Shown here piece by piece: positions 1-64,000 of a stretch of 64,000 nucleotides of DNA. Below the pieces are notes generated by a model. It saw nothing but the letters and a program-made list of their open reading frames with translations. It was not told where the DNA came from and did not search any database. The number at the start of each line of letters is the position of its first letter. The stretch's first letter is position 1. Source of the stretch: Clostridia bacterium (GTDB taxonomy: Bacteria; Bacillota; Clostridia; Oscillospirales; Acutalibacteraceae); the NCBI GenBank assembly GCA_017548045.1, contig JAFYNR010000060.1:1-64000 (forward strand). The letters run 5' to 3'. Both the position numbers and the translations under genes were made by a program.

Positions 1-30
1 AAAAACGGTCTGCAAAAGCAGACCGTTCTT
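1..30 (-). terminator. Intrinsic terminator after the decarboxylase gamma gene
   Basis: A 9-bp perfect stem (5-13 with 18-26, loop AAAA) is followed on the minus strand by a T run at 5-1. It closes the beta-gamma transcript. Confidence 0.85.
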
Positions 31-34
31 AAAT

Positions 35-298
35 TTAACCGTTATTAGTGCCGTTTGCCTGCTGTGCGGCAGCCTTGGCGGCTTTCTTTGCCTCTTTCTT
101 CTGCTTTCTCTCGGGTGAACCCAGATTATTGAGAAGCGTTACGCAAAGAATGATGATACCCATAACAATGAAAATACCGATCATGCCCTTACCCATAATG
201 GGCACTGTCTGAGCAAGATTTTCGGGAGTTACCGCAAAAACATACTGCATTTCGTTTGCCGCTTCGGCAACTGCTGTTGTAACTACTGTTGTATCCAT
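35..298 (-). CDS. OadG-like gamma subunit of Na+-translocating decarboxylase
   Basis: 87-aa small membrane protein. One hydrophobic helix (about residues 36-58, GMIGIFIVMGIIILCVTLL) is followed by a Lys/Ala-rich cytoplasmic tail, the usual layout of OadG/MmdC/GcdC subunits. In that family the gamma subunit stabilises the complex and links the soluble carboxyltransferase to the membrane beta subunit. The start has a GGAGGGG ribosome site. It lies 15 bases downstream of the beta gene on the same transcript and a terminator follows at once, so alpha and biotin-carrier subunits are not in this unit. Assignment rests on the architecture and the neighbour; sequence conservation in this family is low. 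Confidence 0.75.
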   Translation of the reverse strand: MDTTVVTTAVAEAANEMQYVFAVTPENLAQTVPIMGKGMIGIFIVMGIIILCVTLLNNLGSPERKQKKEAKKAAKAAAQQANGTNNG

Positions 299-313
299 TT
301 ATTTCCCCTCCTA

Positions 314-1456
314 TTACTTAACGAGTGCGCCTACGAGTGTAAGGATAAGACCGCCTGCGATAACCGAAGCAACCTGACCCGAAACGTTAACGCCGATTGA
401 GTGCATGAGAAGGAAGTTCTGATTATCCTCTGCAAGACCCATCTTATGAACAACTCTTGCTGACATGGGGAATGCCGAAATACCGGCGGCACCGATCATG
501 GGATTTATCTTGTTCTTTGTGAAAAGGTTCATAATCTTTGCAATCATAATACCGCCGAAGGTATCAACGATGAATGCAACAAGACCGAGACCCATAATAA
601 GCAGTGTTTCCACTCTGAGGAAGTCCTCTGCAACCATCTTCGATGCGATGGTGAAGCCAAGGAAGATTGTGATAAGGTTTGCAAGAACGTTCTGTGCGGT
701 TTCCGAAAGTGAGTTGAGAACGCCGCATTCTCTGATAAGGTTACCGAACATAAGGAAGCCGATAAGTGCCGTTGCATCGGGTGCAACAAGACCAACGATG
801 ATTGTAACAACGATGGGGAAAAGAATCTTTGTAAGCTTTGAAACCTTCTTGCCCGTATTCTTCATACGGATAAGGCGTTCCTTCTTTGTTGTGCAAAGCT
901 TGATGATGGGAGGCTGAACAATGGGAACAAGCGCCATATATGAATATGCCGCAACCATAATAGCCGCCGTATAATTTGAATTAAGCATATTGGCAACGAA
1001 GATTGACGTGGGGCCGTCTGCCGCACCGATGATGGCGATTGAAGCCGCATCCTTGAGTTCGAAGCCGAAAAGCGAAGCAAGGCAGAGGGTGAAGAAAATA
1101 CCGAACTGTGCCGCTGCACCGAAAATCATAAGCTTGGGGTTTGTAAGCACGGGCTCAAAGTCAATCATTGCACCGATACCGATGAAAAGAATGAGGGGGA
1201 AAAGCTCGTGGCTGTCAATACCGATTTCAAAAAGGAAGTCGATAACTGCTCTTACGCCCGAAACCTCACCTGTCACCGCAGGGTCGGGGATGGGAAGGTT
1301 AACAAGAATTGCGCCGAAGCCCATGGGAAGCAGAAGTGTGGGCTCCATTTCTTTTTTGATTGCGAGGAAAATCAGTATACCGCCGATAATCCACATTACG
1401 ATCTGCTCAGGCTGAGTGTTTGCCAGATTGCCGAAAATGTCACTCAAGATACCCAT
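314..1456 (-). CDS. Na+-translocating decarboxylase beta subunit (OadB/GcdB/MmdB family)
   Basis: 380-aa polytopic membrane protein. It contains the signature IIGAADGPTSIFVAN, whose Asp takes part in Na+ translocation in characterised OadB, and the C-terminal stretch HSIGVNVSGQVASVIAGG typical of the family. Beta subunits couple decarboxylation of a biotin-bound carboxyl group to Na+ export; whether the substrate is oxaloacetate, glutaconyl-CoA or methylmalonyl-CoA cannot be told from beta alone. I chose ATG 1456: AAAGGA lies 12 bases upstream, whereas two earlier in-frame ATGs (1486, 1468) abut purine-rich sequence with no spacing. Transcribed with the gamma gene. Confidence 0.9.
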   Translation of the reverse strand: MGILSDIFGNLANTQPEQIVMWIIGGILIFLAIKKEMEPTLLLPMGFGAILVNLPIPDPAVTGEVSGVRAVIDFLFEIGIDSHELFPLILFIGIGAMIDFEPVLTNPKLMIFGAAAQFGIFFTLCLASLFGFELKDAASIAIIGAADGPTSIFVANMLNSNYTAAIMVAAYSYMALVPIVQPPIIKLCTTKKERLIRMKNTGKKVSKLTKILFPIVVTIIVGLVAPDATALIGFLMFGNLIRECGVLNSLSETAQNVLANLITIFLGFTIASKMVAEDFLRVETLLIMGLGLVAFIVDTFGGIMIAKIMNLFTKNKINPMIGAAGISAFPMSARVVHKMGLAEDNQNFLLMHSIGVNVSGQVASVIAGGLILTLVGALVK

Positions 1457-1520
1457 TTTACAAACCATTCCTTTCTTAAAACACATTCTCCGCCATTATA
1501 GCGTTTTATTTTACAGTAGG

Positions 1521-1549
1521 ATTATAAAGCAACCTTGTAAAAAAAGCAA
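1521..1549 (-). promoter_or_regulatory. Sigma-A promoter of the decarboxylase genes
   Basis: TTGCTT (-35, 1549-1544), 17-bp spacer, TATAAT (-10, 1526-1521), about 65 bases upstream of the beta start. Confidence 0.75.
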
Positions 1550-1571
1550 GTAAAATTTTGAGAATTTGCAG

Positions 1572-1602
1572 TAAAAAAGACGGCAGACTTTTGCCTGCCG
1601 TC
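1572..1602 (-). terminator. Intrinsic terminator after the PHP-domain gene
   Basis: 8-bp stem GACGGCAG/CTGCCGTC (1579-1586 with 1595-1602) followed on the minus strand by six T at 1578-1573. Confidence 0.85.
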
Positions 1603-1613
1603 ATACATTATCT

Positions 1614-2984
1614 TCAGATAGCTGCTGCAATCTCCATTATGATTGCATAAATCTTTGTGCCTTTGAAGAAGTTTATAAGCTTTTCAGCAAGTGTAGGCTC
1701 GGGAGCAACGAACTCGAGAGGCTCTGTGCCGTCATCAATAATCATTGCCTGTGAAACGCAGATACCGCCTTCGCTGATAACTTCAACTCTTACGTACTGA
1801 AAATCTGCCGCACCTTCGATTGTATCAAGGTCGAGAGTAACGGTTCCGTTACCGTTTACGGGCATTCTGCCGCCGACAACCTTACCGTCTGCGATGAACT
1901 GAACGTATTCGGCATCGGTAACGCTTGCGGTAATCTTGTGACCGTCAACGGTAAGCGATGAGAACATGGGATAGGGAATATCTTTTTTGTTCATAGCGTC
2001 AAGCTCAAAATCGGGGCCGATTGTATCGTTGGGTCTGAGTCTTCTTGTGATGCCGAAAAGAGCACCGCTCTGCATTGTTTCCTTAATGCTTTCAACAGTG
2101 TTTTCTTTCATCATAAATATGCTGAAGGATGTGTCAACGTTGTTTGTGTTGTGAGCATCGGTGTTGCTGTAACCGATAACTGTTTTGCCGTAGGGAAGAG
2201 TGTACATAAGAAGGTTATCCCAGAGAATTCTGTCGTAACCTGTTGTGCCGTTTCTCTCGTTGAAAACTTCCATACCGAGGCAGCTGTCATATTTGAGAAT
2301 GAGATCACCGAAGAACTTGATGTTAGCTTCGTCATTTACTGCATCGGGGTTTGAGTTTGTTCCCAGCCAGTCACCGGGATGGTTGATGTGTGAAAGGCCG
2401 CCGTTTTCATCGATGAATTCAAGTGCCTTTTCAAAGCCAATCTCATTCTCCGCGCCTGCAATACCGTTGCCTGCTTCCTCGGGAAGGAAAAATCCGTTAA
2501 CGTGGTTCTTTGTAAGTGAAAGGAAGTTGAACTCGTTTGCACCTGTAACGCAAACCATCTTTTTGTTTCTGGCTGTGCCGTTATAGAGAGGATACGTACC
2601 TGCCGTAACGCCTTCAAACTCCTCATCGGTCATATGCTCGTAGGGGTTGTCAATGACAAGCTGATAGGTGTAAAGGATACGTGTTTCGGGTGCCTTGTTC
2701 CATTCAACGCCGGTAATGCCGTGATCTGCATTTGCAACAAAATCATAATCCTGATTGTAGTATTCCTTAATCATAACAGGCAGAGTATCGTCACCGTCAC
2801 TGTAGGTTGTATGGGTGTGGATTGTGCCTTTGTATGCACCCCAGGCGCCTTCGCCTTCCCAGATAACGTCTGCGTAGGGTGAAACGATTGTGTAGTCACC
2901 TGCCGCACCTGCACATACAGCGCCAAGCTGCATTACCATAAGCACGGTAAGTGTAATGCTGAGAATTTTTCTTAAATTTTTCAT
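1614..2984 (-). CDS. Secreted PHP-domain metal-dependent phosphoesterase
   Basis: 456 aa. A signal peptide (residues 1-28, ending near AGAAG) precedes a PHP domain that begins at KGTIHTHTTYSDGDD (about 52-66), with HxH and the downstream ANADHG and LSHINHPG metal-ligand motifs. PHP domains hydrolyse phosphoester bonds with a metal cluster; the substrate is unknown here. After the PHP core come a beta-rich region (about 330-430) and a hydrophobic amphipathic C-terminus (FFKGTKIYAIIMEIAAAI) that may associate with the membrane. Ribosome site AAGGAGG. Single-gene unit with its own promoter and terminator. Export is inferred from the signal peptide. Confidence 0.85.
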   Translation of the reverse strand: MKNLRKILSITLTVLMVMQLGAVCAGAAGDYTIVSPYADVIWEGEGAWGAYKGTIHTHTTYSDGDDTLPVMIKEYYNQDYDFVANADHGITGVEWNKAPETRILYTYQLVIDNPYEHMTDEEFEGVTAGTYPLYNGTARNKKMVCVTGANEFNFLSLTKNHVNGFFLPEEAGNGIAGAENEIGFEKALEFIDENGGLSHINHPGDWLGTNSNPDAVNDEANIKFFGDLILKYDSCLGMEVFNERNGTTGYDRILWDNLLMYTLPYGKTVIGYSNTDAHNTNNVDTSFSIFMMKENTVESIKETMQSGALFGITRRLRPNDTIGPDFELDAMNKKDIPYPMFSSLTVDGHKITASVTDAEYVQFIADGKVVGGRMPVNGNGTVTLDLDTIEGAADFQYVRVEVISEGGICVSQAMIIDDGTEPLEFVAPEPTLAEKLINFFKGTKIYAIIMEIAAAI

Positions 2985-3015
2985 TTTTTTGCCTCCTTAA
3001 AGGGTTTACTATCTT

Positions 3016-3044
3016 ATTTAACCAAAAAAACGCCGAAAAGTCAA
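3016..3044 (-). promoter_or_regulatory. Probable promoter of the PHP-domain gene
   Basis: TTGACT (3044-3039), 17-bp spacer, TTAAAT (3021-3016). The -10 is a weak match. Confidence 0.5.
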
Positions 3045-3078
3045 TAAAAAAAGAAGGCTCCGCACAAAAAACGGAGCC
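3045..3078 (-). terminator. Intrinsic terminator after the first DUF4474 gene
   Basis: 7-bp stem GGCTCCG/CGGAGCC (3056-3062 with 3072-3078); on the minus strand it runs into TTCTTTTTTTATT. Confidence 0.8.
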
Positions 3079-3085
3079 ATTAAAA

Positions 3086-4228
3086 TCAAAGAATTACCGA
3101 AACAAGGAGCACTGCCACTGCAAACCAGCCTACAAAGGGCATAATCACAGGCCAGATGGGCATAAGGCTGAGTGCGTAGAGTGCGCCGAAGTTAACTTTG
3201 ATGAACATTGTGCTTTCAGCCTCGTTGATATTCTGCCATACAAAGCTGATATCGTTGCCGTCAACATAAATTTCGTCAAGACCGATACTATCCTTTGAAT
3301 CGGCAGCCTTGAAGCCGCATTCTTTAAGACCGTCGGCAACAAGAGCTGTCATTTCGGCATCCTTAAAGGTGATTCTGCCTTCAAGGCGAAGCTCGTCGGC
3401 AGGCTCCTCCTGGCGGAGATGGCCGTTTTTGAAGCCTGTGCACCACCAGTATTTATCGTATTCTCTGGTGAATTCACGGGTCCACGTGCCGTCAAGCTCT
3501 TCGTGCCAGAGAGTCATTTCCATATTAAGCCAATCTTCCTCGGCAGGGCAGTTGAAGAAGGTCCATTCGCTCATACCGTCGTCAACGTGGGGTCTGTTAT
3601 AGATACCGATTTCACCGCCGTAGAATACCATTCCGTACTGACCCTTCCACATCTGAAGCATCCAGTCCTTGCCACCGTAGGTAAAGAAAACGCGGATATA
3701 GTCATATTCAAGAAGAAGATAGGGCGATGCGATATCATAAATCTTGCCGAAGCCGAAATTATACTGCCAGGCTTCCTTATCGTTTGTGTAGTAGTAGTCG
3801 TCAACATAGCTGTACTGATAGCTGAGAATCTGCTGACCTTCAAGCAAATCCTTAAGGAAGTTACTGCTTGTGACAACATTAATCGCAAATTCACCGTAAA
3901 GCTTTTCACCGTCAACCTGTGTTGTTGCGGAAATAACCGCCTTACCTGCACCGATACCCTTTACAACACCGTTTTCGTCAACCGTTGCAACACTTGTGTC
4001 TGAGGATGCCCACAGAATATGGGGCTGAGCTTCAACATTAGTCACCTTTGCGGTAATCTGAATTTTTTTACCCTTCGTTACCGAAAGGCTTTCGCTTGTC
4101 AGCACAAGTGCGTGGCCCTCGCCTTCACTTTCGCCGTCGGCTGTTGCATAAACCGATGCGGAAAATCCTGCAAAAAGAAACATAAGAACAAGGAAAATTG
4201 CAGTAATTTTAGTTGCTGTTTTTTTCAT
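3086..4228 (-). CDS. Secreted Big_2 + DUF4474 protein (DUF4474 paralogue 1)
   Basis: 380 aa. A signal peptide (about 1-28) is followed by one bacterial Ig-like group 2 domain (about 38-118; WASSDTSVATVDENG and GAGKAVISAT are typical), then a C-terminal domain of about 230 aa matching what is called DUF4474: WKGQYG, GGEIGIYNR, AEEDWLNMEM, REYDKYWW-TGF. A final hydrophobic stretch (PVIMPFVGWFAVAVLLV) may be a C-terminal membrane anchor. The function of DUF4474 is unknown to me. Two paralogues lie at 61.6-63.8 kb; both have a T/S-rich linker instead of the Ig domain. Start ATG 4228 has GGAGG six bases upstream; ATG 4231 is too close to it. Confidence 0.8.
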   Translation of the reverse strand: MKKTATKITAIFLVLMFLFAGFSASVYATADGESEGEGHALVLTSESLSVTKGKKIQITAKVTNVEAQPHILWASSDTSVATVDENGVVKGIGAGKAVISATTQVDGEKLYGEFAINVVTSSNFLKDLLEGQQILSYQYSYVDDYYYTNDKEAWQYNFGFGKIYDIASPYLLLEYDYIRVFFTYGGKDWMLQMWKGQYGMVFYGGEIGIYNRPHVDDGMSEWTFFNCPAEEDWLNMEMTLWHEELDGTWTREFTREYDKYWWCTGFKNGHLRQEEPADELRLEGRITFKDAEMTALVADGLKECGFKAADSKDSIGLDEIYVDGNDISFVWQNINEAESTMFIKVNFGALYALSLMPIWPVIMPFVGWFAVAVLLVSVIL

Positions 4229-4260
4229 CATTTACCTCCGAACAAAAATTTTTACACTAC

Positions 4261-4289
4261 ATAGTACCACATAACATTTGCAAAATCAA
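4261..4289 (-). promoter_or_regulatory. Promoter of the first DUF4474 gene
   Basis: TTGATT (4289-4284), 17-bp spacer, TACTAT (4266-4261), about 30 bases upstream of the start. Confidence 0.6.
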
Positions 4290-4340
4290 GCAACATTTAC
4301 CTTAAATGTCTGTATTTAGAGAAGAATTAATATTTATGGG

Positions 4341-4370
4341 TTTACTGCAAGGCTGTTTGTATGGTATAAT
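4341..4370 (+). promoter_or_regulatory. Promoter of the rRNA methyltransferase gene
   Basis: A perfect TATAAT -10 (4365-4370) with a weak -35, TTTACT or TTACTG, at 4341-4347. Confidence 0.6.
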
Positions 4371-4398
4371 GGTATGATTAATTTTCGGAGGCACTGAC

Positions 4399-5760
4399 GT
4401 GGAACTTAAAAAGAATGACAGAATAAATCTTAAAATCGAATCCTGCTCCTCCAACGGAAGCGGTGTGGGCAAGCATAACGGAATGGCAATTTTCGTGCCT
4501 GCAACCGCAGTGGGCGATGAAATAACCGCACACATATTGAAGGTTAAAAAGAACTACGCCTTTGCCAAGGTTGAAAAGGTTATAACTCCGTCACCCGACA
4601 GAATAACCCCCGAATGTCCCGTTTACCTTAAATGCGGCGGCTGTGTATTCTCACATATGACTTATGAGGCGGAGGCCGAGATTAAGGCAAACCACGTTGC
4701 CGAATGCTTCAGAAGAATCGGCGGTGTTTCTCCCGAATTTGAACCCGTTATTGCCGCCGAAAGTGATTGCCGTTACCGCAACAAAGCCCAGTATCCCGTA
4801 GCATACGAAAACGGTGAAATCCGAACGGGTTTTTATTCACCCCACAGCCACAGAGTTATTCACTGCCCCGACTGCCTGCTGCAGCCTGCGGAATTTGAAG
4901 GTATTCTCGGTGCATTTGCGGATTATATAAAGGAAAAGGGCATTACCGTATACGACGAAACAAATCACCGCGGCCTGCTTCGTCATATTTACATAAGAAA
5001 AGGCAGTGCAAGCGGCGAAATTATGGTGTGTGCCGTCATCAACGGCAAAAGCCTGCCCGACGAGGCTGACCTTGTGAATTCGTTGCTTGAAAAAGAAAAA
5101 TCAATCGCAAGCATCATCATAAATTCAAACACAAAGGATACAAACGTTATTCTCGGTGCGGAATGCCGTACCCTTTGGGGAAAAGACAGCATTGAGGATA
5201 TCCTCTGCGGTCTGAAATTCAGAATTTCTCCCCTCTCATTTTACCAGGTCAACCGCAATCAGGCAGAAAGGCTTTACAGCAAGGCGGCTGAATATGCGGC
5301 TCTGACAGGCAGTGAAACAGTGCTCGACCTTTACTGCGGTGCAGGTACAATCGGTCTTTCCATGGCAGACAGGGCGAAAGAAATCATCGGCGTTGAAATC
5401 GTGCCCGAAGCCATTGAGGATGCAAAAATAAATATGAACCTCAACGGAATTGAAAACGCAAGATTTCTTTGCGGCGATGCGGCTGAGGCTGCAAAGGTGC
5501 TGAAAAACGAAGGGATTAAGCCCAACGTGATAATTCTTGACCCGCCCAGAAAGGGCTGCAGTCCCGAAATGCTTGAAACCGCCTCACAGATGAAGCCCGA
5601 CAGAATCGTTTACGTATCCTGCGACCCTGCAACTCTGGCAAGGGATTGCGGAATATTGCAGACTCTGGGCTACACCGCACAAAAAGCAACCCCCGTGGAT
5701 ATGTTCCCGAGAACGGGGCATATAGAATGCGTGACTCTGCTCACACGTTCAGCGATATAA
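4399..5760 (+). CDS. rlmD: 23S rRNA (uracil-C5)-methyltransferase, RlmD/RumA family
   Basis: 453 aa, usual family length. N-terminal TRAM RNA-binding domain (about 1-58), then an iron-sulfur cysteine set (C73, C79, C82 in CPVYLKCGGC plus the later HCPDC), the AdoMet motif LDLYCGAGTIGLSMA (about 309-323), ILDPPRKG, and the catalytic cysteine C408 in YVSCDPATL. These enzymes make 5-methyluridine in 23S rRNA using AdoMet. In Firmicutes a single homologue (RlmCD) may modify two positions, so the exact target is open. GTG start with GGAGG seven bases upstream. It is followed 16 bases later by a HAD phosphatase gene, probably co-transcribed. Confidence 0.92.
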   Translation: MELKKNDRINLKIESCSSNGSGVGKHNGMAIFVPATAVGDEITAHILKVKKNYAFAKVEKVITPSPDRITPECPVYLKCGGCVFSHMTYEAEAEIKANHVAECFRRIGGVSPEFEPVIAAESDCRYRNKAQYPVAYENGEIRTGFYSPHSHRVIHCPDCLLQPAEFEGILGAFADYIKEKGITVYDETNHRGLLRHIYIRKGSASGEIMVCAVINGKSLPDEADLVNSLLEKEKSIASIIINSNTKDTNVILGAECRTLWGKDSIEDILCGLKFRISPLSFYQVNRNQAERLYSKAAEYAALTGSETVLDLYCGAGTIGLSMADRAKEIIGVEIVPEAIEDAKINMNLNGIENARFLCGDAAEAAKVLKNEGIKPNVIILDPPRKGCSPEMLETASQMKPDRIVYVSCDPATLARDCGILQTLGYTAQKATPVDMFPRTGHIECVTLLTRSAI

Positions 5761-5776
5761 ATGCAGGAGGAGAAAA

Positions 5777-6415
5777 ATGAAAATTACCGGAGCGATATTT
5801 GATTTTGACGGCACTCTGTTTGACTCAATGTTCATATGGAAGGGCATAAAATACAAGTTTATTGACAAGCTGGGAATAAAGCTGACGCAGGAGGATGAAG
5901 AAGCCTTCAGAGGTCTTTATCTGCGTGAATCCCTTATTCTCGCAAAAGAGCGTTTTAATATGAAAGAAAGCTATGAAGAGCTTTTTCTGATGTTCTTCAA
6001 TTATCTCAAGGAGCTTTATCTTGCCGAGGCAGAGCCAAAAAACGACATTATACCATTCCTTGAGAAGCTTCAGGCTATGGGAGTTAAAATGGGCATTGCA
6101 ACCGCAACGGGGGAGCCTGCACTTGAAGCCGTGCTTGAAAAATACGGAATGAGGGAATATTTTTCGGTTATCCTTTCAACGTACACGGTAGGTGCATCAA
6201 AAACCGACTCGCTGGTATATGACAGGGTGCTCGAAGAGCTGGGCACCGATAAAGCAACCACCTGGGTTTTTGAGGATGCTTTTTATGCGGCAAAAACCGC
6301 AAAGGCAAACGGCTACAACCTTGTGGGCATTTATGATGAAAGCGAGCCCGAAGCCACGGAGCTTGAACGGATTTCGGATATTTACATTCATAACTACGCA
6401 GAGATAGAAATATAA
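5777..6415 (+). CDS. HAD-superfamily hydrolase, beta-phosphoglucomutase-like
   Basis: 212 aa. HAD motif I FDFDGTLFDS places the nucleophile and general acid at D9 and D11. A helical cap (about 18-85), motif II in IATATGE, a motif III Lys in GASKTDS and the motif IV acidic pair in WVFEDAFYA follow. The layout resembles small subgroup-I phosphatases and phosphomutases; the substrate cannot be predicted. Ribosome site GGAGGAG. Likely the second gene of the rlmD transcript; a weak hairpin follows the stop. Confidence 0.85.
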   Translation: MKITGAIFDFDGTLFDSMFIWKGIKYKFIDKLGIKLTQEDEEAFRGLYLRESLILAKERFNMKESYEELFLMFFNYLKELYLAEAEPKNDIIPFLEKLQAMGVKMGIATATGEPALEAVLEKYGMREYFSVILSTYTVGASKTDSLVYDRVLEELGTDKATTWVFEDAFYAAKTAKANGYNLVGIYDESEPEATELERISDIYIHNYAEIEI

Positions 6416-6445
6416 AAGGACCGCCTTGGCAAAAAGGCAGTCCTT
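6416..6445. terminator. Hairpin between the convergent HAD and XRE genes
   Basis: An interrupted stem AGGAC-c-GCCTT / AAGGC-a-GTCCT (6417-6427 with 6434-6444). T tracts are poor on both sides, so it is at best a weak bidirectional terminator. Confidence 0.5.
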
Positions 6446-6458
6446 CGCACATATTTTG

Positions 6459-6878
6459 TTATTCTTCATCGCCTTGCGGTGAAACAATTCCCTTATCTTC
6501 AAGCCACACGTTTTTGGTGTCTTCAAAGATTTTCTCCTTACGCAAGGCATCACGGTAAAACCCGATAAGCTGTTTTTCGTCCTCCGTAAGGGACATCAGT
6601 TCTTTTTTGGCAGGTGCGCTTACATATGCGGTTTTTGTTTCTTTCTTGCCGTCAACAAAAAATTCATCCAGAAAATCTTCAACCGAAACATTATAGAATG
6701 CGGCAAGGCGCATAATAACGTCGATTTCGGGTTTTCTGACAGTTTCATATTTGGTGTAGGTTGTTCTGTCAATCCCCAGGTAATCGGCAAGTTTTTTCTG
6801 GGTATAGCCGTATTCCGTTCTGTATTTTTTCAGTATTTCGCCAAGCTTTTTTTCGGATATCCCCACAAAAACCTTCAT
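6459..6878 (-). CDS. XRE-family HTH transcriptional regulator
   Basis: 139 aa. HTH_3 domain at about residues 11-66, with YGYTQKKLADYLGIDRTTYT as the helix-turn-helix and the typical EIDVIMRLAAFYNVSVEDFLD end. The C-terminal half (70-139) is charged and predicted helical, with no recognisable sensor domain. AAAGGG ribosome site. It is divergent from the HAD-IIA phosphatase gene at 7050; the shared 171-bp gap holds a perfect 9-bp inverted repeat and three AATAGTC repeats that could be its operator. Autoregulation is inferred. Confidence 0.85.
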   Translation of the reverse strand: MKVFVGISEKKLGEILKKYRTEYGYTQKKLADYLGIDRTTYTKYETVRKPEIDVIMRLAAFYNVSVEDFLDEFFVDGKKETKTAYVSAPAKKELMSLTEDEKQLIGFYRDALRKEKIFEDTKNVWLEDKGIVSPQGDEE

Positions 6879-6909
6879 ACTTTTTCCCTTTCATCCCTTT
6901 GATAAAAGC

Positions 6910-6915
6910 ATTATA
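6910..6915 (-). promoter_or_regulatory. -10 element of the XRE regulator gene
   Basis: Perfect TATAAT on the minus strand, 32 bases upstream of the start. The hexamer 17 bp further upstream (ATGAAA) is a poor -35, so the promoter may be weak or activator-dependent. The operator-like palindrome lies just beyond it. Confidence 0.5.
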
Positions 6916-6939
6916 CTACCTTTTTTTACAAATTTCATT

Positions 6940-6962
6940 ATATGTGACGAATAGTCACATAT
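6940..6962. promoter_or_regulatory. Perfect inverted repeat, candidate operator
   Basis: ATATGTGAC-GAATA-GTCACATAT: 9-bp arms with a 5-bp centre, in the divergent gap between the XRE regulator and the HAD-IIA gene. The heptamer AATAGTC occurs at 6950-6956, inside this element, and again at 6971-6977 and 7004-7010. Confidence 0.6.
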
Positions 6963-7000
6963 TTTTTTGAAATAGTCTTTATATCCGCTGAAAAAACTGA

Positions 7001-7006
7001 TACAAT
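7001..7006 (+). promoter_or_regulatory. Extended -10 of the HAD-IIA gene
   Basis: TGATACAAT: a TG extension and TACAAT at 7001-7006, 43 bases upstream of the GTG start. The -35 region (TTTATA, 6978-6983) is weak, as is usual with extended -10 promoters. An AATAGTC repeat overlaps its downstream edge. Confidence 0.5.
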
Positions 7007-7049
7007 AGTCATCGGTTTTAACTACGAATATAAAAAGGAGCTGACTTCT

Positions 7050-7835
7050 GTGAAAAACGGCATTTTTGCAAACACAAAATATTTCATAATAGATATGGAC
7101 GGAACCTTTTACCTTGACGGCAATATAATTGAAGGTTCCATTGAATTCATCGAAAAAGCAAGAGAAAGCGGCAGAGATTTTTATTTTTTCACCAACAACT
7201 CCTCAAACAACGTTGAGGTCTGCAGGGCAAAGCTTGAAAAAATGGGCTTTCCCGTTGATGAAAACAGAGTTATAATCTCGTCCCACGTTGCGGCGGATTA
7301 TCTTAACCGCAACTACAAGGGCAAAAAGGTTTTTCTTCTCGGCAACGAAAGGCTGACCGGTGATTTTGAAAAGGCAGGCATAAACCTTGTTACGGAAAAT
7401 CCCGACGTTGTTGTGCTGGGCTTTGACACAACCCTCACCTATCAGAAAATGTGGGATGCTGTCAGATACATTGACGGCGGTGCGGTTTACCTTGCAACCC
7501 ATCCCGACCTTAACTGCCCCACCGCAGACGGCTATATGCCCGACACAGGCTCGATGATTGAACTTTTTGCCGCATCAACAGGCAAAAGACCCACCGTTCT
7601 CGGCAAGCCCATGACCGCAACCGTTGACTACGTTACGAATATGCTGGGCTGCAAGCGTGAAGAGCTTGCATTTATAGGCGACAGACTTGCAACGGATATT
7701 GCAATCGGCGCAAATCACGGTATCCCCTGCGCTTTGGTTTACAGCGGCGTAACCACTCCTGAAGAATATGCCGCTTCGGATATCAAGGCAAGCGTAGCCG
7801 TTGAAAATCTCAAGGCACTTGCGGAATACCTTTAA
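7050..7835 (+). CDS. HAD-IIA family phosphatase (NagD/pNPPase-like)
   Basis: 261 aa. Motif I IIDMDGTFYLDG (D15 and D17), motif II FFTNNSSNN, a central C2-type cap (about 85-185) containing VVVLGFDTTLTYQKM, Lys in VLGKPM and motif IV FIGDRLATDIAIGANHG. This is the full HAD-IIA set found in NagD, YutF and AraL, which dephosphorylate small sugar phosphates or nucleotides. The true substrate is unknown. GTG start with AAGGAG nine bases upstream. Divergent from an XRE regulator, which may control it. Confidence 0.88.
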   Translation: MKNGIFANTKYFIIDMDGTFYLDGNIIEGSIEFIEKARESGRDFYFFTNNSSNNVEVCRAKLEKMGFPVDENRVIISSHVAADYLNRNYKGKKVFLLGNERLTGDFEKAGINLVTENPDVVVLGFDTTLTYQKMWDAVRYIDGGAVYLATHPDLNCPTADGYMPDTGSMIELFAASTGKRPTVLGKPMTATVDYVTNMLGCKREELAFIGDRLATDIAIGANHGIPCALVYSGVTTPEEYAASDIKASVAVENLKALAEYL

Positions 7836-7849
7836 TATACACAGAGCAA

Positions 7850-7855
7850 TATAAT
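7850..7855 (+). promoter_or_regulatory. -10 element of the queT leader
   Basis: Perfect TATAAT. The -35 (TACCTT, 7827-7832) is weak. The expected start near 7862 coincides with the first stem of the leader RNA. Confidence 0.5.
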
Positions 7856-7859
7856 GTCA

Positions 7860-7932
7860 GTTCGAAACCTTCCTGACAGGCACCTGCTCGGTGCCGAACA
7901 AAACTAAGGCGCTGCACGGCAGCAAAAAGGAG
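7860..7932 (+). ncRNA. Candidate preQ1-type riboswitch in the queT leader
   Basis: The leader can fold as an H-type pseudoknot: GTTC (7860-7863) with GAAC (7896-7899), CCTT (7868-7871) with AAGG (7906-7909), an internal 6-bp hairpin GGCACC/GGTGCC (7879-7895) and an A-rich strand AACAAAACTAAGG (7897-7909). The A-rich 3' strand resembles that of preQ1-I aptamers, and the next gene is a QueT transporter, a standard preQ1-riboswitch target. The extra hairpin does not match the preQ1-I, -II or -III layouts as I remember them, so the class is uncertain. A second AAGG, inside the ribosome site (7927-7930), could compete for CCTT. Confidence 0.5.
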
Positions 7933-7939
7933 CATAAAA

Positions 7940-8452
7940 ATGAAAAACAAAAAAGTTATCCGCCTTGCTCAGGGTGCGATGATTGCGGCTGTTTATGCCG
8001 CCGCAACCTACCTGAGCTCGGTATTCGCATTGGCTTACGGCCCCGTTCAGTTCCGTATTTCGGAAGCGTTGACGGTTCTCGCCGTATTATCACCTGCGGC
8101 AATTCCCGGACTGACGGTTGGCTGTATCATAGGCAACCTTGCAAGCCCCTTCGGCATATGGGATATTGTTTTCGGCACTCTCGCCACTCTTCTTGCATCA
8201 ATCTGTGCAAGAAGGCTGAGAAACTTCACCTTCAAGGGTCTGCCGCTTTTGTCGATCATTATGCCCGTCATTTTCAATGCGGTCATAGTGGGTGCAGAGC
8301 TTACCCTTCTGCTTCCCACAGACAAAGCAAAGCTTGCCACCTTTGTTATTTATGCGCTTGAGGTAGGCGCAGGTGAGCTTGCGGTATGCCTTGCAGGCGG
8401 AATACCTCTTTATTTTGCAGTCAAAAAAAGTAAAGTATTCAGAATCGGATGA
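7940..8452 (+). CDS. queT: QueT family queuosine-precursor transporter
   Basis: 170-aa integral membrane protein with about five to six hydrophobic segments. It carries the family pattern YGPVQFRISEALTVL near residue 34, then IPGLTVGCIIGNL and WDIVFGTLATLLA. QueT proteins are S components of ECF-type transporters that import queuosine precursors such as preQ1. AAGGAG sits seven bases before the ATG. The candidate preQ1 leader upstream supports the assignment. Its stop is one base from the convergent yqfD stop, with no terminator between. No queuosine biosynthesis genes are nearby, in line with salvage. Confidence 0.88.
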   Translation: MKNKKVIRLAQGAMIAAVYAAATYLSSVFALAYGPVQFRISEALTVLAVLSPAAIPGLTVGCIIGNLASPFGIWDIVFGTLATLLASICARRLRNFTFKGLPLLSIIMPVIFNAVIVGAELTLLLPTDKAKLATFVIYALEVGAGELAVCLAGGIPLYFAVKKSKVFRIG

Positions 8453-8453
8453 A

Positions 8454-9620
8454 TCATTCCGTTTCTTCGATTTCAAGGGGCACTTCCTTGCCTATGTTTT
8501 CAATACAGACAAACTCTCCGCCGACGGTAATTCCGTCGGCTTTTTCATTTACGGAAACCTTTTCGCTTTTCACCTTCAGATAGCGAAATTCCTCTGCACA
8601 CGTTTCGGAAAATCTTAACGCTGCAAGCAGCTTTACCTGACCCGATTCAAGATTAACCGTGCATTTTTCCTTACCGACAGATAAACATTTTGTAAAGCCC
8701 AGAGGCAGTGTCACACCGTTTATTCTGAGGGATGTTTTCTCTGTGTACGATGCTTCGCCCGTTTTGCCCAAAGGGATTTCAAAGCCGAAAAACTCTATGA
8801 TATATGCGGTTGTTTCCGCCGACTTCCTTTCCGCTTCAAAATTTTTGTTTACACTGCACTCAAGTTCCCTTTCCGTGCATGCAACAACGTATCCCCTTGC
8901 TCTGCAAAAGCTGACGGTCAGATCCTTGTTTTCTTCAATACCGCTTATGAGCAGATCGCCCTTCAGCACCCCGTTGCCGATTTTCTGAGCCTGTGTACCG
9001 TTGAAGGGACGCAGAACAATTATCTGTCCGTCACGGGCCGCCACGATTTCAGAGGGGGTTTCGTCACTTTCATCGGGCACCTTCTCCCTTTCTCTCACCT
9101 CAATAACCGCCGCACTGCCCTCAAAATTTACGTTAACCCAGGAAAGCTCATCCAGCTCCTTCAAGGCTTCGATTTCCGCTTTTGCAACGTCAACCCTGTT
9201 TCCCGATGCGCCCTTTCTCACACCCAGCTTTTCAAACGTGCCGATTATTGCTTCCGAGGGTACGTCAACGTTACCCGTAACCTCAATGCTCCATATTCTT
9301 GTGGAAAGAATACAAATCACCGCAACGCATATGAATATTCCCGCAAGCACGCCTGCCCTGCGTCTGTGACGGTTAAGGAAGAACGGCAAGCCGCACTTTT
9401 TTTGAATTCTTATTTTCATACCCGACTGACGTGCACAGTGCCTTATTCTTTTGTATTCTCTGCAATCCGTGCAGGCATAAATAACCGATCCCGAGCTTTT
9501 AAGCTCCCAAAGGTTGATTTTTTTTAGCCTGCAAAGGTTTATGAACCTTTCGGGGAAGCCTCCTCTTGCACTGAAAACAACGTAGCCCGTAAGAAACCTT
9601 ATAAATTTCAGTAAAAGCAT
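8454..9620 (-). CDS. yqfD: Sporulation protein YqfD
   Basis: 388 aa, usual length for YqfD. N-terminal cytoplasmic region (1-90) with FLTGYVVFSARGGFPERFINL, one transmembrane helix (about 90-108, AGVLAGIFICVAVICIL), then an extracytoplasmic domain opening with WSIEVTGNVDVPSE, a POTRA-like start also seen in FtsQ. YqfD is needed for efficient sporulation in Bacillus, in the mother cell under sigma-E. Its start lies two bases after the yqfC stop without a good ribosome site, so translation is probably coupled. Confidence 0.9.
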   Translation of the reverse strand: MLLLKFIRFLTGYVVFSARGGFPERFINLCRLKKINLWELKSSGSVIYACTDCREYKRIRHCARQSGMKIRIQKKCGLPFFLNRHRRRAGVLAGIFICVAVICILSTRIWSIEVTGNVDVPSEAIIGTFEKLGVRKGASGNRVDVAKAEIEALKELDELSWVNVNFEGSAAVIEVREREKVPDESDETPSEIVAARDGQIIVLRPFNGTQAQKIGNGVLKGDLLISGIEENKDLTVSFCRARGYVVACTERELECSVNKNFEAERKSAETTAYIIEFFGFEIPLGKTGEASYTEKTSLRINGVTLPLGFTKCLSVGKEKCTVNLESGQVKLLAALRFSETCAEEFRYLKVKSEKVSVNEKADGITVGGEFVCIENIGKEVPLEIEETE

Positions 9621-9622
9621 AT

Positions 9623-9922
9623 CTAATTACAAAACTCCACTCCCGTAATTATTCCGCGGATTATCGCCTGACCGTTCTGCATCGAAACCACAGTCAGCTC
9701 ACAGCCGCATATGCGTACCGTAAGCCTGCCCGTATTCAGTGCAATGGCACAGTCGCCGTATTCAAGCACACCCTGGCAGCCGTCAACAAGCACCTCCTTG
9801 TTGCCGCTGATTTCCGTATGCACATAACCCGAAAGCGCCTCCTGAGGCAGATCAAAGCTTCTGCCCACGGATTCAAAAAAGCTTTCCGTTCTTTTTTCTT
9901 TTCTGCAGTTTCTTTTTCTCAT
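9623..9922 (-). CDS. yqfC: Sporulation protein YqfC (YabP/YqfC family)
   Basis: 99 aa. Beta-rich domain with GYVHTEISGNKEVLVDGCQGVL and the glycine-rich end GIITGVEF, typical of YabP/YqfC. These small proteins form operons with yqfD or yabQ and act in spore formation. Ribosome site GGGAGGG. A pair with yqfD downstream is the conserved Firmicute arrangement. It is divergent from ylbJ, another sporulation gene, across 86 bases. Confidence 0.88.
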   Translation of the reverse strand: MRKRNCRKEKRTESFFESVGRSFDLPQEALSGYVHTEISGNKEVLVDGCQGVLEYGDCAIALNTGRLTVRICGCELTVVSMQNGQAIIRGIITGVEFCN

Positions 9923-9957
9923 TCACATCCCTCCCTTTTTCAAAATATGCCTGCCCT

Positions 9958-9987
9958 GCATTAAAAAGAACGCACCCGTCATAGAAT
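9958..9987 (+). promoter_or_regulatory. Possible sigma-E-type promoter of ylbJ
   Basis: GCATTAA (9958-9964), 15 bp, CATAGAAT (9980-9987) resembles the Bacillus sigma-E pattern (-35 near ATATT, -10 CATACAAT). ylbJ and yqfC are sigma-E genes in Bacillus. Pattern match only. Confidence 0.35.
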
Positions 9988-10006
9988 GAGAAAACGGAGG
10001 TGCGTT
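9969..10006 (+). other. Inverted repeat overlapping the ylbJ ribosome site
   Basis: AACGCACC (9969-9976) is the exact reverse complement of GGTGCGTT (9999-10006), which includes the last two G of the GGAGG ribosome site (9996-10000). If both arms are in the mRNA, the hairpin would mask the site before the TTG start at 10009. Confidence 0.45.
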
Positions 10007-10008
10007 GA

Positions 10009-11055
10009 TTGAAAATTAAAAACGGTTATTTTATTCTCGGTGCAGGCATCTGCCTTTTTGCCGCACTGTCGATTTTTTCTCAAGCCTTTGCTTCGGGTGT
10101 AAGCAAGGGTCTTGATTACTGCGTAAAGCTGCTTATCCCCTCTGTTTTTCCTTTTCTTATTGCGGCGTCCCTCACGGGCAGAGGCTCTGTGCCCGAATTC
10201 CTCTGTAAAATTCTGAATCCCGTCACGAAGCTCATCTTCGGTCTGCCTGCCCGATGTATGCCTGCCGTTATTCTCAGCCTTTTCGGAGGCTATCTCTCCG
10301 GCGCCAAAACCGTTCAGAGTCTTTATGCGAACGGAATTACAGACAGACAAACGGCTGAGCGTATGATGTTTTTCTGTGTGAACGCAGGTCTGGGCTTTTC
10401 AGTCAATGCCGTTGGCAGCGGTATGCTTGACTCCCGTTATGCAGGCAAGGTGATTTTTTCTTCGCTGTGCATATCGTCACTGATAATCGGGCTTGCATGC
10501 CGCCTGTTTTTCGGAGTGGGCACAGAAATACCCCGACGTAACGTTTCGTTGCATACCGACCTTGCCTCTGCGGTTACGGAAAGCGTTTCTTCCGGCGGTG
10601 CCGCAATGCTCAACGCCTGCGCCTTCACCGTTGCATTTTCGGGAATCTGCGCTGTTTTTGACAGATACATTCCTCACCCTCTGCTCAAAAACATACTCTC
10701 CTGTCTGCTGGAAGTAACGAAGGGCTGTGCCGATATAAGCACAACCGCATCCTTGCCCGTTATTGCGGCAGTGTGTGCCTTTGGGGGCGTATGCGTTCAT
10801 TTTCAGGTTTTTTCATCCGCAAAGGATATCGGCATAAATCTTCCCCGATTTTATATTTTCCGCCTGCTGAATTCGGCTGCGGCTTACGCCGTCTGCAGGC
10901 TTATACTTTTTTTCTTTCCTGCCGTGCATCCCGTTTCCGTTATAATAAATCCTCCCGAGGCAGTGTTCTCTTTTTCCGCACCTGCGGCGGTATCCCTGCT
11001 GTTTCTCTGCGCCCTGCTTATATTAGACCTTGATAACGGTGAAAAAATATGTTAG
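10009..11055 (+). CDS. ylbJ: Sporulation integral membrane protein YlbJ-like
   Basis: 348-aa membrane protein with about eight hydrophobic segments. It carries the YlbJ/nucleoside-recognition (Gate) features LLIPSVFPFLIAASL, LFGGYLSGAKT and VNAGLGFSVNAVG. YlbJ is a sigma-E-controlled membrane protein needed for heat-resistant spores in Bacillus; its transported substrate is not established. TTG start, with GGAGG eight bases upstream. Followed by a small Cys protein and a sialidase-like gene with short gaps (36 and 11 bases), probably one transcript. Confidence 0.82.
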   Translation: MKIKNGYFILGAGICLFAALSIFSQAFASGVSKGLDYCVKLLIPSVFPFLIAASLTGRGSVPEFLCKILNPVTKLIFGLPARCMPAVILSLFGGYLSGAKTVQSLYANGITDRQTAERMMFFCVNAGLGFSVNAVGSGMLDSRYAGKVIFSSLCISSLIIGLACRLFFGVGTEIPRRNVSLHTDLASAVTESVSSGGAAMLNACAFTVAFSGICAVFDRYIPHPLLKNILSCLLEVTKGCADISTTASLPVIAAVCAFGGVCVHFQVFSSAKDIGINLPRFYIFRLLNSAAAYAVCRLILFFFPAVHPVSVIINPPEAVFSFSAPAAVSLLFLCALLILDLDNGEKIC

Positions 11056-11091
11056 AATTTACGATACAATCAAGAAAAAAGGATGTTAACC

Positions 11092-11310
11092 GTGAAAAGA
11101 AAGTTAACCGAAAAGAAAAAATATGCCGCAGTATGCGAAAACTGCCTTCACGGCAGACTCTCCCCCGATGAGGAAACCGTGCTTTGCATCAAAAAGGGTA
11201 TTGTTCAGCCCGACGGCACCTGCAGGCGCTATTCCTACGACCCCCTTAAACGCAGACCCAAAAAGCCTTTACTTATCGAGCAGGCAGACCCTGCGGATTT
11301 CACACTGTGA
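11092..11310 (+). CDS. Small four-cysteine protein, hypothetical
   Basis: 72 aa. Four cysteines (CENC, then single Cys in VLC and GTC) suggest a small metal-binding fold. The basic RRYSYDPLKRRPKK and acidic-hydrophobic ADFTL ending recalls a short family seen widely in Clostridia, of no known function. GTG 11092 is preferred because AAAAAAGG lies nine bases upstream; ATG 11083 abuts that site. It sits between ylbJ and the sialidase-like gene. Confidence 0.7.
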   Translation: MKRKLTEKKKYAAVCENCLHGRLSPDEETVLCIKKGIVQPDGTCRRYSYDPLKRRPKKPLLIEQADPADFTL

Positions 11311-11321
11311 GGTAAACGAAA

Positions 11322-12311
11322 ATGAAAACGTTAAAAGAATTTGTATGTAATCCCCTGCCCACACCCAACTGCCATGCATCAACCGTTCTTCCGCTGCCCG
11401 ACGGCACCGTTATCTGTGCCTGGTTCGGCGGCACAAAAGAGGGTAAAACCGACGTTGATATCTGGTATTCGCGCCGCGATGAAAATGGCTGGAGCAAGCC
11501 CTCAAGCGTTTGCTACAACAAGCACATTCCTCATTGGAACCCCGTGCTTTTCCTTCGTGAAAACGGGGAGGTTGTGCTGTTTTTCAAGGTGGGCAAAAAA
11601 ATCCCCTCCTGGCGCACTTTCGTAAGCATTTCAACAGACGGCGGCAAAACCTTCGGCAAGCCCCGTGAGCTTGTTGAAGGCGATAAAAGCGGCGGCAGAG
11701 GTCCCGTAAAAAACAAGTGTATCCGTCTTTCCGACGGCAGAGTGCTTGCACCTGCCTCAACCGAAAACCGCGGCTGGAACTGCTTTGTTGACACCTCCTT
11801 CGATGACGGTGCAACCTGGGTGAAGGGCGCAAAAATCCGAACGGAACGCACAGCCCCCATTCTCAACAGCCTCAACAGCTATACGTCAAATCTTATTCCT
11901 ATGATTCAGCCTACTCTCTGGGAATCCGAAAACGGCAAGGTTCATATGCTCACAAGAACCGCCGTAGGCAAGGCATACAGAAGCGATTCAGACGATTACG
12001 GTCAGAACTGGTGTCAGGCATACCCCACCGTTTTGCCCAATAATAACAGCGGTCTTGACGTTGTTAAAACTCCCGACGGCGCACTTTACCTTATTTCAAA
12101 CCCCGTCAGCGAAAACTGGGGCGAGCGCTCACCTCTCACCATTCAGAAATCAACGGATAACGGCGTAAGCTGGGAGACCGTCATCACGCTTGAAGAAGAA
12201 AAGCTCGACAGCGAATTTTCGTACCCTGCTATGGTTTATATGGACGGTGCTCTCTACATTTCATACACCTACGAGCGTCTTAACGTTGCATTCTGGAAAA
12301 TTGAACTTTGA
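11322..12311 (+). CDS. BNR-repeat sialidase-like protein (cytoplasmic)
   Basis: 329 aa, six-bladed beta-propeller of the exo-sialidase type. Four Asp-box-like repeats are visible: STDGGKTF, SFDDGATW, SDDYGQNW and STDNGVSW. The N-terminus has CHASTVLPLPDGTVICAWFGG, the usual opening of this family. No signal peptide or membrane segment, so it should act in the cytosol, unlike the neighbouring exported hydrolases. It may act on imported oligosaccharides; true sialidase activity is unproven, as I do not see a clear Arg triad. Ribosome site GAGGT. Confidence 0.8.
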   Translation: MKTLKEFVCNPLPTPNCHASTVLPLPDGTVICAWFGGTKEGKTDVDIWYSRRDENGWSKPSSVCYNKHIPHWNPVLFLRENGEVVLFFKVGKKIPSWRTFVSISTDGGKTFGKPRELVEGDKSGGRGPVKNKCIRLSDGRVLAPASTENRGWNCFVDTSFDDGATWVKGAKIRTERTAPILNSLNSYTSNLIPMIQPTLWESENGKVHMLTRTAVGKAYRSDSDDYGQNWCQAYPTVLPNNNSGLDVVKTPDGALYLISNPVSENWGERSPLTIQKSTDNGVSWETVITLEEEKLDSEFSYPAMVYMDGALYISYTYERLNVAFWKIEL

Positions 12312-12349
12312 TTCACAAAATTTTTACGGATTAATCTATAATATTCCAC

Positions 12350-12378
12350 TTGTCAAAATCAGATTTTGCTGATATAAT
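12350..12378 (+). promoter_or_regulatory. Strong promoter with palindrome in the spacer
   Basis: TTGTCA (12350-12355), 17-bp spacer, TATAAT (12373-12378). The palindrome CAAAATC-A-GATTTTG (12354-12368) fills most of the spacer and is a candidate repressor site. Confidence 0.75.
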
Positions 12379-12420
12379 CAATCTCGTCGGAAACACTAAA
12401 ATTAACTAAGGAGAAATTTT

Positions 12421-13062
12421 ATGAAAAAGATTATTGCAATCCTTCTTGCTCTCGCAGCAGTTCTTTCACTTGCAGCCTGCGGCGGCAACAACGACACACC
12501 TGATACCGAAACAACAACCCTTGCTCCCTCATTTGAGCTTACAGGCACACTTGAAGAAATCGCTTCGCAGGTGCTTGAAAAAACAACAACAATCGAAATG
12601 ATGCTTATGGAGCCCACAGAGGTTGACTTCTCAGACGTTGAGACTGCAAAGTATTACATCGGCGTTGACCCCACCGCAAAGGTTAACAGAGCAGTTTTTG
12701 TTGAGCCTATGATCGGTTCAATTCCCTTCTCAATGTGCATCATCGAAGGTGCTGAAGGTGTTAAGATTGAAGATCTCAAGAACGAAATTCTTGAAGGTGT
12801 AAATTACAGAAAATGGGTTTGCGTTGCAGCAGAAAAAGTGCTTGTATCAAGCTGCGGCAACAAGATTCTTATGGTTATGTCAACAGAAGAAATCGTTGAC
12901 GACGTTTACAACGCATTCTCGTCAATCACCGAAAATTCAGCAGCAGCCCCCCTCACAAAGGCAGGCGAGGTTAACGAAGAGCCTCCCGTGGCAGACGGCG
13001 GTATTGCAGATATGGAAATCCCCGCAGATATGCCTGCATACGACGGTGAAACCCTCGAATAA
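12421..13062 (+). CDS. Lipoprotein, DUF4358-like
   Basis: 213 aa. A type II signal peptide with lipobox LAAC puts the lipidated cysteine at residue 20. A T/E-rich spacer (25-35) precedes a compact domain (about 40-170) with TAKYYIGVDPTAKV and a later GNKILMVMSTEEIVDDVYNAF, reminiscent of DUF4358 lipoproteins. The C-terminus is acidic and Pro-rich. Such lipoproteins often neighbour MBOAT/DHHW acylation genes, as here, so a role in surface polymer modification is plausible but inferred. A strong terminator separates it from the MBOAT gene. Confidence 0.7.
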   Translation: MKKIIAILLALAAVLSLAACGGNNDTPDTETTTLAPSFELTGTLEEIASQVLEKTTTIEMMLMEPTEVDFSDVETAKYYIGVDPTAKVNRAVFVEPMIGSIPFSMCIIEGAEGVKIEDLKNEILEGVNYRKWVCVAAEKVLVSSCGNKILMVMSTEEIVDDVYNAFSSITENSAAAPLTKAGEVNEEPPVADGGIADMEIPADMPAYDGETLE

Positions 13063-13074
13063 GTTTTAAAACGG

Positions 13075-13107
13075 AAGCACCGAAGCAAACCACTTCGGTG
13101 CTTTTTA
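13075..13107 (+). terminator. Strong terminator between lipoprotein and MBOAT genes
   Basis: 11-bp stem AAGCACCGAAG/CTTCGGTGCTT (13075-13085 with 13093-13103) followed by TTTTTATTT. It lies only about 20 bases before the MBOAT start and I see no promoter in between. Confidence 0.88.
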
Positions 13108-13124
13108 TTTGAAAGGAAAATCAT

Positions 13125-14522
13125 ATGCTCTTTTCAAGCATAATTTTTTTGTTTGTATTTCTGCCTGTGGTCATAGCGGGCTATTATGTTCTGCCGTTCA
13201 AAGCGAAAAATCTTTGGCTTCTTCTTTCAAGCCTGTTTTTCTATTTTTACGGCGAGCCGAAATATCTTGTTCTGATGATTTCCGTCATCACGGCAAGCTA
13301 TATTTTCGGACTCATAACAGAAAAAGCAAAGGGTTCTGCGCGTAAAGCTGTTCTTGCGGTTTCACTTGTCGTAACTCTTTCGGCTCTGCTTTTTTTCAAG
13401 TATACCGATTTCTTCCTTACCGCATCCAACAGCTTTTTCGGCACGGATTTCAGCCTTCTCGGTCTTGCATTGCCTATCGGCATAAGCTTCTATACTTTTC
13501 AGGCAATCAGCTACAACATTGACGTTTACAGAGGAGACGTGCCTGCACAGAAAAACCCCTTGAAGCTGGCGCTTTATATTTCTCTTTTTCCCCAGCTTGT
13601 TGCAGGCCCCATCGTCCGCTATTCGGATATTGAAAAGGCACTTACAGACAGACAGCACAGCATTGAGAATTTCTCATACGGCGTAAGAAGGTTTGTGACG
13701 GGTCTTGCAAAAAAAGTTCTGCTGGCAAACTCATTGGGCAGTCTTTGTGAGGTTTTCAGAGATACGGGCGAAAAATCCACTCTGTTTTTCTGGGTTTATG
13801 CGGTTGCGTATTCTCTGCAGGTTTATTTTGACTTTTCGGGTTACAGCGATATGGCAATCGGTCTGGGCAAAATATTCGGCTTTGAATTTATGGAAAACTT
13901 CCGCTACCCCTACACTTCAACAAGCGTAACGGAATTCTGGCGCCGCTGGCACATTTCCCTCGGAAGCTGGTTCAGAGATTACGTTTATATCCCCATGGGC
14001 GGTAACCGTGTGAAAACTCCCCGATTCTTCTTCAACATCCTTACGGTATGGTTTCTTACGGGCTTCTGGCACGGCGCCGACTGGACTTTTATGATATGGG
14101 GTCTTTACTTCGCGGCGCTTCTGCTTATTGAAAAATGCATACCCGTAAAAATCAAGGACAAGGTTCCTTCGGTTTTCGGTCATATCTATCTGATTTTTGT
14201 CGTGCTGGTAGGCTTTGTTATCTTTAACGGAACCGGTGTTGAGGGCGTTCTTTACGACCTCAAGGGAATGTTTACCTCCGCATATCCCCTCTGCACGGAT
14301 ATTACCCTCTATTATCTCAGAAGCTACGGGATTCTGCTTGCACTGGGCATCTTTGGTGCAACTCCCGCCGCAAAAATCCTTGCAAAAAAATTCAGCGAAA
14401 GCAAAATCGGTTCAAAACTTACAGTTGTGGCAGAGCCTCTGTTCGTGCTTGCCGTTCTCGTTACCGTTACGGCATACCTTGTTGACGGCTCCTATAACCC
14501 GTTCCTGTATTTCAGATTTTAG
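13125..14522 (+). CDS. MBOAT-family O-acyltransferase (AlgI/PatA/DltB-like)
   Basis: 465-aa polytopic membrane protein, about 11 segments. Family hallmarks: LPIGISFYTFQAISYNID, FPQLVAGPIVRY, FDFSGYSDMAIGLG, WRRWHISLGSWFRDYVYIPMGG and the catalytic His in LTGFWHGADWTF. These enzymes move acyl, usually acetyl, groups across the membrane to a surface polysaccharide or similar polymer together with an SGNH/DHHW partner, which is encoded next. The polymer is unknown. Ribosome site GAAAGGA. Expression probably depends on readthrough of the upstream terminator. Confidence 0.92.
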   Translation: MLFSSIIFLFVFLPVVIAGYYVLPFKAKNLWLLLSSLFFYFYGEPKYLVLMISVITASYIFGLITEKAKGSARKAVLAVSLVVTLSALLFFKYTDFFLTASNSFFGTDFSLLGLALPIGISFYTFQAISYNIDVYRGDVPAQKNPLKLALYISLFPQLVAGPIVRYSDIEKALTDRQHSIENFSYGVRRFVTGLAKKVLLANSLGSLCEVFRDTGEKSTLFFWVYAVAYSLQVYFDFSGYSDMAIGLGKIFGFEFMENFRYPYTSTSVTEFWRRWHISLGSWFRDYVYIPMGGNRVKTPRFFFNILTVWFLTGFWHGADWTFMIWGLYFAALLLIEKCIPVKIKDKVPSVFGHIYLIFVVLVGFVIFNGTGVEGVLYDLKGMFTSAYPLCTDITLYYLRSYGILLALGIFGATPAAKILAKKFSESKIGSKLTVVAEPLFVLAVLVTVTAYLVDGSYNPFLYFRF

Positions 14523-14533
14523 GAGGTGGGAAA

Positions 14534-15631
14534 ATGAAAAAAATAATGAGTATTATTTGCTTTGCAGCATTCATTTTCACCTTCGGAATCGCCTGCTTTG
14601 TAAAGGAACCCGTTCAGGTGCTTGTTTCTGAGCGCAGAAAAGCCGCACAGTTACCGGAATTTTCGGTTGAAGGGGTTATGGATAAATCCTTTTTCAGCGG
14701 ATTTGAGGATTTTCTTGCAGATCAGTTTCCCCTCCGCGACACCTTCAGAAGCATAAAGGCGGCAATTCAGCTTAAGCTTCTCAATCAGAGCGACAACAAC
14801 GGTATTTATACCGCAGAGGGTCATATTTCCGAGCTTGATTATACGCTGAATGAAACCTCCGTTGAAAATGCGGCAAATAAGCTGAACAGCATTTACGGCA
14901 AATACATTGAAGGCAAAGGCGCAAAATGCTATTTTTCCGTGGTGCCGGATAAGAATTATTACCTTGCTGAAAAGAACGGCTACCCTGCCCTTGACTACGG
15001 CAGAATGATTGAAATTTACACCTCGGGCGTTGAAAATATGGAATATATTGATATTTTTGATTGCCTTACCCTTGATAACTACTATAAAACCGACTCCCAC
15101 TGGAAACAGCAGGAAATCGGTGCGGTTGTTGAGAAACTTGGTGCGGAAATAGGCTTTGAGGTAAAGCCTTCGGATTATTACGCCGCCAAAAAGCTGGCTG
15201 ATTTTGAAGGCGTTTATGCCCCGAGGCTTGCAATGGGAAGCGGCTTCAAGGATGAAATCATTACAATGAATTCGCCTGCAACCGACGGTGCAAAAGTCTG
15301 GAACCTTGAAACGAACAAGGTAACGCAGGGTGTTTATGACGAAGCAAAGCTTGAAGGCGGCGATAAATACGACATTTACCTTCAGGGTGCGGCGGCACTG
15401 CTGACGGTTGAGAATCCTGCCGCAGCCGAAAAAAGGGAGCTTGTGATTTTCAGAGATTCCTTCGGTTCTTCCCTTGCTCCTCTTATTCTTGAGGGATACA
15501 GCAAAATCACGCTGATTGACCTGCGATACATCTCATCGCAGATGCTGGGTGAATTTGTGGATTTCAGCGGCTGCGACGTGCTTTTCATCTACAACACACA
15601 GATTCTCAATCAAAGCTCACTTCTTAAATGA
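14534..15631 (+). CDS. DHHW/AlgX-like SGNH acetyltransferase-associated protein
   Basis: 365 aa. An N-terminal signal-anchor helix (about 5-22) is followed by an extracytoplasmic SGNH-like domain. YKTDSHWKQQE carries the Asp-x-His of the DHHW signature (here DSHW), and IFRDSFGSSLAPL supplies the GDSx-type serine. AlgX/AlgJ-type partners complete the transfer of acetyl groups supplied by AlgI-type MBOAT proteins. It starts 11 bases after the MBOAT gene with GGAGGTGGG upstream, so the two are co-translated from one transcript. A strong bidirectional terminator follows. Confidence 0.87.
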   Translation: MKKIMSIICFAAFIFTFGIACFVKEPVQVLVSERRKAAQLPEFSVEGVMDKSFFSGFEDFLADQFPLRDTFRSIKAAIQLKLLNQSDNNGIYTAEGHISELDYTLNETSVENAANKLNSIYGKYIEGKGAKCYFSVVPDKNYYLAEKNGYPALDYGRMIEIYTSGVENMEYIDIFDCLTLDNYYKTDSHWKQQEIGAVVEKLGAEIGFEVKPSDYYAAKKLADFEGVYAPRLAMGSGFKDEIITMNSPATDGAKVWNLETNKVTQGVYDEAKLEGGDKYDIYLQGAAALLTVENPAAAEKRELVIFRDSFGSSLAPLILEGYSKITLIDLRYISSQMLGEFVDFSGCDVLFIYNTQILNQSSLLK

Positions 15632-15639
15632 TACAAAAA

Positions 15640-15680
15640 TTGAAAAGCCGTCCGATTGGCTGATCGGACGGCTCTTTTTA
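15640..15680. terminator. Bidirectional terminator between convergent genes
   Basis: 11-bp stem AGCCGTCCGAT/ATCGGACGGCT (15646-15656 with 15663-15673), T run on the plus side (15675-15679) and A-rich on the left, so it works for both the DHHW gene and the beta-helix gene. Confidence 0.88.
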
Positions 15681-17342
15681 TTTGTATGTCACGTTTGCAA
15701 ATTCGTCACTTTCAAACATCAGCCTGCTGTTTTTTGCCGACGTGAAGTTGCCGAATTCAGCATTTTCAACAGTGACGTTCACCGTGTTTGTTTCATTGGC
15801 GGCGGAGAATTTGGATTTCATTGCCGCATTATAAGTTATGTTTCTGAACACAACGTTATCCGCAGTGAAATTGTAGATAGGCACGGTTTCCATATCCCCT
15901 ATTTCCTCCGTGAATATCACGCACGCCATTGCTCTGCCGTCGTCGCGGAAAATTTCGATATTGTCGAATATTATTCCGTCGATACTTCCTTCCGCAAGCT
16001 CAACGATAACGGCGAGGGATGCTATTCTGTCGTTGTTCCAGGTTGCGTCACGGCAGATTACCGCACTGTCCTTGAAGGTAATGTTGCGGATTGCTCTGTT
16101 GACCTCTCCGTGTATGCCGTAGCATCTTGCCTTACCTCCCCAGGCAACGCAATCGGTGAAGGTTATGTTTTCGCTTACCGCACCCTCGGGAGCACCCAAC
16201 GCCTTTACGTCAAAAAGGTCGTCGCCGCTTCGTGCAAAACAGCGCTCAATTTTGCCGCCCTGAGTGTTACAGATTGCAAAGGCGTCGGAATTCATTCTGT
16301 AACCGAAAATATCAACGTCCTTGATGCTGATGTTTTCACAGCGGTAGCTGATGAACGACCATTCGGGTGAATTGACAATTTTTATGCCCTCCACCTCAAC
16401 GTTTTTACAGCTTGTGAAAACAAGACCTCTGCGCTCTCTGCGGTCAAGTGCATTAAGGTCAAGCACACCTCTGCCCACAAATTTTATGTTGTTGCAGTTG
16501 TAAAAATTCACGAAAGGACGGCGTGTCAGACCGAATGCATTATCAAATGCCGCACCCGCCTCTATGCAGTTATCTTCATCTGCCCGGCTTCGGATATCAA
16601 AGGCGTGCTCTGCAAGAACGTAAGCACCCTGCTTGAGGTAAACAACAAAGTTATCCTCTGAAAAATGGGCAAAGGGAGTTTTGACAAGACCGCTTTCCAC
16701 AACGTAAACCTTATCTTCGCCGTAGATTCTTTTGTATTCTGCTATTTCGGCTTCCTCGTCAACTCTTTCTCTTACGAAAAGGGTGTATGCACATTCCTGC
16801 GATGCATTGTTGAAAAGGAAGGTGTATATTCCGAAATCGTTGATGCTTGCAGTCATTACTCCGCCCGAGCATTTTGCCTTTACCCCAAGGCTTTCGGGCA
16901 GACAGATCGCATTTCTGATTTTGTAATCTCCCGAATGAAGTTCAATGTTGAACGTGAATTCTTCGCCTTCGTCAAGGTAAACCTCTGAAAACGAATGAAG
17001 CTCACCGTACTGCGTTTCACCCAAAAAAACAGTTGCCGCATAAACGGGAATATCCTTTTCACCGATTTTTGCGGTGTAGTAGGGCGAAATGATTATACCG
17101 TTAATATCGGTGTATCCCTTGTTTCCTTCGTAAAGTTCGAGTTCCGAATCCGCACGGGCTTTGAGTTCTTCTTCCGTAACGCCCCATTCCTCAAGGGTTT
17201 TTACCGCCTCCGAGGGGTACTGAAGAACGGCAAAATCAAGACCTTCTGTGGGCGGCACGATAACCGCAGGCGAAAACACCGACGACACCGTTATTGACAG
17301 TGTGACAAAAACGTTGAATAAAAATCTGAACAAATCAAGCAT
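15678..17342 (-). CDS. Right-handed beta-helix hydrolase, GH28-like
   Basis: 554 aa. An N-terminal hydrophobic helix (about 5-28) without a clear cleavage site suggests a membrane-anchored ectoenzyme. After a beta-sandwich-like region (about 60-215) comes a parallel beta-helix (about 225-540) with NSDAFAICN, RSGDDLFDVK and YGIHGEVNRAIRNITF, at the places where GH28 polygalacturonases have their Asp pair and GHG motif. The exact family (GH28, GH49 or a relative) and the substrate are uncertain. Ribosome site GGAGG. It lies 61 bases downstream of the XRE-desulfoferrodoxin gene on the same strand but has its own promoter. Confidence 0.75.
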   Translation of the reverse strand: MLDLFRFLFNVFVTLSITVSSVFSPAVIVPPTEGLDFAVLQYPSEAVKTLEEWGVTEEELKARADSELELYEGNKGYTDINGIIISPYYTAKIGEKDIPVYAATVFLGETQYGELHSFSEVYLDEGEEFTFNIELHSGDYKIRNAICLPESLGVKAKCSGGVMTASINDFGIYTFLFNNASQECAYTLFVRERVDEEAEIAEYKRIYGEDKVYVVESGLVKTPFAHFSEDNFVVYLKQGAYVLAEHAFDIRSRADEDNCIEAGAAFDNAFGLTRRPFVNFYNCNNIKFVGRGVLDLNALDRRERRGLVFTSCKNVEVEGIKIVNSPEWSFISYRCENISIKDVDIFGYRMNSDAFAICNTQGGKIERCFARSGDDLFDVKALGAPEGAVSENITFTDCVAWGGKARCYGIHGEVNRAIRNITFKDSAVICRDATWNNDRIASLAVIVELAEGSIDGIIFDNIEIFRDDGRAMACVIFTEEIGDMETVPIYNFTADNVVFRNITYNAAMKSKFSAANETNTVNVTVENAEFGNFTSAKNSRLMFESDEFANVTYK

Positions 17343-17367
17343 GGCAAGACCTCCGTTTCTGTGAATT

Positions 17368-17396
17368 ATTTTACCAATTCAAGAGATCAAAAACAA
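17368..17396 (-). promoter_or_regulatory. Promoter of the beta-helix hydrolase gene
   Basis: TTGTTT (17396-17391), 17-bp spacer, TAAAAT (17373-17368). Confidence 0.55.
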
Positions 17397-17403
17397 CATA
17401 AAT

Positions 17404-17988
17404 TTATATTTTCTTTATCATCAGCCCGTGTCTGTTGCAATAGAGATAAATATATCCTCTGCCCCGAAGCTGAAAACGGGTCTCCGCATTGCCTTCGGGG
17501 TAAAGCTTCACAAACTGAACTCTGTCGGACGTAACATACGCAACAAAGGAAATAAAATGGCTTTTTGTCATTTCGTGAGAAACAGTAATAAAATGTTCAT
17601 CCTCAACCTTTTCAATGCTTATTCCGTGAGCATCGTCGGTATCCTCCGCCTCAAGAGGCGGCAAAGTAATTCCGCAGCAGCTTACAACCGCATCACCCGT
17701 TGTGCGGATTATATTTCCGCATACGGGGCACACGTAAAATTTTGAGCGAAGCATATTTGCCGAAACATTCTTGTTGATAACGGTGTTGCCCGACATAAGC
17801 TCCGCCACCGAAACCCCCAATGCCCTTGCAAGGGGCTCAATCAGTGTTATATCGGGCAGACCCTTTGCCGTTTCCCATTTTGACACTGCTTTACTGCTGA
17901 CGCCGATTTCATCTGCAAGCTGAAGCTGTGTTATTCCCTTTGCTTCACGAAGCCGTTTTATTGTTGCACCTGTAATATAATTATCCAT
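17404..17988 (-). CDS. XRE regulator fused to desulfoferrodoxin/superoxide reductase
   Basis: 194 aa. HTH_3 domain at residues 7-64 (KGITQLQLADEIGVSSKAVS). The rest matches desulfoferrodoxin: an FeS4 centre with C87, C90, C104 and C105 (CPVCGN, SCCG), then the superoxide-reductase core with H121, H138 (SHEM), H144, C184 (YCN) and H187. The ligand spacings (17, 6, 40, 3) nearly equal those of characterised desulfoferrodoxin (20, 6, 41, 3), so both iron sites look intact. It may sense or remove superoxide while binding DNA; this is inference. It is divergent from the zinc-ribbon/MFS operon, and its -10 overlaps an 11-bp repeat shared with that promoter. Confidence 0.88.
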   Translation of the reverse strand: MDNYITGATIKRLREAKGITQLQLADEIGVSSKAVSKWETAKGLPDITLIEPLARALGVSVAELMSGNTVINKNVSANMLRSKFYVCPVCGNIIRTTGDAVVSCCGITLPPLEAEDTDDAHGISIEKVEDEHFITVSHEMTKSHFISFVAYVTSDRVQFVKLYPEGNAETRFQLRGRGYIYLYCNRHGLMIKKI

Positions 17989-18009
17989 AAATCATTCTCC
18001 TTTGACCGT

Positions 18010-18038
18010 ATTATAAATCATATCTCCGAATCTTACAA
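18010..18038 (-). promoter_or_regulatory. Promoter of the XRE-desulfoferrodoxin gene
   Basis: TTGTAA (18038-18033), 17-bp spacer, TATAAT (18015-18010). The repeat ATTATAAATCA (18010-18020) covers the -10. Confidence 0.65.
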
Positions 18039-18066
18039 CCTACGCACCGTTGAATTTTATTATGGC

Positions 18067-18095
18067 TTGAACATTATAAATCAATATGGTAGAAT
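18067..18095 (+). promoter_or_regulatory. Promoter of the zinc-ribbon/MFS operon
   Basis: TTGAAC (18067-18072), 17-bp spacer, TAGAAT (18090-18095). The second ATTATAAATCA copy (18073-18083) lies in the spacer. Confidence 0.65.
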
Positions 18096-18130
18096 AGATA
18101 AAACACTGTTTTCACGAAGGGAGACACCCG

Positions 18131-18532
18131 ATGGCAGGTCTTGGCGCAATGATTATCGGAATGATAACCGGCGGATTTATGATGCTTTTTATTGCCGTCA
18201 TAGCTGTTATCTATGCGGTTATTATCTATTTTGACGCGCGCCGCCACGGTATGAAAGCGATTTTATGGGCGGTCATGGCGCTGATATTTAATTTATACAG
18301 CCTGCCTGTTTACATATTTGTAAGAGTAAAAATTGCAAATCTCAAGTGTGCCGCCTGCGGTACGAAGGTAGGAGAAGGTAAAAACTTCTGCCCCGAATGC
18401 GGCGCCGAAATCAAAAAGATTGATGACGGTGCCATTGCCAAAAAGGTTATTATCGGCGTTCTTATTGCGGCAGTTTCGGTGTATGTTCTAGGCGGAATAT
18501 ATATGATAATCATAAATTATATAAACCCTTAA
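18131..18532 (+). CDS. Small membrane protein with zinc ribbon
   Basis: 133 aa. Three or so hydrophobic helices (about 5-32, 36-60 and 108-130) flank a zinc ribbon at about 74-96 with CAACG and CPECG. No enzymatic motif; the ribbon would face the cytoplasm if the helices are arranged as predicted. Ribosome site GGGAG. It is the first gene of an apparent operon with MFS, phosphodiesterase and MFS genes, and divergent from the XRE-desulfoferrodoxin regulator. Function unknown. Confidence 0.7.
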   Translation: MAGLGAMIIGMITGGFMMLFIAVIAVIYAVIIYFDARRHGMKAILWAVMALIFNLYSLPVYIFVRVKIANLKCAACGTKVGEGKNFCPECGAEIKKIDDGAIAKKVIIGVLIAAVSVYVLGGIYMIIINYINP

Positions 18533-18547
18533 AGGGAGGAAGATATT

Positions 18548-19942
18548 TTGAAAACCGCTGAAAAAGTTATAAAAAGCGAACAGCGTGAAGTTACAAGACT
18601 CAAAAAGATGCAAAGCCGCAGTTCGGGCAGCAGATATTTTCTTATTCTGCTTATTCTCATTGCAATCGTAAATATCCTCGACGAGGTTACGAGTAATCTG
18701 ACCGTTACGGTGCAGTCGTCTTTTGTTACGGAATTTTTCGTAAACAATCCCTTTATGGGTAAATTCTACACCTATGAGGACGGACTTGCGCTTCATTCGG
18801 GCATAGGCGTTTTCACCTACGTGTTCGGTCTTTTCACGCCTTTCTACAAGGCACTTGCCGACAAATGGGGCAGAAAGCCTCTTTTTGCAATGTCAACGCT
18901 GGGTATGGCGGCAGGTCTGCTTGTTATTCATCTTTCTTCAAGCTACATAATGTTCCTTGTGGGCTTTGCGATTATCAGCTTCTTTATGGGCCACGATATT
19001 CAGATTATCTATATTCTTGAGGAAGCACCCGACAAGCACCGTGCAAAAATTTACAGCTTTCTCAAAAGCTTCGGTATTCTCGGTGTAATACTCATACCCA
19101 CTCTCCGTGACATACTTATGGGCAATGACGCAACAAAATGGCGCGAAATCTTCCTTGTGCCCTCGCTTGTAGGCTTTGCGGCGGTTTTGCTTGTTGTTCT
19201 TCTTGCAAAGGATACAAAGGTTTTCATCGGCGAAAGAATTGCTTATCTTGCCCGACCCTACGAGGAAAGGCAGGCTGAAAAAGCACTCAAAAAGCTGCAG
19301 AAGGAAGCACAGAGAAATCAGTCGGGCGTTTTCAACGGCGTAAAATATATTTTCGCAAACAAAGATACAAAAATGCTTATTATTTCCCATATCATTTTCG
19401 ACTCCGCAATGCCTGCAATCGCACTGTATTTCGAATCCTCAATGCACCGTGCGGGAATGAGCACAAGCGAAATAACCAAAGCACTGTTTATGGTGCCCGT
19501 TATCTATGCTTCAATAACCTTCATTTCAGGCTTCATTGCCGACAAAGCAGGCAGAAAAGCAACGGTCAATCTTTTCTCCGTCACCTGCATTGCGGGATAT
19601 ATTCTTTTTGTTGCAGGTATCCTCAAAGGCTGGAATCCTTATCTTATCGGCTCTCTTGCAGGGCTTTATCAGGGCTCATACTGGATCGGCAGAGATTATA
19701 TGAACGTTATGATGACGGAAAAGGTGCCTACGGATATCCGCGCATCGGTTGTGGGTGCGGAAGGGCTTCTGGTTATCATCGGCCTTGTTGTGGGCTACGG
19801 AAGCATCATTCTCGGTATGATGCTTATGCCTATCTGGTGGGCTTGCCTTGCAATATCCGTGCCTGCCGTAGGTGTTGCCGCAGTTATGTTTGCCCTTAAA
19901 GTAAAAGAAACCAAGGGTACAAACCTTGACGAAATAGGATAA
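18548..19942 (+). CDS. MFS transporter
   Basis: 464 aa, about 12 membrane helices. The MFS loop motif appears as ADKWGRKPLF (after helix 2) and again as ADKAGRKATV in the second half. A charged central loop (about 220-255) separates the two bundles. TTG start with GGGAGGA seven bases upstream; it begins 15 bases after the zinc-ribbon gene. The substrate is not predictable. It precedes a cytosolic phosphodiesterase and a second MFS gene, suggesting uptake and processing of a phosphorylated compound, but this is a guess from context. Confidence 0.85.
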   Translation: MKTAEKVIKSEQREVTRLKKMQSRSSGSRYFLILLILIAIVNILDEVTSNLTVTVQSSFVTEFFVNNPFMGKFYTYEDGLALHSGIGVFTYVFGLFTPFYKALADKWGRKPLFAMSTLGMAAGLLVIHLSSSYIMFLVGFAIISFFMGHDIQIIYILEEAPDKHRAKIYSFLKSFGILGVILIPTLRDILMGNDATKWREIFLVPSLVGFAAVLLVVLLAKDTKVFIGERIAYLARPYEERQAEKALKKLQKEAQRNQSGVFNGVKYIFANKDTKMLIISHIIFDSAMPAIALYFESSMHRAGMSTSEITKALFMVPVIYASITFISGFIADKAGRKATVNLFSVTCIAGYILFVAGILKGWNPYLIGSLAGLYQGSYWIGRDYMNVMMTEKVPTDIRASVVGAEGLLVIIGLVVGYGSIILGMMLMPIWWACLAISVPAVGVAAVMFALKVKETKGTNLDEIG

Positions 19943-19961
19943 ATTCAAGGAGCTGATATAT

Positions 19962-20726
19962 ATGAAAGTAATCGTTATTTTGCCCGACGGTATGCGTCCC
20001 GATTCCATACCGGGCATAGCAAACGCAGAAAAAATAATAAATCAATCCGCATATGCGGCGGATGCCCTTACGGTTTCGCCCTCCGTAACACTGCCCTGTC
20101 ACATATCCCTTTTCCACAGCGTTACACCTGCAAGGCACGGCACAACCACCAACACCTATATGCCTCAGGTAAGGCCTATTGACGGCCTTTGCGAGGTTCT
20201 GAAAAAAGCGGATAAAAAGTGTGCGATATTCTATAACTGGGAAGAAATCCGCGATGTTTCAAGACCCAATTCCCTTGCACACTCCTGCTTCTATGCAGGC
20301 AGAAGGATCGGCTACAAGCAGGCAGGCGAGGAGCTTACCGATGCGGCAATAAAATATCTGAAAAAATATGACACGGATTTCACCTTCATTTATTTCGGAT
20401 ATCCCGATATGCAGGGCCATAGTTTCGGCTGGATGACAGAAGAATATCACGAAGCGGTCAGAAGCAGTTGGGACAACATTGAAAAGCTTATCAATGAACT
20501 CGGTGATGAATATACGTATATCATAACTGCCGATCACGGCGGTCACGACAGAACCCACGGCACCGAAATGCCCGAAGATATGCTTATCCCCATCGTTATA
20601 AAGGGTAAGGATTTCGAACCCGGCAGTATAATCGAAAACGCAAGCATTATGGATATTGCACCCACAGTCACAAAGCTTCTGGGCGTTGAACCCGATGCCG
20701 AATGGGAAGGCAAATCGCTGATATAA
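19962..20726 (+). CDS. Alkaline-phosphatase-superfamily phosphodiesterase (NPP-like)
   Basis: 254 aa, compact. Metal and catalytic motifs of the nucleotide pyrophosphatase/phosphodiesterase type: LPDGMRPDS at the N-terminus, the nucleophile Thr in SPSVTLPCH, YPDMQGHSFG and TADHGGHDRTHG. The domain hydrolyses phosphate mono- or diesters with two metal ions. No signal peptide, so it should be cytosolic, whereas many relatives are exported. It sits between two MFS transporter genes, with 19-base and 13-base gaps. Confidence 0.85.
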   Translation: MKVIVILPDGMRPDSIPGIANAEKIINQSAYAADALTVSPSVTLPCHISLFHSVTPARHGTTTNTYMPQVRPIDGLCEVLKKADKKCAIFYNWEEIRDVSRPNSLAHSCFYAGRRIGYKQAGEELTDAAIKYLKKYDTDFTFIYFGYPDMQGHSFGWMTEEYHEAVRSSWDNIEKLINELGDEYTYIITADHGGHDRTHGTEMPEDMLIPIVIKGKDFEPGSIIENASIMDIAPTVTKLLGVEPDAEWEGKSLI

Positions 20727-20739
20727 AAAGGAAGTATTT

Positions 20740-21981
20740 ATGAAAACTGCAAACTTTAAACGAACAAAATTCGCCTGCTACTCGGCATATTTTACAATGT
20801 CATCAATTTTCAGCCTGCCGCCGCTGCTTTTTGCATCCTTGCAGGATATGTACGGCATTTCCTATACCCTGCTGGGTACTCTTGTTCTCACAAACTTCTG
20901 CACCCAGCTTACGGTTGACCTGATTTTCACCATCTTTACCAAGTATTTCAATGTAAAGAAAGTTGTAAGAGTGATGCCCCTTATTACCTCGGCAGGTCTG
21001 CTGATTTATGCGGTTTTTCCCAATCTCTTTCCTGACCACGCCTATGCGGGTCTGCTTATCGGCACAGTGCTTTTCTCTGTTTCCGCAGGTCTTTCCGAGG
21101 TGCTTTTAAGCCCCGTTATTGCGGCAATCCCCTCGGATAACCCTCAGAAGGATATGAGCCTGCTTCACTCGCTCTATGCTTTCGGTGTGTTTACCGTTGT
21201 TGTAATCAGCACGCTTTTCCTGCGATTCTTCGGCAGTTCAAATTGGATGTACCTTACCCTTTTCTGGGCGGCGCTTCCCGTTATTGCCGCAGTTCTGTTT
21301 ATGACCTCACCTATGCCCGAAATGGACGTTACAAGCGGCTCAGACACCAAAGGCACGGGCAGACGCACCCTTGCTCTTGCAATTTGCGTAGGCTCCATTT
21401 TCTTCGGAAGCTGTGCGGAAAATTCAATGTCAAACTGGGTTTCCACCTATATGGAAAACGCTTTGCAGGTTGATAAAACTCTCGGTGACATTCTGGGAAT
21501 GGCAATGTTTGCAATTCTTCTGGGTGTTGCGAGAATTGCATATGCAAAATTCGGCAAAAACATAATGAGAGTTCTTCTTGTCGGTATGATAGGTGCCGCC
21601 GCCTGCTACCTTGTTGCAGGTCTTTCAACCAACGTGATTTTTGCTTTTGTTGCCTGCATACTCACAGGTCTTTTCACCGCAATGCTCTGGCCCGGCACAC
21701 TGATTATGATGGAGGAAAACATTCCCGGCGTAGGGGTTGCCGCATATGCACTTATGGCGGCAAGCGGCGACCTGGGTGCCTCGGTTGCGCCTCAGCTTCT
21801 GGGTATTGTTGTTGACAAGGTTTCCGTCAGCGGCTTTGCGGCGGAGTTAAGCTCAGCCCTCAGCCTTTCAACCGAACAAATCGGACTTAAAGCAGGTATG
21901 CTGGTCACCTCGGTATATCCGATTGTGGGCACCGTACTGCTGATTTTCGCAATAAAATATTTCAAAAAGAAAAAGGCATAA
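20740..21981 (+). CDS. MFS transporter (second in operon)
   Basis: 413 aa, about 12 helices; FucP/YfkF-like architecture rather than the drug-efflux type. Features include SYTLLGTLVLTNFCTQLTVDL in helices 1-2, ILGMAMFAILLGVARI and AMLWPGTLIMMEENIPGVG. It is not closely similar to the MFS protein upstream, so this is not a tandem duplication. Ribosome site AAGGAAG. Last gene of the operon, closed by a strong terminator. Confidence 0.82.
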   Translation: MKTANFKRTKFACYSAYFTMSSIFSLPPLLFASLQDMYGISYTLLGTLVLTNFCTQLTVDLIFTIFTKYFNVKKVVRVMPLITSAGLLIYAVFPNLFPDHAYAGLLIGTVLFSVSAGLSEVLLSPVIAAIPSDNPQKDMSLLHSLYAFGVFTVVVISTLFLRFFGSSNWMYLTLFWAALPVIAAVLFMTSPMPEMDVTSGSDTKGTGRRTLALAICVGSIFFGSCAENSMSNWVSTYMENALQVDKTLGDILGMAMFAILLGVARIAYAKFGKNIMRVLLVGMIGAAACYLVAGLSTNVIFAFVACILTGLFTAMLWPGTLIMMEENIPGVGVAAYALMAASGDLGASVAPQLLGIVVDKVSVSGFAAELSSALSLSTEQIGLKAGMLVTSVYPIVGTVLLIFAIKYFKKKKA

Positions 21982-21986
21982 AAATT

Positions 21987-22017
21987 GACCCCACGGATGT
22001 GGGGTCTTATTTTTTGT
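21987..22017. terminator. Bidirectional terminator between MFS and GH92 genes
   Basis: 8-bp stem GACCCCAC/GTGGGGTC (21987-21994 with 21999-22006) followed by TTATTTTTT on the plus strand and an A-rich left flank that serves the minus strand. Confidence 0.87.
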
Positions 22018-24266
22018 TATTTTGCAGTAGTTGCACTCATTTCAAACACAAGCTCGCCGCCACCCATAAGCTGCTCGTGGGTAACGTAAACACCGTCAAG
22101 CTTTTCGCCGTTAAGTGTCACACTGCTTACGTAAACGTTCTTTTCGCTCTGATTGTTTGCCGTAACTTTAAGCACATTTCCGTTTGAAAGAGTGATTTCC
22201 GCCTTGTCAACGTTGGGTGAGCCTATCCAGTATTTATCCGTACCTGCAAGGGGATAGAAGCCCATTGCGGAAAATACGTACCAGGCGCTGAGCGTGCCGC
22301 CGTCGTCATTGCCGTCAAGACCGTTTATATCGGTGCTGAAACGGTTGTCAAGTGTCCAGCGTACCCATTTCTGAGTAAGGTCGGCTCTGCCTGCGTTTGC
22401 AAAAAGATAGGGTGTATGGATATCGTGCTGATTGCCTATCCAGAATCCTCCGCCGGGGTCGATTGCGGCTCTTGAGATTGAAGCATCTTCCATAAAATCT
22501 TCAAGCTCGCTGACAAAATATTCATCGTCACCGAAAAGTTCAATCATACCCTCGATATCGTGAAGTGCGTTCCATCTCCACTGCCTTGCACTGCCTTCGC
22601 AATAGCAATCCGCAAACTTCTTTATCATAACCGCATCATAGAATGTGGTTATGTAGGGACTGAAATTCCATACGAAGCTGCCGTCGGAATTTCTTGCCTG
22701 GAAATACTTTGTTTCGGGATTGAAAAGGTTTTTGTAATACATTGACTTATCCGCATAAACCTTTGCCTCGTCGGTTTTGCCAAGTGCCGTTGCAAGAGTT
22801 GCGATTGCGCCGTCCTCCCAGGCATACTCGATTGTGCGGCTTACGGATTTATTCACACCCTCGGTATCCTGAGGAATATAACCGTATTTGTTATACTCGT
22901 CAACATAGCCTCTGCCTGCCTTGTTAACAGGATTTTCGGAGGTGTATTTCATATATTCATATGCCTTTTCAACATCGAAATCCGTTATACCCTTTACATA
23001 GCTTTCCGCAACAACGATACTTGCGTTATCGCCTATCATTGAGCCTGCATAACCTGCACCCATAGGCCAGCGGGGCAGACCGCTGTCGCCGCCCTTATCC
23101 GCCATATCCACAAGGCTGTTAAGGCAATCGGTCTGAATATCCTGAGCAATAAGAGTATAAAGAGGATGGGTTGTGCGGCAGGTATCCCAGATGGACATAT
23201 CCGTTCTGTATGTATAACCCTCTGCAACGTGAGCCTTTTTGTCGAAGCCCAGATATTCGCCGTTTACATCGGTGAAGTTGGTAGGCATTATCATCGTATG
23301 GTAAAGTGCGGTGTAGAAATTGGTTTTGATTTCGTCACTGCCTTCAATTTTTATAACCGAAAGGTTCTTTTCCCACTCGTCGGCGGCATTTTTTCTTACG
23401 GTATCAAAATCACGGTCGTCGGTTTCAGCCTTAAGATTGAGCATTGCATTTTCTTCGCTTACATAGCTTATGCCTATTTTAAGCTCAACGCTTTCACCGC
23501 CAAGGTCGCCGAAATTGATATCAACCGCACCGTCGGTAATTTTACATTCCTTTATAGGCTTGTTTGCGGTTGCAACAAAATATGCAGGCAGGCCGTCATA
23601 CCTGTCGGAAAAGGCGCCGTGAAGCTCACTGCCACCGATAATAAATCCGCTTTCTTCGTCATATCTTGCATAGCCGCCGGTGGTATTTGTGTTGCCTGCA
23701 CCGCTGTTGAGGTCGATATAAAGCTTTGCATCGCCGTTACCGTAGAAGGTGTAGCGGTGAACACCCGTATGCACGTCTGCCGTCATTTCGGCAAGACAGC
23801 TTACGGTAGGCAGGTAAACCGCATAGTAGCCCACCGAAGCGGTTTCGTTTTTATGTGAATAGGGCATAACCGCAGGCTCATTATCACCCGAATGAGGAAT
23901 CACTCTGAAGTGGTTGTAATCCTCCGCACCCGTACCCGAAAGACGGGAATGGCTGAAGCCCTTGATATGAGCATGCTCGTAGTAATAGCCCGAAGTGTTG
24001 GTTTTGACTATGTATGCACCGCCCATAAAACAGGTATCCGCACCCAGTCTGACAGCGCCGAAGGGCACCGTTGCCGCAGGGCTGAGCATGCCGCAAGTCC
24101 AGGGAATTCCGCCCGTACCGATAAACGGATCAACGTAGCTGCCGTAAGTGCCCGTTTCAACCTCAGGCATTTCAATTCTTGTGAATTTTGCACCGCCGAT
24201 TATACCCGTTATGAGCATTTCGGCAGAAACAATGAGCGATACAACGGCTCTGATTACGTTAAGCAT
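22017..24266 (-). CDS. GH92 family alpha-mannosidase
   Basis: 749 aa, typical GH92 length. Short N-terminal hydrophobic anchor or signal (about 3-27), then GH92 hallmarks: VDPFIGTGG, LSPAATVPFGAVRLG, IKGFSHSRLSGTGAEDYN in the N-terminal beta domain, and GNDDGGTLSAWYVFSAMGFYP in the catalytic (alpha/alpha)6 domain. GH92 enzymes are Ca2+-dependent exo-alpha-mannosidases acting on N-glycans or yeast mannan. Ribosome site AAAGGAGGAG. Divergent from the DUF4838 gene; the two promoters share a palindrome, so they are probably co-regulated. Confidence 0.93.
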   Translation of the reverse strand: MLNVIRAVVSLIVSAEMLITGIIGGAKFTRIEMPEVETGTYGSYVDPFIGTGGIPWTCGMLSPAATVPFGAVRLGADTCFMGGAYIVKTNTSGYYYEHAHIKGFSHSRLSGTGAEDYNHFRVIPHSGDNEPAVMPYSHKNETASVGYYAVYLPTVSCLAEMTADVHTGVHRYTFYGNGDAKLYIDLNSGAGNTNTTGGYARYDEESGFIIGGSELHGAFSDRYDGLPAYFVATANKPIKECKITDGAVDINFGDLGGESVELKIGISYVSEENAMLNLKAETDDRDFDTVRKNAADEWEKNLSVIKIEGSDEIKTNFYTALYHTMIMPTNFTDVNGEYLGFDKKAHVAEGYTYRTDMSIWDTCRTTHPLYTLIAQDIQTDCLNSLVDMADKGGDSGLPRWPMGAGYAGSMIGDNASIVVAESYVKGITDFDVEKAYEYMKYTSENPVNKAGRGYVDEYNKYGYIPQDTEGVNKSVSRTIEYAWEDGAIATLATALGKTDEAKVYADKSMYYKNLFNPETKYFQARNSDGSFVWNFSPYITTFYDAVMIKKFADCYCEGSARQWRWNALHDIEGMIELFGDDEYFVSELEDFMEDASISRAAIDPGGGFWIGNQHDIHTPYLFANAGRADLTQKWVRWTLDNRFSTDINGLDGNDDGGTLSAWYVFSAMGFYPLAGTDKYWIGSPNVDKAEITLSNGNVLKVTANNQSEKNVYVSSVTLNGEKLDGVYVTHEQLMGGGELVFEMSATTAK

Positions 24267-24289
24267 TATATCTCCTCCTTTATAGAATA

Positions 24290-24318
24290 AATATAAAGTA
24301 GATTACCCAAAATGTCAA
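24290..24318 (-). promoter_or_regulatory. Promoter of the GH92 gene
   Basis: Perfect TTGACA (24318-24313), 17-bp spacer, TATATT (24295-24290). Confidence 0.75.
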
Positions 24319-24329
24319 GGAAGTCCTTG
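24316..24329. promoter_or_regulatory. Palindrome between divergent GH92 and DUF4838 promoters
   Basis: CAAGGA-AG-TCCTTG has 6-bp arms and overlaps the -35 hexamers of both divergent promoters (24313-24318 and 24327-24332), a good position for a shared repressor. Confidence 0.55.
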
Positions 24330-24355
24330 AAAAGAAAATTCTTGTATGATAATAT
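24327..24355 (+). promoter_or_regulatory. Promoter of the DUF4838 gene
   Basis: TTGAAA (24327-24332), 17-bp spacer, TAATAT (24350-24355). Confidence 0.6.
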
Positions 24356-24387
24356 TTAGAGGTAACCAACCAAGCGGAGGAATGAAA

Positions 24388-26271
24388 ATGGCATACGGAA
24401 AAGCAATTATATCACTGATTGAGGTTATTCTTTTTATTCTCGGCATTTTTCCCGTTGATACAAACATAAGCTACGGCGGAGGCGATTATACTGCACCTGC
24501 GGTAACAACACCGATGTATGTTGTTCGGGACGGCGAAAGTGATTTTTCAATTGTTACGGCAGAGGATGCGGATGAATGTGTTATGACCGCCGCAGACGAG
24601 CTTCAGACGTATATTGAAAAAATCAGCGGCGCAGAGCTTCCCGTAATCACCGAAAGCCGGCTTGCAGACGGCGAAAAGGCCATTGTTCTCGGAGAAACGG
24701 AGCTTGAAAACAATATTACCTCCGTCAACCGTGACGCCATCGGTGCGGACGGTTTTATGCTTTATTCCGACGTCAATTATCTGCTTGTTGCAGGCGGTGA
24801 CAGCCGCGGCACCCTTTACGGAGTTTACACCCTGCTTGAGGATTATTTCGGCGTTCGCTGGTTTACACCCGAGCTTGAGGTTGTGCCCGAAAGCAAGGAT
24901 ATCATTATTGACGGAAAGCTCAATAAAATAATTCAGCCGTCATTTGAAATCCGCCGTAACAGCCCTGCGGGTTCAACCGATGCCTACCGTGCAAGAACAA
25001 AAATGAACGTTTCGTTCCACTATGAAATGCCCGAATACGGTGGAGCGCTGACCTGGGTGCTTTGGGACGTTACCTTTGACAGACTTGTGCCCGATTCGCT
25101 TTTTGCCGAGCATCCCGAATACTTTGCAATGCTTCCCGACGGCACACGCACAACGGACCACGTCTGCGTAACAAATCCCGAGGTGCTCACCGTTGCGGTT
25201 GAAAACGCAAGAAAAGCAATTCTTGCAGACACAAAGAATGCAAAATACATCCACATCGGTCAGAAGGATAATTCAAATTACTGTCAGTGTGAAAACTGTA
25301 CCGCACTTTACGAAAAATACGGAAGCATTTCCGCACCCACAATTATCTTCACAAACGCTTTTGCGGATGCCCTTGACGATGAATTCCCCGATTTCACATT
25401 CACATTCTATGCCTACCTCGAAACCGAGCGTCCTCCCAAGGATTTATCACTTAAATGCAACTCCAACGTTGTGCCCGTGCTTTGCGGACTTCACCACGCC
25501 TGCCGAAGCCATCTGCTGACGGAATGCGGTGCTCAGGACGGTGACGAAAGCTTCCTTAACCTTTACGGCAACAATGAGCCTGCAATCGCTCAGGATTTTG
25601 CAGATTGGACAAAGATTGCAGACAGAACATTTATCTACGACTACACAATAAACTTTCTCAACACCGCACAGTTTTTCTCAAACCTTGAAACAATGCAGCC
25701 CACAATGAAATATATGCACGATATCGGCATAACGGGCTACGTTTATAACTGCGGCGACGGTCATTACTCCGCCTTTAACGATTTGAGAAACTATCTTCTT
25801 CGCAAGATTCAGTGGGACGTTGATTGCGACGTTGAATATCATATGATGGATTTCATCAAGGCGTATTACGGCGAAGCCGCCGCACCCTACATCAAAGAAA
25901 TTCTTGATATTCAGACTGCACAAACCAAAGCAACCGCCCATGCCTTTGACTTTGACTGGCACTATCAGGCAGGCTTCTACTCGCCCTTCAATGCGTTAAG
26001 GCTTGAAATTCTCTGGCAGAAGGCACTGAAAGCGGATATTACGGAAGAACAGCTTTTCAACGTTGAGGTTGATAATCTGAGCTGGGAATATTTCAAGGCA
26101 AATCAGTTCATCGGCAAATACTTTTTCCTCAACCCCTTCCGTATGCAGGCAAACGAATGGCTTTACGATGAGTTCAAATCTCACGGAATGGACAGGGTTT
26201 CATCCTTCGGAACAATTCCGCAGGATAAAAGCACCGTTGACTTTATGCAAAGGCCCTTTAATTGGGGATAA
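24388..26271 (+). CDS. DUF4838 glycan-active protein
   Basis: 627 aa. N-terminal hydrophobic anchor (about 5-22), then an alpha-glucuronidase/hexosaminidase-N-like domain (about 40-180; AADELQTYIEKISGAELPV and GDSRGTLYGVYTLLEDYFGVRWF), then a TIM-barrel-like DUF4838 region with HIGQKDNSNYCQCENC and GNNEPAIAQDF. Proteins of this kind occur in glycan-utilisation loci and are presumed glycosidases; activity is not established to my knowledge. Start ATG 24388 has GGAGGA seven bases upstream; earlier in-frame ATGs at 24346 and 24382 lack usable spacing. Probably works with the divergent GH92 mannosidase. Confidence 0.82.
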   Translation: MAYGKAIISLIEVILFILGIFPVDTNISYGGGDYTAPAVTTPMYVVRDGESDFSIVTAEDADECVMTAADELQTYIEKISGAELPVITESRLADGEKAIVLGETELENNITSVNRDAIGADGFMLYSDVNYLLVAGGDSRGTLYGVYTLLEDYFGVRWFTPELEVVPESKDIIIDGKLNKIIQPSFEIRRNSPAGSTDAYRARTKMNVSFHYEMPEYGGALTWVLWDVTFDRLVPDSLFAEHPEYFAMLPDGTRTTDHVCVTNPEVLTVAVENARKAILADTKNAKYIHIGQKDNSNYCQCENCTALYEKYGSISAPTIIFTNAFADALDDEFPDFTFTFYAYLETERPPKDLSLKCNSNVVPVLCGLHHACRSHLLTECGAQDGDESFLNLYGNNEPAIAQDFADWTKIADRTFIYDYTINFLNTAQFFSNLETMQPTMKYMHDIGITGYVYNCGDGHYSAFNDLRNYLLRKIQWDVDCDVEYHMMDFIKAYYGEAAAPYIKEILDIQTAQTKATAHAFDFDWHYQAGFYSPFNALRLEILWQKALKADITEEQLFNVEVDNLSWEYFKANQFIGKYFFLNPFRMQANEWLYDEFKSHGMDRVSSFGTIPQDKSTVDFMQRPFNWG

Positions 26272-26273
26272 AA

Positions 26274-26310
26274 ATACGGCACACCTCATAACGAGGTGTG
26301 CCTTGTTGTT
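26274..26310. terminator. Bidirectional terminator between DUF4838 and phosphatase genes
   Basis: 10-bp stem GGCACACCTC/GAGGTGTGCC (26278-26287 with 26293-26302), T-rich on the right and A-rich on the left. Confidence 0.88.
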
Positions 26311-27645
26311 TTATATCATTGAAAAAAGTGTTTTCAGCATTGAAATGAACACGGTAAAAATATTTGCATCTGAATCGGAAGTGTTATCCTTCACTTCAAA
26401 AGAATCAATGATTTCATCCGTGTCGGTGCGGTAGGTTGTGCCTTTGATTGCGCTGTCGGTAAAGGTGAGTGCTGTGTAGGTAGGCACTCTCACGTCAAAC
26501 GCACTGACGGTGAAAGATGCAAGCTCGTCGGGCAAGGGGTCGTAGTTACTGCCCGAAGCAGAGGATGACTGCACATAAACGGTGCCTTCGCCCTTCGCCT
26601 CCTCGCCTGCATACATAGGCTCGGTGCGTGAATAAAAGTGGTCGTGACCGCTGAGCACAAGGTCGATATCGTAGCAATCGAAAAGCGACGAGAAAAGAAG
26701 TCTGTATTCCGAATACTCATCATCGCTTAATGATGCGGAATAGGGATTATGGTGCATTGTCACAACTCTCCACTTTGTGTCGGGATAAGCCTTTACGGCG
26801 GATTTCAGCACCTTTGCAGTGTCAAAAAGAAAATTATTGTTTGAATTGACGGTTATGAAAAGCACGTCGCCGTAGGTGTAATAATAACCCGTACCCGCTT
26901 CATCGCCCAGAAGCTCATTCACTTCGTTGGGATTGTTAAAAACATCGCCGTAGAGGGTTTCGCCCTTGTCGTGGTTGCCGATTGTATTTGCAACAGGTAC
27001 ACTGCGGAGTGCCTCGGGCGAAAGATACGCTTTCATCTGTGTTATGCTGTCTGCAGACTGAAGCTGGTCGCCACCCGAAATGATAAATGCGGCTTCGGGA
27101 TATCTTCCCGTCATTTTGTCTACTGTGTAATTCCAGCCGCAGGTGTCACGTATAAGTACCTCTTCAAGGGTTTCTTCACCTGAACGTCCTATCTGAGCGT
27201 CGGAAACAAAAAGCACCGTGAAATTCTCTTCGGGCTGAACGGTAATCGGCTGAGGCTCGCTCCATTCGCCCTTTTCGGTATACGAATAAAAATATGTTTT
27301 CCCCGTTTCAAGGCCGCCGACGGTAACCTTGTTGGACATACAGTCACCTGTGGCTTCGCTTGTCTCAACGGGTATTTCTTTTGCGTCGGACATATCGCTG
27401 TTTTCGGAAATTCTGAATGCCGCTTCTTTTCCGTCTGAAGAAAGCCATGCAAAGCGTACCTCGCCTGCCTCGGCTCCGACAGAAAGAGAAATCACCGTAT
27501 CATCCGTAAAAATCTCACTCCACCCGGGAGCAAAAGCAGAAAGCACATCCTCCCCGTAAGCATAGCCCGACTCCGCATAGGCAACAACGCCTGCAAGCAA
27601 TGCAACAACAAGAGTCAGTGCAATAACGGCGGTAATTTTTTTCAT
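26311..27645 (-). CDS. Secreted purple-acid-phosphatase-like metallophosphoesterase
   Basis: 444 aa. A signal peptide (1-24, cleavage near AYAES) precedes an N-terminal FN3-like domain (about 45-140; GLETGKTYFYSY) and a metallophosphatase domain (about 143-390) with the full metal set: VSDAQIG, SGGDQ, IGNHDKG, MHHNPY and SGHDHFYSR. This is the purple acid phosphatase layout, acting on phosphomonoesters or diesters outside the cell. The C-terminus (NIFTVFISMLKTLFSMI) is amphipathic-hydrophobic and may bind the membrane. AAGGAG ribosome site. Divergent from the GH43 gene. Confidence 0.88.
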   Translation of the reverse strand: MKKITAVIALTLVVALLAGVVAYAESGYAYGEDVLSAFAPGWSEIFTDDTVISLSVGAEAGEVRFAWLSSDGKEAAFRISENSDMSDAKEIPVETSEATGDCMSNKVTVGGLETGKTYFYSYTEKGEWSEPQPITVQPEENFTVLFVSDAQIGRSGEETLEEVLIRDTCGWNYTVDKMTGRYPEAAFIISGGDQLQSADSITQMKAYLSPEALRSVPVANTIGNHDKGETLYGDVFNNPNEVNELLGDEAGTGYYYTYGDVLFITVNSNNNFLFDTAKVLKSAVKAYPDTKWRVVTMHHNPYSASLSDDEYSEYRLLFSSLFDCYDIDLVLSGHDHFYSRTEPMYAGEEAKGEGTVYVQSSSASGSNYDPLPDELASFTVSAFDVRVPTYTALTFTDSAIKGTTYRTDTDEIIDSFEVKDNTSDSDANIFTVFISMLKTLFSMI

Positions 27646-27676
27646 TTCATTCTCCTTTTCGTTATTTTATAAAATC

Positions 27677-27705
27677 ATTTTAGACTCATATTCTCCGTTT
27701 GTCAA
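27677..27705 (-). promoter_or_regulatory. Promoter of the phosphatase gene
   Basis: Perfect TTGACA (27705-27700), 17-bp spacer, TAAAAT (27682-27677). Confidence 0.72.
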
Positions 27706-27713
27706 TTTATTCT

Positions 27714-27742
27714 TTGACTGTAAAGAAATAATGTGGTATTAT
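27714..27742 (+). promoter_or_regulatory. Promoter of the GH43/aminotransferase pair
   Basis: TTGACT (27714-27719), 17-bp spacer, TATTAT (27737-27742). Its -35 lies only 8 bp from the -35 of the divergent phosphatase promoter, so the two likely compete or share a regulator. Confidence 0.72.
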
Positions 27743-27767
27743 CGTAGTGTCAGAAAGGAGTGCTGAT

Positions 27768-28826
27768 ATGACAATTACATCTTTCCTTCGTATTCTTACG
27801 GCAATCATAATGATTCCTTACTTTCTCTACAACTACATATTCAACGATTACGCCTACCCTGCGGTCAGCAGAGAAGGAGCTTACGTATTTTGCTACTTTG
27901 TGGGCAACGAGGTTGATGAGCAGAAAATTCACCTTGCCGTCAGCACTGACGGATATAATTTCAATGCTCTCAACGATAATAAGCCCATTATAAATCAGAC
28001 GAAGGGTACGGGCTGTGTCCGTGACCCTTACATTCTCAGCGGTAAGGATGAAAACGGCAGGGATTGCTACTTCATTATCGCAACGGATATGAACGCCCTT
28101 GAAGGCTGGACCTCAAACCACGCACTTATCACCTGGAAATCCTATGACCTTATCAACTGGATTGACGAAACGGTTATCGATATCCGTCAGTTTGAGGGCT
28201 TTGAAACAACAAACCGTGCCTGGGCGCCTCAGGCATTGTGGGATGCCGAAAAAGAAATGTATATGGTTTACTGGGCAAATTCAACCGCAGAGAATGATAC
28301 CGCAGGCCATTACTATGCATACACCAGGGATTTCAAAACCTTTGAAACTCAGCCTCAGGTGCTTTACGGCAGATGGAACGAGGTTGACCCCGAAACGGGT
28401 GAAACAAGGAATATTCAGTGTATTGACGGAGATATAATCTACAACGAAAAAGACGGTTATTATTACCTCTATTTTAAGGAAGACCTTACCCAGAAAATCG
28501 CATACGTAAGGTCAAAAAATATGACGGGTCCCTACAACACCGATTACACGATATGCTCACTTAACTGGTACGGTGTCGAGGGCAGCTCGATGTACCGCAT
28601 AACGGGTACGGATGCATATATGATGATTATGGATGAATACGGCGAAGGTACGTTCTTCGCACAGATGACCCGTGATTTTGAAAATTTCAGGCAGGTACAG
28701 CGTTCAACCTATTCAATGAATCACCTCAGACCCCGCCACGGCTCGGTGCTTGCAATCAGTGAAGACGAATACAGAGCACTTGTTGACGCATACGGCATTC
28801 AGGAAATACCCAAGGAGAACAAATAA
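27768..28826 (+). CDS. GH43-like five-bladed beta-propeller glycosidase
   Basis: 352 aa. A short hydrophobic N-terminal helix (about 5-22) likely anchors it outside the membrane. The propeller carries CVRDPYIL (pKa-modulating Asp of GH43), RAWAPQALWD, MYMVYWANS and YGVEGSSMYRI, whose Glu matches the general acid. GH43 enzymes cleave arabinose- or xylose-containing glycans; the precise substrate is open. ATG 27768 has AAAGGAG eight bases upstream, unlike the in-frame ATG at 27747. Its stop overlaps the next start (TAATG), so it is co-translated with the aminotransferase fusion. Confidence 0.8.
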   Translation: MTITSFLRILTAIIMIPYFLYNYIFNDYAYPAVSREGAYVFCYFVGNEVDEQKIHLAVSTDGYNFNALNDNKPIINQTKGTGCVRDPYILSGKDENGRDCYFIIATDMNALEGWTSNHALITWKSYDLINWIDETVIDIRQFEGFETTNRAWAPQALWDAEKEMYMVYWANSTAENDTAGHYYAYTRDFKTFETQPQVLYGRWNEVDPETGETRNIQCIDGDIIYNEKDGYYYLYFKEDLTQKIAYVRSKNMTGPYNTDYTICSLNWYGVEGSSMYRITGTDAYMMIMDEYGEGTFFAQMTRDFENFRQVQRSTYSMNHLRPRHGSVLAISEDEYRALVDAYGIQEIPKENK

Positions 28827-30592
28827 TGAAACACGATTTTACAAGTATACCCGACAGAAGCTCATTCGGTGCGGCTAAATGGAACAGAGCAAAGAATTCT
28901 TCAACGGAATTCGTTCCCCTTTCCGTTGCGGATATGGAATTCCCCACCGCAAAGCCCATCAGAGAAGCGCTCAAAAGAATTGCCGAGGATGCAATTCTGG
29001 GCTACACCGACCCTACCGAAGCATATTTTGACGCAGTTACGGGCTGGATGAAGCGCCGTCACGATTTTGAAGTCAAAAAAGAGTGGATTATACAGACACC
29101 CGGCATAATCACCGCCCTTGAAATGCTTGTTGAGGCATTCACCTCACCAGGCGACGGTGTTATCATTATGTCACCCGTTTATTATCCCTTTGATATGGCG
29201 GTTGTTGCCGCAAGCAGAAAAATCGTTTACTGCCCTCTTATTCACGAAAACGGCGAATACCGTATTGACTATGCTCTTCTTGAAAAGAAAGCAAAGGATA
29301 AAAACAACACTGCTCTTTTATTCTGCAACCCCCACAACCCCATAGGCAAGGTATGGTCACCCGAAGAAATGGCAAGGGTTGTTGACATCTGCTGTGACAA
29401 CGGCGTTTTCATCATCGACGATGAAATTCACAACGACCTGATAATGCCCGGTTATAACCACACGGTTATGGCAAACGTAAGCGAAAGAGCAATGAACAAC
29501 ATTGCGGTATGCACTGCCCCCAGCAAAACCTTTAACCTTGCAGGTATGCAGTGCTCAAACATCATCATTCCCAATGATGAAATGAGAAAAAGGGCAATAG
29601 CCTGCAACTGGCTTGATATGCAGATGCATCTGAATATCTTCGCCTATGCCGCCTGCACCGCCGCATATAACGAATGTGAGGACTGGCTCGAAGAGCTTCT
29701 TGCCGTTATTGCGGATAACGCAAAGTGCGTTGAGGATTTTATGGCGGAAAACTTCCCCGAAATCAAGGTTTATCCCTTAGAGGGTACATATCTCCAGTGG
29801 CTCGATATGCGTTCACTCGGTATGACGCACGTTGAACTTCGTGAAATGCTTGAGGGTGCAAACATTTATCTTGACGGCGGTGAAATGTTCGGTCCTCTCG
29901 GCAGAGGTTTTCAGCGCATAAACCTTGCCTGTGCAGGAGAAACCCTTGAAAAAATGCTTGTGCGCTTCAGAAATGCGGTTGAAAAGACCCGCAGAGATTG
30001 GGCTGAAAACGGCAGACCTCACCGCCGTACACTTTCCGTCGGCACAGCACTTGACGGCTTTGTTTATGAATCCGCCAAAAGCACCCATTGCCGCCTTGAG
30101 GACGTAATCGATAAAAAAGCCCTCATCGTTTTCACAAGATATTACGAATGTGACCTTACTCAGAAGCTTCTCGCCCTGCTTGCCGCCGCTTACCCCGGCG
30201 CAAAGGCAATGGGCTGTGAAATAAAGGCGGTTGTTCAGTCCGATATTCAGACCCTTGCCCCCGTTCAGGGCAGATATCCCTTTGAGCTTATTGCGGATAA
30301 AGACAGAAAGCTTTTTGACCGCTACAACGTTTTCGAGGCTGACAGTGCAGTAAATCTTATTGCAGGCGACAAGCTTTTCGAATCAATGGCAGGCAAGGAT
30401 ATCCGCAGGCTTATCGGCACTGATCTGCTTAACACAATCACGGGCACCGCCGAAGCCGTTGAAGGCAGAAGACCCCTTCAGCTTTGTGCATTCATCGGCG
30501 TTGACAGGGATATGAGGGTAATTTATTCCCATTACAGCAGAACACTTTCCGACTTCCCCGAAATCAAAGAAATTATAAAAGCTATGATTTAA
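28826..30592 (+). CDS. MalY/PatB-type aminotransferase fused to peroxiredoxin-like domain
   Basis: 588 aa. Residues 1-390 are a fold-type I PLP enzyme of the MalY/PatB (cystathionine beta-lyase) group: PLSVADMEFPT, LLFCNPHNPIGKVW, IIDDEIHNDL and the PLP lysine K234 in APSKTFNLAG. Residues about 405-588 form a thioredoxin-fold, AhpC/TSA-like domain: KKALIVFTRYYECDLTQ and FELIADKDRKLFDRYNV. Where related domains have CxxC-type sites this one has a single Cys (YYECDLTQ). A C-S lyase joined to a redox domain could link sulfur release with thiol or peroxide handling; that is inference. Ribosome site AAGGAG inside the GH43 gene. No terminator seen after it. Confidence 0.85.
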   Translation: MKHDFTSIPDRSSFGAAKWNRAKNSSTEFVPLSVADMEFPTAKPIREALKRIAEDAILGYTDPTEAYFDAVTGWMKRRHDFEVKKEWIIQTPGIITALEMLVEAFTSPGDGVIIMSPVYYPFDMAVVAASRKIVYCPLIHENGEYRIDYALLEKKAKDKNNTALLFCNPHNPIGKVWSPEEMARVVDICCDNGVFIIDDEIHNDLIMPGYNHTVMANVSERAMNNIAVCTAPSKTFNLAGMQCSNIIIPNDEMRKRAIACNWLDMQMHLNIFAYAACTAAYNECEDWLEELLAVIADNAKCVEDFMAENFPEIKVYPLEGTYLQWLDMRSLGMTHVELREMLEGANIYLDGGEMFGPLGRGFQRINLACAGETLEKMLVRFRNAVEKTRRDWAENGRPHRRTLSVGTALDGFVYESAKSTHCRLEDVIDKKALIVFTRYYECDLTQKLLALLAAAYPGAKAMGCEIKAVVQSDIQTLAPVQGRYPFELIADKDRKLFDRYNVFEADSAVNLIAGDKLFESMAGKDIRRLIGTDLLNTITGTAEAVEGRRPLQLCAFIGVDRDMRVIYSHYSRTLSDFPEIKEIIKAMI

Positions 30593-30670
30593 TTGCGTAA
30601 AAGAATAATTTTATATGCCATTTTGTTAAAAATCCGTATTTTCCAGCCCGAAAAATATGGATTTTTTACA

Positions 30671-30699
30671 TTGATTTTTTTCTTTTTATATGGTAAACT
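30671..30699 (+). promoter_or_regulatory. Promoter of the M23 peptidase gene
   Basis: TTGATT (30671-30676), 17-bp spacer, TAAACT (30694-30699). Confidence 0.55.
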
Positions 30700-30746
30700 T
30701 TACGAGTTTGTGTGTCAAAAATGCTATAAAAGGAAAAGGTACTTGA

Positions 30747-31601
30747 ATGAAACGCTACTTTTCACTCACCCTCGCACTTTTAATGGGTATTTTCGGTTTC
30801 GGTTTTTCTGAAAAACCCGTTGAAAGCAGAGAGGCGCTCCTCAGCGCTCAGCCCGTTGTGGCAGAGCTGACTGCAGCCGCAGCACCCGCACCCGAAATTT
30901 TAATAAAAACACTTCCCGTTGCAGAAACGGAACCCGTAATCGTAACCCAGCCTGCAGCAGAGCTTGTTACGGAGCCCGTGACAGAGCCTGCAACAGAGCT
31001 TACAACAAAACCTGCAATCAAGCTTGCCGTCAAGGTCACGGCAGAGATTGCAACCGTTCCCTCAACGGTTCCCGTAACTGTTACGGAAACTGAACCCGTT
31101 ACTGAAGAAACAACAAAGCAGCCCGAAACAACCGTTGCCCCCACCGAAACAAAAAAGGTATCCGAAAGCGACAGCGGCTATGCCTGGCCTGCTCACGTCA
31201 ATGCTGAACTAATCGCAACCTACCCCTCATATTCAGACGGCTCCGCTCACTGGGGCGTCGATATCGGTTTGTACGATGACGGCACCAACATTTCCGAAGG
31301 CACCGATATTCTTGCCGCCCGCGACGGTGTTGTTGTTACCGTGTATAACGACGGCAAATGGAACGCAGGCTTCGGCAACTATTGCGTGATTGACCACGGC
31401 AACGGAGTTCAGACTCTTTATGCCCACTCAAAGGATATCAGAGTCAGCGAAGGCGACAGAGTTATTCAGGGTCAGGTTATCGGTATCGTAGGCGATACGG
31501 GCAACACAACCGCACCTCACCTTCACTTTGAAGTAAGAGTTGAAAACGGCAACGGCTCATATAAGAGAGTCAATCCCCTTAAATTTATCAGCGAGCCCTG
31601 A
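30747..31601 (+). CDS. Secreted M23 family metallopeptidase
   Basis: 284 aa. A signal peptide (1-20), then a Thr/Glu/Pro/Val-rich linker (about 30-140) with repeated TEPV units that could span the cell wall, then an M23 (LytM) endopeptidase domain (about 150-282). Zinc motifs are present: HWGVDIG (His and Asp) and APHLHFEV (HxH). These enzymes cut peptidoglycan cross-links or act as activators of division or sporulation amidases. The repeat linker explains the low-complexity DNA at 30.9-31.15 kb. Single-gene unit upstream of the trpB T-box. Confidence 0.88.
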   Translation: MKRYFSLTLALLMGIFGFGFSEKPVESREALLSAQPVVAELTAAAAPAPEILIKTLPVAETEPVIVTQPAAELVTEPVTEPATELTTKPAIKLAVKVTAEIATVPSTVPVTVTETEPVTEETTKQPETTVAPTETKKVSESDSGYAWPAHVNAELIATYPSYSDGSAHWGVDIGLYDDGTNISEGTDILAARDGVVVTVYNDGKWNAGFGNYCVIDHGNGVQTLYAHSKDIRVSEGDRVIQGQVIGIVGDTGNTTAPHLHFEVRVENGNGSYKRVNPLKFISEP

Positions 31602-31613
31602 TAAATTTTCCGC

Positions 31614-31642
31614 TTGACAATATTATTTTGCGGTGATATAAT
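31614..31642 (+). promoter_or_regulatory. Consensus promoter of the trpB T-box leader
   Basis: TTGACA (31614-31619), 17-bp spacer, TATAAT (31637-31642): a perfect consensus. Confidence 0.9.
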
Positions 31643-31648
31643 ACAGAA

Positions 31649-31931
31649 AAATTCAATATGCAAACCGATGAAGCGGAAATAAAGGCGTTTATGCCTTCAC
31701 AGAGAGCCTGCGTTGCTGAGAGTCAGGCAAGAAACAGTTCGTCAAATGGGCCGCCGAGGGTGCAGTCAAATGCGGATTTTCCGCAGAGTATTCTGCAACG
31801 TGAGGGCATACGTTAGTTGCCGGGGATATGTAAGTATCCTGCAAAGTGCACGGCATTGCCGTGAATCAAGGTGGCACCGCGAATATGCTTATTCGTCCTT
31901 GACAGAAGATAATTCTGTCAGGGATTTTTTT
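31649..31931 (+). ncRNA. T-box riboswitch (tRNA-Trp specific) for trpB
   Basis: Stem I shows the AGAGAG and GCTGAGAGTCAGGC elements, followed by a specifier-loop context AAATGGG with TGG (Trp) at 31747-31749. The T-box sequence AAGGTGGCACCGCG is at 31868-31881; its UGGC (31872-31875) pairs with NCCA ends whose discriminator is G, as in bacterial tRNA-Trp. The leader ends in a terminator at 31896-31931. Uncharged tRNA-Trp should open the terminator and turn on trpB. Specifier, discriminator pairing and downstream gene all agree. Confidence 0.93.
31896..31931 (+). terminator. T-box-controlled terminator
   Basis: 12-bp stem (31896-31907 with 31913-31924, one G-U), loop GATAA, then seven T. Its 5' arm overlaps the antiterminator region that follows the T-box sequence. 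Confidence 0.92.
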
Positions 31932-31957
31932 ATTTTCATTTTCAGGAGGATAATAAA

Positions 31958-33178
31958 ATGAAACTTAACAACGTGGATTTTGATACCTATTTTAACAATT
32001 ACCCCGATAAAGACGGTTACTTCGGCAAATACGGCGGAGTTTACATTGACGATAAGCTGAAAGCCGCTATGGCGGAAATCACCGAAGCATATTATTCAAT
32101 CTGCCAGAGCAGAAAGTTCATTGCAGAGCTTCGCAGAATCCGCAAGGAATTCCAGGGCAGACCCACTCCCGTAACACATCTTGAAAGACTTTCGGATGCT
32201 CTCGGCGGCAAGGTTCAGCTTTATGCAAAGCGCGAAGACCTTAACCATTCGGGTGCACATAAGCTCAATCACTGCATGGGTGAAGCGCTTCTTGCAAAAT
32301 ATATGGGCAAGAAAAAGGTTATTGCCGAAACAGGTGCAGGTCAGCACGGTGTTGCTCTTGCAACCGCCGCCGCATATTTCGGCCTTGAATGTGATATCTA
32401 TATGGGCTCCGTTGATATCAAAAAGCAGGCTCCCAACGTTGCAAGAATGAAAATTCTCGGTGCAAACGTTGTTGAGGTTACTCACGGTCTGCAGACTCTC
32501 AAAGAAGCTGTTGACGCCGCATTCGACGCATACAGCAAGGAATACAAGGATTCAATCTACTGCATCGGCTCGGTGCTCGGCCCTCACCCCTTCCCCATGA
32601 TGGTGCGTGATTTCCAGAGCGTTGTGGGAATTGAAGCAAGAGACCAGTTTATTGAAATGACAGGCCACCTTCCCAGCGCAATCGTTGCCTGCGTAGGCGG
32701 CGGTTCAAATGCGGCAGGTCTTTTTGCAGGCTTCCTCAACGACCCTGTTGATATCTACGGTGTTGAGCCTCTGGGCAGAGGCCCCAAGCTGGGCGACCAC
32801 GCCGCAAGCCTTAAATACGGCACCGAAGGCATTATGCACGGCTTCAACAGCATTATGCTTAAGGATGAAAACGGCGAGCCTGCTCCCGTTTACTCCGTCG
32901 CAAGCGGTCTTGACTACCCCTCATCGGGTCCCGAGCACGCATTCCTGCAGGAAATCGGCAGAGTTAAGTATGACGTTATTGATGACGAAGAAACCATCGA
33001 TGCATTCTATAAGCTTTCACGCCTTGAAGGCATTATCCCCGCAATCGAAAGCTCACACGCGGTTGCATTCGGTATGAAGCTTGCAAAAACTATGGACCAC
33101 GGCTCAATCCTCATCAACCTCTCCGGCAGAGGCGATAAGGATATGGATTACGTAATTGAGAATTACGGAATAAGATAA
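31958..33178 (+). CDS. trpB: Tryptophan synthase beta chain
   Basis: 406 aa, TrpB1-like. YFGKYGGVY start, GRPTPVTHL, the PLP lysine K102 in [37 protein letters not shown] and the phosphate loop VGGGSNAAG are all present. It makes tryptophan from indole and serine, normally in complex with TrpA. No trpA or other trp gene is adjacent, so it may use indole from outside or a distant trpA. Transcribed alone under a tRNA-Trp T-box and closed by a terminator. Ribosome site AGGAGG. Confidence 0.95.
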
Positions 33179-33180
33179 AG

Positions 33181-33213
33181 AAAAAGCACGGATTAAAAAT
33201 CCGTGCTTTTTTT
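33181..33213. terminator. Bidirectional terminator between trpB and truB
   Basis: 13-bp stem AAAAAGCACGGAT/ATCCGTGCTTTTT (33181-33193 with 33199-33211), T run to 33213; symmetric, so it ends both convergent transcripts. Confidence 0.9.
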
Positions 33214-34102
33214 ATCCTATAAAAACTCTTTTGATTGTCAGGCTGTCCCCAGTGCCGATTTCACCCAGACCGATGAAATTGCCTTCGGGGTCATAAATTC
33301 TGAAAATACCGAGCATTCTCGGATATTTCAGCCTTTGCAGGTCAAGCTCGCCGCCGTTACGGAAACGTCTTGCCTGTGCCTCGGAAACCTTTATGACGGG
33401 ATATTCCTCAAGTGCCTTATCAACGGGAATGAGCACTTTTTCAATCTCTCCGTTTTTCATCTTTTCTTCAAGCTCTTCAACGGTCACCGCCTGCGAAACA
33501 TCAAATCCGTTTGCCTTTGTGCGGCGCAATTCCGTCAGCACGGCACCGCAGCCCAGCGCTTCGCCAAGGTCTGCTATAAGAGTGCGGATATACGTGCCCG
33601 ACGAACATTCAACGGCAATTTCATATTCGCCTGCCTGCTCGTTTTCGCTGAGAATATCTATTGAAAAAACCGTAACCTCTCTTGCCTTACGCTCAACCTC
33701 AATGCCCTGCCTTGCAAGGTCATAAAGCCTCTGTCCGTTAACGGAAACCGCCGAATACATAGGAGGAAGCTGGCTGATATCCCCGATAAAATCCTTTATC
33801 TTTTCCTTCACCTGCTCTGCGGTAACATTGACTTCCCTTGTTTCAAGCACCTTGCCCGTTATATCAAGGGTATCCGTTACCGTGCCCAGACGGAAGGTTG
33901 CGATATAAGCCTTATCGTGGCTGGGCAGAAGCTCGCAGAATCTTGTTGCACCGCCAAGCATCACCGTCAGCACACCCGTTGCCATAGGGTCAAGTGTGCC
34001 TGTATGGCCGCACTTTTTTTCGCCGCATATGCGGCGTACCCTTGCAACTGCACCGAAGGAGGTTATTCCTTTGGGCTTATCGAGAAGAATTATTCCGGTC
34101 AT
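33212..34102 (-). CDS. truB: tRNA pseudouridine-55 synthase
   Basis: 296 aa. N-terminal GIILLDKPKGITSFGAV, then KKCGHTGTLDPMATGVL with the catalytic Asp, YIATFRLG and SGTYIRTLIADLGEALG. TruB makes pseudouridine 55 in the T loop of tRNAs. The C-terminal region (about 210-296) is the PUA-like part. It is the last gene of the rimP-nusA-infB operon, behind a hairpin that may reduce its transcription. Ribosome site AAAGGA. Confidence 0.95.
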   Translation of the reverse strand: MTGIILLDKPKGITSFGAVARVRRICGEKKCGHTGTLDPMATGVLTVMLGGATRFCELLPSHDKAYIATFRLGTVTDTLDITGKVLETREVNVTAEQVKEKIKDFIGDISQLPPMYSAVSVNGQRLYDLARQGIEVERKAREVTVFSIDILSENEQAGEYEIAVECSSGTYIRTLIADLGEALGCGAVLTELRRTKANGFDVSQAVTVEELEEKMKNGEIEKVLIPVDKALEEYPVIKVSEAQARRFRNGGELDLQRLKYPRMLGIFRIYDPEGNFIGLGEIGTGDSLTIKRVFIG

Positions 34103-34118
34103 AATTATCCTTTCACTG

Positions 34119-34148
34119 AAAACGGCAACCCGAATGAGTTGCCGTTTT
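34119..34148 (-). terminator. Hairpin between nrnA and truB
   Basis: 9-11-bp stem AACGGCAAC/GTTGCCGTT (34121-34129 with 34138-34146). On the minus strand only four T follow, so it is probably partial, letting some transcription reach truB. Confidence 0.5.
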
Positions 34149-34149
34149 T

Positions 34150-35115
34150 TTAATCGATTGTAAATGCATCAATCTCCGCCTGAATTTCTTTGAGCAAAGA
34201 GTTGATTGCCTGCTGCCTTGTGCCGTAAAGAGTACAGCCTGCCGCACCCATATGTCCGCCGCCGCCCAGCCGTTTGCAGATTTCGGAAGCGTCGATATCG
34301 CCGTGAGTACGCACGGAAGCCTTGAAGCTGCCGTCTTTAAGCTCTCTCATTGTGACACCCACCAGCACGCCTTCAATCTGACGGGGCAGGTTTGAAAGGC
34401 GGTCAACCTCGCTTTCATCCGAACCGCTTCTCTTATACATATCCTGGGTTACGCACATAAGCGCACATTTATCGGAGCAGTAAAGGCGCATTGTATCAAG
34501 CGCAAGCCTTTCAAGGGCGGCAAAGGTCTTGGTTTTGGTTTCAAAGAACACCTGAATTATGCTGTAAGTATCCGCACCCAGTCTTGCAAGCTCTGCGGCA
34601 ATTTCAAAGGTTCTTACGGTTGTGTTTGAAAAACGGAAGCAGCCCGTATCCGTTGAAACGCCCGTGAAAAGGCAGGATGCCATTACGGGTGTAAATTCCG
34701 CACCCATCTCTTTCAGCAGAAGATAAATCATTTCCGCCGTGGATGCAGAATCCGCTTCAAGATACACCTTGTCGGCATAAAGCATATTTGAGCCGTGGTG
34801 GTCGATGCAAAGGTCTATTGCGGCACCGTATCTGCCTTCATATTCCTTGCCCAGCAGCTTCACATCCGCCACGTCTATTGCGGCAATAAGCTCCGGCTCA
34901 AATTCCTCCTGTGCCAGACCCTCAAACATAAAGGAGAAATCCTTGGGGATAGGGTCGCCGCAGTCAACCTTAACCCTCTTGCCCATAGCGGAAAGACTGC
35001 GGGCAAGGGCGGTTGCACTGCCTAAGGTATCGCCGTCGGGATGTGCGTGGCTCAAAAGCAGTATATTATCTGAATTTTTCAGCAATTCAGCAGTTTCACG
35101 CAGGTCAATTCTCAT
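34150..35115 (-). CDS. nrnA: DHH/DHHA1 phosphoesterase NrnA (oligoribonuclease/pAp phosphatase)
   Basis: 321 aa. DHH motifs ILLLSHAHPDGDTLGSA, AIDVAD and the signature LCIDHHGSN, then a C-terminal DHHA1 domain with LGGGGHMGAAGC. NrnA degrades short RNA oligomers and 3'-phosphoadenosine 5'-phosphate. In Firmicutes this gene commonly follows rbfA, as here. Ribosome site AAGGAG, 18 bases after rbfA. Confidence 0.93.
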   Translation of the reverse strand: MRIDLRETAELLKNSDNILLLSHAHPDGDTLGSATALARSLSAMGKRVKVDCGDPIPKDFSFMFEGLAQEEFEPELIAAIDVADVKLLGKEYEGRYGAAIDLCIDHHGSNMLYADKVYLEADSASTAEMIYLLLKEMGAEFTPVMASCLFTGVSTDTGCFRFSNTTVRTFEIAAELARLGADTYSIIQVFFETKTKTFAALERLALDTMRLYCSDKCALMCVTQDMYKRSGSDESEVDRLSNLPRQIEGVLVGVTMRELKDGSFKASVRTHGDIDASEICKRLGGGGHMGAAGCTLYGTRQQAINSLLKEIQAEIDAFTID

Positions 35116-35133
35116 AATTGACGCTCCTTGTTT

Positions 35134-35487
35134 TTATTCTTCGGTGTGCGAAGTGATATCGCCCAGCATTTTTGCAATGCCCATACCCTTTTCAATGGAG
35201 TCATCGGCAACAAATTTAAGCTCGGGAGTATGGCGCAGGTGCAGGCGTTTGCCTACTTCCCTGCGGATATAACCCGTTGCGCTGGTAAGACCCTTCACCG
35301 CAAGCTTTGCGGTTTCAATGCCTTCCATTGCGCTTACGTAAACCTTTGCAAAGGAAGCATCGGAGCTGACTTCAACATTGACAACAGTCAGCATTCCCTG
35401 AATTCTGGGGTCTTTAAGCTCACGCATAATTGATGCGATTTCGCGTTTTATATCTTCGGACACTCTGTCAATTCTGTATCCTGCCAT
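35134..35487 (-). CDS. rbfA: 30S ribosome-binding factor RbfA
   Basis: 117 aa. MAGYRIDRVSEDIKREI start, DPRIQGMLTVVNVEVSSD and LRHTPELKFVADDSIE are family-typical. RbfA assists maturation of the 30S subunit at low temperature by acting on the 5' end of 16S rRNA. The reading frame is open further upstream inside infB, but ATG 35487 matches the family start. It begins two bases after the infB stop with no good ribosome site, so translation is probably coupled. Confidence 0.94.
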   Translation of the reverse strand: MAGYRIDRVSEDIKREIASIMRELKDPRIQGMLTVVNVEVSSDASFAKVYVSAMEGIETAKLAVKGLTSATGYIRREVGKRLHLRHTPELKFVADDSIEKGMGIAKMLGDITSHTEE

Positions 35488-35489
35488 AA

Positions 35490-37978
<2,489 letters not shown>

Positions 37979-37982
<4 letters not shown>

Positions 37983-38311
37983 AGATTAACCTCCTCTGTT
38001 ACGTTCAGAAGCCCAAGCATGGTTTTTGCAAAGCCTTCGTCATTGACACTTACCACGGCGGATTTAAGACCCGTGGCCTTCCCTATTTCTTCTATGGTTG
38101 AAGCAATCATTCTGACGGGGATATCCCTTCCGTCGAAGGCTGCCTCACGCTCAATCTCTTTTCTCAGCCGCTGAGATGAATCGCTGCTCAGCAGGCAAAG
38201 CTTTGCGCTTTTACTTCTGACGGAGCCTATTGCAGCATCGTGACCGCAGCTTAATCTGCCTGCCCTGCGGCACATTCCGAGAAGTGAGAGGAGCTTGGGA
38301 TTATCATTCAT
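37979..38311 (-). CDS. ylxQ: L7Ae-like RNA-binding protein YlxQ
   Basis: 110 aa. L7Ae/L30e fold, [19 protein letters not shown] near the start and a [13 protein letters not shown] strand-loop. Relatives bind kink-turn RNA; YlxQ is a non-essential ribosome-associated protein always found between ylxR and infB. Overlaps ylxR by eight bases and infB by four. The C-terminal about 30 residues are divergent. Confidence 0.88.
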
Positions 38312-38570
38312 TTTTCAGCTCTTCCTCCATTCTCTCGTAAACGCCGTCGGGAATTGCGCAGGAGAATGCTTTTTCAAGCCTTTTTGCTTTTCTTGCCTTT
38401 ACAAGGCACTCTGCATCGCGGCAAACATATGCCCCTCTGCCTGCCTTCTTGCCCGTAAGGTCAAGTGATATTTCGCCTTCGGGGCTTTTAACTACCCTGA
38501 CAAGCTCTTTTTTAGGCTTCATTTCGTTACAGCCTGTGCATTTTCTCATTGGTATACGGCGGGTCTGCAT
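38304..38570 (-). CDS. ylxR: YlxR (DUF448) RNA-binding protein
   Basis: 88 aa. RRIPMRKCTGCNEMKPKKEL and GRGAYVCRDAECL are the family signatures. YlxR is a small basic protein, reported to bind RNase P RNA or nucleoid targets in different bacteria. Cysteines C11, C14 and two in VCRDAEC could bind zinc. Ribosome site AAGGAG. Canonical place after nusA. Confidence 0.92.
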   Translation of the reverse strand: MQTRRIPMRKCTGCNEMKPKKELVRVVKSPEGEISLDLTGKKAGRGAYVCRDAECLVKARKAKRLEKAFSCAIPDGVYERMEEELKNE

Positions 38571-38609
38571 AATTCAGCTCCTTATAGGTTATTATGGGTT
38601 TACTGCGTA

Positions 38610-39674
38610 TTATTCGTCAAAATTGATAACGGGTTCTTCTGTTTCGGGGTTGATATCGATTTTCCAGCCTGTAAGCTTTGCGGCAAGGCGTGCATTCTGA
38701 CCCTTGTTACCGATAGCAAGTGAAAGCTGACCGTTGGGAACAACTGCTCTGCATGAACGCTCCTCTTCGTTGAGAACGGTTACTGAAATGACATCTGCGG
38801 GAGCAAGGGCTGCTGCAACGTACTGTGCAGGGTCTTCGCTGTAACGTACAACGTCAAGCTTTTCGCCGCCGAGCTGGTCAACAATCTTGTTGATACGTGC
38901 ACCTCTCTGACCGATACATGCACCTACGGGGTCAATATTTTCGTCTGCACTGTGAACGGCAATCTTGCTTCTTGAACCTGCTTCACGGGATACAGACATA
39001 ATTTCAACTGTGCCGTCAAAGATTTCGGGAACTTCGCTTTCAAGAAGGCGGCGTACCAGACCGGGATGTGTTCTTGAAATTGTTGCCTTGGGACCCTTTG
39101 TCGCTTCTCTGATTTCAGCAACATAAACCTTGATAAGGTCGCCCACGTTAAGGTTATCTGTGGGAAGCTGCTCACTTCTGAGAAGTCTTTCGCTGATTTT
39201 TCCGATTTCAACAAAGGCATCGAGTGTTTCGGGGTCAACCTTTGTAACCTTGGCGGTAACGATTTCCTGCTTTTTATTTTCAAACTCAGCTTTAATCTGA
39301 CCGTGCTCAGCCTCTCTGATAGCCTGACGGAGAATATGCTTGCCCTTTTCAGCGGCAATTCTGCTCACTTCCTTGGTTTCAAGCTCGATTTCAATAATGT
39401 CGCCTGCAATGGCATTCTTCTTGAACCTCTTTGCCTGATCAACAGTCATATCCTCATCGGGGTCAAGAACTTCGGTAACAACATTCTTTCTTACGAAAAC
39501 TCTGAAAAGCTGTTCTTCAGAATCGATTTCGCAGAATACGATATCCTTGTTGTTGTAATCTCTTTTTACTGCCGTTACTATTGCTCTCTGAATACCTTCA
39601 AAAAGCAAATCCTCGGAGATTCTCTTCTCCTTAGCCAGATATCTGACTGCCTCAAAAAATTCGTTGTTCTTCAT
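38610..39674 (-). CDS. nusA: Transcription termination/antitermination factor NusA
   Basis: 354 aa, Firmicute-type without C-terminal acidic repeats. N-terminal RNA polymerase-binding domain (1-130), S1 domain (about 133-200), KH1 with VGACIGQRGARINKIV and KH2 with LAIGNKGQNARLAAKL. It controls pausing and termination. I chose ATG 39674 (MKNNEFFEAVRYLA) over the TTG at 39695, which overlaps the AAAGGA ribosome site itself. It begins 17 bases after rimP. A terminator-like hairpin in the operon leader could allow autoregulation. Confidence 0.95.
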   Translation of the reverse strand: MKNNEFFEAVRYLAKEKRISEDLLFEGIQRAIVTAVKRDYNNKDIVFCEIDSEEQLFRVFVRKNVVTEVLDPDEDMTVDQAKRFKKNAIAGDIIEIELETKEVSRIAAEKGKHILRQAIREAEHGQIKAEFENKKQEIVTAKVTKVDPETLDAFVEIGKISERLLRSEQLPTDNLNVGDLIKVYVAEIREATKGPKATISRTHPGLVRRLLESEVPEIFDGTVEIMSVSREAGSRSKIAVHSADENIDPVGACIGQRGARINKIVDQLGGEKLDVVRYSEDPAQYVAAALAPADVISVTVLNEEERSCRAVVPNGQLSLAIGNKGQNARLAAKLTGWKIDINPETEEPVINFDE

Positions 39675-39691
39675 TTTTCCGACCGTTCCTT

Positions 39692-40168
39692 TCAAAAACT
39701 GAAATCATCAAGTTTGATATAGCTTGTTTCTTTTTTCTCAAAGCACATTGCGCTTCCGTCCTCAAGACGCATGGTGACAGTCTTGCCGTCAAAATCCTCA
39801 AGAACGCCTTTGAACTCTCTCACGCCGTCAACGGCTCTGATAAATTTTACCATAATCTTTTCGCCCTTGCACACCTCAAAATGCTCGTCTCTGGTAAGCT
39901 CTCTTTCAACACCGGGTGAGGATACTTCCAGACAGTAACTCTGCTCAATGGGGTCTGCTTCATCGAGGGGCTTATCTATTGCACGGCTCATATTTTCGCA
40001 GTCCGTAATACCTACACCGCCATCCTTATCGATGAAAATGCGTAAAAACCAATCCGCGCCTTCCTTGACAAATCTGATATCCCAGATATCAAGACCAAGC
40101 TGCTCTGCAATGGGTGCTGCAATTTCCCAGACTGCGGCTACGGTATTACCGCCTTTACCTTTTGCCAT
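39692..40168 (-). CDS. rimP: Ribosome maturation factor RimP
   Basis: 158 aa. GLDIWDIRFVKEG, LRIFIDKDGGVGITDCENMSRAID and YCLEVSSPGVERELTRDEHF are the RimP N-domain signature; the C-domain is a short SH3-like barrel. It assists 30S assembly. First gene of the nusA operon with AAGGAG upstream; the leader of about 90 bases contains a U-tract-following hairpin. Confidence 0.94.
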   Translation of the reverse strand: MAKGKGGNTVAAVWEIAAPIAEQLGLDIWDIRFVKEGADWFLRIFIDKDGGVGITDCENMSRAIDKPLDEADPIEQSYCLEVSSPGVERELTRDEHFEVCKGEKIMVKFIRAVDGVREFKGVLEDFDGKTVTMRLEDGSAMCFEKKETSYIKLDDFSF

Positions 40169-40210
40169 AGAAATTCTCCTTTTTTCTTTTTGTGAAAAAT
40201 GTTTTATGCA

Positions 40211-40240
40211 TAAACAAAAGAGCGGGTCGCCCCACTCTTG
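40211..40240 (-). terminator. Terminator-like hairpin in the rimP-nusA leader
   Basis: In minus-strand RNA a continuous 9-bp stem AAGAGUGGG/CCCGCUCUU with a GCGA tetraloop (40218-40239, one U-G pair) runs into UUUUGUUU. On the plus strand the same place has an A-C mismatch, so the structure belongs to the rimP transcript. Confidence 0.65.
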
Positions 40241-40265
40241 TCAAATACATAATCCTACTGTGATT

Positions 40266-40294
40266 ATTTTAACACAGACCTTAATAAATATCAA
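40266..40294 (-). promoter_or_regulatory. Promoter of the rimP-nusA-infB operon
   Basis: TTGATA (40294-40289), 17-bp spacer, TAAAAT (40271-40266). Confidence 0.7.
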
Positions 40295-40323
40295 GCATTA
40301 TTTTAAAATTTTATATTTTGTTA

Positions 40324-40352
40324 TTGATATAGCCGTATTTTAGGTGTAAAAT
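40324..40352 (+). promoter_or_regulatory. Promoter of the amidohydrolase gene
   Basis: TTGATA (40324-40329), 17-bp spacer, TAAAAT (40347-40352); identical hexamers to the divergent rimP promoter. Confidence 0.7.
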
Positions 40353-40385
40353 AATATAAATTCAACAAAAACGGAAGCGGATTTT

Positions 40386-41180
40386 ATGATTATAGATTTT
40401 CACACACACTGTTTTCCAGATAAAATAGCAGAAAAAACCATTGAGATTCTCCGCCTGCGCTCAGGTATCACAAGACCTTTTCACAGAGGAACGGTAAGCA
40501 GTCTGCTTGAACTTCAGAAGAATGACGGTGTTGATTATTCGGTTGTGCTCAATATTGCAACCAACCCCCGACAGCAGACAAACGTAAATAATTTTGCCAT
40601 ATCCCTGAAAGAGGTTGACGGAATAATCCCATTTGGCAGTGTGCATCCCGACAGCCCCGATGCTATTGCAGAACTTGAACGGCTGAAAGAAAGCGGCATA
40701 AAGGGAGTGAAACTTCATCCCGATTATCAGGGCTTTTTCGTTGATGAAAAAAAGATGATTCCCATTTATGAAAAAATCGCAGAACTCGGTATGATAACTC
40801 TTTTCCACTGCGGTTTTGATATAGGCTACCCCGAACCCGTACACTGCACCGCCGAGGCACTTGCAAGCGTACTTCCCGTATTCGGCGGCGCGCCTGTTGT
40901 TGCGGCACATTTCGGCGGAATATGGTCAATGCCCGAAACAAGAAAGCACCTTGCGGGCAAAAATGTTTATTTTGACACTGCCTATTGCTACGGCACCGCA
41001 ACTCCCCGTTACGCAAAAGAAATTATCGATATTCACGGAGTTGATAAAATTCTTTTCGGCAGTGATGCTCCCTGGAATGCACCCTCTCAGGATATAGAGC
41101 TTGTCAGATGCTTCGGTCTTACGCAGGATGAAGAAAAAGCAGTCCTCGGCGGAAACGCACGAAAACTGCTTGGTTTATAA
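40386..41180 (+). CDS. Amidohydrolase family protein (ACMSD-like TIM barrel)
   Basis: 264 aa. Metal motifs: DFHTHCFPD (H6, H8), GVKLHPDYQGF, LFHCGFD, AAHFGG and LFGSDAPW. This set fits the amidohydrolase_2 group, which includes decarboxylases and hydrolases for small carboxylic acids; the substrate is unknown. The spacing between promoter and ATG is short and the ribosome site is weak (CGGAAGCGG). Convergent with the HD nucleotidase gene, with a one-base gap and no terminator. Confidence 0.85.
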   Translation: MIIDFHTHCFPDKIAEKTIEILRLRSGITRPFHRGTVSSLLELQKNDGVDYSVVLNIATNPRQQTNVNNFAISLKEVDGIIPFGSVHPDSPDAIAELERLKESGIKGVKLHPDYQGFFVDEKKMIPIYEKIAELGMITLFHCGFDIGYPEPVHCTAEALASVLPVFGGAPVVAAHFGGIWSMPETRKHLAGKNVYFDTAYCYGTATPRYAKEIIDIHGVDKILFGSDAPWNAPSQDIELVRCFGLTQDEEKAVLGGNARKLLGL

Positions 41181-41181
41181 T

Positions 41182-41763
41182 TTATCTCAATTCGTCCAAT
41201 GTCATTTCATATGCAGGCAGGAATTCCTCCACAAAAACCTTAGCTTCGGGTAAATCCAGCTTTTCAACGGCTTCTTTTATGCCCTCGCCTGCTTTCACAA
41301 ATTCACTGTTGCCTGCCTTTTTCTCCTCGATGCATTTGATGAGAGCGCTGATTTTATCGGCGGCTTTTATAAGCTTCCAAATCTCATCGTCACCTTCGGC
41401 AGGCATAAACATAGGCTCATATTCATCCCTGAAATCCTCGGGAAGCATTGAAACAAGGCTCTTGCAGGCATTCTCCTCAACGGTTTTGTAGGCAAGTCTC
41501 ACTTCCTCGCTGTAATACTTTACGGGGGTAGGCATATCACCTGTAAGTGTTTCGGGAGTATCGTGATAAAGACCCATCAGTGCGGCTCTTTCACCGTTAA
41601 GCTTTTTGCCGAAGCGCTTGTTGCCGATAACCGCAAGTGCGTGGGCAATGACCGCAACCTCAAAGCTGTGCTCGCAAAGATTCTCGCTGTGCTCATTTCT
41701 CATAAGCGCCCAGCGGTTTATATATTTCATTCGTGATACCATTGCGAAAAATCCGTTATCCAT
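41182..41763 (-). CDS. HD-domain 5'-deoxynucleotidase, YfbR-like
   Basis: 193 aa. HD motif residues: LCEHSFEVAVIAHAL and MGLYHDTPETLTGDMPTPVKY, the latter a near match to the YfbR signature. YfbR removes phosphate from deoxynucleoside 5'-monophosphates. A metal-binding Asp occurs again in IKAADKISALIKC. I chose ATG 41763 (AAAGGTG upstream) over the upstream ATG at 41853, which would extend across the divergent promoter region. Confidence 0.85.
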   Translation of the reverse strand: MDNGFFAMVSRMKYINRWALMRNEHSENLCEHSFEVAVIAHALAVIGNKRFGKKLNGERAALMGLYHDTPETLTGDMPTPVKYYSEEVRLAYKTVEENACKSLVSMLPEDFRDEYEPMFMPAEGDDEIWKLIKAADKISALIKCIEEKKAGNSEFVKAGEGIKEAVEKLDLPEAKVFVEEFLPAYEMTLDELR

Positions 41764-41773
41764 AAAATCACCT

Positions 41774-41801
41774 TTGAACTTCTTAGTTTTATCAATATAA
41801 C
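41774..41801 (+). promoter_or_regulatory. Promoter of the TPR-DUF4037-sortase operon
   Basis: TTGAAC (41774-41779), 16-bp spacer, TATAAC (41796-41801). It overlaps the divergent nucleotidase promoter. Confidence 0.6.
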
Positions 41802-41822
41802 ACATTTTATTTGCATTTGCAA
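41794..41822 (-). promoter_or_regulatory. Promoter of the YfbR-like gene
   Basis: TTGCAA (41822-41817), 17-bp spacer, TATATT (41799-41794). Its -10 occupies the same bases as the opposing -10, so simultaneous firing is unlikely. Confidence 0.6.
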
Positions 41823-41837
41823 TGCGGAAAGGCAGAT

Positions 41838-42578
41838 ATGCGTAAAATTTCAATGAGAACGTTCATAAGCGAGCTTGATTCACTCTTTGCAAAAGAAGAT
41901 TGGCAGGGAGCGGAAGCCTGCGTCACCGATTGGCTCAGCCTTGCCCGTGAATGGAGCGATAAGCAGGGTGAACTGATTGTCCTCAACGAAATGACAGGCT
42001 TTTACCGTCAGACAAAGAACGAAGAAAAAGGTCTTGCCGCAGTTAATGAAGCCTTCGCTTTGCTTGACAGCTTTGATTTTGACAAAAAAACCGTCGCTAC
42101 GGTTTATCTCAACGGTGCAACAACAATGAAAGCATTCGGCAAAAGTGCCGAAGCAATGGAATTCTACGAAAAATCTCACAATCTTTTTCTTGAAATCCTT
42201 GATAAAAATGACCCTCTCTTTGCAGGATTTTACAACAATAAGGCTCTTGCCTTGCAGGATTTGAAAAGATATTCCGAAGCCGAAGAATATTTTCTCAAAG
42301 CAATAAAAATTACGGAGTCCTGTCCCAAAAACGAGCTTGAAACCGCAATTTCTTTCGTAAACCTCGCCCATCTCTACTATGACATCGACAGCAGTGACGA
42401 AAGAATAAACAATCTTATGGACAAGGCTCTGGATATTCTTGACTGCCCCGATTATTACGGTTACCAAAAATATGCCTTCACCTGCAGGAAATGTGCACCC
42501 TCTTTCGGATTTTTCGGATTTTTCCTTGCAGAAAAAAAGCTTAACGAAAGGGCGGACAAAATCTATGCAGGGAATTGA
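41838..42578 (+). CDS. Tetratricopeptide repeat protein
   Basis: 246 aa, cytosolic and helical. Consecutive TPR-like helical pairs are visible from about 15 to 215, including AVNEAFALLDSFDFDKKTV, AMEFYEKSHNLFLEILDKND and KRYSEAEEYFLKAIKITE. It probably serves as a protein-binding scaffold. ATG 41838 has GGAAAGG upstream. Its 3' end overlaps the DUF4037 gene by 14 bases, implying coupled expression. The C-terminus (GFFGFFLAEKKLNERADKIY) is hydrophobic-amphipathic. Confidence 0.8.
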   Translation: MRKISMRTFISELDSLFAKEDWQGAEACVTDWLSLAREWSDKQGELIVLNEMTGFYRQTKNEEKGLAAVNEAFALLDSFDFDKKTVATVYLNGATTMKAFGKSAEAMEFYEKSHNLFLEILDKNDPLFAGFYNNKALALQDLKRYSEAEEYFLKAIKITESCPKNELETAISFVNLAHLYYDIDSSDERINNLMDKALDILDCPDYYGYQKYAFTCRKCAPSFGFFGFFLAEKKLNERADKIYAGN

Positions 42579-43509
42579 ACTGAGCCGCCGCTACTACGAA
42601 GAATACGGCATACCGATGATAAAAGAGCAATTTGCCGAATTTGAAAACAGAATTGCCGTTGGTCTTGCAGGCCCGGGGTCGGATTGCTTCGGATTTGACG
42701 ACGAAATTTCCCGTGACCACGATTTCGGCGCAGGCTTCTGCCTCTGGCTTACGGATGAAGATAATGAGCTTTTCGGCTTTCAGCTTGCCCGTGCATACGG
42801 CAGGCTTCCGAAAATTTTTATGGACGTTGAAAAAGGCAGAACAAATTCCTACGGCACCGCACGCTACGGTGTCAAATCAATATCCGATTTTTATATGCCG
42901 CTGACGGGCTGCAAGGGTGCGCCCGAAACCCCTTTACAATGGCTTTACGTTCCCGAAAGCTCACTTGCCGCCGCTACAAACGGTTGTGTTTTCAGAGACG
43001 ATCTCGGTAAATTCAGCGAAATACGAAATACGATTTCAAATGGTATGCCCGAGGATATAAAGCTCAAAAAGCTTGCCGCAAGGCTGATTTTTATGGCACA
43101 AAGCGGTCAGTATAATTTTTCACGTTGTATTTCTCACGGCGAAACGGGTGCCGCCGCACTTGCCGCCGCAGAATTCGTAAAAAACACCGCATCCCTCGTA
43201 TATCTCATAAACGGAAAATATGCTCCGTTTTATAAATGGGCATTAAGAGGAATGAAAAATCTTGAAATTTTTTCCGGTTTTTCGGAAAAACTTTCCTGCC
43301 TGCTTACGGGCGGCTTCACTGCCGATGAAATCGCAGTCAAGCAGAGCATAATTGAAAATATCTGCTCACTGACGGCGGATTATATGCGTAATTCGGGTCT
43401 TGCCGAAAGCGGTTCGGATTTTCTTGAACCCCTTGCATATCAGGTGCAGAACAAAATAAGAAATTCCGAAATACGATCATTACACATAATGGAAGGAGGG
43501 TCCCCTTGA
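42565..43509 (+). CDS. DUF4037 nucleotidyltransferase-like protein
   Basis: 314 aa. The N-terminus ELSRRYYEEYGIPMI and AVGLAGPGSDCFGFDDEISRDHDFG are the DUF4037 signature; the GS-x-D-x-D arrangement resembles the active site of minimal nucleotidyltransferases. The remainder is helical. The family is presumed to transfer nucleotides to an unknown substrate or protein; no proven activity known to me. ATG 42565 fits the conserved family start. It overlaps the TPR gene by 14 bases and the sortase gene by four. Confidence 0.82.
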   Translation: MQGIELSRRYYEEYGIPMIKEQFAEFENRIAVGLAGPGSDCFGFDDEISRDHDFGAGFCLWLTDEDNELFGFQLARAYGRLPKIFMDVEKGRTNSYGTARYGVKSISDFYMPLTGCKGAPETPLQWLYVPESSLAAATNGCVFRDDLGKFSEIRNTISNGMPEDIKLKKLAARLIFMAQSGQYNFSRCISHGETGAAALAAAEFVKNTASLVYLINGKYAPFYKWALRGMKNLEIFSGFSEKLSCLLTGGFTADEIAVKQSIIENICSLTADYMRNSGLAESGSDFLEPLAYQVQNKIRNSEIRSLHIMEGGSP

Positions 43510-45350
43510 AACGCTGTATAAACTGCCTTGCCGAGTGCGACGATACCTCAAAGGTATGCACCGAATGCGGCTACAACGGCACTGCGGAAAAATCCGTTGA
43601 ACACGCTTTGCCTCCCGGCACAAGGCTCAATAACCGTTACCTTCTGGGCGGTACGGTTTCAAGGGTCAATTCCTTTATTTGCTATTACGGTCTTGATACC
43701 CACGGCAGATGCAGAGTAAAAATCTACGAATATCTGCCCGCAAAGCTTATGTACCGCCATCCCGACGAGCTTGTAATAAAATATTTTGACGAAAAATGCA
43801 GTGCCAGAGGCGACAAAGAAATTTCCGCTTTTTATTCTCATTTTACCAAGCTTTGTGCCGCCGCAAAAAACACTGTTCTTGATTTCACGGATTGCTTTGC
43901 GGATAACTCAACCATCTATTACGTATGCTCAACCGAAAAAGGAACTCCCCTTTCATCTCTTCTGGGCAACGGCAAAGCAATGAGCTTCGGAAAGGCCGCA
44001 GAAATTATAGCACCCCTTGCCGAATGTGTTGCAGGGCTTGAAAAATCGGGCAAGTGGCACGGCTGTATCTCACCCTATTCAATTATTACCGACGGCAAAA
44101 AAATCACTTCTCTTTCCGGCTATTCCTACCCCCCGAAAAGCATTTCTTCCCCCTTTGACGCCCCCGAAAAACAGCTCGGTGCAAAAAGCTGCGGCTCATT
44201 TACGGATATATATTCTCTGGGCGCCATTCTCTACGAGGCGGTTACAGGCTTTCTTCCTCCTGCGGCGGACAGACGGCAGAACGGCAGACCCCTCAAGCTG
44301 CCCCAGAATCTTTCCGACAGTGAAAAAGCCATAATTGAAAAAGCCCTCGCACTGGATAAAGAGGACCGCTATGCTTCTGCGGAAGAATTCATTGCCGACC
44401 TTAAAGGAAAGCCCAAAAAAGAAAAGCTGCCCAAAAAAGAAATTATAAGACGTACCACTCTTGCGGCTGCATCGGTAACTCTTGTTCTCAGCCTCACTTT
44501 TCTTATCAATTACTTTGTTATTGAACCTCTCAGGGAGAAAAAGCAGGCATCCGACCTCGCGTCAATGGTGCAGACCACTCTCCCCGAAAAAGACCCCTGG
44601 GATGAAATAAAAGCAAAGTATCCCGATATCAATTTCCCTGCAGGTATGAACCCTTCATACGCAGACCTCTATGCTTCCAATCCGGATTTTTCAGGCTGGA
44701 TAAACATAAGCGAAATGAATATCGATTTCCCCGTTGTTCAGGCATCGGATAATCAGTATTATGAACGCCGTGATTTTTACGGCAAAAGCACCAACTACGG
44801 CGCACCCTTCTTCGATTACCGCAACTCCCTTGCATCTCTTGACCGCAACACCATTATCTACGGCCACAATATGCGCCACGACGATAAGCTTTTCGGCACG
44901 CTGGAGCAATACAGAAAAATCGAGGGCTTCGCAAAAGCTCCCCTTATTTCAATGAACACCCTTTTCGGTGAATACAAATTCAAAATATATGCCGTCTTTA
45001 TTTCAAACAGCAAGGCAAGCGATGATAACGGCCACGTTTTCAATTATATTTTCACCGATGCAGGCAACGCAAAATTCCGTGATTACATTTCGGAAATTGA
45101 CAAGCGTAAGCTTTACACCACAGGCGTTGATATTAATGAAAACGATAAAATTCTGACCCTTTCAACCTGCTGCTACGATTTTGAGGATGCAAGGCTCGTT
45201 GTTGTAGGCAGGCTTCTGAGAAGCGGTGAAAGCGAAGCCGTTGACACTTCCCTTGCGGTTATAAACGAAAACCCCAAATTCCCACAGGCTTATTACAGTA
45301 ACAAACGCATTGATAACCCCTATAAAGACGACCCCGATTTGTTCAACTGA
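43506..45350 (+). CDS. Zinc ribbon-pseudokinase-TM-class B sortase fusion
   Basis: 614 aa. Residues 1-25 form a zinc ribbon (C4, C7, C18, C21). Residues about 38-300 are a Ser/Thr-kinase-like domain: NRYLLGG, an EYLP matching the usual EYFP, WHGCISPYSII, then DIYSLGAILYEAVTGFLPP. Catalytic residues are lost: Tyr for the ATP lysine, Cys for the HRD Asp, no DFG. A Lys-rich stretch and one membrane helix (about 316-338) lead to an outer class B sortase domain with H454 (YGHNM), C555 (TLSTC) and R563, an intact triad. TTG start with GGAGGG. A cytosolic sensor controlling an outer transpeptidase is inferred. No LPXTG-type substrate is seen nearby. Confidence 0.88.
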   Translation: MKRCINCLAECDDTSKVCTECGYNGTAEKSVEHALPPGTRLNNRYLLGGTVSRVNSFICYYGLDTHGRCRVKIYEYLPAKLMYRHPDELVIKYFDEKCSARGDKEISAFYSHFTKLCAAAKNTVLDFTDCFADNSTIYYVCSTEKGTPLSSLLGNGKAMSFGKAAEIIAPLAECVAGLEKSGKWHGCISPYSIITDGKKITSLSGYSYPPKSISSPFDAPEKQLGAKSCGSFTDIYSLGAILYEAVTGFLPPAADRRQNGRPLKLPQNLSDSEKAIIEKALALDKEDRYASAEEFIADLKGKPKKEKLPKKEIIRRTTLAAASVTLVLSLTFLINYFVIEPLREKKQASDLASMVQTTLPEKDPWDEIKAKYPDINFPAGMNPSYADLYASNPDFSGWINISEMNIDFPVVQASDNQYYERRDFYGKSTNYGAPFFDYRNSLASLDRNTIIYGHNMRHDDKLFGTLEQYRKIEGFAKAPLISMNTLFGEYKFKIYAVFISNSKASDDNGHVFNYIFTDAGNAKFRDYISEIDKRKLYTTGVDINENDKILTLSTCCYDFEDARLVVVGRLLRSGESEAVDTSLAVINENPKFPQAYYSNKRIDNPYKDDPDLFN

Positions 45351-45360
45351 GGTGATAAAA

Positions 45361-45885
45361 ATGAAATTTCTGATTGTTGTTGATATGCAGAATGATTTTA
45401 TTGACGGTGCGTTGGGCACTGCAGAAGCGGTTGCCGTTGTGCCTGCGGTAAAATCAAAAATCGAAAGCTTTGACGGAAAGGTGCTTTTCACCCGTGACAC
45501 CCACGAGGCAGATTACCTTTCAACACAGGAGGGCAGAAATCTTCCCGTTGAGCACTGCATCAAGGATACCCACGGCTGGCAGATTGCCCCCGTACTTGAA
45601 GCACTCCGCAAGGAGGAAGCCGTTGATAAGCCCACCTTCGGCAGTGTTGCGCTGGGTCAGCTTCTGAAGGCTTACGATACCTACGAGGAAAAGGTTGAAA
45701 GCGTAACCCTCATCGGTCTTTGCACGGATATCTGCGTTATCTCCAACGCAATGATAATCAAGTCCTTTCTCCCCGAAGTGCCCGTTGCCGTTGATGCCGC
45801 CTGCTGTGCGGGTGTTACCCCCGAAAGCCACGAAAATGCGCTTAAAGCAATGTCAATGTGCCAGATAAAAATCGAAAACTTCTGA
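45361..45885 (+). CDS. Nicotinamidase/isochorismatase-family cysteine hydrolase
   Basis: 174 aa. Catalytic triad D8 (VVDMQNDF), K90 (DKPTFGS) and C125 (LCTDICV); probable metal ligands D46 and H48 in TRDTHEADY. These enzymes deamidate nicotinamide to nicotinate for NAD recycling, or act on related amides. ATG 45361 follows a GAGGTGAT ribosome site, ten bases after the sortase stop, so it may share that transcript. No terminator is obvious before the aro promoter. Confidence 0.85.
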   Translation: MKFLIVVDMQNDFIDGALGTAEAVAVVPAVKSKIESFDGKVLFTRDTHEADYLSTQEGRNLPVEHCIKDTHGWQIAPVLEALRKEEAVDKPTFGSVALGQLLKAYDTYEEKVESVTLIGLCTDICVISNAMIIKSFLPEVPVAVDAACCAGVTPESHENALKAMSMCQIKIENF

Positions 45886-45934
45886 TTTATTGATAGAAAA
45901 CTTTAAATCGCTAAAGTTTTTTGTTGAAAAAGTA

Positions 45935-45963
45935 TTGACAAACTCATTCCCGAGTGATATTCT
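45935..45963 (+). promoter_or_regulatory. Promoter of the aromatic operon leader
   Basis: TTGACA (45935-45940), 17-bp spacer, TATTCT (45958-45963); start expected near 45970. Confidence 0.8.
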
Positions 45964-45996
45964 GTATCTATCAAAAAACAAGAGAGGTTCTCTCAG

Positions 45997-46050
45997 ATGA
46001 CTGAAAACGTTTTCACAGCAGCATATTTCTACTTTTGCTTTATCAAGTAA
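45997..46050 (+). CDS. Tyr/Phe-rich leader peptide of the aromatic operon
   Basis: 17 codons, MTENVFTAAYFYFCFIK, then TAA. Six of 17 residues are Phe or Tyr, with the run Tyr-Phe-Tyr-Phe-Cys-Phe at codons 10-15. A GAGAGG ribosome site lies nine bases upstream. It sits between the operon promoter and a terminator that precedes aroF, as in ribosome-mediated attenuation of phe operons. Too short for usual gene calling; the evidence is composition, position and the RNA pairing around it. Confidence 0.82.
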   Translation: MTENVFTAAYFYFCFIK

Positions 46051-46140
46051 TTTGATAGGGCTTGGTAGGTTTTGCTGAAAAACGTTAAAAGAGGTTTATA
46101 ACACCCCGCAGCGAAATTTACGCTGTGGGGTTATTTTTTT
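46006..46140 (+). promoter_or_regulatory. Attenuator of the aromatic operon (mutually exclusive hairpins)
   Basis: Region 1 (46006-46020, inside the leader peptide) pairs with region 2 (46073-46086) by 8 + 5 bp. The 5' side of region 2 (46070-46077, TTTTGCTG) pairs instead with 46109-46116 (CAGCGAAA; one G-U), which is part of the terminator 5' arm. A ribosome stalled on Tyr/Phe codons 10-15 would cover region 1, free region 2 and block the terminator. This is the classical 1:2 / 2:3 / 3:4 arrangement. Confidence 0.72.
46103..46140 (+). terminator. Attenuator terminator before aroF
   Basis: 11-bp stem (46103-46113 with 46121-46131, one G-U), 7-base loop, then TATTTTTTT. The aroF ribosome site GGAGG begins two bases later. 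Confidence 0.9.
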
Positions 46141-46154
46141 CGGAGGTAATTGAA

Positions 46155-47162
46155 ATGATTGTATCTATTAAAAAAGGAACAGACGAAAATCAGGTTCAGA
46201 ATCTTGTTGAATGGCTTGAAAGCCTTAATCTTGAAATTCACCGCAGTAACGGACAGTATGAAACCATTCTCGGCCTTGTAGGCGATACAAGCCATGTTGA
46301 TATTGACCTTATTGAAGGACTAAACATTGTAAACAGAGTTGCCAGAATCAGCGAGCCTTACAAGAAAGCAAGCCGCAAATTCCACCCCGACGACACGGTT
46401 ATCGACGTTTGCGGCAACAAAATCGGCGGCGGTAATTTTCAGTTTATTGCAGGCCCATGTTCGGTAGAATCAACGGAACAAATCTGCTCAATCGCTGAAG
46501 ATATAAAGAATGCAGGCGCAAACCTTCTCCGAGGCGGCGCCTTCAAGCCCCGTACGTCACCCTACGCCTTTCAGGGTATGAGGGCTGAGGGCCTTGACCT
46601 TCTGAAAAAGGCAAGAGAAATCACGGGCGCACCTATCGTTACGGAAATTATGGATCTTTCCCATCTCCCTCTTTTTGAGGACGTTGACGTAATTCAGGTC
46701 GGCGCGAGAAATATGCAGAATTTTGAGCTTCTCAAGGAACTCGGCAAAACCGACAAGCCCATTCTTCTCAAAAGAGGTCTTTCCGCCACAATGGAGGAGC
46801 TTCTTATGAGCGCCGAATACATTATGGCAGGCGGCAACAGCAAGGTTATGCTCTGCGAAAGAGGTATAAGAACCTTTGAGCATTACACAAGAAACACGAT
46901 GGATATTTCGGCAATTGCAATGCTTAAAGAGAAAACCCATCTTCCCGTCATTGCAGACCCCAGTCATGCGGCAGGTATGGCAAGAATGGTGCGTCCCCTT
47001 GCCCTTGCGGCGGTTGCGGCAGGTGCTGACGGACTTATGATAGAGGTTCACAACGACCCTGCCCGCGCACTCTGCGACGGCCCTCAGGCACTTCGCCCCG
47101 AGGAGTTTGCGAAGGTCGTAAAAGAAGCAAACGCAATCAGAGAAATAATGACAAAGTTTTAA
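46155..47162 (+). CDS. aroF: 3-deoxy-7-phosphoheptulonate (DAHP) synthase
   Basis: 335 aa. N-terminal ferredoxin-like regulatory domain (1-70), then the KDO8P-like catalytic barrel: FIAGPCSVES, LRGGAFKPRTSPYAFQG, ILLKRGLSATMEE, CERGIRTFE and VIADPSHAAG. It condenses PEP and erythrose 4-phosphate, the entry step of the shikimate pathway. ATG 46155 has GGAGG eight bases upstream; an in-frame GTG further up lies in the attenuator. First structural gene of the operon. Confidence 0.95.
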   Translation: MIVSIKKGTDENQVQNLVEWLESLNLEIHRSNGQYETILGLVGDTSHVDIDLIEGLNIVNRVARISEPYKKASRKFHPDDTVIDVCGNKIGGGNFQFIAGPCSVESTEQICSIAEDIKNAGANLLRGGAFKPRTSPYAFQGMRAEGLDLLKKAREITGAPIVTEIMDLSHLPLFEDVDVIQVGARNMQNFELLKELGKTDKPILLKRGLSATMEELLMSAEYIMAGGNSKVMLCERGIRTFEHYTRNTMDISAIAMLKEKTHLPVIADPSHAAGMARMVRPLALAAVAAGADGLMIEVHNDPARALCDGPQALRPEEFAKVVKEANAIREIMTKF

Positions 47163-47171
47163 GGTGATTTT

Positions 47172-48002
47172 ATGAAGATTGGTATAGTCGGTCTGGGTCT
47201 TATCGGAGGCTCACTTGCAAGGGCACTTACAGACAGCGGCAAGCACGAAATTTTCGGTCTTGACCGCAACAGAAGCTCACTGCTTGCAGCAAAAATGGTT
47301 GGTGCGGTAAAGGATGAAATGAACCGCAACAATATCGGCTCAATGGATATGATTTTTATTGCGCTCTATCCCCGTGCCACCGTTGATTTCGTAAAGGAAT
47401 ATGCATCCGAAATCAAAAAAGGAGCAATCGTTATGGACTGCGGCGGTGTTAAAAGACCCATATGCACTCCCTGTGAAAAGCTTGCAAAGGAAAACGGATT
47501 TATCTTTATCGGCGCTCACCCCATGGCAGGCACACAATTTTCGGGCTTCAACGCTTCAAGAGGAAATCTTTACAAAAACGCAACTATGATTGTAACTCCC
47601 GAAGAGAATACGGATATCCGTATTCTTGAAAAGCTGAAAAACGTGCTGGATGATGCAGGTTTCGGTGCAATTAACTTTACAACTCCCGAAGAACATGATA
47701 AAGTAATAGCATTCACATCTCAGCTTCCTCACATTATTTCAAACGCATACGTCAAAAGCCGTACGGCAGTGAAGCAGAAAGGCTTTTCAGCAGGCAGTTA
47801 CAGAGACCTGACCCGTGTTTCAAAGCTTAATGAGGCTATGTGGACTGAGCTTTTCTTTGAGAACAAGGATAATCTTTGCGAAGAAATTGATTTTCTTGTT
47901 GAAAGGCTCAACGAATACAGTACGGCACTGAAAAATAACGATAAGGAAGGTCTTGTTGCCCTGCTTAAAGAGGGTACGGACAGCAAAAAACAGGCAAAGT
48001 AG
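47172..48002 (+). CDS. tyrA: Prephenate dehydrogenase
   Basis: 276 aa. Rossmann start IGIVGLGLIGGSLARAL, GAHPMAGTQFSGF with the substrate-binding His, and a helical dimerisation domain (about 170-270; TSQLPHIISNAYV, GSYRDLTRVSKLN). It oxidises prephenate to 4-hydroxyphenylpyruvate for tyrosine. No C-terminal ACT domain is present, so feedback control may lie elsewhere. AAGGTG ribosome site, nine bases after aroF. Confidence 0.93.
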   Translation: MKIGIVGLGLIGGSLARALTDSGKHEIFGLDRNRSSLLAAKMVGAVKDEMNRNNIGSMDMIFIALYPRATVDFVKEYASEIKKGAIVMDCGGVKRPICTPCEKLAKENGFIFIGAHPMAGTQFSGFNASRGNLYKNATMIVTPEENTDIRILEKLKNVLDDAGFGAINFTTPEEHDKVIAFTSQLPHIISNAYVKSRTAVKQKGFSAGSYRDLTRVSKLNEAMWTELFFENKDNLCEEIDFLVERLNEYSTALKNNDKEGLVALLKEGTDSKKQAK

Positions 48003-48010
48003 GTTGTTTT

Positions 48011-49060
48011 ATGGAAATTATCAGAGTCAATGCTTCAAAAGAATATGACGTTGTTATCGGCAGCGGAATTCTTCCCACTCTGGGCGAAAGATGTGTTTCG
48101 CTTTTCGGCAAGGGCAGGGCGATTATCGTTACCGACAGCAACGTAGCACCCCTCTGGCTTGAAAAAACCGAGGCAAGCCTTGAAGGTGCAGGTATAGATA
48201 CACTCCGATTCATATTCCCTGCAGGTGAGGATTCAAAAAGCAAGGAAACCTTGTTTGAGCTTCTTGAATTCGCCGCGGAAAACCGCATTACCAGAGGTGA
48301 TTTTGCCGTTGCTCTGGGCGGCGGTGTTACCGGTGATATGACAGGCCTTGCCTCATCCCTTTTCCTCAGAGGTATACCTTTCGTTCAGGTTCCCACAACC
48401 CTTCTTGCGGCTGTCGATTCCTCCGTAGGCGGCAAAACCGCCGTCAACCTTACCGCAGGTAAAAACCTTGCAGGTGCATTTTATCAGCCTTCTCTCGTGC
48501 TTTGCGATACGGACACCCTTTCCACTCTGCCCGACTGCGAATTTGCAAACGGTATGGCAGAGGTTATCAAATACGGCGTGATTTTCGACAAAGAATTATT
48601 TGACAAAGTGCAGGACGGAGATGTAAAATCGGATATAGAAAAAATAATTGCACGGTGCGTCGAGCTGAAGCGTGACGTTGTTGCAAGGGATGAGTTTGAC
48701 TGCGGTGACAGACAGCTTCTCAACTTCGGTCATACAATGGCTCATTCCGTTGAAAGATGCAGCAATTTCAGCATTGCCCACGGCAGTGCGGTTGCAATAG
48801 GTATGGTTATTGCGGCAAAGGCGGCATATGCCCTGGGCTGGAGTAACGAAGACTGCACCGAAGCAATCATAAATGCAAATAAAAACAATAATCTGCCCGT
48901 CGGATGTGAATTTTCACCCCGTGTGCTGGCGGATGCCGCACTCTCTGACAAAAAGCGTTCGGGCGGAAGCATCAATTTTGTTGTGCCCGAGATTATGGGT
49001 AAATGCGTGTTCAAAAAGATTCCCGTTGAAGATTTATACAAGATAGCGGAGTACAGATAA
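48011..49060 (+). CDS. aroB: 3-dehydroquinate synthase
   Basis: 349 aa. NAD-binding FPAGEDSKSKETL, AVALGGGVTGDMTGLASS, VPTTLLAAVDSSVGGKTAVNL, GMAEVIKYGVI and the metal-binding LLNFGHTMAHSVE. It converts DAHP to 3-dehydroquinate, pathway step 2. The stop overlaps the aroA start (TAATG). Confidence 0.95.
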   Translation: MEIIRVNASKEYDVVIGSGILPTLGERCVSLFGKGRAIIVTDSNVAPLWLEKTEASLEGAGIDTLRFIFPAGEDSKSKETLFELLEFAAENRITRGDFAVALGGGVTGDMTGLASSLFLRGIPFVQVPTTLLAAVDSSVGGKTAVNLTAGKNLAGAFYQPSLVLCDTDTLSTLPDCEFANGMAEVIKYGVIFDKELFDKVQDGDVKSDIEKIIARCVELKRDVVARDEFDCGDRQLLNFGHTMAHSVERCSNFSIAHGSAVAIGMVIAAKAAYALGWSNEDCTEAIINANKNNNLPVGCEFSPRVLADAALSDKKRSGGSINFVVPEIMGKCVFKKIPVEDLYKIAEYR

Positions 49061-50289
49061 TGGATATCAGAATCACACCTGCCCCCATTTCGGGCAGTAT
49101 TGAGGGCATAGCCTCAAAATCCTTTGCACACAGGGCTCTTATCTGCGCCGCACTCGCAAAGGGTAAAAGTGAAATCAGAATAAACACAACCTCTGCGGAT
49201 ATTGAGGCTACGGTGGGCTGCCTGAGAAATCTGGGTGCCGGAATTATAATTGACGGCAACGTGTATTACGTTACTCCCATTGAAAAGCCTCTTGACTGTG
49301 CCGCTATTGACTGCAATGAAAGCGGTTCAACTCTCCGATTTCTTCTGCCTGTCATCTGTGCGCTGGGAACAAAAACCCGTATCTGCGCTTCGGGCAGACT
49401 TCCCGAAAGACCGCTTTCTCCCCTGAAGGAGGAACTGATACGCGGCGGTGCGTTTATCTCCGATGCTTTCCCTCTTAACGTATCGGGCAGTATTTCAGGC
49501 GAAGAGTTCACCCTCAGAGGCGACGTAAGCTCGCAATTCGTGACAGGTCTGCTTATGGCACTTTCCCGTCTCGGCGGCGGCAGAATAAATCTTCTCCCTC
49601 CCGTACAGTCAAGGCCTTATGTTGATATTACCCTGCAGGTTCTCCGCACCTTCGGCGCAGATATCAAAGAAAAAAATAATACGTTTTATATAAATTCATC
49701 TCCCCTTACGGGCTGTGATTTCACCGTGGAAGCCGATTGGTCAAACGCCGCATTCCCTCTGTGTATGGGCGCAGAGGTCACGGGTCTTGATCCCCGTTCC
49801 GCTCAGGGCGATAAAGAAATCATTACCGTGCTGAAAAATATGGGTGCTGAGATTTTTGAAAATAACGGCAGTTTCAGGGCAGATGTTTCCCGACTTCACG
49901 GCTGTGAAGTTGATGCAGGAAATATCCCCGATGCGGTGCCCGTCATAGCAACGCTTGCGGCAACGGCAGAGGGTGAAACCGTCATATACAACGGCGAAAG
50001 ACTGCGCATAAAAGAAAGCGACAGAATAATGACCACTGCGGCTATGCTCCGTTCACTGGGCGGAGATGTTACAGAAACCGCTGACGGACTTATAATAAAC
50101 GGTAAAAACATTCTCGACGGCGGTGAAACAGATTCGTTCAATGACCACAGAATTGCCATGGCGGCGGCAGTTGCCGCTTGCAGATGCAAGGGTGATGTGA
50201 TTATCCGCAATGCCGAAGCCGTAAGCAAATCATACCCCGGATTTTTCGACGACTATAACAAGCTTGGAGGTAAGGCAGATGTCCTGTAA
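49060..50289 (+). CDS. aroA: 3-phosphoshikimate 1-carboxyvinyltransferase (EPSP synthase)
   Basis: 409 aa. SKSFAHRALICAALA at the N-terminus, CNESGSTLRFLLPV, GRLPERPLSPL, DVSSQFVTGLLMAL, and RIKESDRIMTTAAML with the catalytic Lys/Glu. It joins PEP to shikimate 3-phosphate (step 6). The SASQ-type residues near GDVSSQF and the GNAGT-like NESGST place it outside the best known plant-type (class I) consensus. Overlaps aroC by 11 bases. Confidence 0.94.
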   Translation: MDIRITPAPISGSIEGIASKSFAHRALICAALAKGKSEIRINTTSADIEATVGCLRNLGAGIIIDGNVYYVTPIEKPLDCAAIDCNESGSTLRFLLPVICALGTKTRICASGRLPERPLSPLKEELIRGGAFISDAFPLNVSGSISGEEFTLRGDVSSQFVTGLLMALSRLGGGRINLLPPVQSRPYVDITLQVLRTFGADIKEKNNTFYINSSPLTGCDFTVEADWSNAAFPLCMGAEVTGLDPRSAQGDKEIITVLKNMGAEIFENNGSFRADVSRLHGCEVDAGNIPDAVPVIATLAATAEGETVIYNGERLRIKESDRIMTTAAMLRSLGGDVTETADGLIINGKNILDGGETDSFNDHRIAMAAAVAACRCKGDVIIRNAEAVSKSYPGFFDDYNKLGGKADVL

Positions 50290-51355
50290 TTTCGGAAACA
50301 ACATTAAAATAACCATTTTCGGTCAGTCACATTCCGAGGCAATGGGTGTTGTGATTGACGGTCTGCCTGCAGGCTTTAAGATTGATACTGACAAAATCGC
50401 CGCATTTATGGCAAGACGTGCCCCCGGCGGCAACGACCTTTCCACTCCGAGAAAAGAAGCGGATGCGGTTAAAATTATATCGGGTGCTGTTGATAACGTT
50501 ACCTGCGGTGCACCTCTTTGCGCGATTATTGAAAATACGGATACCCGTTCCTCGGATTATTCAAAGCTCCGTATTCTTCCCAGACCTTCTCACAGTGACT
50601 TTGCCGCTATGATGAAACACGGCGGCTTCAACGACGTGAGAGGCGGCGGCAATTTCAGCGGCAGGCTTACCGCACCCCTTTGCTTTGCAGGTGCGGTGTG
50701 TATGCAGATGCTTCTTGAAAAAGGCATCCGCATAGGCGCACATATTTCGTCTGTCGGAAAAATAAGCGACAGACGTTTTGACTCCGTTAACGTAAGCGGA
50801 TGCGATTTTGATTCCCTTGCTTCAAAGACCTTCCCCGTTATTGACGAAAAGCAGGGCGAGATGATGAGAAAAGAAATTTATGACGCCAAGGCTCAGGGCG
50901 ATTCCGTGGGCGGTACAATCGAATGTGCCGTTATCGGCTTGCCTGCAGGTATAGGCGACCCCATATTTGACGGTATGGAAAACAGAATTGCCGCGGCAGT
51001 TTTCGGTATCCCCGCAATCAAGGGTATTGAATTCGGCTCGGGCTTTGAGGGCAGTGCATGCAGAGGCAGTGAAAACAATGACCCCTTCACCTGCGAAAAC
51101 GGAAAGATTTCAACCGTCACCAACAACCACGGCGGTATTTTAGGCGGAATCACCTCGGGTATGCCCCTTGTTTTCCGCTGTGCCGTAAAGCCGACGCCTT
51201 CAATAGGCATTGAACAGCAAACGGTCAACACCGAAACGGGCGCCGAAGAAAGCCTTGTTATCGGCGGCAGACACGACCCCTGCATTGTGCACCGAGCAGT
51301 TCCCTGCGTTGAAGCGGCGGCGGCTGTTGTGATTGCAGATTTTCTTTTGGGATGA
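50279..51355 (+). CDS. aroC: Chorismate synthase
   Basis: 358 aa. FGQSHSEAMGVVIDGLPAG at the N-terminus with the catalytic His, RRAPGGNDLSTPRKE, RPSHSDFAAMMKHG and DVRGGGNFSGRLTAP, plus the C-terminal RHDPCIVHRAVPCVEA. It makes chorismate from EPSP using reduced FMN (step 7). ATG 50279 has GGAGG eight bases upstream; an earlier in-frame ATG at 50264 includes that site in the coding part. Confidence 0.95.
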   Translation: MSCNFGNNIKITIFGQSHSEAMGVVIDGLPAGFKIDTDKIAAFMARRAPGGNDLSTPRKEADAVKIISGAVDNVTCGAPLCAIIENTDTRSSDYSKLRILPRPSHSDFAAMMKHGGFNDVRGGGNFSGRLTAPLCFAGAVCMQMLLEKGIRIGAHISSVGKISDRRFDSVNVSGCDFDSLASKTFPVIDEKQGEMMRKEIYDAKAQGDSVGGTIECAVIGLPAGIGDPIFDGMENRIAAAVFGIPAIKGIEFGSGFEGSACRGSENNDPFTCENGKISTVTNNHGGILGGITSGMPLVFRCAVKPTPSIGIEQQTVNTETGAEESLVIGGRHDPCIVHRAVPCVEAAAAVVIADFLLG

Positions 51356-51364
51356 GGTTAAAAA

Positions 51365-52501
51365 ATGGATCTGAATGAACTGAGAAATCAAATAGACGGT
51401 ATTGATAAAGAGCTTGTAAGACTCTTTAAGGAAAGAATGGAAATTTCCGCCGAGGTAGGCAGATATAAGCAGGAAAACAGTGTGCCCGTTTTTAACCGTC
51501 AGCGTGAAAGAGAAATTGTCAACAACGTTACGGAAAACGTACCCGAAGAGCTTCAGAGCTACACAAAAACTCTTTATCAGACGCTTTTCGAGCTGAGCCG
51601 TTCCTACCAGAAAAGAATTATTTATCCGAAATCGGATTTTTTAAAAATGATTGAAGACGCTACCTCCGGCGAGCCTATACCTATGCCTCAGAGGGCAACG
51701 GTTGCCTGTCAGGGCGTTGAGGGTGCATATTCGCAATTTGCCTGCGATAAAATGTTTACGTATCCCTCAATTATGTATTTTTCGGGCTTTGAGGAGGTTT
51801 TCAGAGCCGTTGACAGCGGTCTGTGCCGCTACGGTATTCTGCCTGTTGAAAACAGCACGGCAGGCTCGGTCAACAAAGTTTATGACCTGATGAACAAATA
51901 TAAATTCTACATTACTCACAGCCTTAAACTTTTTATCGGACACACCCTTCTTGCGCCCCGCGGCGTTAAGCTTGAAGACGTAAAAGAGGTATTCTCTCAC
52001 GAGCAGGCGCTTAACCAGTGCAGTGAGTATCTTGCAAAGCTGGGCGTAAAAATAACCGTGTGCGAAAACACCGCCATTGCGGCAAAAATGGTTGCTCAAA
52101 GCGGCAGAACCGACTGCGCCGCTATCGGCTCAAAGGACTGTGCAGAGCTTTACGGTCTTTCCGTTCTCAAAAGCGGTATTCAGAACACCGATAACAACTA
52201 TACCCGTTTCATCTGTATTTCAAAAAATCTCGAAATATATGCAGGTGCCCACAAAACCAGCATAATGATGACTCTCCCCCACAAGCCCGGTGCTCTTTAT
52301 AACGTAATTTCCGGCTTTGCGGCTCTGGGTCTTAATATGACAAAGCTTGAAAGCCGACCCTTGCCCGGCACAAACTTTGAATTTATGTTTTATTTTGATA
52401 TCGACGCTTCCGTATATTCAGAAAATCTGCGTGTTCTTCTCAACGAGCTTGAGCACGATGCGGAGCAATTCAGTTATCTGGGAAGCTATACGGAGGGCTG
52501 A
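51365..52501 (+). CDS. pheA: Bifunctional chorismate mutase/prephenate dehydratase
   Basis: 378 aa. AroQ-type chorismate mutase (1-90; LRNQIDGIDKELVRLFKERM, RQREREIV), prephenate dehydratase (about 108-285; VACQGVEGAYSQFA, GILPVENSTAGSV, NNYTRFICI) and a C-terminal ACT domain (about 297-375) with the Phe-binding motifs GALYNVISGF and LESRP. It turns chorismate into phenylpyruvate and is probably feedback-inhibited by Phe through ACT. The mutase also supplies prephenate to TyrA. Confidence 0.94.
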   Translation: MDLNELRNQIDGIDKELVRLFKERMEISAEVGRYKQENSVPVFNRQREREIVNNVTENVPEELQSYTKTLYQTLFELSRSYQKRIIYPKSDFLKMIEDATSGEPIPMPQRATVACQGVEGAYSQFACDKMFTYPSIMYFSGFEEVFRAVDSGLCRYGILPVENSTAGSVNKVYDLMNKYKFYITHSLKLFIGHTLLAPRGVKLEDVKEVFSHEQALNQCSEYLAKLGVKITVCENTAIAAKMVAQSGRTDCAAIGSKDCAELYGLSVLKSGIQNTDNNYTRFICISKNLEIYAGAHKTSIMMTLPHKPGALYNVISGFAALGLNMTKLESRPLPGTNFEFMFYFDIDASVYSENLRVLLNELEHDAEQFSYLGSYTEG

Positions 52502-52503
52502 AA

Positions 52504-53727
52504 ATGTACGGACTTTTAGGCAGAAAGCTGGGTCATTCCCTTTCGCCGCAGATACACGCCCTTCTGTGCGATTATGAATATGAGCTTTACCCCACAGAGC
52601 CCGAAAATCTTGACGGCTTCTTTTCGGATACCCGTCTCAAAGGCTTCAACGTTACCATTCCCTACAAAACAGAGGCATTCAACCGTTGTGACAAACGCTC
52701 GGATACCGCCGAAAAAATCGGAAGTGTCAATACGGTTATCCGCTGTGCCGACGGCACTCTTTACGGCGATAACACAGATTACTTCGGTTTTGACTATATG
52801 GCAAAAAAATGCAGCTGTAATTTCAGCGGCAAAAAGGTACTTATCCTCGGCTCGGGCGGTGCAAGCCGTACGGTTTATCACGTTGCCCGTGACGGCGGTG
52901 CAAAAGAAATCGTTACCGTATCACGCTCGGGCGAAAACAACTACGGCAACATCAATCTGCATTATGATGCGGATATAATAGTCAACACCACGCCCGTAGG
53001 AATGTACCCCAACAACAGTGAAAGACTTATCAACCTTTCAAAGTTCACAAAATGCAGAAAGGCTCTTGACCTTATCTATAACCCTGCGCGTACCGTTTTT
53101 CTGCTTGACGCGGAAAAACTCGGCATTGACTGCATAAACGGTCTTTATATGCTTGTTGCCCAGGCACTCCGCGGTGCGGAAATATTCACCGGCAAATCAA
53201 TTCCCCTTTCACGGATTGATGAAATTTATGAAGAAATAATTTCAAATCAGAAGAATATTACTCTTGTGGGTATGCCGGGCTGCGGTAAATCCACCTGCGC
53301 CGCCCTTCTTTCTCAAATCACGGGCAGAGAATGTATCGATACCGACAGTCTGGTTGTTGAAGCCTCGGGAGAATGTATTCCACATATCTTTGAAAAATAC
53401 GGCGAAGCGGAATTCCGCAGCCGTGAAACCGAAGCCGTGCGTATGGCAGGAAAGCTTTCGGGCAAAATAATCGCAACCGGCGGAGGTGCAATTCTCCGCG
53501 AAGAAAACCGCATCGCCCTTCGGGAGAATTCGGTTGTAATTTTTCTCAGTTCTTACACCGACACTCTCGCCACCGACGGCAGACCCCTTTCGAAGGATGC
53601 GGAAACTCTGCACAGGATGCTTGAGCAAAGACTGCCTTTCTACAAGGCTGCCGCAGATTTTACCGTCAACGTTGACCCGGACCCCGAAATAACTGTAAGG
53701 AGAATTTTGAAATGCATATCCTTGTAA
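52504..53727 (+). CDS. aroEK: Shikimate dehydrogenase-shikimate kinase fusion
   Basis: 407 aa. Residues 1-243 are AroE: LLGRKLGHSLSPQIHALL, KGFNVTIPYK with the catalytic Lys, GDNTDYFGF and the NADP loop ILGSGGASRTV. Residues about 247-407 are AroK: Walker A GMPGCGKST (about 254-262), IDTDSLVVE, RSRETEAVR, ATGGGAIL and the lid Arg in DGRPLSKD. Steps 4 and 5 are thus joined in one chain in reverse pathway-neutral order (dehydrogenase first). Both active sites look complete. Ribosome site is weak; it starts two bases after pheA, so coupling is likely. Confidence 0.93.
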   Translation: MYGLLGRKLGHSLSPQIHALLCDYEYELYPTEPENLDGFFSDTRLKGFNVTIPYKTEAFNRCDKRSDTAEKIGSVNTVIRCADGTLYGDNTDYFGFDYMAKKCSCNFSGKKVLILGSGGASRTVYHVARDGGAKEIVTVSRSGENNYGNINLHYDADIIVNTTPVGMYPNNSERLINLSKFTKCRKALDLIYNPARTVFLLDAEKLGIDCINGLYMLVAQALRGAEIFTGKSIPLSRIDEIYEEIISNQKNITLVGMPGCGKSTCAALLSQITGRECIDTDSLVVEASGECIPHIFEKYGEAEFRSRETEAVRMAGKLSGKIIATGGGAILREENRIALRENSVVIFLSSYTDTLATDGRPLSKDAETLHRMLEQRLPFYKAAADFTVNVDPDPEITVRRILKCISL

Positions 53728-54140
53728 TAAACGGCCCCAATCTTAATATGCTGGGCATCCGTGAGCCTCACATCTACGGAAGCAACACCTACGAAGCCCT
53801 TTGCTCGCTGATTCTTGACTATGCCGCTGAAAAGGGCGTCGAAATCGAGCTTTTTCAGTCAAACCACGAGGGCGAAATAGTTGATGCCATCCACGAGGCA
53901 TACCGTGACGAGGTTGACGGCATCGTTATCAACCCTGCCGCCTATACGCACACAAGCGTAGCAATTCTCGATGCACTGAAAGCGGTTGCAATCCCTGCTG
54001 TTGAGGTGCACATTTCAGACGTCAGCCAAAGAGAACCTTTCAGGCAGATTTCATATGCAGGTATGGCCTGCGAAAAAGCCTTTATCGGTCTGGGATTTGA
54101 CGGCTATCTTCGGGCGATTGATTATCTGATAAGCAAATAA
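53712..54140 (+). CDS. aroQ: Type II 3-dehydroquinate dehydratase
   Basis: 142 aa. INGPNLNMLGIREPHIYG with the catalytic Tyr, FQSNHEGEIVDAIHEA, VINPAAYTHTSVAILDAL and VEVHISDVSQREPFR. It dehydrates 3-dehydroquinate (step 3). AAGGAG lies within the aroEK end, and the genes overlap by 16 bases. It completes all seven shikimate steps in one operon, closed by a strong terminator. Confidence 0.95.
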   Translation: MHILVINGPNLNMLGIREPHIYGSNTYEALCSLILDYAAEKGVEIELFQSNHEGEIVDAIHEAYRDEVDGIVINPAAYTHTSVAILDALKAVAIPAVEVHISDVSQREPFRQISYAGMACEKAFIGLGFDGYLRAIDYLISK

Positions 54141-54148
54141 GCAAAACA

Positions 54149-54185
54149 AAAAAGCGTACGGCTGAGCCGTACGCTTAATTTTTTA
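54149..54185. terminator. Bidirectional terminator between aroQ and jag
   Basis: 10-bp stem AAGCGTACGG/CCGTACGCTT (54153-54162 with 54168-54177), loop CTGAG, T run on the right and A run on the left. Confidence 0.9.
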
Positions 54186-55103
54186 GTCTTTGTTGATTTC
54201 AATCTTTCCGTAGAGTGAACCTGCGGAATCCGAGCGAGGTGCTCTTGCAGGTGCTGCGGGTGCATCGGAATCGTTGCGTCTGTTGTTATAGCCGCCTCTG
54301 TTACCGCCGCGGTATCCGCCTCTGTTTCCGCCCTTGTTATAGCCGCCGCGGCCTCTGTTATTGTAGCCGCCGTTTGTAGGCTTAACGCCTTCTTCAAGGG
54401 TAATAACAACCTTTCTGTCGCCGTCGCTTCCTACTGAATGTGAGGTAACGCCTTCGATTTCCTGAACGGTTGTGTGGATAATTCTTCTCTCATAGGGGTT
54501 CATAGGCTCAAGAACAACGTTTCTGCCGTACTTTCTTACCTTTGCCGCATTCTTGCGTGCAAGCGAACGGAGAGTATTTTCTCTCTTTTCTCTGTAATTG
54601 CCTACGTTGATTGAAACTCTCTTGAATTCTTCATTGCCTCTGTTGATAACAAGGCGTGTAAGATACTGAATTGCATCAAGTGTTTCGCCTCTTCTGCCGA
54701 TTACAGAACCGTAATCGTCACCACAGCTGATTGAGAAGCGAACCTCTTCATCGTCTGCTTCAACCGTAATCTCTGCTTCTTCAACGCCGAGATTTTTAAG
54801 AATTGTAAGGATGTAATCCTTTGCTTTGTCAAATGAACCGTCCTCAACAGCAACCATCTTTTTTGCTGCGGGAGCAGCCTTTTCTTCAGCAGCGGGGGCA
54901 ACCTGAACAACAGGCTCGTTCTCTGCTTCGTAGCTTACCTTTACCTTTGCGGATGAGCCGCCGAAAATACCGAAAAGCTTTGCCTTGGGCTGTTCCAGAA
55001 CTTCATATTTAATATCTGCATCTTCGGGAGCATTAAGCGCCTTCAGCGCAGCATCTTTTGCTTCTTCAATAGTAGCACCTGTACCGAATGCTTCTTTTAT
55101 CAA
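54183..55103 (-). CDS. jag: Jag/KhpB RNA-binding protein with RGG-rich tail
   Basis: 306 aa. Jag_N domain (1-52; FGTGATIEEAKDAALKAL, KLFGIFGG), a linker, a KH-like domain (about 95-170; GSVIGRRGETLDAIQYL) and R3H (about 172-235; LEPMNPYERRIIHTTVQ, VTSHSVGSDGDRKVVI). The tail (about 243-306) is rich in Gly, Arg, Tyr and Asn with repeated RGGY units, longer and more RGG-like than in Bacillus Jag. Jag/KhpB binds many RNAs and works with YidC/SpoIIIJ in sporulation. TTG start, AGGTGG upstream. Last gene of the rpmH operon. Confidence 0.9.
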   Translation of the reverse strand: MIKEAFGTGATIEEAKDAALKALNAPEDADIKYEVLEQPKAKLFGIFGGSSAKVKVSYEAENEPVVQVAPAAEEKAAPAAKKMVAVEDGSFDKAKDYILTILKNLGVEEAEITVEADDEEVRFSISCGDDYGSVIGRRGETLDAIQYLTRLVINRGNEEFKRVSINVGNYREKRENTLRSLARKNAAKVRKYGRNVVLEPMNPYERRIIHTTVQEIEGVTSHSVGSDGDRKVVITLEEGVKPTNGGYNNRGRGGYNKGGNRGGYRGGNRGGYNNRRNDSDAPAAPARAPRSDSAGSLYGKIEINKD

Positions 55104-55125
55104 AATGTTTCACCACCTGAATGTG

Positions 55126-56091
55126 TTAGTTGTTCTTTTCTTTTCTTTCAACAGTCTGCTTCAGGTTATTTTCTCTTGAACGGCGTACTACCGTTTCGTC
55201 GACCATAAGCTTTGCAAGCATCTTTTTGGGGTTATAAATCTGTCCGATAATAACTGTTGAAATAAGGCCGAAAATACTGGATGCGATCCAGTAAATACCG
55301 ATACCTGCAGGATAATTGACAACAAAATAGAGTGAGAACAAAGGCATACCGAAAGTCATACAGCCTGTCATCATAAAGTTGTTTGCCATGGCAGGATTCT
55401 GCTTCTTCTGCTTTATCTGTGAGTAAAGGCCCGTTGCCATTGATGAAACGAATGAAAGCACGGGAATTGCCCAGATAACGTGAAGGCCCTTGAAATCCAT
55501 AGGCACATCGCCCAATGAGAAAAGACCGAAGAAGTTAAAGTTAATGCCTTTGACAGCGTTGATTGCAGTTTCGCTTACGCCTGCAACGCCCTGCAAGGAT
55601 TCAATATTCTGAATGATAATAAGCTCAACAAGGTGAGCGCTCTTGGTGTTACCCGCAAGACCAAGATCCTGAACTGCCTTTGTAAGCAGTGCAATTTCTT
55701 CCTTTGTGATTTCGCTGTCGTAAAGGAAGTTGCTCAGAGGATAATAGATAGCACCGATAAGACCGAACAGAAGAACAAACTGAACAAGCATGGGTGCACA
55801 GCCTGCGCCCATGGGGTTATAACCCTCTCTCTGATAGAGAGCGTTGGTTTCTTCCTGAATCTTCTGCTGATTTCCTGCATATTTGGTTTGGATTTTGCGA
55901 AGCTTTGCCTGTATACGCTGTGTTTTGACCATACCCTTCTGCTGGCTGATTGACGAAGGTATCATAAGGATTCTAGCAAACAGAGTCAGCAAAATAATAG
56001 CAATGGCATAGTTACCCATGCCTACTGTATCGTAAATAAATCTGAGAATAAATCCGAAAGGTACGCCCAGAATTTCATAAATACCGGTCAT
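55126..56091 (-). CDS. yidC: Membrane protein insertase YidC/SpoIIIJ
   Basis: 321 aa, Gram-positive type lacking the large periplasmic domain, with about five membrane helices. LFARILMIPSSISQQKG has the conserved Arg in the hydrophilic groove; GCAPMLVQFVLLFGLIGAIYYPL and YPAGIGIYWIASSIFGLIST are family-typical. No lipobox is present, unlike Bacillus SpoIIIJ. It inserts membrane proteins. Overlaps yidD by four bases. Confidence 0.93.
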   Translation of the reverse strand: MTGIYEILGVPFGFILRFIYDTVGMGNYAIAIILLTLFARILMIPSSISQQKGMVKTQRIQAKLRKIQTKYAGNQQKIQEETNALYQREGYNPMGAGCAPMLVQFVLLFGLIGAIYYPLSNFLYDSEITKEEIALLTKAVQDLGLAGNTKSAHLVELIIIQNIESLQGVAGVSETAINAVKGINFNFFGLFSLGDVPMDFKGLHVIWAIPVLSFVSSMATGLYSQIKQKKQNPAMANNFMMTGCMTFGMPLFSLYFVVNYPAGIGIYWIASSIFGLISTVIIGQIYNPKKMLAKLMVDETVVRRSRENNLKQTVERKEKNN

Positions 56092-56330
56092 TTTTTGTCC
56101 TCCGAATGACGGTGCTTTTTAGGCGGTACCGGGTCGTATCCGCCGGGGAAAAGTATGTTGCACCTCATTAATCTGAATAAAGTTAAAAGGGTCCCCCGGA
56201 TTGCTCCGTGAACCTGAATTGCCTCTACGGCATAGTGCGAACAGGTTGGATAATACCTGCACATAGGGGGGAACAGCGGAGAAATACGCTTTTGGTAAAA
56301 ACGTATTGCGGAAAGCAGAAATTTTTTCAT
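56088..56330 (-). CDS. yidD: Membrane protein insertion efficiency factor YidD
   Basis: 80 aa. IRFYQKRISPLFPPMCRYYPTCS and HYAVEAIQVHGAIRGTLL with the conserved Cys residues. YidD is a small amphipathic protein that aids YidC insertion. It overlaps rnpA by one base (TAATG) and yidC by four, the canonical order. Confidence 0.93.
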   Translation of the reverse strand: MKKFLLSAIRFYQKRISPLFPPMCRYYPTCSHYAVEAIQVHGAIRGTLLTLFRLMRCNILFPGGYDPVPPKKHRHSEDKK

Positions 56331-56686
56331 TAAAATTCAGCCCCCACACTGCCGCTTACAACGCCCAGCTCCGTCAGATGATTTCTCATAACGGGCTCAA
56401 GGTCGCTGCTCTTGAGCTTTTTGGTTTTGAACCTTGCCACAAACACAATGTCGTAATTCCCCGAACACTGAGGGTAAATTGAGGAGAATGCCGCCCTTAT
56501 GATGCGGCGGCATCTGTTTCTCTCAACTGCACTGCCAAGCTTTTTTGCGGCAGTAATGCCCATACGGATACCCTGACCTCTGTTTTTGACAACGTAAGTC
56601 ACGATTGACGGGGCGGCTTTCACCTTACCCCTGCCGTAGGCACGGTGGAATTCGGTGTTTTGCTTTAAGGTTACCGGTTTCTGCAT
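56330..56686 (-). CDS. rnpA: Ribonuclease P protein component
   Basis: 118 aa. LKQNTEFHRAYGRGK, then the RNA-binding signature GITAAKKLGSAVERNRCRRIIRAA. It is the protein subunit of RNase P, which matures tRNA 5' ends. I chose ATG 56686 (AAGGA nine bases upstream) over ATG 56695, which abuts that site. Follows rpmH by 26 bases. Confidence 0.94.
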   Translation of the reverse strand: MQKPVTLKQNTEFHRAYGRGKVKAAPSIVTYVVKNRGQGIRMGITAAKKLGSAVERNRCRRIIRAAFSSIYPQCSGNYDIVFVARFKTKKLKSSDLEPVMRNHLTELGVVSGSVGAEF

Positions 56687-56712
56687 CTTCACCATTTCCT
56701 TTTTATTAAGGA

Positions 56713-56847
56713 TTAGTAAGTGAGCTGCTTTCTGCCCTTTGCTCTGCGACGAGCAAGAACCTTGCGGCCGTTTCTGTCAGCCATTCTCTTGCGGAAGCCG
56801 TGTTCCATCTTGCGATGACGCTTCTTGGGCTGGTAAGTTCTTTTCAT
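56713..56847 (-). CDS. rpmH: 50S ribosomal protein L34
   Basis: 44 aa, [20 protein letters not shown] start and [14 protein letters not shown] end, the standard L34. Ribosome site GGAGG. The reading frame is open upstream (to 56910) but ATG 56847 is the family start. First gene of the rnpA-yidD-yidC-jag transcript. Confidence 0.97.
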
Positions 56848-57008
56848 TCTGCTAACCTCCGTTTCACTGTTTGTGTATTTTCCGACCCTTTCAGGGTCTG
56901 AAACAATCAAAATTAAATGGGGTGAATACCGCGCAAATAAAAATGATCATTAAGCAAAAACATAAAAAAACGCATAACAAACCAAGGGGCATACCCCTCA
57001 GAGTACAC

Positions 57009-57038
57009 ATTATATAACAAACATGGTGCCAATGTCAA
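57009..57038 (-). promoter_or_regulatory. Promoter of rpmH operon
   Basis: TTGACA (57038-57033), 18-bp spacer, TATAAT (57014-57009). The leader to rpmH is about 155 bases. Confidence 0.8.
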
Positions 57039-57141
57039 CATTTTTTTGAATTTAATCGCTATTTTGGTGTTTTGTATCGAAATTTTTGCACAAGTTTTCC
57101 ACCTGTGTGTGAAAACTTTTCGGTTTTCGGTCATTTTCTTC

Positions 57142-57170
57142 TTGAAATAACCGATGCTTTGTGATATAGT
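57142..57170 (+). promoter_or_regulatory. Promoter of dnaA
   Basis: TTGAAA (57142-57147), 17-bp spacer, TATAGT (57165-57170). The DnaA-box-like inverted repeat lies 26 bp upstream of the -35. Confidence 0.65.
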
Positions 57171-57250
57171 GTATTATGTATCGTTATCGTTAGAATGCGA
57201 AAGAATGCGCTGAAATAAAAGATTATTGGAAATCGGAGGAAAAGAAAGAT

Positions 57251-58573
57251 ATGGAATCTCTCAAAGAGATGTGGGCTCTCGTGTGTGAAGAGCTCAGAGC
57301 GTCGTGCGGCGACGTTATTTATTCAAGCTGGTTCAAGCCCCTTGAGATTATAAGCTTCGACGGTGCAAAAGCGGAAATCGGAGCAAGTGAATTTGTAAAA
57401 AGAATTGTTGAGCAGAGATTTTCAGACGACATAGCCCAGGCATTCAAAAAGGTTATGGGCTTTGATGTTGAAATATGCATTATTGACACAAACGCAGTTG
57501 CAAAGGCACAGGCTGCCGCTGCTCAGGCAGCTGCAAATGCAGGCGGTTCATCGCTGAGCATTGAAAAGAACACCTTCGAAACCTTCGTTGTCGGTTCATC
57601 AAACAAGTTTGCCCATGCGGCTGCCCAGGCGGTTGCGGCAACTCCCGGTGCGGCATACAACCCCCTTTTCATCTACGGTAACTCGGGTCTGGGCAAAACA
57701 CATCTTCTCTGTGCCATCGGCAACGAAATCAAAAGCAAGAATCCCAAGGCGGATATTATTTTTACCCGCGGCGAAGATTTTGTAAGCCTCATCGTTGACG
57801 GCATTAAAGAAAAGTCAATGAAGGAAATTCATACAAAATACAGAAACTGCGACGTTCTTATAGTTGACGACATTCAGTTTATCGCAGGTAAGGAATCAAC
57901 ACAGGAAGAATTCTTCCATACATTTAATACTCTTACCCAGGACGGCAAGCAGATTGTTCTTGCATCTGACCGTGCTCCCAAGGATATTGAAATTCTTGAC
58001 GAAAGACTCCGCAACCGTTTTGAGTGGGGACTTCTTGCAGATATCCAGCCCCCCGATACCGAAACAAGAATGGCAATCATCCAGCGCAAGGCAGACACTC
58101 TCGGTCTGGAGCTCCCCCCCGACGTTGTTCAGTTCATTGCCGACAAAATCAAATCAAACATCCGTCAGCTTGAGGGTGCTGTTAAGAAAATCAACGCACT
58201 TGTCAATATTGAGGGTGCTTCAATAAATATTGCAATGGCACAGAACGCTATCCGCGATATTATGACCGACAGCAGACCTGTTTCATCCATCGTAAGCAGT
58301 ATCATTTCAGAAACCTCGCGCACCTTCGGCGTGCCCCAGGCAGATATCATCTCCAAAAAGAAGGATGCCAAAACCGCAAGAGCAAGGCAGGTTGCAATCT
58401 ACATAGTCAGAGAAATCACCGACCTTACACAGAAGGAAATCAGCGAATTCTTCGGCGGCAGAGACAGAACAACCATTCTCTATTCCGTTGATACCGTTGC
58501 AAAGGATGCGGCAAACGATTCTTCGCTCAAAAAGACTATCGAAAAAATCATCAAGAACGTGCAGGAGCAATAA
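57251..58573 (+). CDS. dnaA: Chromosomal replication initiator DnaA
   Basis: 440 aa. Domain I (1-80; LKEMWALVCEELRASCG, YSSWFKPLE), a short Ala-rich linker, AAA+ domain III with Walker A IYGNSGLGKTHLL (near 140) and Walker B VLIVDDIQFIAGK, and domain IV with FFGGRDRTTILYSVDT, the DNA-box-contacting helix. It melts the replication origin. Unlike the usual order, dnaN is not downstream; ftsY is. Ribosome site CGGAGGAAA. Confidence 0.96.
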   Translation: MESLKEMWALVCEELRASCGDVIYSSWFKPLEIISFDGAKAEIGASEFVKRIVEQRFSDDIAQAFKKVMGFDVEICIIDTNAVAKAQAAAAQAAANAGGSSLSIEKNTFETFVVGSSNKFAHAAAQAVAATPGAAYNPLFIYGNSGLGKTHLLCAIGNEIKSKNPKADIIFTRGEDFVSLIVDGIKEKSMKEIHTKYRNCDVLIVDDIQFIAGKESTQEEFFHTFNTLTQDGKQIVLASDRAPKDIEILDERLRNRFEWGLLADIQPPDTETRMAIIQRKADTLGLELPPDVVQFIADKIKSNIRQLEGAVKKINALVNIEGASINIAMAQNAIRDIMTDSRPVSSIVSSIISETSRTFGVPQADIISKKKDAKTARARQVAIYIVREITDLTQKEISEFFGGRDRTTILYSVDTVAKDAANDSSLKKTIEKIIKNVQEQ

Positions 58574-58607
58574 TTTTCTGCGATACATTATTATATAGAG
58601 GTACGCT

Positions 58608-59531
58608 ATGGGACTTTTCAAAAGAATCAACAAAGGTCTGAAAAAGACTCGTGACAGTATGAGCGGCGCAATCAACGCGGCTCTTTACGGCAAAAATGAA
58701 ATAGATGACGATTTTTACGAAGAACTTGAAGAAATTCTCGTTATGGCAGACGTGGGTGTAACCACCGCAACCGAAATCGTTGACAGACTCAAGGACTCCG
58801 TATTCAAGAAAAACCTCCGCAAAGCCAAAGATGTCAAGGCAGAAATCCGCAATATCTGTGCAGACCTTCTCAGCGGCGGCGAAGAGCTTGACATGATAAC
58901 TGTGCCTTCGGTTATACTTGTTATCGGCGTAAACGGAGTAGGCAAAACAACGTCAATCGGCAAAATGGCGGCAATGTTCAAAGAAGAAGGTAAAAAGGTT
59001 ATCCTTGGCGCCGCAGATACCTTCAGAGCCGCGGCTATTGACCAGCTTGAAATATGGGCAGACCGCGCAGGCGTTGACATTGTCAAGCATAAAGAAGGTG
59101 CCGACCCCGCAGCAGTTGTTTTTGATACAATTTCAGCAGGTAAGGCAAGAAATGCAGATATCATTATCTGCGACACCGCAGGCAGACTTCACAACAAGAA
59201 AAATCTTATGGAAGAGCTTGCCAAGATTTACAGAGTCATTGACCGTCAGCTCCCTTACGCAGACCGTGAAATTCTGCTTGTTCTTGACGCAACAACAGGT
59301 CAGAATGCGGTTAACCAGGCGAAGGAGTTCAAGGATGTTGCCGAAATTACGGGCATCATCCTCACAAAGCTTGACGGCACCGCAAAGGGCGGCGTTGTGC
59401 TTGCAATCAAAAACGACCTTAAAGTGCCCGTTAAGTTTATCGGCGTAGGCGAAGGTATTGACGACCTCAGACCCTTTAATCCCGCCGCTTTTGCAGAAGG
59501 TCTGTTTGAAGAAGACAAAGATGAGGAATAA
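58608..59531 (+). CDS. ftsY: Signal recognition particle receptor FtsY
   Basis: 307 aa, short form lacking the long acidic A domain. N domain (1-95), then the G domain: VIGVNGVGKTTSIGKMA, DTFRAAAIDQL, DTAGRLHNK, LVLDATTGQNAV and TKLDGTAKGG. It docks ribosome-SRP complexes at the membrane. It follows dnaA by 34 bases, an unusual neighbour. Confidence 0.95.
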   Translation: MGLFKRINKGLKKTRDSMSGAINAALYGKNEIDDDFYEELEEILVMADVGVTTATEIVDRLKDSVFKKNLRKAKDVKAEIRNICADLLSGGEELDMITVPSVILVIGVNGVGKTTSIGKMAAMFKEEGKKVILGAADTFRAAAIDQLEIWADRAGVDIVKHKEGADPAAVVFDTISAGKARNADIIICDTAGRLHNKKNLMEELAKIYRVIDRQLPYADREILLVLDATTGQNAVNQAKEFKDVAEITGIILTKLDGTAKGGVVLAIKNDLKVPVKFIGVGEGIDDLRPFNPAAFAEGLFEEDKDEE

Positions 59532-59536
59532 TATAT

Positions 59537-60136
59537 ATGGATTACATTATCGCAACACACAATATGAAAAAGAGAGATGAAATGCAGCGTATTCTCGCAC
59601 CTCTCGGCATAAGGGTTCTTCTTGCGGAGGAGGCAGGCATTGAGCTTACCGATGCAGAAGAAACAGGCACAACGTTTGAAGAAAACGCATTTATCAAAGC
59701 GGAAAGCGGTTGCAGAGAAAGCGGTATGCCCTGCATTGCAGACGATTCCGGTCTTGCAGTTGATTATCTTGACGGCGCTCCCGGAGTTTACTCAGCAAGA
59801 TATGCAGGCGAGCACGGCAACGATGATGCCAATAACGAGAAGCTTCTCAAAGCGCTGGAGGGTCTTGAGCCCGCACAGAGAGGTGCCGCTTACGTGAGCG
59901 TTGCCTGCTGTGTATATCCCGACGGCAGAAAGCTTATGGCAAGAGGCGAATGCAGAGGCACCATCGGCTATGAAGAAATCGGCAACGGCGGCTTCGGCTA
60001 TGACCCCCTTTTCCTTCCCGTTGAATACGGCGGAGAAAAGACTATGGCACAGCTTACCGCAGACGAAAAAGATGCAATCAGCCACAGAGGCAAATCCGTG
60101 CGTATGCTTGCAAAGCAGATTGAGGAGGACAACTGA
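59537..60136 (+). CDS. rdgB: XTP/dITP diphosphatase (RdgB/HAM1)
   Basis: 199 aa. N-terminal IIATHNMKKRDEMQRIL (the SNNxxK-like substrate motif), EETGTTFEENAFIKAE, IADDSGLAVDYLDGAPGVYSARYAG and GGFGYDPLFLP. It removes non-canonical purine nucleotides such as ITP. Overlaps yhbY by one base (TGATG). Confidence 0.93.
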   Translation: MDYIIATHNMKKRDEMQRILAPLGIRVLLAEEAGIELTDAEETGTTFEENAFIKAESGCRESGMPCIADDSGLAVDYLDGAPGVYSARYAGEHGNDDANNEKLLKALEGLEPAQRGAAYVSVACCVYPDGRKLMARGECRGTIGYEEIGNGGFGYDPLFLPVEYGGEKTMAQLTADEKDAISHRGKSVRMLAKQIEEDN

Positions 60137-60570
60137 TGACCGGTAAAGAAAGAGCCCAGCTCAGAGCACAGGCAAACGGTCTTGAACCCCTTTTCCAGAT
60201 AGGTAAAGGCGGTATTTCAGAGGCACTTATTGCCCAGACTGCCGATGCACTGAGAAAAAGAGAGCTTATAAAACTTAAGGTGCTGCTTGAAAGTGCACCC
60301 GAAAGCCCCAGAGAATTTGCCGATAAGCTTGCAGAAGCAACCGGCAGTGAGGTTATTCAGGTTATAGGCGGTAGCATCGTATTCTACAAAGAGAATCCCG
60401 ACAAAGATAAGGAAGAAACCAAAAAGAAGCCTGCCAAAAAAGGCAAGCCCCTCTCAAAGGTAAAGGCTAAAAGAGCACTTGCCGCCAAGCGTGAGGCAGA
60501 GGAAAAGAAAAGAAAAAAAGATTTTTACGCCAAGAAACGTGTTTACGGAAGTAAAAATAACACAAAATAA
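60136..60570 (+). CDS. yhbY: YhbY-family CRM RNA-binding protein with basic tail
   Basis: 144 aa. CRM domain (1-95): RAQLRAQANGLEPLFQIGKGGISE, the LRKRELIKLKVL basic helix and a GGSIVFYKENP end. YhbY binds pre-50S particles. The tail (about 97-144) is strongly Lys/Glu-rich, longer than in Escherichia coli YhbY, and may add RNA affinity. Co-translated with rdgB. Confidence 0.88.
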   Translation: MTGKERAQLRAQANGLEPLFQIGKGGISEALIAQTADALRKRELIKLKVLLESAPESPREFADKLAEATGSEVIQVIGGSIVFYKENPDKDKEETKKKPAKKGKPLSKVKAKRALAAKREAEEKKRKKDFYAKKRVYGSKNNTK

Positions 60571-60649
60571 TGTGTAGTCATCCTTCGTGTGACCGCAAAT
60601 CTTTGATTTCCTTAAATTTTTTTGATTTCTTTGCAACAAAACGGGGATA

Positions 60650-60679
60650 TTGACACACTTATTTAATGTGTGGTATAAT
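60650..60679 (+). promoter_or_regulatory. Promoter of smpB-ssrA
   Basis: TTGACA (60650-60655), 18-bp spacer, TATAAT (60674-60679). The spacer contains CACAC-N9-GTGTG. Confidence 0.85.
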
Positions 60680-60704
60680 CCCATATCCGTGAAAGGTACA
60701 AAAA

Positions 60705-61163
60705 ATGGAAAAAAACAGCGGCATTAAAATTATTGCCCAGAACAAAAAAGCATACCACGATTATTTTGTGCTTGAAAAACTGGAAGCAGGCATTGAGCTT
60801 TTCGGTACCGAAGTCAAATCAATCCGTCAGGGAAAAATCAACCTTAAGGATTCCTGGTGCTTCGTGAAGGACGGCGAAATGTTTGTCAACGGTATGCACA
60901 TCAGCCCTTATGAACACGGCAATATCTTTAACCGTGACCCTCTGAGGACAAAACGTCTTCTGCTTCACAAAAAAGAAATCAGAAGATTTTATGCTCAGGT
61001 AAAGCAGGAAGGTCTTGCTATCGTGCCTCTGAGCGTTTACTTTTCAAAAGGCAGGGCAAAGGTCGAAATCGGCCTCTGCAAAGGTAAAAAGCTCTATGAC
61101 AAACGCGAAGTTGCGGCAAAAAAAGACGCTATGCGTTCCATTGAGCGAAATCTTCGCAGATAA
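60705..61163 (+). CDS. smpB: SsrA-binding protein SmpB
   Basis: 152 aa. NKKAYHDYFVLEKLEAGIELFGTEVKSIRQGK, EMFVNGMHISPYEHGN and GLCKGKKLYDKREVAAKKDA. SmpB delivers tmRNA to stalled ribosomes. The tmRNA gene follows 39 bases after the stop, so the pair is likely co-transcribed. Confidence 0.96.
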   Translation: MEKNSGIKIIAQNKKAYHDYFVLEKLEAGIELFGTEVKSIRQGKINLKDSWCFVKDGEMFVNGMHISPYEHGNIFNRDPLRTKRLLLHKKEIRRFYAQVKQEGLAIVPLSVYFSKGRAKVEIGLCKGKKLYDKREVAAKKDAMRSIERNLRR

Positions 61164-61173
61164 TTACATTACC

Positions 61174-61193
61174 GAAGCAACGCGAGTTGCTTC
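61174..61193 (+). other. Hairpin upstream of tmRNA
   Basis: 8-bp perfect stem GAAGCAAC/GTTGCTTC with a GCGA tetraloop, ten bases before the mature tmRNA 5' end. No T tract follows, so it is not a terminator; a processing or stability element is possible. Confidence 0.55.
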
Positions 61194-61202
61194 ACAATAC
61201 AC

Positions 61203-61551
61203 GGGGATGAAAGGATTTCGACGGGGAATCTGAGCCCGGATAAGCGAGTAGCGGGGCGGGACCGCTATAAAATCCGTAAAATTCAAATTTAAACGACAAC
61301 AATAAAGTTGCTCTTGCTGCTTAACTAAGCAGCCGTCTCTGTGCGGAGGACTGCGGCCGCATAAGAGGCGTCGACAAGCAGTGAACGTGAACGGGTAACG
61401 GCCGGTAGCCCGTCATGAATAATCGGTCTACCAAGCTCCCCAGCCTGTTCGCCGGCGTGGGGGTAAGGGAACGTTAAAAGACGGAATACACTCGTAGAAA
61501 GTCCCTGCAAGGGTTTTTCGGACGCGGTTTCGATTACCGCCATCTCCACCA
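61203..61551 (+). ncRNA. ssrA: Transfer-messenger RNA
   Basis: The 5' end GGGGATG (61203-61209) pairs with CATCTCC (61541-61547), followed by the encoded ACCA. The T arm GCGGT-TTCGATT-ACCGC is intact. The internal reading frame ends at TAA 61322-61324 and encodes a tag ending NDNNKVALAA (codons from 61292), typical for the LAA degradation end. The resume codon is uncertain: AAC at 61292 or TTA just before. About 349 bases, of normal length. Confidence 0.95.
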
Positions 61552-61593
61552 CTTAAAAACAATTTTTTGTAAATAAAACAGGAGGAAAGAAAG

Positions 61594-62655
61594 ATGAAGA
61601 AATCAGCAAATCTTGCAGTAATTGCAGTTGCGGTTGTGGCAATATGCGTTGCTGCGGTTGCAGGTGTGCTTGTTTTCAAGGCAAACAACGGCCCTGCCGT
61701 AGAGCCTGACAGCACCTACGAATCAACCGAATATGCTTACGCTCCCGTTGAGCCTTCAACAGAACCCTCAACGTTCCAGGCAATCGTTGACCTTACAACT
61801 CAGGTTCTTACGGACACTTATGTACCTTCAACTCAGAAGACTACCGAGAAGTCCACACAGGCTGAAAGCACAACAAAGAAGCCTGCTGAATCAACAACCA
61901 AAGCCGAAGAAACAACCGAGCCTCAGAAGGGTGAGCTTGACCCCGACGAAATGGAACATTCAAGCGGCACTAAGCGCCCCGTTGCCGCAAGCACAAACCT
62001 TCCCAAGGATATGAGCCTTGCAGGTCTTTACGGTTCGGGCTACGATGTTATCGGTCTTAAACCCTACATATTCAACGACGATAAAGACCCCAACTGTATG
62101 CAGAGAAAGTTCGGATATAACCCCGGCTACGATGCAGGTGCAAGCCTTATTGACTTTACCATCGAAACAACAAGAATAGACTTCAAATACGAAAACAAGC
62201 CTTACAGAATTCAGCTCTGGAAGGGTCAGTATATTTCGGGCGAAATCGGCACCGTCGGCGGTGAAATCGGTCTTTACACCAGAACACCCGGTAAGATTTA
62301 CGTTATTCCCGAGCATTACGACTGCGCCGCAGAAGAAGATTGGCTCAAAATGGAAATGACTATTTTCTGGAACGAGTTCGGCGACGGCAGATATCTTCCC
62401 CAGCTTACCAGAAACTACGATGATTTCTGGTGGCCCACAGGCTTTGTTGACGGTCAGCTCAAAAACAGATTTGATTCAAACGACCTTCAGCTTCTGGGCA
62501 GAATCACCTTTGAAAGCGAAGAACAGGCTCAGCTTTTCGCAGATGCACTCGGAAGAAAGGGATTCACCAAGGTTTCAACCTTCAACCCCACAGTTGCAGA
62601 TACCTATAAGATTTACGGCAGAGACGTTATTTTCATCTGGCAGTACATCAGATAA
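61594..62655 (+). CDS. DUF4474 paralogue 2, T-rich membrane-anchored protein
   Basis: 353 aa. N-terminal signal-anchor (about 6-28), a Thr/Ser/Glu/Pro-rich linker (about 35-130) able to cross the wall, then DUF4474 (about 145-353) with LWKGQY, GGEIGLYTR, HYDCAAEEDWLKMEM, FWWPTGFVDGQL and LGRITFESEEQAQLFADAL. Close in pattern to the proteins at 3.1 and 62.7 kb. GGAGGAAAG ribosome site. It begins 42 bases after tmRNA with no clear terminator between, so it may partly share that transcript. Function unknown. Confidence 0.8.
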   Translation: MKKSANLAVIAVAVVAICVAAVAGVLVFKANNGPAVEPDSTYESTEYAYAPVEPSTEPSTFQAIVDLTTQVLTDTYVPSTQKTTEKSTQAESTTKKPAESTTKAEETTEPQKGELDPDEMEHSSGTKRPVAASTNLPKDMSLAGLYGSGYDVIGLKPYIFNDDKDPNCMQRKFGYNPGYDAGASLIDFTIETTRIDFKYENKPYRIQLWKGQYISGEIGTVGGEIGLYTRTPGKIYVIPEHYDCAAEEDWLKMEMTIFWNEFGDGRYLPQLTRNYDDFWWPTGFVDGQLKNRFDSNDLQLLGRITFESEEQAQLFADALGRKGFTKVSTFNPTVADTYKIYGRDVIFIWQYIR

Positions 62656-62726
62656 CCAAGGATATTTACTCCGTTTGAGGAGTTAAAATATAAAAATATC
62701 AGCGGAAATCCGCAGGAGGAAAAAAT

Positions 62727-63803
62727 ATGGGTAAGAAAAAAATTCTCATCCTCGCCATCTGCGCCGCAGTTGTGATTGCAGGCTCCGTAGCAGCCGTTGC
62801 ATTTCTCAGAGGCGGTTTTAACAAAGCAGGCGATGAAACAACAACCTCATCAACAGCTCCTCAGACCGAGTATGATTATAATGAATATAATCCCGGTGTT
62901 TATGAGCCTGTTGATACATCCGATTCATCGGACGACAACGTTCTCACAACACTTCAGCAGATTCTTGACGTAACAAAGAATGCTGCAAGCAAAAATCCCA
63001 CTAAGGCTAATTCAAACAAGACTTCCACCAAGGCTAATTCAAACAACAAAAAGCCCGCAAACAGCACAACAACAAAGAAGAGCACCGTTTCATATCCCGG
63101 CGATGATAAGCTTGTTGACCAGGTTATCGGTCCCGACGGCGATCAGTTCCTCGGTTACAGATACGATGCAGAGGGCGATTTCTATTACACAGACGATAAG
63201 GACTGCTGGCAGTCAAACGCAGGCTTCAACGAAGTTTATGACGTTATGACTCCCATGACCGCTATGTATATCGACGTTCTCCGTATCCGTTTCACATACG
63301 GCGATAAAGACTGGATGATTCAGCTCTGGAAGGGTCAGTACGGCTGGCTTCTCGTCGGTGCCGAAATCGGTGTTTACACAACAGATGCAGGTACATATAC
63401 AGGTCAGATCGGTGACGTTAACCACTATGACTGCGCCGATAAGGAAGATTGGCTCAAGATGGAAATGACCTGCTACTGGAAGGAAAACAATCAGGGCTCA
63501 TACAAAAAGGCATTCCACAGAGAATACACCGAATACTGGTGGGCAACAGGCTTCGTTAAGGGCCAGCTTACAAAGTATACAGCTCCCAGAACAGAGCTTA
63601 AGATGAAGGCAAGAATCACCTTCAAGTCAGAAGAAATGGCAAATCTCTTTACCCTCGGTCTCAGACAGTCAGGCTTTGCACGTGCACTCGGTTCAAATCA
63701 GCTTGCAGACGACTCATTCTATCAGAGCGGTGCAGACGTATGGTTCCTCTGGCTCACAAAGAACCACGAATGCTTCCCCGGCTATGAAGGCAAACAGTCA
63801 TAA
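62727..63803 (+). CDS. DUF4474 paralogue 3, membrane-anchored protein
   Basis: 358 aa. N-terminal signal-anchor (about 5-28), a T/S/N/K-rich linker with a short repeat (KANSNKTSTKANSNNKK, about 92-108), then DUF4474 (about 125-345): FTYGDKDWMIQLWKGQYG, GAEIGVYTT, HYDCADKEDWLKMEM, REYTEYWWATGF and KARITFKSEEMANLFTLGL. Its linker differs in composition from paralogue 2 while the C-terminal domain is conserved, as expected for a tandem duplication with a free-evolving spacer. 71 bases after paralogue 2, AGGAGG ribosome site. Confidence 0.8.
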   Translation: MGKKKILILAICAAVVIAGSVAAVAFLRGGFNKAGDETTTSSTAPQTEYDYNEYNPGVYEPVDTSDSSDDNVLTTLQQILDVTKNAASKNPTKANSNKTSTKANSNNKKPANSTTTKKSTVSYPGDDKLVDQVIGPDGDQFLGYRYDAEGDFYYTDDKDCWQSNAGFNEVYDVMTPMTAMYIDVLRIRFTYGDKDWMIQLWKGQYGWLLVGAEIGVYTTDAGTYTGQIGDVNHYDCADKEDWLKMEMTCYWKENNQGSYKKAFHREYTEYWWATGFVKGQLTKYTAPRTELKMKARITFKSEEMANLFTLGLRQSGFARALGSNQLADDSFYQSGADVWFLWLTKNHECFPGYEGKQS

Positions 63804-63906
63804 TCACATTTAAGTTAATCCGTATTATTTTTAGGTGTTTGGTCAATTTTAATCAAAATACTTAAAACACACTTCATTATTTATACACTTTTTGTTCCGA
63901 AAGGTG

Positions 63907-63935
63907 TTGACAATAAGGCATCAATATGTTATTAT
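63907..63935 (+). promoter_or_regulatory. Promoter of the gene running off the right end
   Basis: TTGACA (63907-63912), 17-bp spacer, TATTAT (63930-63935). Confidence 0.75.
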
Positions 63936-63986
63936 TAGGTAACAATTGTTGCTCTTGCAATAAAATTTGAAAGGAATGGTTCGAAA

Positions 63987-64000
63987 ATGAAGAAAGTACT
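63987..64000 (+). CDS. Start of a gene cut by the window end
   Basis: ATG preceded by AAAGGA and the promoter at 63907; reads MKKVL before the window ends. The Lys-rich start suggests a signal peptide, but nothing more can be said. The 183 bases before it hold only the promoter and AT-rich sequence. Confidence 0.5.

Follow-up and report, generated by a model that had tools for sequence, protein, structure and literature searches.

KinSrt, a class B sortase joined to a zinc ribbon and a pseudokinase in Acutalibacteraceae

Introduction

Sortases are usually viewed as enzymes of the outer surface, held by a short membrane anchor. The locus described here raises the question of what a kinase-derived domain might do on the presumed cytosolic side of such an enzyme. 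It lies in a window of 64,000 nucleotides (positions 1 to 64,000 of contig JAFYNR010000060.1, assembly GCA_017548045.1, from a Clostridia bacterium of the Acutalibacteraceae). We use the working name ‘KinSrt’ for the protein, in which a zinc ribbon, a pseudokinase, a transmembrane segment and a class B sortase follow one another.

Domain layout of KinSrt

The KinSrt frame is intact and starts with a TTG codon (Table 1). The preliminary description had proposed its layout from the DNA letters, and domain searches, a residue census and a structure model agree with it. The N-terminal zinc ribbon has a sub-threshold Pfam match only, and its cysteines, C4, C7, C18 and C21, are kept in 62-63 of the 69 aligned relatives. 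The Pkinase match is also below threshold (residues 121-290, 26.4 bits versus a cut-off of 31.7). The structure model nevertheless predicts a two-lobed Ser/Thr kinase fold at residues 32-303, where the modelling of residues 38-300 as a kinase had been set beforehand as a check, then one long helix at residues 310-353 and a sortase B fold. The pTM of this model is 0.49, and it leaves the position of the kinase-like domain relative to the sortase domain free. Pfam assigns Sortase to residues 399-570 (6.5e-11), and the best NCBIfam match is the class B sortase family TIGR03064, at 153.6 bits versus a curated cut-off of 153.75. With a single predicted membrane helix between the two halves, the pseudokinase would be inside the cell and the sortase outside.

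Searches returned 237 relatives at E <= 0.001, with at least 92% of the protein covered in 117 of the 120 matches listed. Relatives at 93 to 47% identity have the same domain order. KinSrt is thus one gene and not an artefact, which rules out a chimera or two genes joined by a sequencing error, the latter a possibility that the preliminary description had raised against itself.

Table 1. Features of the KinSrt locus, with positions in the window
Feature	Position	Strand	Evidence or remark
TPR frame	41811..42578	+	accessory; not conserved with KinSrt
DUF4037 frame	42439..43509	+	accessory; not conserved with KinSrt
KinSrt, zinc ribbon-pseudokinase-TM-class B sortase, 614 aa	43506..45350	+	frame, Pfam/NCBIfam, relatives, model
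Predicted zinc ribbon CxxC-x10-CxxC, residues 4-21	43515..43568	+	cysteine conservation; sub-threshold Pfam match
Kinase-like N-lobe, residues 35-143	43608..43934	+	lacks the glycine loop and the VAIK Lys (position 74); model, residue census
Kinase-like C-lobe, residues 144-303	43935..44414	+	lacks the HRD Asp (187) and the DFG Asp (205); model, census; missing from short forms
Predicted single transmembrane helix and its flanks, residues 310-353	44433..44564	+	model; hydrophobic stretch read directly
Class B sortase domain, residues 383-574	44652..45227	+	Pfam, NCBIfam, model
Predicted catalytic His454	44865..44867	+	67/67 rows with a residue there
Predicted catalytic Cys555	45168..45170	+	67/68 rows with a residue there
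Predicted catalytic Arg563	45192..45194	+	61/67 rows with a residue there
Conserved tail that follows the sortase domain, residues 575-614	45228..45347	+	alignments A1 and A4

A degenerate kinase domain next to a conserved sortase active site

Alignments A1 and A2 hold 20 and 71 of 136 protein ids, respectively. The motif census was performed on 69 rows, including the partial rows P0121 and P0122 and excluding P0127 and P0128, which are other kinases. Position 74 is Lys in no row, position 187 is Asp in no row and position 205 is Asp in a single row, so that the VAIK Lys, HRD Asp and DFG Asp of active Ser/Thr kinases are jointly absent in 68 of the 69. Other parts of the C-lobe are invariant, the APE triplet, Asp234 and Arg288 being found in all 69 rows.

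The sortase half is conserved at its active site, with H454, C555 (within TLSTC) and R563; the latter is replaced by K, S or N in six of the 67 rows. Both the loss of the kinase residues and the intact His-Cys-Arg triad had been read correctly in the preliminary description. The conservation of the triad suggests that the sortase is active. KinSrt is a class B sortase that carries a new cytosolic module. It resembles the SrtB enzymes of Clostridioides difficile, Staphylococcus aureus and Bacillus anthracis in its fold and His-Cys-Arg set. However, C. difficile SrtB has a 26-residue N-terminal membrane anchor, without which it was studied (PMC4155245, available in part), whereas about 310 residues of KinSrt are predicted to be cytosolic.

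Origin of the fusion

In the kinase tree, the KinSrt kinase domains form one clade (12 rows, 100/100), to which a group of zinc-ribbon pseudokinases (10 rows) is sister, with a joint support of 100/96. The pair is nested among zinc-ribbon kinases, 13 of 13 of which keep the VAIK Lys, HRD Asp and DFG Asp. Forcing KinSrt outside the pairing gave a tree 11.8 log units worse (p-AU 0.017), with both pseudokinase groups on long branches, such that the pairing may be aided by the model. Gly replaces both the HRD and the DFG Asp in all 10 rows of the sister group. Its member in the genome of the window (L074 3611-5380, contig C2) has two PASTA domains according to Pfam. A search with that protein collected 2563 proteins at E <= 0.001, and precomputed domains assign both kinase and PASTA domains to 120 of the 120 relatives listed. 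Like KinSrt, it is composed of a zinc ribbon, a pseudokinase and one membrane stretch, but its outer part consists of PASTA domains and no sortase, whereas KinSrt has the sortase and no PASTA domains.

In the sortase tree, from which rows of fewer than 195 residues were excluded, KinSrt and its short forms (see below) make up one clade (99/95). It is adjoined by a long-tailed sortase of the genus with a joint support of 99/92, the bootstrap not being settled. This sortase, which is genus-wide and encoded beside cinA (L062 2739-4697, 652 aa), is similar to KinSrt in its sortase domain (62% identity), its helix and its C-terminal tail. In contrast with the kinase fold of KinSrt, its cytosolic part consists of acidic, low-complexity sequence in which no kinase fold is apparent, and Pfam gives Sortase only. 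KinSrt has one origin. Given the sister groups in the two trees and the layout of the long-tailed sortase, a duplicated class B sortase of the genus probably gave up its tail and took over the cytosolic half of a pseudokinase with PASTA domains.

Distribution, short forms and selection

KinSrt was found in 17 of the 45 genomes of the genus and was not seen in the other 28, where its absence is uncertain because many of these genomes are incomplete. Eleven of the 17 have the full-length protein, G162 has a version without zinc ribbon, G174 has a fragment truncated by the end of its contig, and short forms occur in four (G168, G171, G177 and G178). In the short forms the whole C-lobe is gone, pocket included, while the N-lobe is retained; their helix C has 14 residues versus 25 in the full-length protein. 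The C-lobe is thus kept in 13 of the 17 genomes, one being the contig-cut fragment. The zinc ribbon was lost in one lineage (P0115, P0116, P0119 and G162). Among the matches listed (down to ~1e-47; 150 family genomes, 135 genera), full-length KinSrt occurs in its own genus only.

A species-level scan with six short peptides, which reaches close relatives only, identified 17 loci. Full-length genes are found at L001-L011 (L011 without zinc ribbon) and short ones at L012-L014, while L015-L016 are other sortases and L017 is a weak kinase match. Loci and genomes overlap (L001 is G145, L009 is G161, L011 is G162, L012 is G177, L013 is G168 and L014 is G178), and their counts are not summed. According to the record titles, the loci come mostly from ruminant and deer gut samples.

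Both lobes are under purifying selection. In the eight of 55 gene pairs with at least 70% identity, omega ranged from 0.04 to 0.15 for the N-lobe (7 defined values), from 0.06 to 0.21 for the C-lobe and from 0.02 to 0.10 for the sortase; these values are rough because most dS values exceed 1, and only the pair formed by the KinSrt gene of the window and L001 has dS < 1 in all six parts. Omega was lower for the N-lobe in five of seven pairs.

Possible roles of the pseudokinase

With the domain order, the loss of catalytic residues, the modelled folds, the purifying selection and the retention of the N-lobe without the C-lobe established, we weighed what the kinase-derived part may do. The reading that we favour, to which we give an even chance, is that the pseudokinase, and above all its N-lobe, is a non-catalytic cytosolic handle for docking or pairing that places or assembles the outer sortase. 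The N-lobe would offer a surface for dimerization or for the binding of a partner inside the cell, joined through the helix to the sortase outside, which could benefit from being placed at sites that use the lipid-linked wall precursor. The loss of the C-lobe with its pocket in four genomes, the retention of the N-lobe in the same genomes and its lower omega speak for a docking or pairing surface rather than a switch worked by a ligand. Other data fit this reading less well. If the domain were only a handle, a complete C-lobe would be superfluous, but most KinSrt genomes keep one, under selection; one lineage lacks the zinc ribbon; and the shortened helix C may impair the usual dimer face of the N-lobe in the short forms. 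A broader proposal, which we regard as doubtful, is that the N-lobe is a catalysis-free steering handle through which the location and assembly of the outer transpeptidase are controlled from inside, with the sister PASTA zinc-ribbon pseudokinase reading the wall precursor for the same machinery.

An inside-out switch, in which the pseudokinase is altered by a partner, a ligand or an active kinase that phosphorylates it, and in turn switches the sortase outside on or off, has a precedent in mycobacterial MviN. There, PknB phosphorylates the pseudokinase, FhaA is recruited and peptidoglycan synthesis is curbed (PMC12599244 and PMC10166564, both available in part). The genome of the window encodes kinases with the VAIK, HRD and DFG residues (L019, L020), and the selection on the C-lobe of KinSrt is in keeping with a switch. 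Nevertheless, we consider it unlikely, since a kinase fold switched by a ligand is hard to reconcile with four genomes that dropped the C-lobe with its pocket. Furthermore, the two halves are joined by one helix, their relative placement is not fixed by the model, and the linker that leads into the helix is variable and rich in Lys. That the kinase-derived part is a relic in decay, a soluble anchor without a role of its own carried along by a useful sortase, would account for the missing C-lobes and zinc ribbons, for the degraded activation segment of the P0111 group and for the 28 genomes, many of them incomplete, in which KinSrt was not seen. The purifying selection in both lobes and the persistence of the N-lobe in all forms, the shortest included, make this quite improbable. 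Lastly, SelO and SidJ are kinase folds that catalyse other reactions (PMC12599244, available in part), and a Lys or Arg is found two residues N-terminal of the lost VAIK Lys in 63 of the 69 rows. However, the DFG Asp is lost as well and four genomes manage without a C-lobe, and a changed enzyme of this kind appears very improbable.

MviN, a MurJ-pseudokinase protein, and EssB/YukC, a membrane pseudokinase that serves as a scaffold in type VII secretion (PMC12599244, in its available part), are like KinSrt membrane proteins with a non-catalytic cytosolic kinase fold. The likeness is one of layout: their partners and outputs, a lipid II flippase and type VII secretion, differ from those of KinSrt. 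The same source, in its available part, treats the pseudokinase families ActPs1-3, GLW, CP1, DYD and DLHK, and for ActPs3 and GLW it names actinobacteria or proteobacteria. A search by title of the literature on sortases with a pseudokinase, a kinase domain, a fusion or phosphorylation returned no paper on a pseudokinase-sortase fusion.

With a conserved cytosolic pseudokinase on a sortase, it becomes testable whether surface anchoring is controlled or placed from within the cytosol. The natural series of proteins with the full fold, without the zinc ribbon and without the C-lobe represents a ready-made deletion experiment on which part of the pseudokinase is worth keeping. Were the steering proposal true, KinSrt would be the first sortase steered via a cytosolic pseudokinase, and the versions devoid of C-lobe would be its smallest working piece.

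Neighbouring genes, candidate substrates and related architectures

The preliminary description had KinSrt co-translated with the DUF4037 and TPR genes. The adjacency holds here, where the DUF4037 stop codon overlaps the KinSrt start, but a general link does not: TPR and DUF4037 genes lie upstream in four of 11 full-length loci (L001, L003, L010 and L011) and in none of the three short ones, and the next gene in the remainder of the 14 is YfbR-like. We thus ruled them out as general partners of KinSrt. The DUF4037 protein harbours, before its domain, a GSxCxGxxxxxSRDHD stretch reminiscent of nucleotidyltransferases.

KinSrt is the only genome-wide match to the Pfam sortase profile, and on that result it would be taken for the housekeeping sortase. 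This idea was dropped, as the profile misses diverged class B sortases and alignment searches identified at least two more in the genome, both on contig C29.

For substrates, the srtB_target profile had no match in the genome at E <= 1; in a control on 14 unrelated genomes, seven gave sub-cut-off matches. With the anchor profile PF00746, nine matches were obtained. One of them exceeds the cut-off, and three of the nine have IPDTGS or IPSTGS tails followed by a hydrophobic stretch and Lys residues. A profile built from these three tails retrieved them and two weak matches in the genome, one just past the end of the window (C58:64347, E 8.7e-5, tail PAETGS, motif not clean) and one at E 0.27. 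It matches 41 of the 45 genomes of the genus (E <= 1e-6), KinSrt-positive and KinSrt-negative alike; the four others (G015, G155, G184 and G186) are all KinSrt-negative, the profile having been built from a KinSrt-positive genome. When the window and 16 loci were scanned for sorting signals with a regular expression, five frames came up, none with a convincing secreted protein. The IP[DS]TGS tails are likely sorting signals, none of them tied to KinSrt, and their motif differs from the (S/P)PXTG of C. difficile SrtB (PMC4155245, available in part).

Several related architectures were observed along the way. The PQAYY...NPY tail that follows the sortase domain is conserved in KinSrt and recurs in the genus's long-tailed sortase. 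On contig C29 of the genome of the window, two class B sortases, one short and one long-tailed, are encoded in tandem beside cinA (L062:1714-4697). In other genera of the family, CinA and a class B sortase form single frames (L069:1174-4095, 973 aa; L075:1414-4488, 1024 aa), to which a SpoIID domain is added in L070:659-4288 (1209 aa). Zinc-ribbon pseudokinases with HRG/GF replacing HRD/DFG are found at L074:3611-5380 (C2), L088-L094, L065 and L068. Zinc-ribbon kinases also occur as tandem pairs (L066, L067 and L098, in G133, G091 and G163), and in L066 and L067 a frame nearby resembles, by eye, a PP2C-type phosphatase.
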